Below are positions 1-28,655 of a stretch of 28,655 nucleotides of DNA, piece by piece. The notes under the pieces were generated by a model. It saw nothing but the letters and a program-made list of their open reading frames with translations. It was not told where the DNA came from and did not search any database. The position numbers and the translations under genes are program-made. The stretch is from a virus. The DNA is taken from IMG/VR virus record IMGVR_UViG_3300025645_000342, positions 1 to 28,655 of that record; one strand, given 5' to 3'. Each line of letters opens with the position of its first letter. Within the stretch, counting starts at the first letter, position 1.

Positions 1-21
1 TAAAAAATTCGTTTATTAATT
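1..21 (+). promoter_or_regulatory. CGTTTAT-N5-ATG start signal, site A (protease operon)
   Basis: The leader reads AAAAAATTCGTTTATTAATT directly before the protease ATG. The CGTTTAT core lies 5 nt before the start codon, the same spacing as at 3972, 6189 and 20289, with a CTTTAT variant at 18737. The site follows the tape-measure gene, so it restarts expression at the protease/appendage block. A promoter for a leaderless or nearly leaderless mRNA is my inference. A translation-initiation signal is the alternative. The same site is duplicated at 28529-28549. Confidence 0.55.
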
Positions 22-127
22 ATGAAGATTATTGAATTAATCCTTGACGAAGAAAGTATTGACGCTGGAGTAAACGCGATTAGTATCGTGGAATCACCTG
101 CTATTGAGTCAGATTTCATTGCACTTA
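1..127. repeat. Terminal direct repeat, left copy (circular contig overlap)
   Basis: These 127 bases recur without a mismatch at 28529-28655. The repeat begins in the leader of the protease gene and ends inside its coding region, so it has no biological boundary such as a cos or pac site. A length of exactly 127 matches a common large assembly k-mer. I read it as the assembler's overlap on a circular graph, not as a true terminal redundancy of the virion DNA. The unique genome is then 28,528 bp. A real short direct terminal repeat cannot be excluded from sequence alone. Confidence 0.95.
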
Positions 128-969
128 GCAAAGAGCAAGAAATTAAACTCGCTGAAGTGGATAAGGAGAAGCGAGTTCTGATGGGCGCAGCTTTGATACC
201 TAACAAAACCATCTTCCGAAAGAATGGCGAGGATGAGTTTTACGTTTACTTTTCAAAGGAAACCATAGCCAAAGCATCGCAGCTTTTTCTCAAGCAAGGC
301 AATCAAGGTAAAAGCACTTTGGAACACCAACTTAAATTAAGTGACTTGACAGTAGTTGAGTCCTGGTTAGTTGATGATTCGGAAAAAGATAAGTCAGCAT
401 ATTACGGATTATCTATGCCTGTAGGCACTTGGATGGTCAGCATCAAAGTTGATAACGATGAGGTTTGGAATGACTTCGTTAAGACAGGTAAGGTGAAAGG
501 ATTTTCCATTGAAGGATACTTTGCCGATAAGACAGAACTAAAAGCCGTTGAGAATATAGACGCAATCTTCGCTGAATTTGAGGCAGAAGAAAAGGAGTAC
601 CTACTGAAGGAAGTCAAGGCGGTAATCAAAAAGGACAAGCGAACCAAAAGCGGAAAGCGTATTTCAATGGAGTCATATAGTGATTATCCAGATGCAGTAA
701 AGAACAACGCGAAACGAGGTCTTGAATTGAACGAGAAGGTAAACAACAAATGTGCTACGCAAGTTGGTAAGATTAGAGCGCAGCAGTTAGCGCAGGGAAA
801 ACCTGTAAGCATTGAGACAATCAAGCGAATGAAAAGCTATCTGAGCAGAGCAGCAGAGTATTATGATAGTTCCGATACTGAAGCCTGCGGAACGATTAGC
901 TACTTACTTTGGGGAGGTAAATCTGCATTGAGTTGGGCAACATCTAAAATCAACAGCTTAGATGCGTAA
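22..969 (+). CDS. XkdF-like prohead serine protease with C-terminal extension
   Basis: A 315-residue protein. Residues about 45-170 resemble the XkdF (PBSX) type of phage head maturation protease. A candidate catalytic His sits in TLEHQ (H102) and the nucleophile Ser in KGFSIEGYF (S162). This enzyme class cleaves scaffold and capsid N-termini inside the prohead. Residues about 210-315 form a separate Cys-containing domain (CATQVG, EACGTISYLLWGG) that I associate with Bacteroidota phage structural proteins but whose function I cannot name. The gene starts a transcription unit, right after a CGTTTAT-type signal. A gene for a fibre, not the scaffold, follows, so protease and scaffold are about 3 kb apart. 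The family call is good. The catalytic residues are inferred from motif position. Confidence 0.85.
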   Translation: MKIIELILDEESIDAGVNAISIVESPAIESDFIALSKEQEIKLAEVDKEKRVLMGAALIPNKTIFRKNGEDEFYVYFSKETIAKASQLFLKQGNQGKSTLEHQLKLSDLTVVESWLVDDSEKDKSAYYGLSMPVGTWMVSIKVDNDEVWNDFVKTGKVKGFSIEGYFADKTELKAVENIDAIFAEFEAEEKEYLLKEVKAVIKKDKRTKSGKRISMESYSDYPDAVKNNAKRGLELNEKVNNKCATQVGKIRAQQLAQGKPVSIETIKRMKSYLSRAAEYYDSSDTEACGTISYLLWGGKSALSWATSKINSLDA

Positions 970-1198
970 GGATAAGCTGCGGTATTATAACGCGCAATCA
1001 TCAAGGCGAGGTGGTAGGAGGGGATGCTTATGTCCTAATAACACATACTCAGTCAAGTGCTGCGATGGTTCACTATGGGCGCAAGGAATAGGCAATATCA
1101 CAGGCACACCTCCAACCATCATCAACTATATATACATCACAACGGACGACTTTAAATACGTCACATCCGATAACGAAATTTACTTAACAGTCAACTAA
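962..1198 (+). CDS. Small Cys-rich phage protein, probably virion-associated
   Basis: A 78-residue protein that overlaps the protease stop by 8 nt and shares its last base with the start of the next gene (TAATG). This suggests translational coupling. The N-terminus is basic (RRGGRRG) and is followed by CLCPNNTYSVKCCDGS, with four cysteines in a short span, and then WAQGIG. The C-terminal half is Thr/Ile/Tyr-rich and could form beta strands. I recognise the RRGGRRG-CLC-CCDGS pattern as recurring in Bacteroidota phages next to tail fibre genes, but no function is known to me. The position between protease and fibre suggests a structural or fibre-attachment role (inference). Confidence 0.7.
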   Translation: MRKDKLRYYNAQSSRRGGRRGCLCPNNTYSVKCCDGSLWAQGIGNITGTPPTIINYIYITTDDFKYVTSDNEIYLTVN

Positions 1199-2814
1199 TG
1201 GCAACAGAAAGAGTAGGGATACATAGCTTCGAAGAATTGGAAGCATCAATTGGTAACGCTAAAACAGCAGCCGATGTCAAAACAGCATACGAAAGCAACG
1301 CGAACACCAATGAATTTAGCGATTCAGAACAGAGCAAGCTGGCAGGAGTTGAAGCTGGAGCAGAGGTAAACCCAACGGATGCGGAGATAAAAACGGCATA
1401 CGAAAACAATTCAAACACCAACGCTTTTACGGACGCTGAAAAGTCAAAGTTGACAGGAATAGCTTCAGGGGCAGAAGTGAATCCAACGGCATCAGCAATA
1501 AAAACATCTTACGAAAGCAATGCAAACACCAACGCATTCACAGATGCCGAACAAACCAAGCTCAGCGGTATTACAGCAGGTGCAGAGGTCAATGCTGTTG
1601 ATTCTGTATTTGGAAGGACAGGTGCTGTAACTGCTCAAAGCGGTGACTACACAAAGTCAGATGTTGGACTTGCAAACGTAGACAACACCAGCGATGCAGA
1701 TAAGCCAATAAGCACAGCAACGCAAACGGCACTAGACGCAAAGCAAGGAGACATCACCTTAACTACCACAGGCACATCAGGTGCAGCTACATTAGTAGGC
1801 GACACATTAAACATCCCTCAGTATAGCGCAGGCGGTGGAGGTATTGCTGCGGTAGTCGATGACACTACGCCTCAGCTAGGCGGTGACTTAGATTTGAATA
1901 CGTATGATGTCATAGGCACAGGCAACATAAACATCACAGGCACAGTAACATCAAATGATTTTATTGGTGACTTGAATGGTGCAATTCGATTTGTCGCAAA
2001 AAACGAAAGCGGAGCGACCTTACTAAAAGGCAAGGTTGTTTCAATTACGGGTGTAAGCGGTAACGAAACGCTTGTCGATTTAGCAGATGCAGACGATGCT
2101 GCTGCAAGACCAGCATTTGGTTTAGTCTATGCCGATGCAAATAACAATGCAGCCTGTGAAGTAGTGACTTTAGGAAACTTGACAGGTCTAAACACATCAG
2201 CATTTACTGAAGGTGATACATTATACGTTTCAACATCAGCGGGTGAGTTGACAGCTACGCCACCAAGCGGAGAAGCAGCAGATATTCAAAACGTTGGTAG
2301 AGTGATTCGAAGTCACGCAAGTGCAGGCATCATCAAAGTAGGTGGAGCAGGTAGAGCGAATGCAACGCCAAACCTTGATTCGGCTAAGATGTTTCTTGGC
2401 AACGCATCAAATCAGGCGGCATCAGTTGCAATGTCAGGTGATGTCACCATCGACAACACAGGCGCGACAACAGTAGGTACTATCAATTCCGTAGCGGTTG
2501 CCACAGTCACAAGCGGTGCAGCATTAGGGGCAACAGCAAACCAAGACTCAACAGCGACAATATTAGCTGGAGATTTGACAGGTACAGTCAACAGCGTAGC
2601 AGTTGCGACGGTTACAAGTGGCGCAGCATTAGGAGCGACGGCAACACAGCCAAACGATAACATATCTACGCTCACAAACGATGCTGACTATTTACCATCT
2701 GACCCAACAGGAGTGACAGGTGCAGATGTGATTACAAATATTATGAGTTTAACTCAAGCTGAATACGATGCAATTGCAACGCCAGACGCATCAACGCTTT
2801 ACATAATAGCTTAA
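1198..2814 (+). CDS. Tail fibre / appendage protein with tandem repeats
   Basis: A 538-residue protein. Residues about 20-130 hold three tandem repeats of about 37 residues, each with a Y-E-S/N-N motif, an A-E-Q/K-(S/T)-K-L-(A/T/S)-G core and GAEVN. Next comes the phage-fibre motif FGRTGAVTAQSGDYTKSDVG followed by a VDNTSDADKPIS stretch. The middle is rich in Gly, Thr, Ala and Asp. The exact repeat NSVAVATVTSGAALGATA appears at residues 430-447 and 465-482. The C-terminus, EYDAIATPDASTLYIIA, is a common ending for phage appendage proteins. Start is by TAATG coupling to the preceding gene. Likely role: trimeric fibre for host attachment. No enzymatic domain is visible. Confidence 0.8.
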   Translation: MATERVGIHSFEELEASIGNAKTAADVKTAYESNANTNEFSDSEQSKLAGVEAGAEVNPTDAEIKTAYENNSNTNAFTDAEKSKLTGIASGAEVNPTASAIKTSYESNANTNAFTDAEQTKLSGITAGAEVNAVDSVFGRTGAVTAQSGDYTKSDVGLANVDNTSDADKPISTATQTALDAKQGDITLTTTGTSGAATLVGDTLNIPQYSAGGGGIAAVVDDTTPQLGGDLDLNTYDVIGTGNINITGTVTSNDFIGDLNGAIRFVAKNESGATLLKGKVVSITGVSGNETLVDLADADDAAARPAFGLVYADANNNAACEVVTLGNLTGLNTSAFTEGDTLYVSTSAGELTATPPSGEAADIQNVGRVIRSHASAGIIKVGGAGRANATPNLDSAKMFLGNASNQAASVAMSGDVTIDNTGATTVGTINSVAVATVTSGAALGATANQDSTATILAGDLTGTVNSVAVATVTSGAALGATATQPNDNISTLTNDADYLPSDPTGVTGADVITNIMSLTQAEYDAIATPDASTLYIIA

Positions 2815-2815
2815 T

Positions 2816-3586
2816 ATGCCAATTAAATTAGGAAGTACAGACATCACTACGCTAAAGTTAGGTAGCTCAGATGTATCTCAAGCATATCTTGGAGCAACAC
2901 CTTTGCTTTCGACAAGTTACAACTTCGGTAATTACATTCAACCTGATGGCGTAAATGATATAGGAACTACAGCTTCTTCCATAACTATTAATTGGACAAC
3001 AGATTGGGTAGTATCATTTTGGTTTAAAGGAGATGGTAATAGCAATGCTACAAATGTGTTGCTTTCTTCAAGTATAAGCACAGGATATTATTGGTACATC
3101 AGAAAAGGCTCAACGCCTTATGTTAGGTATCAGTCAGGAGCAAATAATACAAGACAAGATTGGAGTGACGCAGCATTAGCAGGATGGGATGATGGTGATT
3201 GGCATCATTTTTATATGTATAATGTAGGTACGGATGTACACCTTGTTTTTGATGGTATTGATTATGGAGACGGAGGCGCGACAGGGTCACAGGATGGCGT
3301 TAACATTGATTATGTTTTTTATAGAGGCGCGAGCAACACTTTCTATTCAGACCTTGCAATGGATGACATAATTGCAACACAAACAACAGGTAGCGTAACA
3401 CAAGCACAGTCTCTTTATAATGGCGGAGCAGGCGAAAATCCTACTACTGTTTTTGGAGCAACACCTGACTATTGGTACAAGTTTAATGTCACCGATGGCA
3501 CGACAACAATACCCAATAGCGGAAGCGCAGGTTCTAATGACTTAACACTTTCAAACTTTGTTACACCATTTATATTTCTGCACTAA
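2816..3586 (+). CDS. LamG/concanavalin-like appendage protein
   Basis: A 256-residue protein. Residues 1-30 carry three short LGS(T/S)-type repeats (KLGSTDI, KLGSSDV, YLGATPL), a frequent N-terminal virion-anchoring pattern in Bacteroidota phages. Residues about 50-210 look like a laminin-G/concanavalin-type jelly roll: a VVSFWFKGD strand, an SSSIS turn, GDWHHFYMY and VHLVFDGIDYGDG, the usual 'W-H-H ... Y-V-DG' succession. Such domains bind sugars, so a receptor-binding or decorating role is likely. The gene lies one base after the fibre stop and is joined to the next gene by TAATG. The fold is inferred from motif order, without a structure search. Confidence 0.7.
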   Translation: MPIKLGSTDITTLKLGSSDVSQAYLGATPLLSTSYNFGNYIQPDGVNDIGTTASSITINWTTDWVVSFWFKGDGNSNATNVLLSSSISTGYYWYIRKGSTPYVRYQSGANNTRQDWSDAALAGWDDGDWHHFYMYNVGTDVHLVFDGIDYGDGGATGSQDGVNIDYVFYRGASNTFYSDLAMDDIIATQTTGSVTQAQSLYNGGAGENPTTVFGATPDYWYKFNVTDGTTTIPNSGSAGSNDLTLSNFVTPFIFLH

Positions 3587-3801
3587 TGAATAAATACGGA
3601 TATATAACTGACAATACATACGAGGTTGCAGATACAGCAATCACTTGGGATTTTGTTAGATACAACGAGGACGAAACAACAACAGATTTTGTTGGCATCG
3701 AAAGCACAGTTGCGATTGATTCAGACAAGGTTGTGATGTTTGAATCGCCACGTTCATTTAGCGATTGGAAATACGAATTTGAACCAGAAGAAGATATTTA
3801 A
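3586..3801 (+). CDS. Small acidic protein of the appendage operon
   Basis: A 71-residue acidic protein that I do not recognise. It shares one base with both neighbours (TAATG at each end), so it belongs to the same translationally coupled run as the fibre and lectin genes. Predicted strand-rich, with aromatic residues (ITWDFVRYNEDE, DWKYEFEPEEDI). No signal peptide, membrane segment or cysteine. It may be a fibre chaperone or minor virion component, but only position supports this. Confidence 0.6.
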   Translation: MNKYGYITDNTYEVADTAITWDFVRYNEDETTTDFVGIESTVAIDSDKVVMFESPRSFSDWKYEFEPEEDI

Positions 3802-3935
3802 TGCCAAACATAACTGAGGAGTCAAACGCATTCGAAGAAATGATGCGGAAGGCAGAAGAACTTGACAAAACCAAGCAAGTCAAACCACAGGAATGCAGCC
3901 TTGAAGATGAGGATTGCGAGGCTTGTGGAAGCTGA
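3801..3935 (+). CDS. 44-residue acidic protein with C-terminal Cys cluster
   Basis: A short gene with start ATG at 3801 overlapping the previous stop by one base. The product is 44 residues: a charged helical first half (EEMMRKAEELDKTKQ) and a tail with three cysteines, CSLEDEDCEACGS. The tail could bind metal or form disulphides. The same TAATG coupling as its neighbours and a sensible amino-acid profile support a real gene. It closes the protease-appendage run, and the next gene has its own start signal. Function unknown. Confidence 0.6.
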   Translation: MPNITEESNAFEEMMRKAEELDKTKQVKPQECSLEDEDCEACGS

Positions 3936-3950
3936 AAATGTAACACTTAA

Positions 3951-3971
3951 CTAAAATTTCGTTTATACTAT
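3951..3971 (+). promoter_or_regulatory. CGTTTAT-N5-ATG start signal, site B (scaffold-capsid)
   Basis: The sequence AAAATTTCGTTTATACTAT ends at the ATG of the scaffold gene. The CGTTTAT core lies 5 nt before ATG, and the A-rich run before TTCG matches sites A and C. It lies in a 36-nt gap after the appendage operon and starts the scaffold-capsid unit, where high late expression is expected. No Shine-Dalgarno site is visible. Promoter function is inferred from recurrence and position. Confidence 0.6.
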
Positions 3972-4532
3972 ATGGAAAAATCTGTAATTAATCAAATCAA
4001 GACTTTGCTGGGGATGGAAATCCATCTGGAGCAGATGACACTTGAGAACGGCACAGTTATCGAAGCTGAGAGTTTCGAAGCTGGAGAAGCAGTTTTCATC
4101 GTCACAGAAGATGGACAAGTTCCATTACCTGTTGGCGAATATGAATTGCCAGAATCTATGATGTTAATTGTAACTGAAGAAGGTATAATTAGCGAGAAAA
4201 AAGCAATGGAAGAAGAAGCCGTTGCTGAAGAAGAAGCTGTTGAAACTTCAGAGGTTGAAGTTGAAGCCAGCGAAGAGCCAAGTTATGTAACGAAGGAAGA
4301 CTTCGAAGCAGCTATTGGCGAAATCAAATCAATGCTTTCTGAGACTGTGAAAGAAGAAGTCAAAGAGGAAGTAAAAGAAGAGGTTGCTTTATCGTCTGAC
4401 GATATGCCAGCAGCAAAGGCAATTATGCCAAATCCTGAGAAGGAGTCAAAAAAATCATTCAATTTTCATTCAACAAAATTGGGAGGCACAGAATCAAGAG
4501 TGTTTTCTAAAATAGCTAAAATCAAAAAATAA
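3972..4532 (+). CDS. Putative capsid scaffolding protein
   Basis: A 186-residue, very acidic protein. Residues 1-75 are a compact N-terminal part (MEKSVINQIKTLLGME; VPLPVGEYELP). Residues about 78-135 are Glu/Lys-rich and probably coiled coil (repeated EEEAV and KEEVKEEV). The C-terminus is basic (HSTKLGGTESRVFSKIAKIKK), as in scaffolds whose basic tail contacts the capsid subunit. It lies immediately upstream of the major capsid gene (2-nt gap), the usual scaffold position. There is no sequence signature, so scaffold is the best contextual reading. A delta-domain-like or decoration role is possible. Confidence 0.6.
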   Translation: MEKSVINQIKTLLGMEIHLEQMTLENGTVIEAESFEAGEAVFIVTEDGQVPLPVGEYELPESMMLIVTEEGIISEKKAMEEEAVAEEEAVETSEVEVEASEEPSYVTKEDFEAAIGEIKSMLSETVKEEVKEEVKEEVALSSDDMPAAKAIMPNPEKESKKSFNFHSTKLGGTESRVFSKIAKIKK

Positions 4533-4534
4533 AA

Positions 4535-5464
4535 ATGGCTACAACTACTAACATCACTACTACCTACGCTGGAGAAGCAGCAGGTCAGTACATAAGTGCA
4601 GCTTTATTGAGCGCAAGCACTATCGAAAATGGCGGTATCACAGTTCGCCCAAACGTATTACAAAAAGAGGTTATTCAGCGAATTGACGTTGATGCTATCG
4701 TGAAGGACGCAACGTGCGACTTTACGCCAACATCTACTGTTGATTTGACTGAAAGAATCTTGACAGTCGAAGAGGCACAAGTGAATCTTCAGATGTGTAA
4801 AAAAGATTTTGTATCTACTTGGGAAGTCGCTCAAATGGGTGCTAATCAAGGAGATGTTCCTTCGTCATTAGCTGACTATATGATTGGTCACATCGGTTCA
4901 AAAGTTGCTCAGAAGATTGAGCAGAACATTTGGTCAGGAGTTGCTGCTAATCAAGGAGAGTTTGATGGATTAGCTGTTCAGCTTGCCGCTGACGCTGCTC
5001 TTCCTGCTGCTCAAGAAATTACTGCAATCGCTATCACTGCTGCTAACGTAGCTGCTGAAATGGCGAAAGTAGTAGCTGTAATTCCTGCTGCTGTATATGG
5101 CAAAGAGGATTTAAAGCTGTACGTTTCTAAAAACGTTTACAAAGCATATATCGAGCATTTAGCTGGATACGCTGCTGCTGGTGTTGGTGCTAACGGATAC
5201 GAGAATAGAGGTTCAAACCAGCGTTTGGTTGACTTGTTTTTCAACGGAATCCCTGTATTTGTTGCAGAAGGATTGACAGATAATAAAATGGTAGCTGCTC
5301 AGACAAGCAACCTTTTCTTCGGAACATCTTTACTAAGCGCAATGCAAGAGGTTAAGCTACTTGATATGGCTGACCTAGATGGTTCTAACAACTTCCGTTT
5401 CATTGCTCGCTTCTTTCAGGGAGCAACTTACGGAGTAGTTGAGGACATAGTTCTCTATGCTTAA
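4535..5464 (+). CDS. Major capsid protein (HK97-type fold expected)
   Basis: A 309-residue protein directly after the scaffold candidate and before a very strong terminator. Composition fits a capsid subunit: Ala-rich, few charges, a long central helical region (GSKVAQKIEQNIWSG), a strand-loop segment (YVSKNVYKAYIEHLAG) and an ending (NFRFIARFFQGATYGVVEDIVLY) of the P-domain/A-domain kind. Codon choice shifts towards GCT, GTT and CGC-type codons compared with neighbours, as expected for the most highly expressed phage gene. No long N-terminal delta domain is visible, consistent with a separate scaffold. HK97 fold is inferred from context and family resemblance. Confidence 0.8.
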   Translation: MATTTNITTTYAGEAAGQYISAALLSASTIENGGITVRPNVLQKEVIQRIDVDAIVKDATCDFTPTSTVDLTERILTVEEAQVNLQMCKKDFVSTWEVAQMGANQGDVPSSLADYMIGHIGSKVAQKIEQNIWSGVAANQGEFDGLAVQLAADAALPAAQEITAIAITAANVAAEMAKVVAVIPAAVYGKEDLKLYVSKNVYKAYIEHLAGYAAAGVGANGYENRGSNQRLVDLFFNGIPVFVAEGLTDNKMVAAQTSNLFFGTSLLSAMQEVKLLDMADLDGSNNFRFIARFFQGATYGVVEDIVLYA

Positions 5465-5485
5465 TTAAATACTAACCAAAAATCT

Positions 5486-5521
5486 GGGCAGGTGAGCGAT
5501 TGCTTGTCTGCCCTTTTTTTT
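5486..5521 (+). terminator. Strong intrinsic terminator after the capsid gene
   Basis: A 12-bp stem (GGGCAGGTGAGC against GCTTGTCTGCCC, three G-U pairs) with a GATT loop is followed by eight T. It lies 21 nt after the capsid stop and ends the scaffold-capsid unit. The next gene (5542) has no recognisable start signal of its own, so it may depend on read-through, which would give less tail protein than capsid protein. Confidence 0.9.
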
Positions 5522-5541
5522 ACTTAAAATACTGAAAACCA

Positions 5542-6102
5542 ATGAGTTGTGACATAACCCACGGGCGCGTAGAGCCTTGTAAAGATGCTGTCGGAGGCAT
5601 AAATAACATCTACATTTTTAACTACGCAGACTTACCCGAATCAGCATTCACATTTGATGCTACTGACACAGATGTGATTGATGTTTTAGGTTCAAGTTTA
5701 ACTGCGTACAAGTACGAATTGAAAGCGACAACTAATACGCTTCTACAACCCGTCAATGGTAGCCGAGACAATGGCACTACCTTCTTTGAGCAAAACTTAA
5801 ACATCACCTTGAAAAAGATGACAAAGGAAGCCAACAAAGAGTTGAAATTGCTTTGCTATGGCAGACCGAAAATCTTAGTTGAAACCAATAACGGAGACTT
5901 GTTACTTTGCGGTCACGAACACGGGCTTGATGTGACAGGCGGTGAGTTTGCCACAGGTGGTGCGTTAGGCGATTTAAATGGTTATACATTGACGTTCTCA
6001 GGTAGCGAAAAAGTTCCTGCTAACTTCTGCGTTCCATCGACAGGAACAACGATTGCTGAGAAGCTAACTAATTTAGGGATTACTTCAATAGTTACTAGCT
6101 AA
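5542..6102 (+). CDS. Putative major tail (tube) protein
   Basis: A 186-residue protein. It begins MSCDITHGRVEPCKDAVGGI, a start I associate with Bacteroidota phage tail-tube-like proteins next to the capsid gene. The body is strand-rich (ELKATTNTLLQPVNG, FEQNLNITLKKMTKEANKELKLL) and ends with GYTLTFSGSEKVPANF, in keeping with the small beta-barrel tube proteins of siphoviruses. It is bracketed by terminators at 5486-5521 and 6127-6152, which suggests separately tuned, high expression. Tail tube is a contextual assignment; another virion protein is possible. Confidence 0.6.
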   Translation: MSCDITHGRVEPCKDAVGGINNIYIFNYADLPESAFTFDATDTDVIDVLGSSLTAYKYELKATTNTLLQPVNGSRDNGTTFFEQNLNITLKKMTKEANKELKLLCYGRPKILVETNNGDLLLCGHEHGLDVTGGEFATGGALGDLNGYTLTFSGSEKVPANFCVPSTGTTIAEKLTNLGITSIVTS

Positions 6103-6126
6103 TAATTAGGAAAGGTGATTAGAAAG

Positions 6127-6152
6127 GGCTACTCAAATGGGTAGCCTTTTTT
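6127..6152 (+). terminator. Intrinsic terminator after the tail-tube candidate
   Basis: The stem GGCTACTC / GGGTAGCC (8 bp, one G-U) closes an AAAT loop and is followed by six T. Flanking AAG and CTT bases can extend the stem. It lies 24 nt after the 6102 stop and only 15 nt before start signal C, so it cleanly separates two transcription units. Confidence 0.88.
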
Positions 6153-6167
6153 ATTTGAAACAAAATC

Positions 6168-6188
6168 TTAAAAATTCGTTTATAGTAT
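6168..6188 (+). promoter_or_regulatory. CGTTTAT-N5-ATG start signal, site C (portal-lysis operon)
   Basis: The sequence TTAAAAATTCGTTTATAGTAT stands directly before the ATG at 6189. It matches sites A and B almost base for base through the TTCGTTTAT core and has the same 5-nt spacing to ATG. Its place between a terminator and the first gene of the portal-lysis run argues for a promoter more than for a translation signal, though both may apply. Confidence 0.62.
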
Positions 6189-6533
6189 ATGGTAATCTTA
6201 ACCACATCAGCAACGGCTCAATCATTCCAAGTCATTCCAAGATTTGAGCCGACAGGAAATGTAGATGTAACTTTCACAAGTGAACAACAAAACAAGCTGA
6301 CACACACTTTTAATTTAGCAGCTACTTACTTGAATGGCTACTTGACCATTACAAATACATTTTCACCTTTGCTGGTGGATGGTCAGAACTATATCATTGA
6401 AATAAAAGATGGCGCAGAACTTTGCTTCAGAGGAAAAGCCTACATTACAGACGATACTGACTTTGCAAAATTTAGCATTAACGAGAATGTGTTCACAGAG
6501 CAGTCATCTAACAACGAATTTGTAATCATATGA
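6189..6533 (+). CDS. Small beta-rich structural protein
   Basis: A 114-residue protein that opens the portal-lysis operon. Predicted almost all-beta (NVDVTFTSEQQN, GYLTITNTFSPLLVDGQNYIIEIKDGAELCFRGKAYITDD), resembling Ig-like phage accessory proteins. It overlaps the portal start by 4 nt (ATGA), so the two are probably translationally coupled. I recall similar small proteins just before portal genes in Bacteroidota phages. A head accessory role is plausible but not shown. Confidence 0.65.
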   Translation: MVILTTSATAQSFQVIPRFEPTGNVDVTFTSEQQNKLTHTFNLAATYLNGYLTITNTFSPLLVDGQNYIIEIKDGAELCFRGKAYITDDTDFAKFSINENVFTEQSSNNEFVII

Positions 6534-8281
6534 GCAGCAACATTAGCTTAGTACAATTAGGCAAATACACAACGCCTGAGATAAGCGAGAACAAGCGCGA
6601 CAAATGGGTAGCCTATGGCGCAGACAATAACTACTATCAGACGCTTATAGATGCCAAAGAATCGCCTACAAATAGCGCGTTAATCAATGGTATTAGCGAT
6701 ATGATTTACGGGCGAGGTTTACACGCCACAAACGCTGCTAAAAAGCCTGACGAGTATGCAATGATGGTTCAGCTATTCAGCGAGGATTGTATGCGCAAAA
6801 TCTGCGATGACTTTTACACTTTCGGACAAGCTGCTTATCAGATAATATATGATACTGCTCACACGAAGGTGATGGAGGTAGCGCATATGCCTATCCAAAA
6901 TCTGCGACCTGAGAAGATGAATGAGGAAGGGTATATCGAGGCATATTATTACTGCGATGATTGGGCAAGCGCCAAGCGTCACGATGAGCATCAGCGTATA
7001 CCTTGCTTTGGAAAATCTAAAGAAGGTCTTGAAGTTATGGTCATCAAGCCTTACAAAGCTGGCTTTTATTACTTTTCACCTGTTGAGTATCAGTCAGGAT
7101 TAGACTACGCATTCGTTGAAATAGAACTTGGACAATTTCACCTTAACAACATATACACTAGGTTTAGCGGTTCGACAATCATCAACTTTAACAATGGCAT
7201 CCCTGAGGAAGACCAACAGAGAATGATTGAGTCTAAAATTAAAGACAAGTTTACAGGCACAGAAGGTGACAGCGTAATCGTAGCTTTCAATGATTCGCAA
7301 GAAACAGCAGCGCAGATTGAGTCCATCAGCTTGCCAGATGCACACAACCAATATCAATTCATCTCTGAGGAGGCAAGCAGAAAGATAATGGTATCGCATC
7401 GCGTTACTTCGCCTTTGTTATTTGGTTTGCCACAAAACGGAGGACTTGGTTCAAACGCGGATGAGATTAAGATGGCAGCTTTGCTTTTTGACAATACAGT
7501 TATCAAGCCAATGCAGCGAGTTATCATTGAGTCAGTCAATGCAATTCTATCATTCAACAACATCAGTTTAAACACATTCTTTTTGACAAGCCAGCCGCTT
7601 GAGTTCAGCGAGATGGAAATCGAAGAAGTTGATGAGGACACAGCACAAGAAAAGACAGGTATTGAATTATCACAACAAGATTTTGACGATGCCGAAATGC
7701 TTGATGCTTTACAGGGTGATAAGATGGATGATGAATGGGAATTAGTTGATAGTAGAGAATGGTCAGAAGATAATGAATCGATTGAGCAATGGGCAAATAA
7801 ATCTATCAAATTAAGTGCTTGGCAGAAGTTTAATAACTATATCACTTCATTTCCAAGCAAAGAATCGCAGCTTGATAAAAGCTATTACAAGGTTCGTTAT
7901 TCGTACGAGGAAAAGTATTCAAAAGGCAAGAGCAGAGATTTTTGTCGCAATATGATGAACCGAAGTACACGAGGAGTGGTCTATCGATTAGAAGACATTG
8001 ATAAAGCATCAAGAAAAGGTGTAAATAAATCTTTTGGACATAATGGACAGCCTTATGATTTGTTTCGTTTTAAAGGCGGTAGCTTCTGTGGACATTATTG
8101 GCAAGAGAATCTGTATCAATTAAAGAAAAAGAAAGACGGAGAATACGTTGAAGATAAGGCATTGAGTTCATCTGAAGAAGTTGCATCAATTCCAAAGTCA
8201 TACGAACCTAAGCCAAGAGGAAGAAAGGATGCTGCAAAAGCACCAAGAGATATGAAGAATAATGGACGTTATCCAAGTTAA
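6530..8281 (+). CDS. Portal protein with unusual C-terminal extension
   Basis: A 583-residue protein. Residues about 1-360 have portal character: WVAYGADNNYYQTLIDA and SALINGISDMIYGRG (N-terminal wing), a segment with ISEEASRKIMVSHRVTSPLLFG, and GLGSNADEIKMAALLFDNTVIKPMQ (the clip/stem region of SPP1/HK97-type portals). It forms the dodecameric vertex ring for DNA packaging. After an acidic linker, residues about 400-583 are an added domain with YKVRYSYEEKY, RDFCRNMM, YRLEDID, LFRFKGGSFCGHYW and a basic tail. I know this add-on from other Bacteroidota phage structural proteins, but its role is unknown to me. The portal gene lies downstream of the capsid gene, the reverse of the usual order. 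Confidence 0.85.
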   Translation: MSSNISLVQLGKYTTPEISENKRDKWVAYGADNNYYQTLIDAKESPTNSALINGISDMIYGRGLHATNAAKKPDEYAMMVQLFSEDCMRKICDDFYTFGQAAYQIIYDTAHTKVMEVAHMPIQNLRPEKMNEEGYIEAYYYCDDWASAKRHDEHQRIPCFGKSKEGLEVMVIKPYKAGFYYFSPVEYQSGLDYAFVEIELGQFHLNNIYTRFSGSTIINFNNGIPEEDQQRMIESKIKDKFTGTEGDSVIVAFNDSQETAAQIESISLPDAHNQYQFISEEASRKIMVSHRVTSPLLFGLPQNGGLGSNADEIKMAALLFDNTVIKPMQRVIIESVNAILSFNNISLNTFFLTSQPLEFSEMEIEEVDEDTAQEKTGIELSQQDFDDAEMLDALQGDKMDDEWELVDSREWSEDNESIEQWANKSIKLSAWQKFNNYITSFPSKESQLDKSYYKVRYSYEEKYSKGKSRDFCRNMMNRSTRGVVYRLEDIDKASRKGVNKSFGHNGQPYDLFRFKGGSFCGHYWQENLYQLKKKKDGEYVEDKALSSSEEVASIPKSYEPKPRGRKDAAKAPRDMKNNGRYPS

Positions 8282-8283
8282 AA

Positions 8284-8784
8284 ATGGCAAAAGCATTACT
8301 TATAAAGACAGATGATGTACTCAGGTATTCTAACCTGAGCGGCAATGTAGACAGCGACAAGTTCGTGCAATACATATCAATCGCGCAAGATATGCATATC
8401 CAGCGTTTGCTGGGTACAGACCTGCTTGAGAAGATACAAGCCGACATCATTGCAGGTACACTTGCTGGTAACTACCTAAGTCTTGTTACGGATTGGGTGA
8501 AGCCTGCGTTGATACATTGGTCATTGGTGGAGTTCTTACCAATGGGTAGTGTGACCATAGGAAACGGAGGTATTTACAGACATCAACCTGAGAATGCCAC
8601 AGCATTGGATAAGTCAGACGTTGACAGTTTAGTATCTCAAGAAAGAGACTTTGCGGTATACTATTCCAACAGGCTAGTCGACTATCTCTGCAACAATAGC
8701 GGATTGTTTCCTGAGTATTCTTCTAACACAAACAGCGATGTAAATCCAGCATCCGAAAGCAACTTCTGCGGATGGGTACTGTAA
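8284..8784 (+). CDS. DUF6712-like neck / head-tail connector protein
   Basis: A 166-residue protein 2 nt after the portal stop. It fits the DUF6712-type family of Bacteroidota phages: LIKTDDVLRYSNLSGNVDSD, AQDMHIQRLLGTDL, DWVKPALIHWSLVEFLP and a C-terminal FCGWVL. Helical, compact and always near portal genes, such proteins act like gp6/gp15-type connectors at the neck. Family recognition is from memory of motif order. The exact place in the neck is inferred. Confidence 0.75.
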   Translation: MAKALLIKTDDVLRYSNLSGNVDSDKFVQYISIAQDMHIQRLLGTDLLEKIQADIIAGTLAGNYLSLVTDWVKPALIHWSLVEFLPMGSVTIGNGGIYRHQPENATALDKSDVDSLVSQERDFAVYYSNRLVDYLCNNSGLFPEYSSNTNSDVNPASESNFCGWVL

Positions 8785-8879
8785 AAAAATCATACGAACC
8801 AAAAAAAAGCAACGTAGTGAAGTTGCAGAAATTTATCAAAAAATTGAGTAAGAATGGAAGTTATAGAGGGCGTTGCTAA
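8772..8879 (+). CDS. 35-residue basic protein overlapping two genes
   Basis: An ATG at 8772 inside the end of the neck gene opens a 35-codon frame reading MGTVKKSYEPKKSNVVKLQK and ending KLSKNGSYRGRC. It fills the 69-nt gap between the neck and holin-like genes and overlaps both (13 and 26 nt). The product is strongly basic. The portal C-terminus has a related Lys-rich string (PKSYEPKPRGRKD). Dense packing elsewhere makes a gene here plausible, but length alone is no proof. Confidence 0.4.
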   Translation: MGTVKKSYEPKKSNVVKLQKFIKKLSKNGSYRGRC

Positions 8880-9180
8880 ACTAATTAGCGACCACGGAAT
8901 TATGACTGTGCTGAGTGCTGTTGCATTAGGTACTTTGATATGGAAGGGGAAAACAATAGGAGCGTTTATTGTCCAGACATTGCAGGCATCAGCCATTGTA
9001 AAGAAGAATGAGGAGATAATTGAGGCATTAAAAAATGAGATTGAGGAACTTCGCAAAAAGCTAGACGAAATGAACCAGGTTTTGATAGAGCAATCAGCTA
9101 CGATAGCAAGGCTTGAAGAGCGTATCATACAAACTGCTAAGAAGCGAGTATCTAAAAGAAGGGTGACCGATGAAAATTAG
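8854..9180 (+). CDS. Holin-like membrane protein with coiled coil
   Basis: A 108-residue protein with one clear hydrophobic segment at about residues 14-30 (HGIMTVLSAVALGTLIW), a weaker one at 34-49, and a long charged helix at about 50-97 with heptad pattern (EEIIEALKNEIEELRKKLDEM). The C-terminus is very basic (KKRVSKRR). It lies directly upstream of the endolysin, overlapping it by 11 nt, where a holin is expected. Size and a basic tail fit a holin or holin partner. The long coiled coil is less typical, so a spanin-like or antiholin role is possible. Confidence 0.55.
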   Translation: MEVIEGVAKLISDHGIMTVLSAVALGTLIWKGKTIGAFIVQTLQASAIVKKNEEIIEALKNEIEELRKKLDEMNQVLIEQSATIARLEERIIQTAKKRVSKRRVTDEN

Positions 9181-9667
9181 TGCCAACCTAACACTAAAAG
9201 AAGTCAGTAAAAGCCTGACAGCGACACGCAGAGGCATCGACAATGAGCCAAAAGGTGAGCATTTGACTGCGCTAATCAATTTAGCCAACAATGTATTTCA
9301 GCCTATAAGGGAGCATTTCAACAAGCCTATCTTCGTTAGTAGTGGATACAGAAGCAAAGACCTAAACAAAGCAATCGGTGGTGCGCACAAGATAATCAAA
9401 GGCGAATATGTAGCAACATCTCAGCATTGCAAGGGCGAGGCTATTGATATTGACAATGATGCACGTGAATATCCAACCAACGCAGACATATTTTGGTACA
9501 TATACGACCATTTAGAGTTTGACCAGATGATATGGGAGTTTGGTGATAGTAAAAACCCTAGCTGGGTACACGTTAGCTATAAATCTGAAGGCAACAGAAA
9601 ACAAGTTCTAAGGGCTTCAAAATCTAAAGGCAGAACTGTATATACAAACTTTCAAGATAATCGATGA
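9170..9667 (+). CDS. Endolysin, M15-family peptidase
   Basis: A 165-residue protein filled by a peptidase M15A-type domain. Expected zinc ligands are H86 in SQHCKG, D93 in EAIDID and H134 in SWVHVSY. SSGYRSKDLNKAIGGA precedes them, as in the family. Such enzymes cut peptide bonds of peptidoglycan stem peptides. There is no signal peptide, so release through a holin is expected. It sits between the holin-like and spanin-like genes, forming a compact lysis cassette, and overlaps the next gene by 4 nt (ATGA). Confidence 0.88.
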   Translation: MKISANLTLKEVSKSLTATRRGIDNEPKGEHLTALINLANNVFQPIREHFNKPIFVSSGYRSKDLNKAIGGAHKIIKGEYVATSQHCKGEAIDIDNDAREYPTNADIFWYIYDHLEFDQMIWEFGDSKNPSWVHVSYKSEGNRKQVLRASKSKGRTVYTNFQDNR

Positions 9668-10131
9668 GAGGACTTCTAATAGCCTTAATTTTGATTCTAA
9701 GCAGTTGCTCTTTGGAGCATCGCGTAGAAAAGAAACTAAGAAGGGCAGAGCGCAAGATTGAAAAGCTAACAATTCTATATCCGCAAATATTAAAAAAAGA
9801 TACTATAAATGACACGATTCAAATCACAATTCCACAAGTCGAAGTTGATACTTTCTTTCAAGGAAAAGATGGCGATACTGTCACTATTTATAAGGACAAG
9901 CTTAGAATCAAATACGTTCGGCAGGGTGATACTGTATATCTATCAGGAGAGTGTCAAACTGATACAATCTATCAAACTGTATCTGTACCTGTTGAGCAAA
10001 TAGTGGTCAGGAAACAAACCATCTTAGAGCAACTTGAAAAGCATTCAAAACGCATAATTTGGTTATTCGTTATATTAGCAATTCTTTACATTGCAATCCG
10101 AGTCATTTGGAAGTTCATCAAACCATTATAA
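9664..10131 (+). CDS. Predicted unimolecular spanin (lipoprotein with C-terminal TM)
   Basis: A 155-residue protein. The N-terminus is a lipoprotein signal: MRGLLIALILILSSC with lipobox LSSC and lipidated Cys at residue 15. A charged helix follows (HRVEKKLRRAERKIEKL), then a strand-rich middle and a C-terminal membrane helix at about 130-148 (IIWLFVILAILYIAIRVIW) with a basic end. An outer-membrane anchor at one end and an inner-membrane anchor at the other is the layout of u-spanins such as T1 gp11, which fuse the two membranes at lysis. Position right after the endolysin agrees. It also confirms a Gram-negative host. Confidence 0.72.
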   Translation: MRGLLIALILILSSCSLEHRVEKKLRRAERKIEKLTILYPQILKKDTINDTIQITIPQVEVDTFFQGKDGDTVTIYKDKLRIKYVRQGDTVYLSGECQTDTIYQTVSVPVEQIVVRKQTILEQLEKHSKRIIWLFVILAILYIAIRVIWKFIKPL

Positions 10132-10466
10132 AAGGAAACGTACCGAGTAAGTCAAATTGCTATCGCATAATACGTTTAGGAAGCCGTTGCTCGCTCGCAA
10201 AAGGCAAAGACCTTAAATCATACGAAAATAGTTTCTTAACGCAGTACAGAGCCTCTGAGACGCTTGAATGCGAGTTTGGCATCAACCTTACAGTTTACTA
10301 TCCATCGCGGAGAGCAGACCTTGACAACAGCTTAAAGATAATTTTGGACTGCCTTCAGAAAGCAGGAGCGATAAAGAACGACAACAAGTGCGTTGAAATC
10401 ATAGCACATAGAAAGCTAGACAAAGAGAATCCGCGAATAGAATTTAATCTTTATGAATACAAATAG
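10059..10466 (+). CDS. rusA: RusA-like Holliday junction resolvase
   Basis: The RusA-type domain begins near IIKGNVPSKSNCYR and contains the acidic core of the family: VYYPSRRADLDNSLKIILDCLQKAGAIKNDNKCVEI, with catalytic Asp residues expected in RADLDN and near KNDNK. It resolves four-way junctions during replication and recombination. The first ATG (10059) would give 22 residues inside the spanin gene with no family resemblance. The domain proper starts at ATT-ATA codons at 10125, exactly over the spanin stop, so a non-ATG start there is possible. The end overlaps the next gene by 14 nt. Confidence 0.8.
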   Translation: MVIRYISNSLHCNPSHLEVHQTIIKGNVPSKSNCYRIIRLGSRCSLAKGKDLKSYENSFLTQYRASETLECEFGINLTVYYPSRRADLDNSLKIILDCLQKAGAIKNDNKCVEIIAHRKLDKENPRIEFNLYEYK

Positions 10467-11169
10467 ACCAAGAGTAAGCGATGGATTAAACAGGCTAATT
10501 AGCAGATTGAAATCCAAAGATAATCGCATCCTTGTTATAGGTGACCTTCACGAACCGTTTTGTTTGGATGGCTATCTTGAATTCTGCGTGGAGCAATCCG
10601 AAAAGTTCAACACAAATAGAACTGTATTTATAGGTGATTGTATCGACAACCACTATTCAAGCTATCACGAGACATCAGCAGACGGAATGGGTGGTGGTCA
10701 GGAACTTGACCTTGCTATCAAAAAGATAGCTAAGTGGCGAGACGCGTTTCCAAAAGCAGATGTAATCATTGGAAATCACGACAGGTTAATTATGCGGAAG
10801 GCGCAGACTTCAGCGATACCAAGCAAGTGGATTAAGTCCTACAAAGAAGTGCTTGAAGTACCTGATTGGAACTTCGTGGAGCGATTAGTCATTGACGATG
10901 TTCAGTACATTCACGGAGAAGGAGGCACAGCACGAACAAAATGCAAGGCTGACTTGATGTCAACTGTTCAAGGGCATCTGCACACGCAGGCATACACCGA
11001 ATATGTGGTTGGACAGAACTTTAAAATCTATGGTAGTCAGGTAGGATGTGGAATCAATCACAAAGCCTACGCTATGGCTTACGCTAAATACGGCAAGAAG
11101 CCAGCTATAGGATGTATGGTTGTGTTAGACAACGGCAAAACACCTGTGAATTTATTAATGAATTTGTAA
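10453..11169 (+). CDS. Calcineurin-like metallophosphoesterase
   Basis: A 238-residue protein with the full metallophosphoesterase motif set: GDLHEPF (D31, H33), GDCID (61-65), GNHD (107-110), a histidine in YIHGEGG (H154) and GHLH (174-177). These bind two metal ions for phosphomonoester or phosphodiester hydrolysis. In phages such enzymes often lie with recombination genes and may act on DNA ends, RNA or nucleotides. The substrate cannot be read from sequence. It overlaps the RusA-like gene and lies near the end of the late operon. Confidence 0.85.
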   Translation: MNTNRPRVSDGLNRLISRLKSKDNRILVIGDLHEPFCLDGYLEFCVEQSEKFNTNRTVFIGDCIDNHYSSYHETSADGMGGGQELDLAIKKIAKWRDAFPKADVIIGNHDRLIMRKAQTSAIPSKWIKSYKEVLEVPDWNFVERLVIDDVQYIHGEGGTARTKCKADLMSTVQGHLHTQAYTEYVVGQNFKIYGSQVGCGINHKAYAMAYAKYGKKPAIGCMVVLDNGKTPVNLLMNL

Positions 11170-11180
11170 TATATTCGCAT

Positions 11181-11363
11181 ATGAAGTACACAATAGAAGA
11201 GTGGAAGGAGATTGTCAAGGATTATTTGCTAGAGCAAAACGCCAAGATTGCGGCAGGCAAGGGTGCAACCGATGACAAGGTGATGCTGGAGCGTATCAGA
11301 AAAGAGAACCTACACTTCGTCAACAGAATTATAAAAGATTACTTGCCAACATTGGCAGATTAA
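11181..11363 (+). CDS. Small helical protein
   Basis: A 60-residue protein, MKYTIEEWKEIVKDYLLEQN onward, mostly charged helices. I chose the ATG at 11181, because an upstream ATG at 11112 would run into the phosphoesterase gene with unlikely sequence. It is the last gene before the terminator at 11392. No family recognised; a DNA-binding or adaptor role is possible given its size and helical character. Confidence 0.65.
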   Translation: MKYTIEEWKEIVKDYLLEQNAKIAAGKGATDDKVMLERIRKENLHFVNRIIKDYLPTLAD

Positions 11364-11391
11364 GAGCGTTCATTGTTTGTTTGTTTAATAG

Positions 11392-11421
11392 GGGCAGTTC
11401 GAAAGGATTGCCCTTTTTTTT
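11392..11421 (+). terminator. Intrinsic terminator ending the portal-lysis operon
   Basis: A 9-bp stem (GGGCAGTTC / GGATTGCCC, two G-U pairs) closed by a GAAA tetraloop and followed by eight T. It separates the late portal-lysis-RusA run from the early/replication operon. A second T run (TTTTTTTT at 11426 onward) follows. Confidence 0.9.
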
Positions 11422-11463
11422 GATATTTTTTTTAGAGTTATGCTATTTATTAACATTTAATTC

Positions 11464-11471
11464 TATATTTG
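11464..11471 (+). promoter_or_regulatory. Host-type -7 element (TATATTTG) of the early operon
   Basis: TATATTTG matches the Bacteroidota primary-sigma -7 consensus TAnnTTTG. It lies 24 nt before the first early gene and just after a terminator. The -33 region (about 11438-11445) is not a clean TTTG. This is the best candidate for the early promoter used by host RNA polymerase, and it differs clearly from the CGTTTAT sites of the late units. The leader ACAAACAACG is A-rich without a Shine-Dalgarno site. Confidence 0.6.
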
Positions 11472-11495
11472 CTGAAACTTTTAAAACAAACAACG

Positions 11496-11768
11496 ATGAA
11501 AATCACAAAAATTTATCACGGATTCGCAGACAAATGCCGATGCGGTTGCAATGGCACATACCACAAAGAAGGAGACAAAGACTTCCTTTATTGGGTTGGT
11601 GAGTTCAATCGCTTAGCTGCTGAGAAGCCTTTAACTTACGAAGGGCAAACTGTTAAAACAAAAATCGAAGAGGTCGAATGCTCAGATATTCTCGGCACAG
11701 TTCTCTGTGCATATAGAGAAAAAGACCACACTAATTCCTTTATGAACCAATTAACGCCTTTGAAATAA
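11496..11768 (+). CDS. First early protein, Cys-rich N-terminus
   Basis: A 90-residue protein, MKITKIYHGFADKCRCGCNG onward. I place the start at the ATG at 11496; an upstream ATG at 11469 lies inside the -7 element and could not be on the transcript. The CRCGC cluster with a nearby His may bind zinc. As the first gene of the early operon it may counter host functions, but I recognise no family. It ends in TAATG coupling to the next small gene. Confidence 0.65.
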   Translation: MKITKIYHGFADKCRCGCNGTYHKEGDKDFLYWVGEFNRLAAEKPLTYEGQTVKTKIEEVECSDILGTVLCAYREKDHTNSFMNQLTPLK

Positions 11769-11833
11769 TGACGGAAAAAAAGTTACGATACGCGATTATT
11801 GCTCTATTAATTGTAGCGCTTTTTATACTATGA
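11768..11833 (+). CDS. 21-residue transmembrane peptide
   Basis: MTEKKLRYAIIALLIVALFIL, then stop. A charged start is followed by about 14 hydrophobic residues, a single membrane span with the basic side inside. The frame is joined to both neighbours: TAATG at its start and ATGA at its end. The fit of both junctions is the main argument that it is translated. It could be an early membrane-acting peptide, for example for exclusion or membrane regulation (speculative). Confidence 0.5.
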   Translation: MTEKKLRYAIIALLIVALFIL

Positions 11834-12045
11834 AAAATATTGAAACCTTAATTGGTGAGATGCTTCAGAAGCATAGTCACCTGCAACACAACGACAATTT
11901 ATTAGTTGCCAATGTGTACTCAACGATGTATCCCAACAGATACTCCTTCAATCAATTTCTTTATAACTTAGCGGACGGCAAAGTGCCATCTCAGAATCAA
12001 ATCATTAACATTAAAAACAAACTGACAAATGAAAAATCTGTTTAA
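11830..12045 (+). CDS. Small early protein, unknown
   Basis: A 71-residue protein, MKNIETLIGEMLQKHSHLQH onward, with the look of a small helical DNA-binding protein (LADGKVPSQNQIINIKNKL resembles a recognition-helix region, weakly). It overlaps the preceding mini gene by 4 nt and the Erf-like gene by 17 nt. Its place directly before a recombinase suggests an early regulatory role, but no family is recognised. Confidence 0.6.
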   Translation: MKNIETLIGEMLQKHSHLQHNDNLLVANVYSTMYPNRYSFNQFLYNLADGKVPSQNQIINIKNKLTNEKSV

Positions 12046-12547
12046 ATCAATCGCGGCATTTCAGCAAGAATGCCCTACAATTCACAAAGGCACGCAGGGC
12101 TATGGTTACAGCTATGCAGACCTTCCTTCCATATTTAAAGTCATCAATCCGCTAATGAAAAAGCACGGACTTGGCTTTACTCAAGAACTTGACTTGGATA
12201 CCTTAACTACAACTATATTTCATATTGAAAGCGGAGAGCATAGAAGTTCTAATTGCTTAATCCCACAAGGCGTTCAACTGAAAGGTATGAATGAATTTCA
12301 AGTATTAGGCTCAGCAATTACATACATCCGTAGATATGCTCTGAGCAGCGCACTAGGTATTGTTACAGATAAAGACACAGACGCTGGAGGGCAGCAGGTC
12401 AAAGCAGCCAGCAAGCAACAGCTTAAACCCAACACAACAGCTTGGGAAAAAGCGCAGCAGTACATCGCAGGCGGTGGTGACATTGATAAAATTACATCTA
12501 AGTACGATGTAAGTTCAACCTTAATTTCTAAACTAAAATCAATTTAA
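12029..12547 (+). CDS. erf: ERF-family single-strand annealing protein
   Basis: A 172-residue protein. Residues about 1-120 match the ERF superfamily: YGYSYADLPSIFKVINPLMKKHGL and the signature GSAITYIRRYALSSALGIVTDKDTDAG (residues 94-120). A short C-terminal helical domain (ITSKYDVSSTLISKLKSI) follows. Such proteins anneal complementary single strands for recombination and genome circularisation. It works naturally with the SSB-like protein (12813), the RusA-like resolvase and the nuclease (14219). Confidence 0.85.
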   Translation: MKNLFKSIAAFQQECPTIHKGTQGYGYSYADLPSIFKVINPLMKKHGLGFTQELDLDTLTTTIFHIESGEHRSSNCLIPQGVQLKGMNEFQVLGSAITYIRRYALSSALGIVTDKDTDAGGQQVKAASKQQLKPNTTAWEKAQQYIAGGGDIDKITSKYDVSSTLISKLKSI

Positions 12548-12548
12548 G

Positions 12549-12797
12549 ATGGGTTACGAAGGATATAACGGATGGACTAACTACGCTACTTGGCGTATTG
12601 CACTAGAAATATTTGATGGATGGGATACAGAAGGCTCAGAACCTATAACATCCTCAGAAGTAGAATCAATCATTGAAGACGTAGTATTTGGTGATTGCAC
12701 CGATTACAATAAATTGTGTCAAAATTATGCTCACGCATTTATTGCAAACGTCAACTTTGACGAAATTGCGGAACACATTAACGAAGAACTTAATTAA
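12549..12797 (+). CDS. Small phage protein with NGWTNYATWR motif
   Basis: An 82-residue acidic protein. The start MGYEGYNGWTNYATWRIALE carries the W-x-N-x-x-T-W motif that I know from many small phage and plasmid proteins of unknown function. It is followed by an aromatic/acidic stretch and helices. It lies 1 nt after the Erf stop and 15 nt before the SSB-like gene, so a part in replication or recombination is likely. Mechanism unknown. Confidence 0.65.
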   Translation: MGYEGYNGWTNYATWRIALEIFDGWDTEGSEPITSSEVESIIEDVVFGDCTDYNKLCQNYAHAFIANVNFDEIAEHINEELN

Positions 12798-12812
12798 TTA
12801 AATTCAGTAAAA

Positions 12813-13106
12813 ATGGAAAATGAAAATAAGCCTGAAAAGGTATTCTTAGCAAAAGTTAGAAAAGTTCATACTCAGTATGGAGAACTGACAAAAATCAGCT
12901 TTGGTCCGCAAGACATTCAAGCCTTGCAAAAGCACGCCAACGACAAAGGCTGGTCGAATTGGGATTTGAAAGAATCTCAAAGTGGCAATTTCTACTTAGA
13001 GTTGAACACTTGGACTGCGATGACGCTACCCTTGAGTGAGCGAAATCCGTCCGCTGAAAAACCTCAGTCTAACGAAAAACCAAAAACCGATGACCTGCCT
13101 TTCTGA
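12813..13106 (+). CDS. ssb: SSB-like protein with acidic C-terminal tip
   Basis: A 97-residue protein. Residues about 8-70 are strand-rich and could form a reduced OB-type ssDNA-binding fold (VFLAKVRKVHTQYGELTKISF; FYLELNTW). A Pro/Ser/Lys-rich linker leads to the end KTDDLPF, matching the acidic DD-x-PF tip by which bacterial SSBs recruit partners. Size is about half of a bacterial SSB. Gene order after Erf supports a single-strand-binding role. The fold is inferred; the tip is plain. Confidence 0.65.
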   Translation: MENENKPEKVFLAKVRKVHTQYGELTKISFGPQDIQALQKHANDKGWSNWDLKESQSGNFYLELNTWTAMTLPLSERNPSAEKPQSNEKPKTDDLPF

Positions 13107-13572
13107 TGAGATAAAAGAATTACGCATCCAGCTTCCGCACTTCGCGGAGGCTTTGCGAGATGCTAGATTAAATTACGAAGCCATAACGCAACAGCTTGAA
13201 TTGCTTACGCATACCAAAGTCATCTATGACGAATCGGTAAGCGACAAGGTAAAAGCGGAGCGGATTATTGAAACAGTTTCAGAACTGTCAGGAGTTCCGG
13301 TATCAACAATGCTAAGTGCCAACAGGCATAGGTCAGTTGTAGTAGCAAGGCAGGTAGCAATTTATCTAATAAAAGATAATACGCACTACTCTTTGACACA
13401 AATTGGTAAGATGATTTCAAGCGGAAAACCAAAGAATCACGCTACAATGATTCACAGCGTAAAAGCTGTCTTAGATGATTATTGGACAGCAAAAAATACG
13501 AACACAGAAACCGATAAATACAAGTTAGCGGAGCAGGCAAAAGATTTACTGACGTGTAGCTATCAAGTTTAA
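13090..13572 (+). CDS. DnaA domain-IV-like DNA-binding protein
   Basis: A 160-residue protein from the ATG at 13090, which overlaps the SSB-like gene by 17 nt. An earlier ATG at 13036 would add 18 residues inside that gene. Residues 1-55 are helical, perhaps an oligomer or partner region. Residues 57-130 resemble DnaA domain IV: SGVPVSTMLSANRHRSVVVARQVAIYL, then SLTQIGKMI and KNHATMIHSVKAV (like the DnaA GGRDHST-type signature). No AAA+ ATPase domain is present. It likely binds DnaA-box-like sites at the phage origin or competes with host DnaA. Confidence 0.75.
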   Translation: MTCLSDEIKELRIQLPHFAEALRDARLNYEAITQQLELLTHTKVIYDESVSDKVKAERIIETVSELSGVPVSTMLSANRHRSVVVARQVAIYLIKDNTHYSLTQIGKMISSGKPKNHATMIHSVKAVLDDYWTAKNTNTETDKYKLAEQAKDLLTCSYQV

Positions 13573-13594
13573 TATACTTTTGAACAAACAGACA

Positions 13595-14218
13595 ATGGCA
13601 AAAGAACTACCGTACTTTAAATTTGAACCCAGCGAGTGGGATAACGGCAACATACAGATGTGTTGCCTAAATACTCGCGCTATCTTCATTGACTTGTGCT
13701 GCATCTATTGGACGAGAGTTGGAGACTTACCTTATGCTCTGGCTTTGCAAAAGATATGCGGAGGCAAAGAAGATGCTCTGGTTGAATTAGATAATCGCGG
13801 AATAATCAAAGTCGAAGATGAATTGATTAGCATCAAATTCCTTGATGACCAGCTGTCCGAATTCAGCGAAACACGAGCCAAGAACTCAGCGAATGCAAAG
13901 AAAAGATGGAGTGGCAATGCGAGCGCAATGCGAGCGCATAAAGATGGCAATGCCATAAGAGAAGACAAGAAGAGAGAAGAGAAGATAATACCATCAGTTG
14001 ATGAGTTTGTTGATTACTGCGTATCAAAGCAATCTAATGTTGACCCTGCACACGCAAAACTTAAATTTGACCAATGGATAGAGAACGGCTGGAAGGACGG
14101 ATATAATAAACCAATCAAGGTTTGGAAGTCAAAAGCGAATGGAGTGATACCTCACCTAAAAACTATACAGCCTAAAGGCAAGTATCAGTTGGATAAATCT
14201 CAATCTAAAGACTTTTAA
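13595..14218 (+). CDS. Replisome-organiser-like protein
   Basis: A 207-residue protein from the ATG at 13595; an upstream TTG at 13580 is less likely. Residues about 1-90 resemble the winged-helix N-terminus of phage replisome organisers (ELPYFKFEPSEWDNGNIQMC; RAIFIDLCCIYW; LVELDNRGIIKVED). A basic linker (SANAKKRWSG) follows. The C-terminal part, with VDPAHAKLKFDQWIENGWKDG and IKVWKSK, has the DnaD/helicase-loader-like W pattern. It would bind origin DNA and load the helicase encoded at 14828. It abuts the nuclease gene with no gap. Confidence 0.7.
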   Translation: MAKELPYFKFEPSEWDNGNIQMCCLNTRAIFIDLCCIYWTRVGDLPYALALQKICGGKEDALVELDNRGIIKVEDELISIKFLDDQLSEFSETRAKNSANAKKRWSGNASAMRAHKDGNAIREDKKREEKIIPSVDEFVDYCVSKQSNVDPAHAKLKFDQWIENGWKDGYNKPIKVWKSKANGVIPHLKTIQPKGKYQLDKSQSKDF

Positions 14219-14611
14219 ATGGACACATTGATTAGGAATATCGGACAAGTTAAGCAAGCCATGAACTTCGCAGGGTTAGAATATGCAGCTATACATCCCA
14301 GCGACATTGATGCGGTGATTGAAATAAACGACAAGTATATTATCTTAATGGAATTGAAAAGAAAAGGCAATTCGATACCTGTTGGTCAGAGATTACTGTT
14401 GGAACGAATAGCTGACAAATTTGAATACGGATGGGTTTTATTCATTGAACACGATACCAACAATACTAATGAATCTATTGACTTGATGAACGCAGTTGTA
14501 ACGCAAGTTTATTTCAGAAATAAGTGGTATAACACTAATAACGAATACACAAAAGAATACATTACTAAATTAGCCAATAGATTTGGTATCGATAAATTAC
14601 AAAACATATGA
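14219..14611 (+). CDS. PD-(D/E)XK-type nuclease
   Basis: A 130-residue protein with the compact PD-(D/E)XK core: an acidic pair in HPSDIDAVIEI (D29, D31), MELKRKG (E45-x-K47) and a following helix with Q57 (IPVGQRLLLERIAD), similar to VRR-NUC or resolvase-like small nucleases. It would cut DNA with Mg2+. The setting among replication genes suggests trimming or resolving recombination intermediates. It ends in a 4-nt ATGA overlap with the next gene. Confidence 0.72.
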   Translation: MDTLIRNIGQVKQAMNFAGLEYAAIHPSDIDAVIEINDKYIILMELKRKGNSIPVGQRLLLERIADKFEYGWVLFIEHDTNNTNESIDLMNAVVTQVYFRNKWYNTNNEYTKEYITKLANRFGIDKLQNI

Positions 14612-14913
14612 AAAATCCAATCATAACCGCGAGGCTCAAGCGAAGAGCATTAGCGCAGCAACTGAGCGAATCCGATAACTACATCATTATAATGGCTCGG
14701 AAGAATAAGCTAGTATGTAATGCGCTGAACAAACAAGGTCTTAGTCTAATCGGAGCATTTTTGTGCGAGAACGATTATGCAAAAGAGTTTATATTTGAAT
14801 ATATTAAACAATACAAACAAATCACAGATGAACAAACCAATGACAACAGCACCGCTGCAAGTGCTGAACCAAATCAAGCACCGCAGGATAACCAATCGCA
14901 AGAGAGGTCTTGA
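14608..14913 (+). CDS. Small protein overlapping the helicase gene
   Basis: A 101-residue protein. The N-terminal 70 residues are helical and basic (ARLKRRALAQQL; MARKNKLVCNALNKQG). The last 30 are a Gln/Asn/Ser-rich disordered tail, encoded in the part shared with the helicase gene (86 nt overlap from 14828). It could be a helicase partner or loader accessory. No family recognised. Confidence 0.6.
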   Translation: MKNPIITARLKRRALAQQLSESDNYIIIMARKNKLVCNALNKQGLSLIGAFLCENDYAKEFIFEYIKQYKQITDEQTNDNSTAASAEPNQAPQDNQSQERS

Positions 14914-15826
14914 TACAGCTTGGCAAAATGCCAACGAATACATCAGCTTAAAAAAAGGCTATCCAATAATGATAGCTGGAGTTGGTGGCGCAGGCAAGAC
15001 AGAGTTCACCTTTGACTTGATACTCAACGCTTCGCTAATGCACGGATGGAAGTGGCTTATACTATCGCCAGAGACAGGCGACAAGTACGAGATTATTGAG
15101 ATGCTTATTGAAAAGTTAGCAGCAGGAGAAACGCTAGAACACAATACCGACAATCCAATAAGCGAAGAAAGGCTAGACAAGATAATGCTTTGGCTCAACA
15201 ATCACTTCCGCATACTTGACCCAACAGAACATTGGAAGGAGAACTTAAATGACCTACAAATGAATATCACTAACTTCTTTGATGCGGTCAACTACGAAGA
15301 GAAAAGGCTAGGAGGTCAATTTGATGGAGTTCTGATTGACCCATTCAACGAACTTGATATTGAGATTGGAGGCAGTAAAACAGCCAACATAGTCAAGAAT
15401 GAACTTGATGTTCTGATTGCTTGGACTAAAAAGAAAAACTATCTAACCATACTCACAAATCACGCTAATGATAAACACGAGGTTCGTGAAAAGGATGATG
15501 ATGGTGAATGGTACTTCTGGACTCCACCTAATAAGAAGGACGAGTGGGCATATGGTCAGCAATTCGGGCGTAAAGGTTATCAGATGATATTGCTTTATGA
15601 GCCACATCAAATCAAGCAAGTTCAGCTTGCCAATCAAGGCGATACAGAAATGCAGCACAGCGTTGATAATTACTTCAACGTGCGAGATGTTTATGTGCAA
15701 AAAACGAAGCCGAAAGGCGTAGGCAAGACAGGAAAGTTTAGATTGTTTTACGATAGAAAGCAGCAGAGGTATTACAACGTGGATTCTCTCGGTATTAAGA
15801 AAGGATTAATAGGTATTAAGCAATGA
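14828..15826 (+). CDS. RecA-fold replicative helicase-like ATPase
   Basis: A 332-residue protein from the ATG at 14828; ATG at 14840 is an alternative. It is a single RecA-like domain: Walker A GVGGAGKT (51-58), ILSPET, Walker B FDGVLIDPFNEL with D171, and a sensor-like LTNHAND. This matches DnaB/Twinkle-type helicase cores without a primase or long N-terminal domain. It would unwind the phage fork as a ring. The neighbours (organiser, SSB, DnaA-IV) fit a phage that brings its own helicase and borrows the host polymerase and primase. Confidence 0.8.
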   Translation: MNKPMTTAPLQVLNQIKHRRITNRKRGLDTAWQNANEYISLKKGYPIMIAGVGGAGKTEFTFDLILNASLMHGWKWLILSPETGDKYEIIEMLIEKLAAGETLEHNTDNPISEERLDKIMLWLNNHFRILDPTEHWKENLNDLQMNITNFFDAVNYEEKRLGGQFDGVLIDPFNELDIEIGGSKTANIVKNELDVLIAWTKKKNYLTILTNHANDKHEVREKDDDGEWYFWTPPNKKDEWAYGQQFGRKGYQMILLYEPHQIKQVQLANQGDTEMQHSVDNYFNVRDVYVQKTKPKGVGKTGKFRLFYDRKQQRYYNVDSLGIKKGLIGIKQ

Positions 15827-16140
15827 AAATGATAGATTTAGAATTTGACCCTGTCAAAGCATTGGCACAGGTGACGATTATGAAGAACACAACACTATCC
15901 AAGAACCCTGACCACAAGTTCATTGAGTACTTTGAGAACATCGAAGCAACGCTTCTCAAAATGCGTGAGAAGAATCTAAAGCTGTTGGGTAGAGTTGAGG
16001 CAGTAGAAAGGCAGATTGACAAGTTCAGTCAAATGGGTAACGCTGAGATTGAGTTAGATTACCAAGAAGATGTAAAAAAGCAAGACCAGATGACTGATGA
16101 GGCTTGGTTGAAGATTGCACCACAATCAAAATTGTTTTGA
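15823..16140 (+). CDS. Coiled-coil protein, unknown
   Basis: A 105-residue acidic protein joined to the helicase by an ATGA overlap. Residues about 35-70 form a probable coiled coil (FIEYFENIEATLLKMREKNLKLLGRVEAVERQIDKF). The tail includes MTDEAWLKIAPQSKLF. I do not recognise the family. The direct coupling suggests a helicase or replisome partner. Confidence 0.6.
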   Translation: MKMIDLEFDPVKALAQVTIMKNTTLSKNPDHKFIEYFENIEATLLKMREKNLKLLGRVEAVERQIDKFSQMGNAEIELDYQEDVKKQDQMTDEAWLKIAPQSKLF

Positions 16141-16295
16141 GACATTCCAAATACACACGAATGGCGGCTGAGTTAGCTTTAAAGTACGGAATCCATTTAA
16201 GCCGTTCTAATGAGTTCAATGACCTTGAGCCTTATGAACAGTCAACAGTTCGCAATCACGCCTTTAAAATACTTGGAAACGCAACCATTGAATGA
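16137..16295 (+). CDS. Small protein, start uncertain
   Basis: A frame encoding about 50 residues, ending HAFKILGNATIE, with AAELALKYGIHLSRSNEFND and EPYEQSTVRNHAF: a short helical protein of a kind I have seen in Bacteroidota phages. The start may be TTG at 16137 (TTGA overlap with the preceding stop), ATG at 16161, or ATG at 16104 inside the previous gene. I prefer 16137 because junction overlaps are the rule in this operon. Function unknown. Confidence 0.55.
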   Translation: MRHSKYTRMAAELALKYGIHLSRSNEFNDLEPYEQSTVRNHAFKILGNATIE

Positions 16296-16317
16296 TTTTT
16301 TTCGTATCATTGCGTAA

Positions 16318-16461
16318 ATGGAAGTTTCATTCGGTTTTGTTCACGGCTTTATTTTTGGAATAAACTACTTTGCGCACGATGCAGATGATAGCGTTGAATG
16401 TACTTTTCAGATATTCATTGGAATTTTAGCTATCGAAATATTTTGGAATGAACCTGCTTGA
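16318..16461 (+). CDS. 47-residue hydrophobic protein
   Basis: From ATG 16318 a 47-residue frame reads MEVSFGFVHGFIFGINYFAH and ends IFIGILAIEIFWNEPA. It is rich in Phe, Ile and Gly with two hydrophobic stretches around an acidic centre (DADDSVE), so it may be membrane-associated or a small beta protein. It fills the only gap between 16295 and the sigma-like gene, which it overlaps by 14 nt. Similar small F/G-rich proteins occur in related phages as far as I recall. Confidence 0.55.
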   Translation: MEVSFGFVHGFIFGINYFAHDADDSVECTFQIFIGILAIEIFWNEPA

Positions 16462-16972
16462 AATAGCATACACAACCGAGCGTCATAAAGACTGGATTGT
16501 GATGGCTACAAATCTCGGTGCTGGACATTACGCTGAGGACATTGTGCAGGAAATGTATATCAAGCTGAGTGAGATTAAGAATCCTGAGCGACTAATAGAC
16601 AAAAATAATCCTAATCAGTTGGTTGGTTTTTACGTTTATACAATTATAAGGAGTTTAATAGTTGACCTTCAGCGGGTTCAGAAGCGTACTAAGATGGTAA
16701 GCATCGAATCAATTCGAGCATTGAAAGCATCAGATGTTGATATGGAATTTGAAGCAGAATTTACCAAGAAGCTGGAGGTGATTGAGCAATCAAAAGCAGA
16801 TATGGGTTGGTACGATTTAAAGCTATTTGAACTGTATCACAATGAAGGATTAAGCATACGAAAGCTATCGAAAGAAACGCGCATCAGCGCATCATCAATA
16901 TTTAACACACTAACCAATGCCAAGAGCAAAATCAACGAAGCCTACAACGCGGCGAAAAAAAGCACCGAGTAA
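16448..16972 (+). CDS. Sigma-70-like / ECF-type transcription factor
   Basis: A 174-residue protein with the two-domain layout of short sigma factors. Residues about 11-95 resemble region 2: WIVMATNLGAGHYAEDIVQEMYIKL (the A-E-D-I-V-Q-E core) and YVYTIIRSLIVDLQRVQKR. Residues about 118-170 resemble region 4: DLKLFELYHNEGLSIRKLSKETRISASSIFNTLTNAKSKI (helix-turn-helix). It may redirect host RNA polymerase to phage promoters, and the CGTTTAT sites are natural candidates. Being at the end of the replication block suits an early-to-late switch. A non-sigma HTH regulator is possible but less likely. Confidence 0.7.
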   Translation: MNLLEIAYTTERHKDWIVMATNLGAGHYAEDIVQEMYIKLSEIKNPERLIDKNNPNQLVGFYVYTIIRSLIVDLQRVQKRTKMVSIESIRALKASDVDMEFEAEFTKKLEVIEQSKADMGWYDLKLFELYHNEGLSIRKLSKETRISASSIFNTLTNAKSKINEAYNAAKKSTE

Positions 16973-17345
16973 AGGACTTGGAGATACAATAGAGAAGGTA
17001 ACAGAAGCCACAGGAATAAAGAAGGCAGTCAAGTGGTTGGCTGGCGAAGATTGTGGATGTGATGCTCGCAAGGAAAAGCTGAACAAGTTATTTCCATACG
17101 ATAGGCACAAGCCAGCTAAGTGTATGTCTGAGGCTCAATACAACCAATGGACAAAAGTAAAGGACATCACGAAGCAAGAGAAGCATAGATACCTTACTGA
17201 AGTCTACCCTGTAATTGCACAGATTCACGCGATTGTTTTTGACCATAGATTTCACGAACCTTGCACTTGCACACCAAGACAATGGGAGCAATGGCGCAAC
17301 GATTTAGACCAAGTTTATTCAACATACCAAGATGATAAAAGTTAA
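16917..17345 (+). CDS. Cys-containing basic phage protein, unknown
   Basis: A 142-residue protein overlapping the sigma-like gene by 56 nt and the ParB-like gene by 14 nt. Residues 1-20 are strongly basic (PRAKSTKPTTRRKKAPSKG). Then come GLGDTIEKVTEATGIKKAVKW and a DCGCDARKEKLNKLFPY motif, and later EPCTCTPRQWEQW. The two CxC pairs may bind metal. I recognise the G-L-G-D-T-I-E/CGC-R-K-E-K-L-N pattern from Bacteroidota phages, where it has no assigned function. A nucleic-acid-binding role is an inference from charge. Confidence 0.65.
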   Translation: MPRAKSTKPTTRRKKAPSKGLGDTIEKVTEATGIKKAVKWLAGEDCGCDARKEKLNKLFPYDRHKPAKCMSEAQYNQWTKVKDITKQEKHRYLTEVYPVIAQIHAIVFDHRFHEPCTCTPRQWEQWRNDLDQVYSTYQDDKS

Positions 17346-17934
17346 GATAGCAGAAGTCAAGACCAATCCGAATAATCCGCGATTGATTAAGGATGATAAG
17401 TTTAAAAAGTTAGTAAAGTCAATCAAGGAGTTTCCTCAGATGCTTGAGTTGAGACCTATTGTAGTAAACGATGATATGGTAGTTCTTGGTGGTAATATGC
17501 GTTTGAAGGCTTGCAAAGAAGCAGGATTAAAAGAAGTGCCTATCATCAAGGCAAGCGACTTGACTGACGAGCAGCAGAATGAGTTCATAGTCAAGGACAA
17601 TGTAGGTTTCGGTGAATGGGATTGGGATATATTAGCTAACGAATGGGATGCTGTGCAACTTGAGGAGTGGGCATTGGATGGTTTTCCTTTTGAGGATAAC
17701 ATTAATTTAAGCGATGAATTTGGTGAAGATTTTAGTTTAGCTGAAGGAGATAAAGCACCATTTCAACAACAAACATACACTTTAGCAGATGAACAGGCAG
17801 AGCAAATAAAAAATGCAATAGCTGATGTAAAGAATACAGATGAATATAAATATGTTGAAACCTTTGGAAACGAAAACAGTAATGGAAACGCTTTATATTT
17901 AATTATTATGCAATGGGCAGAGCAAAAGAAATAA
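17332..17934 (+). CDS. ParB-like protein paired with Mom-like gene
   Basis: A 200-residue protein. Residues about 5-90 are a ParB/Srx-type N-terminal domain: NPNNPRLIKDDKFKKLVKSI, LRPIVVNDDMVVLGGNMRL (GGNMR at 53-57, the box-II-like motif), GLKEVPIIKASDL. After a hydrophobic/acidic linker, residues about 148-200 form a distinct end with TYTLADEQAEQIKNAI and NENSNGNALYLI (180-191), which I know from ParB-like proteins next to Mom-like genes. There is no centromere-type HTH domain, so plasmid partition is unlikely. A DNA-targeting, nucleotide-using or nuclease role linked to base modification is more likely. The last third is AT-richer than what precedes it. Confidence 0.7.
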   Translation: MIKVKIAEVKTNPNNPRLIKDDKFKKLVKSIKEFPQMLELRPIVVNDDMVVLGGNMRLKACKEAGLKEVPIIKASDLTDEQQNEFIVKDNVGFGEWDWDILANEWDAVQLEEWALDGFPFEDNINLSDEFGEDFSLAEGDKAPFQQQTYTLADEQAEQIKNAIADVKNTDEYKYVETFGNENSNGNALYLIIMQWAEQKK

Positions 17935-18668
17935 TAGTAAAGGTAATAAATAGTAAAATAGCCGTACCATTTGTTAAAAAAACGCATTATTCAGGTACTG
18001 TTTCTAATACAAGTAATCTTCACTTTGGATGCTTTTTAGATGGTAAAATGCACGGAGTAATGAGTTTTGGTAGTCCAATGGATAAATCAAAAGTACTTCC
18101 ACTTGTTCAACCTTGTTTATGGAATGAAATGTTAGAACTGAATAGAATGGCGTTTGATGATTATCTACCAAAGTATTCAGAAAGTAGATGCATTGCAATT
18201 GCTATTAAATTAATTAAAAAGAATGCACCTCATATAAAATGGATATTATCATTTAGTGATGCAGTTCAATGTGGAGATGGGGCAATATATAGAGCAAGTG
18301 GATTTAAGTTAACAAATGTTAAAAAAAGCACACAGATAATAGAAACTCCAAAAGGTGAACGTGTTACAAGAATGACACTAACGCAAGTGGGAAACGCAAA
18401 AAGAAATAGAATACTAAAAGAGTTAGGATTAAAAGATACAGGAGCATCAAGTATAAATCAATTTTTAAATGCAGGATGTATTAATGTTGTTGGATTTCAA
18501 AATAGATACATTTACTTAATAGATAAAACTTGTAAAATTACAGTTCCTATTCTACCATTTAGTGAAATAGACAAACAAGGTGCAGGAATGTATAAAGGTA
18601 AAAAAATAACCCTCCAAGAGAGGAGGGCTAATTTGAGCGAGAAGGTCGATTCGAACGCCACTTCTTAA
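17913..18668 (+). CDS. Mom-like DNA adenine modification protein
   Basis: A 251-residue protein overlapping the ParB-like gene by 22 nt. Residues about 1-135 match the Mom family (GNAT-like fold; phage Mu Mom makes N6-carbamoylmethyl-adenine): KTHYSGTVSNTSNLHFGCF, GVMSFGSPMDKSKVLPLV, MLELNRMAFDDYLPKYSESR and SFSDAVQCGDGAIYRASGF. The modification shields phage DNA from restriction. Residues about 140-251 are an extra, less familiar region. The gene is visibly AT-rich (about 27-30% GC in two 60-nt lines I counted, against 37% in a line before the ParB-like gene), a sign of transfer. Its last 33 nt overlap a convergent tRNA-like gene, and the last ten residues may be an accidental extension. Confidence 0.75.
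   Translation: MGRAKEIIVKVINSKIAVPFVKKTHYSGTVSNTSNLHFGCFLDGKMHGVMSFGSPMDKSKVLPLVQPCLWNEMLELNRMAFDDYLPKYSESRCIAIAIKLIKKNAPHIKWILSFSDAVQCGDGAIYRASGFKLTNVKKSTQIIETPKGERVTRMTLTQVGNAKRNRILKELGLKDTGASSINQFLNAGCINVVGFQNRYIYLIDKTCKITVPILPFSEIDKQGAGMYKGKKITLQERRANLSEKVDSNATS
18600..18627 (-). terminator. Minus-strand intrinsic terminator after the tRNA-like gene
   Basis: On the minus strand a 6-bp GC-rich stem CCCTCC / GGAGGG with loop TCTCTT is followed by TTATTTTTTT. On the plus strand the stem is followed by CTAATTTGAG, which is not a T run, so the signal points to minus. It lies 9 nt beyond the 3' end of the tRNA-like gene and inside the Mom-like coding region. Confidence 0.75.
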
Positions 18669-18706
18669 TTGGAATATTAAACGTGCAACCATTACACTAC
18701 TCTCGC
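18636..18706 (-). tRNA. tRNA-like gene, possible tRNA-Gly(UCC), odd arms
   Basis: Read on minus, 71 nt fold as a cloverleaf. Acceptor stem: GCGAGAG with TTCTCGC (one G-U). Bases 8-9 are TA. D arm: GTGT-AATGGTT-GCAC with the GG pair. Anticodon stem: TTTAA with TTAAG around an 8-nt loop TATTCCAA. T loop: TTCGAAT. No CCA is encoded. Oddities: the loop has one base too many (UCC is the best anticodon reading), the variable loop is short, and the T stem pairs only as GGCG / CG-A-CC with a bulged A. A host-like promoter and a terminator flank it on the same strand, which argues for expression. It could be a decaying tRNA or a tRNA mimic. Confidence 0.6.
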
Positions 18707-18714
18707 ATAAAACA

Positions 18715-18746
18715 CGAATATAAGACTTTATTTATTATGAACAAAA
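18715..18746 (-). promoter_or_regulatory. Host-type promoter for the minus-strand tRNA
   Basis: Read on minus: TTTTG (18746-18742), a 19-nt spacer, then TATATTCG (18722-18715), a one-base variant of TAnnTTTG, and the tRNA 5' end 8 nt further on. Element identity and spacing agree with the Bacteroidota -33/-7 promoter. It overlaps the start signal and first codons of the small terminase gene on the other strand, so the two may interfere. Confidence 0.6.
18726..18736 (+). promoter_or_regulatory. Variant CTTTAT-N5-ATG start signal, site E (terminase)
   Basis: CTTTATTTATT stands directly before the ATG at 18737. It keeps TTTAT at the same 5-nt distance from ATG as sites A-D but lacks the G of CGTTTAT. 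It also fixes the start of the small terminase at 18737 rather than the in-frame ATG at 18683, which lies inside the antisense tRNA. It is weaker evidence than the other four sites. Confidence 0.45.
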
Positions 18747-19090
18747 CGGAACAGCATAAAAAGGCAGTCATCGAAGCGTTAGAATCTTCGCTTGGAGTGG
18801 TGACATCAGCCTGTAAGAAAGCAGAGGTTGGTCGAACTACATTCTATCAATGGCTAAAAGATGACGCAGAATTTGCAAAGCAAGTTGCAGATATTGAAAA
18901 CGTAGCTTTGGATTTTGCTGAATCACAGCTTCATAAGCAAATACAAGATGGTTCTGCGGCTGCTACAATCTTCTACTTGAAAACCAAAGGTAAGAAGCGA
19001 GGATACATTGAGCGTCAGGAGATTTCACACGAAGGTATTCAGACCTTCCAAATAGTCGAGGATGGCGAATGGGACGATACAGGTAAATAA
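18737..19090 (+). CDS. terS: Terminase small subunit
   Basis: A 117-residue protein. Residues about 19-41 are a helix-turn-helix (LGVVTSACKKAEVGRTTFYQWLKDD), followed by a helical oligomerisation region (QVADIENVALDFAESQLHKQI, then AAATIFYLKTKGKKRGYIER), typical of small terminases, which recognise phage DNA and load the large subunit. The C-terminus is acidic. The gene overlaps the large subunit by 29 nt. The start at 18737 follows a TTTAT-N5-ATG signal and the HTH spacing usual for the family. Confidence 0.85.
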   Translation: MNKTEQHKKAVIEALESSLGVVTSACKKAEVGRTTFYQWLKDDAEFAKQVADIENVALDFAESQLHKQIQDGSAAATIFYLKTKGKKRGYIERQEISHEGIQTFQIVEDGEWDDTGK

Positions 19091-20222
19091 AGTATACACG
19101 CATCTTAGGAAGTCGCCTAAAAAGATAATCGTTGAGCAAGGCGGTACGAGGTCAGGTAAGACGTACAACATTCTGCTTTGGATAATTTTCAATTACTGCA
19201 ATCTCAATAAAGGTAAGACAATAACGATTGCAAGGAAGACATTCCCAGCAGTTCGCTCATCTGTTATGCGTGACTTCTTTGACATCCTCCGCAAGCACAA
19301 TCTATACAGCGAGCAATATCACAACAAGTCAAATAGCGAATACCATCTCAACGGAAACCTGATTGAGTTTATCAGCTTAGACCAGCCGCAGAAGATACGA
19401 GGTCGAAAGCGAGATTTAGCCTTTCTAAACGAGGCAAATGAGTTGTATTGGGAAGATTGGCAGCAGATACTATTTAGGACAACAGGGCGCATCATAATCG
19501 ACTACAATCCATCTGATTCATTTCATTGGATATACGACAAGGTAGTGCCTAGAGATGACTGCTCGTTCCTGCAAACCACATACAAGGACAATCCATACCT
19601 TGACGAAAGTATCATTCGAGAAATCGAAAGGTTGAAAGAAACAGACGAGGACTATTGGCGTATCTACGGACTTGGTGAACGTGGTATGTCAAGAGCAACT
19701 ATATTTCAGTTTGGAATCGTGCAAGAGGTATCCGGTCAGCTACTGTCAACAGGTATGGACTTTGGGTTTACGAATGACCCAACAGCGTTGGTCAAGGTCT
19801 ACAAGAAAGGCAACCAGCTTATCCTTGATGAACTTCTATATCACACCAACCTAACCAACCAAGACATAGCACACAAGTTTGAGGAGTTAGGACTGAACCG
19901 GCTTGACGTAATATATGCGGACTCAGCCGAACCAAAGTCAATAGAGGAACTGCATAGGCTACGTTGGAATGTCAAACCAACAGCAAAAGGTGCGGACAGT
20001 ATTATGGCTGGCATTGATATGCTGAAGAGATACGAGTTGAAGGTCACAGCCAACAGTTTGAACCTAATCAAAGAACTGCAAAACTACAAGTGGACAGAGG
20101 ATAAGAATGGCAACCTACTCAATAAACCTGTGGACAATTTCAATCACGCGATTGATGCGGTGAGGTATGCGGTTTGGAATAGGCTTGCAAATCCGAACTA
20201 CGGAAGTTATAGCATCCGATAA
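19062..20222 (+). CDS. terL: Terminase large subunit (ATPase-nuclease)
   Basis: A 386-residue protein. The N-terminal ATPase has Walker A GGTRSGKT (27-34) and Walker B DLAFLNEANEL with the catalytic Glu. The C-terminal nuclease is RNase-H-like: MDFGFTNDPTALV (first Asp), IYADSAEPKSI (second Asp) and DNFNHAIDAVRYAV (third). It pumps and cuts phage DNA at the portal. The family resembles the PBSX/SPP1-type group (Terminase_3 and relatives), a common but not strict link with headful packaging, which would agree with a circularly permuted contig. It is followed by site D and the tail genes rather than by the portal. Confidence 0.92.
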   Translation: MANGTIQVNKVYTHLRKSPKKIIVEQGGTRSGKTYNILLWIIFNYCNLNKGKTITIARKTFPAVRSSVMRDFFDILRKHNLYSEQYHNKSNSEYHLNGNLIEFISLDQPQKIRGRKRDLAFLNEANELYWEDWQQILFRTTGRIIIDYNPSDSFHWIYDKVVPRDDCSFLQTTYKDNPYLDESIIREIERLKETDEDYWRIYGLGERGMSRATIFQFGIVQEVSGQLLSTGMDFGFTNDPTALVKVYKKGNQLILDELLYHTNLTNQDIAHKFEELGLNRLDVIYADSAEPKSIEELHRLRWNVKPTAKGADSIMAGIDMLKRYELKVTANSLNLIKELQNYKWTEDKNGNLLNKPVDNFNHAIDAVRYAVWNRLANPNYGSYSIR

Positions 20223-20244
20223 AAATATTTTTGTCATATGCCTT

Positions 20245-20252
20245 ATATTTGG
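20245..20252 (+). promoter_or_regulatory. TATATTTG element between terminase and tail genes
   Basis: TATATTTG is a full match to TAnnTTTG, 37 nt before the tail-chaperone ATG. No TTTG lies at the usual 19-21 nt upstream; one is only 10 nt away. It may be a host-type promoter that adds early or background expression to site D. The evidence is one 8-mer in an intergenic gap. Confidence 0.35.
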
Positions 20253-20267
20253 CAGAGGTACAAAACC

Positions 20268-20288
20268 AACCAAATACGTTTATATATT
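20268..20288 (+). promoter_or_regulatory. CGTTTAT-N5-ATG start signal, site D (tail operon)
   Basis: ACCAAATACGTTTATATATT precedes the ATG at 20289, with CGTTTAT 5 nt before ATG as at sites A-C. It selects 20289 over an in-frame ATG at 20238. It opens the tail operon that runs without a visible terminator to the tape measure at 28518. Confidence 0.58.
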
Positions 20289-20984
20289 ATGAAAGTCAAA
20301 TTTCAAGTTCCAGCAAGTCTCAAGGACATTCCTTTGAAGGACTACATCGCATACCAAAAGATATTGGACGCAAACAAGGACGCTCAAGAAAGCGAGTTTG
20401 TGACGATGAAGATGGTCAGCATATTCTGCAACGTCAGTTATGAGGACTTACAGAAACTGAGCCTGACGCAGTATGATGTCGTTGTCCAGATGCTGCAAGA
20501 TGTGTTCGGACAGAAGCCAACATTCAGAAACAGAATCAAGATTGGAGATACTGACTTTGGTTTCATACCGAAGCTGGACGATATTAGTCTGGGTGAGTAT
20601 GTAGACCTTGAAAACTATATGAAGTCACCAACTACCTACCACAAGGCAATGGCTGTCCTTTACAGACCTGTCACCTTGAAGGTTAAGGAAACATATCTTA
20701 TCGAAGATTACGAAGGCTCTGATAAGTACGCTGAGTTCTTTCTGGATTGCGATTTAGAGACAACACTTGGAGCGATGCTTTTTTTTTGGAATTTAGGAAA
20801 AGAATTGCTGAGCGATATGAAGACCTATTTACAGGAGGAATTGAAGACAACGAATATGGAGAGCGAGCACAGTTTGGACAGCGATGGGGCTGGTATCAAT
20901 CAATCGTTCATCTGGCAGATGGAAGCGTCACTCGAATTGATGAAGTCACAAAAATGGCACTCCATAAATGTCTGCTTAAACTGA
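20289..20984 (+). CDS. Tail assembly chaperone, short form (G-like)
   Basis: A 231-residue protein, MKVKFQVPASLKDIPLKDYI onward. Residues 1-165 are a helical/strand domain (SIFCNVSYEDLQKLSLTQYD; FIPKLDDISLGEYVDLENYM) ending in GAMLFF, where codons run over a T9 tract. In frame the protein goes on as WNLGKELLSDMKTYLQ and ends with INQSFIWQMEASLELMKSQK. I read this as the G-like product of a G/GT pair. Such proteins hold the tape measure ready for tube assembly. The 198 nt after the T9 tract code in two frames. The family link to Bacteroidota tail chaperones is from memory. Confidence 0.7.
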   Translation: MKVKFQVPASLKDIPLKDYIAYQKILDANKDAQESEFVTMKMVSIFCNVSYEDLQKLSLTQYDVVVQMLQDVFGQKPTFRNRIKIGDTDFGFIPKLDDISLGEYVDLENYMKSPTTYHKAMAVLYRPVTLKVKETYLIEDYEGSDKYAEFFLDCDLETTLGAMLFFWNLGKELLSDMKTYLQEELKTTNMESEHSLDSDGAGINQSFIWQMEASLELMKSQKWHSINVCLN

Positions 20985-21046
20985 TGTTTGATAAGCAGAA
21001 AACAGAAATCGAAAGCAACGAGTTAAAACGCAAGCAAAGAGGATGA
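20289..21046 (+). CDS. Tail assembly chaperone, -1 frameshift fusion (GT-like)
   Basis: Slipping -1 at T-TTT-TTT within the T9 tract (20779-20787) joins the first 166 codons to a second frame starting LEFRKRIAERYEDLFTGG and containing FGQRWGWYQSIVHLADG, TRIDEVTKMALHKCL and KQKTEIESNELKRK. The fusion has 252 residues. The second frame is open from 20735 to 21046 but has no ATG before its conserved WGWY part, so it needs the frameshift. The Q-R-W-G-W-Y ... H-K-C-L pattern is familiar from chaperone T domains next to Bacteroidota tail genes. A sequencing error in the homopolymer is the main alternative. Confidence 0.65.
20779..20787 (+). promoter_or_regulatory. T9 slippery site for -1 frameshifting
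   Basis: Nine T in a row follow GC and precede GGAATT. In the upstream frame the codons are CTT TTT TTT TGG, so T-TTT-TTT is a perfect X-XXY-YYZ heptamer. The next codon in the -1 frame is TTG. Polymerase slippage adding one U would give the same fusion. I saw no obvious downstream pseudoknot, but I could not fold the RNA. Confidence 0.65.
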
Positions 21047-21507
21047 GACAATTTTACACAGTAACGCAGAAGCTACACGACTTATTGATAGCAGATAATA
21101 ATGTCAACGTGGTGACGATAGGAGATGTTTCAGAGGCTGATTTAGCGAAGCAAAGTATTTTTCCATTGGCTCATATTATCGTTGGCGATACGTCTTTAAA
21201 TGGCTCGACAATGACCTTGAACTTTACGGTTATATGTATGGATGTGGTTGACATCAACAAGAGCCAACTCAGAAATGAGACTGAGCCGTTTTACGGAATG
21301 GATAACTTGCAAGATATCTGGAACACGCAGCTTCAAGTTTGTAACCGATTGGTTGAGCAGCTACGCAGAGGCACAGCTTTCAGCAACAACTTTCAATTGA
21401 CTGATTCAATTACAGCAACACCATTCCAAGATAGGTTTGAAAATCTGCTTGCTGGTTGGGCAATAGACATTGCTATTGATGTACCGAATTCAGAAATCTG
21501 TATCTGA
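21043..21507 (+). CDS. Tail terminator / completion protein candidate
   Basis: A 154-residue protein overlapping the frameshift product by 4 nt (ATGA). The layout YTVTQKLHDLLIADNNVNVVTIGDVSEADLAKQSIFPLAHIIV, then STMTLNFTVICMDVVD and a helix, fits the small alpha/beta terminator proteins (lambda gpU-like or HK97 gp10-neighbour type) that cap the tube. TPFQDRFENLLAGWAIDIAIDV at the end agrees with this fold. The assignment is by motif order and position between chaperone and tail-completion genes. Confidence 0.6.
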   Translation: MRQFYTVTQKLHDLLIADNNVNVVTIGDVSEADLAKQSIFPLAHIIVGDTSLNGSTMTLNFTVICMDVVDINKSQLRNETEPFYGMDNLQDIWNTQLQVCNRLVEQLRRGTAFSNNFQLTDSITATPFQDRFENLLAGWAIDIAIDVPNSEICI

Positions 21508-22082
21508 TGGCTGGCAGAGTAAAAGGTGCAAGAGATAAAGCGTTAGCTGACTTTGCTGATAACGTGGTTCGATTAGCTAAAATCAACGTGGGTAAAACCT
21601 ACACAGCTAAAAATTCACGCGGTAAAAGCTACAAGAAGCGCATTGATAATAGCGGTAAGCTACGCAATTCAATTACATCTGAATTAAAGACAACCACTAA
21701 AGATGGAAGATTCAGTAAAGGATTCATCATCTTTAAGATGTTGGAGTACGGTCTGAATGTAGATAAGGGCAGACGAGCAGGTAAGGGAGTCCCTCCGAAA
21801 GTCTTGATTGATTGGATTAAGAAAAAGCCGTTGAGGATTCGTGACCTAGAGACAGGCTCATTTGTAAAGCAAACTGAGTCAAGGGTGAAAGGACTAGCAT
21901 ACGTTATCAATCGAAAGATTAAAAAGTATGGCATTCCAGCTACTAACTTCTTCACCGATGCTTACGAAAGCCAAGAGGAAAAACTATTCAGTCAACTTCA
22001 AGAAGCCATTGCTCAAGACAACATAGAATATATTGAATCACAAATAGACCTACTCAATGCCAACAGCACTAAAAAATCATAG
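21507..22082 (+). CDS. HK97-gp10-like tail completion protein
   Basis: A 191-residue basic protein. KALADFADNVVRLAKINVGK, then SGKLRNSITSEL and FKMLEYGLNVDKGRRAGKGVPPKVLIDWIKKK give the HK97 gp10-like pattern (helix, S-G-x-L-R, Y-G-x-x-V/x-x-G-R). Such proteins join head and tail or cap the tail. It shares its first base with the preceding stop and overlaps the next gene by 26 nt. Confidence 0.68.
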   Translation: MAGRVKGARDKALADFADNVVRLAKINVGKTYTAKNSRGKSYKKRIDNSGKLRNSITSELKTTTKDGRFSKGFIIFKMLEYGLNVDKGRRAGKGVPPKVLIDWIKKKPLRIRDLETGSFVKQTESRVKGLAYVINRKIKKYGIPATNFFTDAYESQEEKLFSQLQEAIAQDNIEYIESQIDLLNANSTKKS

Positions 22083-24000
22083 ACCTGTAAGGACAAGGTC
22101 ACCGTTCTTTATTAACTGCGTACCAACGACAGGTAATACAATTGAAAGCGCGACATTAACAGTTAAGATTAAGAATGGAAATCGCTCTGCGGCTTCAGTA
22201 GGCACTACATTAAAAACATACACACTATCGAAAACCAATGCAGTTGATGGTATAATTGTGTTTGATATTGCGCCATTAGCATCTGACTACATTCAGCACA
22301 ACGTAACTGAGCGAATCATTGGAGTCAATTACGACATCGCCACAAATGCAAACCTTGACAGTAATGATAATGGTTCACAGTTTACGACAACAGTAGATAC
22401 GACAACTTTCTGCAACCTGAAGGTCGGCGATAAGTTTACAATTAAAACGCCTGCGTTTGTAGGCACAGCAGCATCGCCTTGTAATGTAAGTTGGAGCGCG
22501 ACCGTTTGGTATGCAACTGTGCTTTCATTCAATGCAACATCTATCACATTTGATTTAGGCGAAGCGACACCAAAAGCTGTGTGTATCGCGAACACAACCG
22601 TTGCGTTAAGCTATGCTGCCGAAGTCAGAGCAGATAATCACGCGGAGGCAAACGAAGTTCTTTTTATTGATATTAGCAAGTCGGTTGTAGATAATTCAAC
22701 AACCACAGTTACCGATGAGTACTTTACCGCTAATTATGGATACGGTGGATTTAAAGATGGAGTCAACTTCTTGCCGACAACATCAGCATCAGGAAACTAT
22801 GGAACGCCTGCTTGGTCACCAACAGTTGCGAAAGGTACAGATGTTACAATAATGGCAACGGATTGCTATCGGCAAATTGGTCAAGATAGCTACGCGGTGC
22901 TTCCAATATTTACAGGTGAGTTTGATAGAAACAATCCTGATATAAAAACTTTTGGTCGTATTAAGTGGGGTGATGGCACAAATTGGTTGACAAGAATAAA
23001 CGATGACTATACGCCTATAACAAACGTATATGACATTGAGATTATGCCATCTGATGATGCGATTGAAAAAGTGGAGAATTCAGTAACGTATCTGCCTTTA
23101 GGAAAGAAGAACCTTTGTTCTAATTTTGTCACAGGAAAAGACTATTTGCGAGTCGGTCACTTCATTAATAGAAATGACGCAGGAAGTCCGCAAACAACAA
23201 CGCGAGGAGTTTCAATCACATTCACATCTCAAAGTCAATTCAGCGTAAACGCAGGACAAGACTTAACGTTAATAGTTGCCAACGATGCAGTTACCAATGA
23301 TGTAATTAATATTCTTGGAATTGGTTTTGACGCAGGCGGCGGCACAATTTATCCAAGTTTTGATGAAGAGTTGACGGTTCTTAGCGCGACATCAACACAA
23401 ATAATCCTTGACATAACCACATTGTCAGCTTATCTACAAGGTTATTTATTAGAACTATCTACAACACAAGAGCCATTAGCTTTTTATTTAATTGGCGATG
23501 ATATTCCAAGATTCACAGGCGAGAATATTATTGCTTCAGTCAATGACCAATCTACGCTAAGATATGAGATTATCTGCGAACCAAAGTATGAAGTAGTTGA
23601 CTGTTTATTTGTCAACAAGTTTGGTTTCTGGGACAGCTTCAGCTTCTTGAAAAAGTCAATGACACAGATGTCTACAACTGAAAGTAAATACAAACGAAAC
23701 ATTGGTGAAGTTGTGGATAATGCGTACACATACAATCTTAATGCAGCGCAAAAGCAGAGATACAATGTCAACGGTTCAAAGTCTATAATCGTAAACACAG
23801 GCTTTGTAAACGAGTCGTTTAGTTTGCTTCTTGAAGAGATAATGTTGAGCGAAAGCATTGTGCTAATTATTGATGATGTTTTCACTCCTGTCACAATTCA
23901 AACCAACCAAGTTGAGTTTAAGAAATCTGTAAATGATAAGTTGATAAATTACGCGTTGACCTTTGATTTTGCTTACAACGAGTTGAATGATGTGGTCTGA
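22057..24000 (+). CDS. Large tail-tip/distal tail structural protein
   Basis: A 647-residue beta-rich protein. The first half has repeated Thr/Asn-rich strands (ATLTVKIKNGN; TVDTTTFCNLKVGDKFTIK). The last third carries CLFVNKFGFWDSFSFLKKSM, KYKRNIGEVVDNAYTYNLNAAQKQRYNVNGSK and a VTIQTNQVEFKKSVNDKLINYALTFDFAY ending. I associate this end with Bacteroidota phage tail-tip proteins, where it may play the distal-tail-protein role. It lies upstream of the other large tail protein and the tape measure. Exact position in the tip is inferred. Confidence 0.6.
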   Translation: MPTALKNHRPVRTRSPFFINCVPTTGNTIESATLTVKIKNGNRSAASVGTTLKTYTLSKTNAVDGIIVFDIAPLASDYIQHNVTERIIGVNYDIATNANLDSNDNGSQFTTTVDTTTFCNLKVGDKFTIKTPAFVGTAASPCNVSWSATVWYATVLSFNATSITFDLGEATPKAVCIANTTVALSYAAEVRADNHAEANEVLFIDISKSVVDNSTTTVTDEYFTANYGYGGFKDGVNFLPTTSASGNYGTPAWSPTVAKGTDVTIMATDCYRQIGQDSYAVLPIFTGEFDRNNPDIKTFGRIKWGDGTNWLTRINDDYTPITNVYDIEIMPSDDAIEKVENSVTYLPLGKKNLCSNFVTGKDYLRVGHFINRNDAGSPQTTTRGVSITFTSQSQFSVNAGQDLTLIVANDAVTNDVINILGIGFDAGGGTIYPSFDEELTVLSATSTQIILDITTLSAYLQGYLLELSTTQEPLAFYLIGDDIPRFTGENIIASVNDQSTLRYEIICEPKYEVVDCLFVNKFGFWDSFSFLKKSMTQMSTTESKYKRNIGEVVDNAYTYNLNAAQKQRYNVNGSKSIIVNTGFVNESFSLLLEEIMLSESIVLIIDDVFTPVTIQTNQVEFKKSVNDKLINYALTFDFAYNELNDVV

Positions 24001-24026
24001 TAACCAAGCAGTTAGAAGTTTGTTTA

Positions 24027-24095
24027 TGCGGTCGCATTGCGGTCGCATCCATTTGGCAATGCCACAAGACAAGATAAGACAAGATAAGACAAGAC
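24027..24095 (+). repeat. Intergenic repeat island between tail-tip genes
   Basis: This 99-nt gap, the longest gap between genes in the tail operon, holds two kinds of tandem repeat. TGCGGTCGCAT occurs twice back to back (24027-24037, 24038-24048), is GC-rich in an AT-rich genome, and can pair ATGCG with CGCAT. A run of ANAAG pentamers follows (ACAAG/ATAAG, about 24064-24095). No promoter or terminator is evident. A 25-codon frame (24026-24103) runs across it but looks like repeat translation. It may be a protein-binding site or a recombination seam. Confidence 0.7.
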
Positions 24096-24099
24096 TATT

Positions 24100-26601
24100 A
24101 TGAGGTTGAATGTTGAGGTTTATATTGGTAATGACAGGCTTGATTTGTTTGAAGATGAGAATATTGAGATGAACCGAACTGTTAAGGATTTTCGAGATTT
24201 GGATAAAGTCTTTTCTGACTTCACGCAATCGTTCACTATTCCTGCATCGAAGCAGAATAATATTGCGATGTCGCATTGGTATGATGAAAGTCTTGCGACA
24301 GGTTTCAACCCAGCAACAAAGAAAGCGGCACGAATAGACATAAACACCCTACCTTTTCGAAGCGGTTATATTTGGCTGAAACGCGCAGTATTAAAGAACG
24401 GAAGCGTTGATTTTTACGAGGTTGAGTTCTTCAGCGAAATGACTAACCTAAACGAAATCTTTGGAAAGGACACTTTACCAGAGCTAGGCACAAATGTAGC
24501 CTCGTCTTTGGACTATGATAGCTTCACAGACGCATTACAAGACCGCGTAGGGGCTTCAAATAATGTTTTGATACCAATGGCTACAAGCCAAAGAAATTGG
24601 ACGTTAGAGGGCTTTAAAACGCTTGGTAGTATAAATGCAAACGAATTACCCAACAACCCTACATACCTCCAAAGGACACTTTCACCTTCAACGGTTACAG
24701 ACCCACAAAATAGATTCAACACTTCGATAAACTGTTTTAAACAAGATTCTGGAAGTGGTACGGATTTATTTGCAGTTACTTTAATACCAGCCGATCCAAC
24801 AGCAACTTGGAAAATTGAAGCAAGGGATGAGCAAGATAATTACAGTTCAATATTGGGCGCAACAGCTTTCAATACAGGCGCGGCTTCTGATATTGTTTCT
24901 ATACCTGAGAATATACCTTTTCAGAATGTTGCTTTCATGTTTCAACATTTTCCATCCTGTGAATTTAAGTTAATCATTACTTCAACAATAGGTGGGGACG
25001 ACCAGTCGACTCAATGCGTTTATGACTATTACCAAAATGGTGGTTTACTTTATGAGTTAAAACCAGCACTTCGAGCCGATGTAATACTCGAAGCAATACA
25101 GAGTAAGTACGGGATAACATTTAGCTCTGACTTTTTTAACACAAACGCATGGCGCGACATTTATGTGTGGGCAAATCGTGAAGAAGGTTTTGGCAATCAT
25201 TACAAAATGGACTACGTGCAACTAACGGGTGGCACAGAAATAATAGACACGAACGGCTATTGGTCAACGGGTTCTAATGAATTACAGATTCCAGCTGGCT
25301 CAGGCGCGTTAACATTTACAGTTGGGGTAACGGTGTTGCAAAGTTTCTATGATGAAATGAATAATACGCTACCTACGCCAACGGTTACACTTCTTTGCAT
25401 GGATTACACAACAGGTTCGGGTGTGCTTTATGAGGAGGTTAACTTTGAACCCAACCTAGTTAATTCACATGATTTTGAGTTTCCTGATTCTGGAGACGAT
25501 AAAGATTTTAAATTCTTTGTGAAGTCTAGTTATCCAGAGTTGTTTAATTGGGTTATCTCAGGTGATGAGTTGTTAATTGAAAAAGAGCGTGAAGAGTTTG
25601 ACAACGATTCAAGTTGTGTTTTTTACTTCACAGATCAAAGCTATACAGACGCGCAAACAGGGGAAACGAAATATATTAAAGGTGGCTTACCAGCTCAAAA
25701 GGTTTCGGAGTGGTTGGCTGGGATAATTAAGATGTTCAACTTAGTTATCACACCAACATCAAACACGACATTCGATGTTAAAACTTTAGACGATTGGAAG
25801 AGTGGAGGCGTAGAAATAGATGTTACAAAATACATTGATAATTCAGAAGTGAGTGTTCAACCAGCAGAACTTTACAGCGAAATTAAATTTGGTTACGAAG
25901 AAACTGAATCTATCATTGGTCAAGAGTTTAGAAACATAAACGGGGTTGGTTATGGAGATTTGGAGCTTGAAATTCGAGACACATTTGGAGACGCGATAAG
26001 CTCTGAAAAGTTCGAAATAAAAGTGCCGTTCGATAATCCAAGCTGGTCTAGGTTAACAAATTACGCACCACATACAGCAAACGCTGAACTGTTAAGCGAA
26101 TTACTCGCAATGCAGTACATCAATAAAAACCTTGAAACAATAAAAAGTAAGACGGTCATGTTTTACTATGCCGAACAGATTAACCTTGAAACAGCTAACG
26201 AAACAAAGTACTCATTTAGGAAATTCTACCGCGAAGTTTTAGGAGCAATATTAGTTGACAAGTTCTGGAAGTATAACCTTTGCTTTCAATACAATACAGA
26301 CGATGATTCTTATACTCACTCGCTAAACTTTGGCAGCGAAGTTAATCCTTTCACATTAACGGACGGAACAGCGACAAGTCCAACCATTTACAAATCATTC
26401 TGGGAAGACTACATAACTGACCTATACGACTTGTCAATGCGCAGGACAATGCTGAAAGCAATATTGCCATTGCATCTAATGTTAGATATTAAGGTTAATG
26501 ATGTGCTAACTATAAACACCAAGAAATACACGATAAATAATATGCGGCTGAACCTAACGACAGGCGAAGCTATGTTTGAACTTTTAACACTTGTGGAATG
26601 A
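24100..26601 (+). CDS. Large baseplate/tail-tip hub protein
   Basis: An 833-residue protein. The N-terminus (RLDLFEDENIEMNRTVKDFRDLDKVFSDFTQSFTIPASKQN; FNPATKKAARIDINTLPF; EVEFFSEMTNLNEIFGKD) is a familiar start of Bacteroidota phage tail-tip proteins. The C-terminal third has EWLAGIIKMFNLVITPTSNTTFDVKTLDDWK, similar to hub-type D4 domains, and ends MFELLTLVE. It likely forms the tail tip or hub, with host contact in the variable middle. It carries both GATC sites and five of six CATG sites that I found in the genome, which suggests that its middle (about 24.7-26.2 kb) came by recent exchange. Confidence 0.65.
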   Translation: MRLNVEVYIGNDRLDLFEDENIEMNRTVKDFRDLDKVFSDFTQSFTIPASKQNNIAMSHWYDESLATGFNPATKKAARIDINTLPFRSGYIWLKRAVLKNGSVDFYEVEFFSEMTNLNEIFGKDTLPELGTNVASSLDYDSFTDALQDRVGASNNVLIPMATSQRNWTLEGFKTLGSINANELPNNPTYLQRTLSPSTVTDPQNRFNTSINCFKQDSGSGTDLFAVTLIPADPTATWKIEARDEQDNYSSILGATAFNTGAASDIVSIPENIPFQNVAFMFQHFPSCEFKLIITSTIGGDDQSTQCVYDYYQNGGLLYELKPALRADVILEAIQSKYGITFSSDFFNTNAWRDIYVWANREEGFGNHYKMDYVQLTGGTEIIDTNGYWSTGSNELQIPAGSGALTFTVGVTVLQSFYDEMNNTLPTPTVTLLCMDYTTGSGVLYEEVNFEPNLVNSHDFEFPDSGDDKDFKFFVKSSYPELFNWVISGDELLIEKEREEFDNDSSCVFYFTDQSYTDAQTGETKYIKGGLPAQKVSEWLAGIIKMFNLVITPTSNTTFDVKTLDDWKSGGVEIDVTKYIDNSEVSVQPAELYSEIKFGYEETESIIGQEFRNINGVGYGDLELEIRDTFGDAISSEKFEIKVPFDNPSWSRLTNYAPHTANAELLSELLAMQYINKNLETIKSKTVMFYYAEQINLETANETKYSFRKFYREVLGAILVDKFWKYNLCFQYNTDDDSYTHSLNFGSEVNPFTLTDGTATSPTIYKSFWEDYITDLYDLSMRRTMLKAILPLHLMLDIKVNDVLTINTKKYTINNMRLNLTTGEAMFELLTLVE

Positions 26602-26741
26602 TAAAGGACATAATTGAATTACTCAAAACAGATGATTGGCACGATGGCGGTCAGTTGACTCAATTTGCAAAGGGCAAGTATAAAGTGCCGCAGAACTTAA
26701 CCGAATTTAAAAACTACTTCAAACTACAAACTAATGGCTGA
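26598..26741 (+). CDS. 47-residue protein before the tape measure
   Basis: From the ATG at 26598 (ATGA overlap with the hub gene) to 26741, overlapping the tape measure by 8 nt. The product starts MIKDIIELLKTDDWHDGGQL and ends FKNYFKLQTNG. Coupling at both ends and the exact filling of the gap support a gene. It looks like a small globular tail protein; function unknown. Confidence 0.6.
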   Translation: MIKDIIELLKTDDWHDGGQLTQFAKGKYKVPQNLTEFKNYFKLQTNG

Positions 26742-28518
26742 AACAATAAAAAAGGTAGTTGAGATTGAGATTGATGTTGATAGCGGTGATATTAAACAAG
26801 TAGGCAAAGATGTAGAAGGCGTTGGTAAGGACTTAAAGAAAGCTGAAAAAGGCACATCAGGGCTTGCTGGTGGATTCAAGAAAGTCGGTACAGCTATAAA
26901 AGCAGCAGGCATCGGATTACTGATTGCCGCTTTAGGAACTTTGGTTGAGGTATTTAGAAGCAATCAAGGGGCAATAGACGCTTTTGAAACAGGTCTGACA
27001 GCTTTGAAAATAGCTTCAAATGATTTGTTTAAATTCTTAGAAGGAAATGTCGGTGCTGTTGTAGATTATTTTAAACGAATCTTTGAAGACCCTAAGGAAG
27101 CATTAATAGACTTTGCTGATGCGTTCAAGAAAAACATACAAGAACGCTTTGATTCTTATCTTGATACATTAGGCTTTTTAGCGAGTGCTGTTAAGAAGGT
27201 ATTTAGTGGAGACTTTGCGGGTGCGATGGATGATGTTAAGGCAGCAGGTAAGGAATCATTAGATGTTCTAACAGGTGTAAATAATTCCTTTGACAAAGCA
27301 ACGGAGGTAGTAAATGAAGCGGTTACAGCAATAAGTGACTACACATCGGAAACATTAAAAAGCGCGAATGCTTCTGTTGAACTTAGTAAGGCAGCAGAAA
27401 TTGCAGTTATAAAGCAACAAGCCTTAATTCAGGAGTTTGACAGGGCGGCTGAACTTCAAAGACAGATTCGAGATGATGAAACAAAATCATTTGAAGAGCG
27501 CATCGCAGCAAACGAAAAGCTAGGTGAAATACTCAAAGACCAAATCGAAGCAGAAACAGCGTTAGTTGATATTCAACAAAGAGCAATCGAGGATAGATTA
27601 TCCAAAGGGTTAATACCTGAGTTTGAAGCTAAAAAAGAACTGTTACAATTAGATACCGAGAGGCTTGATATATTAGCAAAGGTCACAGGTTTTGAATCTG
27701 AACAGCTAATCAATAGAAACAGCCTACTAAGGGAACAAGCAGATATACAAAACGAGATACAACAACAAGCGATTGACCGGCAAAAAGAATTAGACGGCAT
27801 TAGCCTTGAGGTAATGGAAGACGGCATCGATAAAGAGTTGATGATGTCAGCTATGAAGTACGATGCTTTATACGCACAAGCCGAAGGTAATGCAGAACTG
27901 CAAACCCAAATAACAGAGGCGCAAGAAAAAGCCGCGCTTGAAATAGTTGAAAAATACGAAGATGAAGCATTAAAAAAGCGAAAAGAAAATATAGAAGAAG
28001 CTACTAAAGCAACAACCGCAGTAACAAAAGCAGGTATTGAATCTGTAATAAGTTTGAACGATGCCTTAGTTGATAGCCAACTTGTAACAGCTAAGAAAGG
28101 TTTTCAAATTGCGAAGACTTTATCTATTGCAAACGCCACGATATCAACAGCGGAAGCGAGTATTGCGGCTTATAAGTCTGTGGTTGGCATTCCTTATGTA
28201 GGTCCAGTCCTCGCCCCTATTGCGGCTGGTATTGCAGTAGCGGCTGGTGTTGCTCAAATCTCATCTATCGCAAATCAGCAATTCAATACAAGCGGAGGAG
28301 GTGCGCCATCAGTTGGTGGCGGAGGAGCATCAACACCATCAGCAGGCGGAGGAGGTGCGCCACAATTCAACACAGTCGGAACAAGCGGATTTAATCAAGT
28401 GGCTGGCAGTATTGCCAATCAGAATCAAGAGCCTGTAAAAGCCTATGTTGTATCGACAGATATAACGAGCCAGCAGAGCCTTGACAGAAATAGCAGAAAC
28501 AAAGCAAGTTTTCCTTAA
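26734..28518 (+). CDS. Tape measure protein
   Basis: A 594-residue protein. An N-terminal helix (VEIEIDVDSGDIKQVGKDVEGVGKDL) leads to a hydrophobic segment at about 52-72 (AIKAAGIGLLIAALGTLVEVF). A long charged coiled-coil region occupies about 210-430. A second hydrophobic stretch at about 480-515 (VGIPYVGPVLAPIAAGIAVAAGVAQ) precedes a Gly/Ser-rich tail and the ending KAYVVSTDITSQQSLDRNSR, which I know from Bacteroidota tape measures. Tape length sets tail length; 594 residues at about 0.15 nm each predict a short tail near 90 nm. No lysozyme domain is seen. Confidence 0.82.
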   Translation: MAETIKKVVEIEIDVDSGDIKQVGKDVEGVGKDLKKAEKGTSGLAGGFKKVGTAIKAAGIGLLIAALGTLVEVFRSNQGAIDAFETGLTALKIASNDLFKFLEGNVGAVVDYFKRIFEDPKEALIDFADAFKKNIQERFDSYLDTLGFLASAVKKVFSGDFAGAMDDVKAAGKESLDVLTGVNNSFDKATEVVNEAVTAISDYTSETLKSANASVELSKAAEIAVIKQQALIQEFDRAAELQRQIRDDETKSFEERIAANEKLGEILKDQIEAETALVDIQQRAIEDRLSKGLIPEFEAKKELLQLDTERLDILAKVTGFESEQLINRNSLLREQADIQNEIQQQAIDRQKELDGISLEVMEDGIDKELMMSAMKYDALYAQAEGNAELQTQITEAQEKAALEIVEKYEDEALKKRKENIEEATKATTAVTKAGIESVISLNDALVDSQLVTAKKGFQIAKTLSIANATISTAEASIAAYKSVVGIPYVGPVLAPIAAGIAVAAGVAQISSIANQQFNTSGGGAPSVGGGGASTPSAGGGGAPQFNTVGTSGFNQVAGSIANQNQEPVKAYVVSTDITSQQSLDRNSRNKASFP

Positions 28519-28528
28519 AAACAAAACC

Positions 28529-28655
28529 TAAAAAATTCGTTTATTAATTATGAAGATTATTGAATTAATCCTTGACGAAGAAAGTATTGACGCTGGAGTA
28601 AACGCGATTAGTATCGTGGAATCACCTGCTATTGAGTCAGATTTCATTGCACTTA
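28529..28655 (+). repeat. Terminal direct repeat, right copy; repeats start of protease gene
   Basis: Identical to bases 1-127. It contains a second copy of start signal A (28529-28549) and the first 106 nt of the protease gene from 28550, cut by the window end. It should not be counted as a second gene. The tape measure thus runs into the protease through a 31-nt gap on the circular map. Confidence 0.95.

Follow-up and report, generated by a model that had tools for sequence, protein, structure and literature searches.

The locus and its two overlapping reading frames

The window analysed here spans positions 1 to 28,655 of the IMG/VR virus record IMGVR_UViG_3300025645_000342, on which searches with PHROGs and Pfam profiles identify terminase, portal and tape measure genes. 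The gene that concerns us lies 3' of the terminase gene and 5' of the neck and tail genes, about 5.7 kb from the tape measure gene, and contains a run of nine T residues (T9), the only run of A or T of at least nine nucleotides in the window. The features of the region are the following:

19062..20222, + strand: terminase large subunit gene (PF04466, E 6.9e-25), directly 5' of the T9 gene
20289..20984, + strand: zero-frame ORF of 231 aa (phrog_32199), with an N-terminal domain (residues 1-166) and an alternative C-terminal tail
20779..20787, + strand: T9 tract, the putative slippage site, in frame C TT.TTT.TTT.T GG; exactly T9 in 219/219 homologous contexts
20786..21046, + strand: -1 frame C-terminal domain of 86 aa (LEFRKR...WGWYQSI...KRKQRG), entered at T9; phrog_38404 in 8/92 members
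20787..20984, + strand: zero-frame alternative C-terminus of 65 aa, overlapping the -1 domain; open in all 207 complete homologues
20792..20797, + strand: TTTAGG, 4 nt 3' of T9, read as F-R in the -1 frame and L-G in the zero frame
21043..21507, + strand: downstream neighbour of 154 aa, function unknown (phrog_30964)
21507..22082, + strand: tail completion/Neck1-like protein (phrog_5, E 3.5e-4)
26734..28518, + strand: tape measure protein (phrog_2854, E 3.8e-13, plus others)

The initial annotation had placed the T9 tract at the point where two overlapping frames meet, and had described a -1 frame open from 20735 to 21046 without any ATG ahead of its WGWYQSI region, together with a zero frame that continues for a long distance past the tract. 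All of this is found in the sequence, the zero frame running on for 65 codons and a stop. In the zero frame the tract and its flanks are read as CTT TTT TTT TGG (L F F W), and the site of the frame shift falls at codon 166 of the 231-codon ORF, which gives GAMLFF-LEFRK as the junction of the -1 fusion. The stop codon of the -1 frame and the start codon of the next gene overlap as ATGA (21043-21046).

The N-terminal/zero-frame ORF matches phrog_32199, a family of unknown function (E 3.7e-19). The AlphaFold2 model of the zero-frame protein has a mean pLDDT of 82.7, with values of about 90 or more across most of residues 10-165; a helix predicted at residues 156-195 runs through the slip site, and the tail past approximately residue 195 is variable among homologues and modeled with low confidence. 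The -1 domain is modeled as an all-helical structure with a mean pLDDT of 91.

Two further elements of the window may be mentioned. An ORF at 16448-16972, upstream of the terminase gene, occupies a place resembling that of P12024S_33, a gene with sigma-70 region 2; the resemblance is one of position only, and a phage sigma factor, if present, would bear on the transcription of late genes. ARAGORN reports a tRNA-like element on the minus strand at 18635-18706, with an undetermined type and a two-base anticodon, which is probably spurious.

Conservation of the T9 tract and of both frames

Homologues were sought in viral contigs, bacterial genomes and phage records, and both domains were placed by profile; identical contexts were dropped and no more than the 80 best loci of each scan were retained, so that the collection is a large sample rather than a census. 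Among the matches listed, all 219 distinct homologous contexts carry exactly nine T, with the -1 frame encoding the second domain, and no fused, T8 or T10 version occurs among them. These contexts, which belong to phage contigs, to prophage or MAG contigs and to two cultured phages of Nonlabens, P12024S and P12024L, extend down to about 31% protein identity, the level at which the two Nonlabens phages stand; the isolate contigs of Galbibacter (pacificus) CAA-3 and Flavobacterium MFBS3-15 are also among the carriers. In the rest of the same loci, 15 runs of T9 or longer were counted in 1.27 Mb, i.e. approximately one per 85 kb, and since the tract is exact in 219/219 contexts against this background, its presence cannot be attributed to chance. 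Over 200 related phages that infect marine Bacteroidota thus carry T9 without any alteration. The residue ahead of the tract is V, L, I or S, and its codon is always GTT, CTT, ATT or AGT. In one clade (one origin, 8 tips) the tract has moved to another codon register and still comprises nine T.

The zero frame was evaluated on 92 representatives of less than 80% identity, with the expectation obtained by synonymous shuffling of the -1 frame. It remains open for at least 25 codons past T9 in 92/92 representatives (about 47 expected) and for at least 50 codons in 90/92 (about 24 expected), and all 207 complete homologues retain it as an open frame, although in P12024S the zero-frame tail amounts to 25 codons in total. 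The first residues of this tail are conserved beyond what the -1 frame would impose: one Leu, for instance, is present in 88/90 sequences, with a zero-frame column homozygosity of 0.96 compared to no more than 0.49 in simulation. The synonymous diversity of the -1 frame, relative to background, is 0.92 upstream of T9, falls to 0 at the three slip codons, rises to 0.40-0.49 in the 20 codons that follow and to about 0.65-0.71 up to codon 60, and reaches 0.71-0.81 beyond. Because the zero frame is kept open beyond expectation and its first residues are conserved beyond the shadow of the -1 frame, we infer from the comparison that it is also under selection, as is the -1 frame, whose domain sequence is conserved among the homologues.

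Homopolymers are prone to indels both in replication and in sequencing, and the record of a cultured phage, Flavobacterium phage 6H, contains an indel-like break in a related gene, which raises the question of whether T9 could be phase-variable, erroneous (a DNA indel or a sequencing error), or part of a decaying gene. We regard this as next to impossible: the run is T9 in 219/219 contexts and never T8 or T10, both frames are selected, and the same T9 recurs in cultured isolates. For the family, sequencing error and phase variation are refuted by the constant length of the run. The initial annotation had called for an alignment of homologues covering both frames and the T run, and had named a different tract length in relatives, or the loss of one of the frames, as outcomes that would refute it; the alignment reveals neither.

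The hexamer TTTAGG is also nearly invariant: the F codon is TTT in 205/205 sequences and the R codon is AGG in 169 of about 174. It contains a TAG (20794-20796) that lies in the +1 frame, two codons past T9, and the +1 frame is shut within three codons of T9 in 96% of homologues, compared to 63% expected. We considered a selected signal, but conservation of F-R in the -1 frame and of L-G in the zero frame already forces the six bases. The hexamer and its stop may thus be a by-product, probably, of two overlapping codes, even though the stop would also truncate U8 transcripts.

The fused product and its relatives

Starting from a Foldseek match with Flavobacterium phage 6H, we arrived at homologues in Duneviridae and in a phage of Microcystis that are encoded by a single ORF. 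When the -1 fusion is compared with them by hhalign, the alignment (98.2%, E 4.4e-14) covers 219 columns and spans the slip junction, and it is because of this end-to-end agreement across the slip point that we take the fusion to be a genuine protein, as judged from homology. The relatives in question, namely Flavobacterium phages 23T and laban6-1 and Cellulophaga phage Ingeline among the Duneviridae, and Microcystis phage Mea-Yong924-1, possess the same two domains in the same order, and in Duneviridae the next gene again encodes about 150 aa. They differ in having one continuous ORF, which gives the long form only, and at the junction they exhibit neither T9 nor a long alternative frame. In Ingeline the single-ORF homologue is situated between the adaptor and the tape measure gene.

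In the record of phage 6H (KC959568, 10048-10927), gp10 ends early after an indel-like difference from 23T and FPSV-D15, and is followed by about 300 nt without annotation before the next gene, where close relatives are annotated with one ORF of 293 aa. It seems that either the sequence is in error at this point or the gene is genuinely broken in this one strain.

It could be argued that the -1 domain is made as a separate protein, by an internal start or by re-initiation, without any fusion. TTG codons do occur in the -1 frame of some homologues, and the annotation of P12024S contains a separate ORF 39. However, there is no ATG, GTG or TTG in the -1 frame ahead of WGWY in 92/216 homologues, and in 25/216 a -1 stop codon lies 2-6 nt 5' of T9. 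Moreover, the single-ORF homologues are contiguous, and a separate protein would leave T9 unexplained. We therefore hold this alternative to be very improbable, and we reject an independent start of the -1 ORF on the positions of start and stop codons; to judge from the homologues compared, the -1 frame can be entered only close to T9. The two cultured Nonlabens phages (genes 38/39 of P12024S and 40/41 of P12024L) share the same T9 and the same -1 layout, directly after the terminase gene, and differ in being annotated as encoding two separate hypothetical proteins and in the shortness of the zero-frame tail. Given the T9 and the -1 layout, the P12024S pair is to be read as one gene with a fused product, not as two proteins.

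Altogether, the proposal of the initial annotation that a programmed -1 shift produces two C-termini, one of them fused, receives strong support: T9 and both frames are conserved, and the single-ORF homologues correspond to the fusion.

The slipping machinery and the role of the two products

We propose that one phage gene gives rise to two proteins, both of which start with the same N-terminal domain of 166 residues. Faithful copying of the tract (U9) would yield the zero-frame protein with its helical tail. A slip of RNA polymerase that adds one U (U10) would lead ordinary translation into the -1 frame and yield a 252-residue protein that ends in the WGWY helical domain, the form that related phages encode in one uninterrupted ORF, and U8 transcripts would be expected to terminate two codons past T9. 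Such behavior has precedents, as the RNA polymerase of E. coli slips on seven or more T, with insertions outnumbering deletions (PMC6260861), and nine A or T is an established length for slippage (PMC1088944; PMC5009743). In the T9 transcript it is the insertion of one U that opens the -1 frame.

The initial annotation had considered slippage of the polymerase and of the ribosome equally possible. Both remain possible in principle, but the comparative data do not leave them equal. A change of the eighth T to C would alter neither protein, the zero frame still reading Phe and the -1 frame Leu, and would preserve a slippery heptamer for the ribosome in the form of U_UUU_UUC, while breaking the run for RNA polymerase. 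Such a C is found in 0/188 sequences, with no changes inferred, whereas a doubly silent T/C site in a Leu codon 13 codons further on is T in 65 and C in 54 sequences, with 31 parsimony changes, and three other doubly silent control sites show 16-26 changes (16-31 for the four best-sampled controls together). Likewise, the Phe codons of the slip site are TTT in 207/207 sequences without a single change, compared to 19-31% TTC and 21-37 parsimony changes in seven conserved Phe columns of the N-terminal domain. The purity of the run is thus maintained even where its interruption would be silent, which satisfies one criterion for transcriptional slippage. In E. coli, U_UU.C is shiftier than U_UU.U among tetramers, and among heptamers all-pyrimidine or all-purine ZZN codons are best (PMC4066793); a ribosomal site should therefore tolerate C at the eighth T. 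Since this silent position is never C, slippage of RNA polymerase on T9, rather than of the ribosome, is in our opinion the likely source of the -1 fusion, an inference made in the absence of RNA or peptide data, and the level of slippage is likewise inferred.

The main rival is ribosomal frameshifting, alone or added to polymerase slippage. In the former case, a -1 shift at U_UUU_UUU would suffice, and T9 would be overlong merely through amino-acid constraint on both sides. Indeed, T_TTT_TTT is a legitimate slippery heptamer of the X_XXY_YYZ type that lies in the right frame in all homologues, and the flanks alone (V/L before the tract; W/Y in the zero frame and L in the -1 frame after it) require T at positions 1 and 9, which deprives these two positions of weight as evidence for the polymerase. 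Most G/GT genes are also known to rely on ribosomal -1 frameshifting (PMC5009743). Furthermore, the codon-shiftiness data from E. coli may not hold in Flavobacteriia. On the other hand, the ribosomal explanation has to face the eighth T, which is never C although that substitution would alter neither protein and, in E. coli, UUC slips at least as readily, as well as the retention of nine T after the change of register, even if that change is a single event. Neither is there any signal of RNA structure around T9 in 60-nt windows from -150 to +165 of the 92 representatives, where the mean z-score is near 0; pseudoknots were not included in this calculation. Lambda-type ribosomal sites can, however, work without strong structures. 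On balance, we consider a purely ribosomal shift unlikely, though not to be dismissed. Less likely still is a combination, in which the polymerase would supply most of the fusion and the ribosome would add to it: the sequence permits each, and there are IS clusters where both may operate (PMC4066793), but the data can be explained without a ribosomal contribution. Polymerase slippage remains our preferred explanation.

What the two proteins do can only be inferred. Searches of the products of the T9 gene against Pfam and NCBIfam gave no credible match, and sequence searches of PHROGs and the PDB gave just unknown families or weak matches, including weak N-terminal matches to phrog_166, annotated as 'tail protein'. 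Fold comparison of the models with the PDB found no match. In BFVD the matches were uncharacterised phage proteins, proteins of P12024S and Flavobacterium phage 6H, and some weak ones named tail assembly chaperone (E 0.04 and 0.43), so that the predicted folds are weakly consistent with tail assembly chaperones.

Phage lambda gpG/gpGT and their relatives in long-tailed phages offer the closest parallel: there too, two proteins have a common N-terminus, the longer one arises when the reading frame shifts by -1 towards the 3' end of the first ORF, and the gene is located among the structural genes that precede the tape measure gene. In contrast to lambda, where the ribosome slips on heptamers, we find an invariant T9 with silent-site evidence for the polymerase, a conserved zero-frame tail that overlaps the -1 domain for about 60 codons, a position with terminase on one side and the neck genes on the other, the tape measure gene following some 5.7 kb further on, so that the positional criterion for G/GT (between the major tail protein and tape measure genes) is not met, and no sequence similarity to the known chaperone families. 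G/GT-type products are characterised by their binding to the tape measure protein and the major tail protein, and by not forming part of the virion. We found no virion proteomics placing a homologue in or out of the particle in those parts of the flavobacterial phage papers that were available to us. The comparison with G/GT made by the initial annotation thus holds as an analogy, and membership is unproven, given the different gene order and the lack of a match to any known chaperone family. By analogy, a two-product tail-assembly chaperone nonetheless appears the most likely role, with modest confidence; the pair would probably work like gpG/gpGT, in a set ratio. Taken as a whole, a two-protein gene that operates by polymerase slippage and probably encodes a G/GT-like pair of chaperones is, we believe, a likely explanation of the locus and the best one.

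Conserved, unbroken runs of about nine A or T in coding regions, with a second frame in use, are also known from Shigella mxiE and spa13/spa33, Thermus thermophilus dnaX and several IS elements, and in T. thermophilus dnaX a stop codon of an alternative frame likewise follows just past the run. All of these are genes of cells or of IS elements, whereas here the run belongs to a gene of the phage structural region across a large clade, and about 60 codons are read in two frames. In the tail genes of phages, recoding is known in its ribosomal form. Neither transcriptional slippage on T9 nor the two-product tail gene of phages is new in itself, but we found no report of transcriptional slippage as a route to two-product tail genes in a literature search that did not cover most subscription journals. 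It seems fairly probable that, in a large clade of phages of Bacteroidota, the ratio of a tail-region (probably chaperone) protein to its longer form is set by slippage of RNA polymerase on an invariant T9 in place of the lambda-type ribosomal frameshift, with the unslipped product as the short form and the slipped product as the full-length protein of the relatives. If so, phages can exchange the ribosomal route for that of the polymerase and vice versa, as is the case for bacterial dnaX. A silent T-to-C substitution at the eighth T would separate the two. It would also follow that annotation, which splits the gene in the records of the cultured P12024 phages, misses a two-product design. In P12024S, genes 38 and 39 are located at 3001-3695 of its locus, and the same split is present in the P12024L record.
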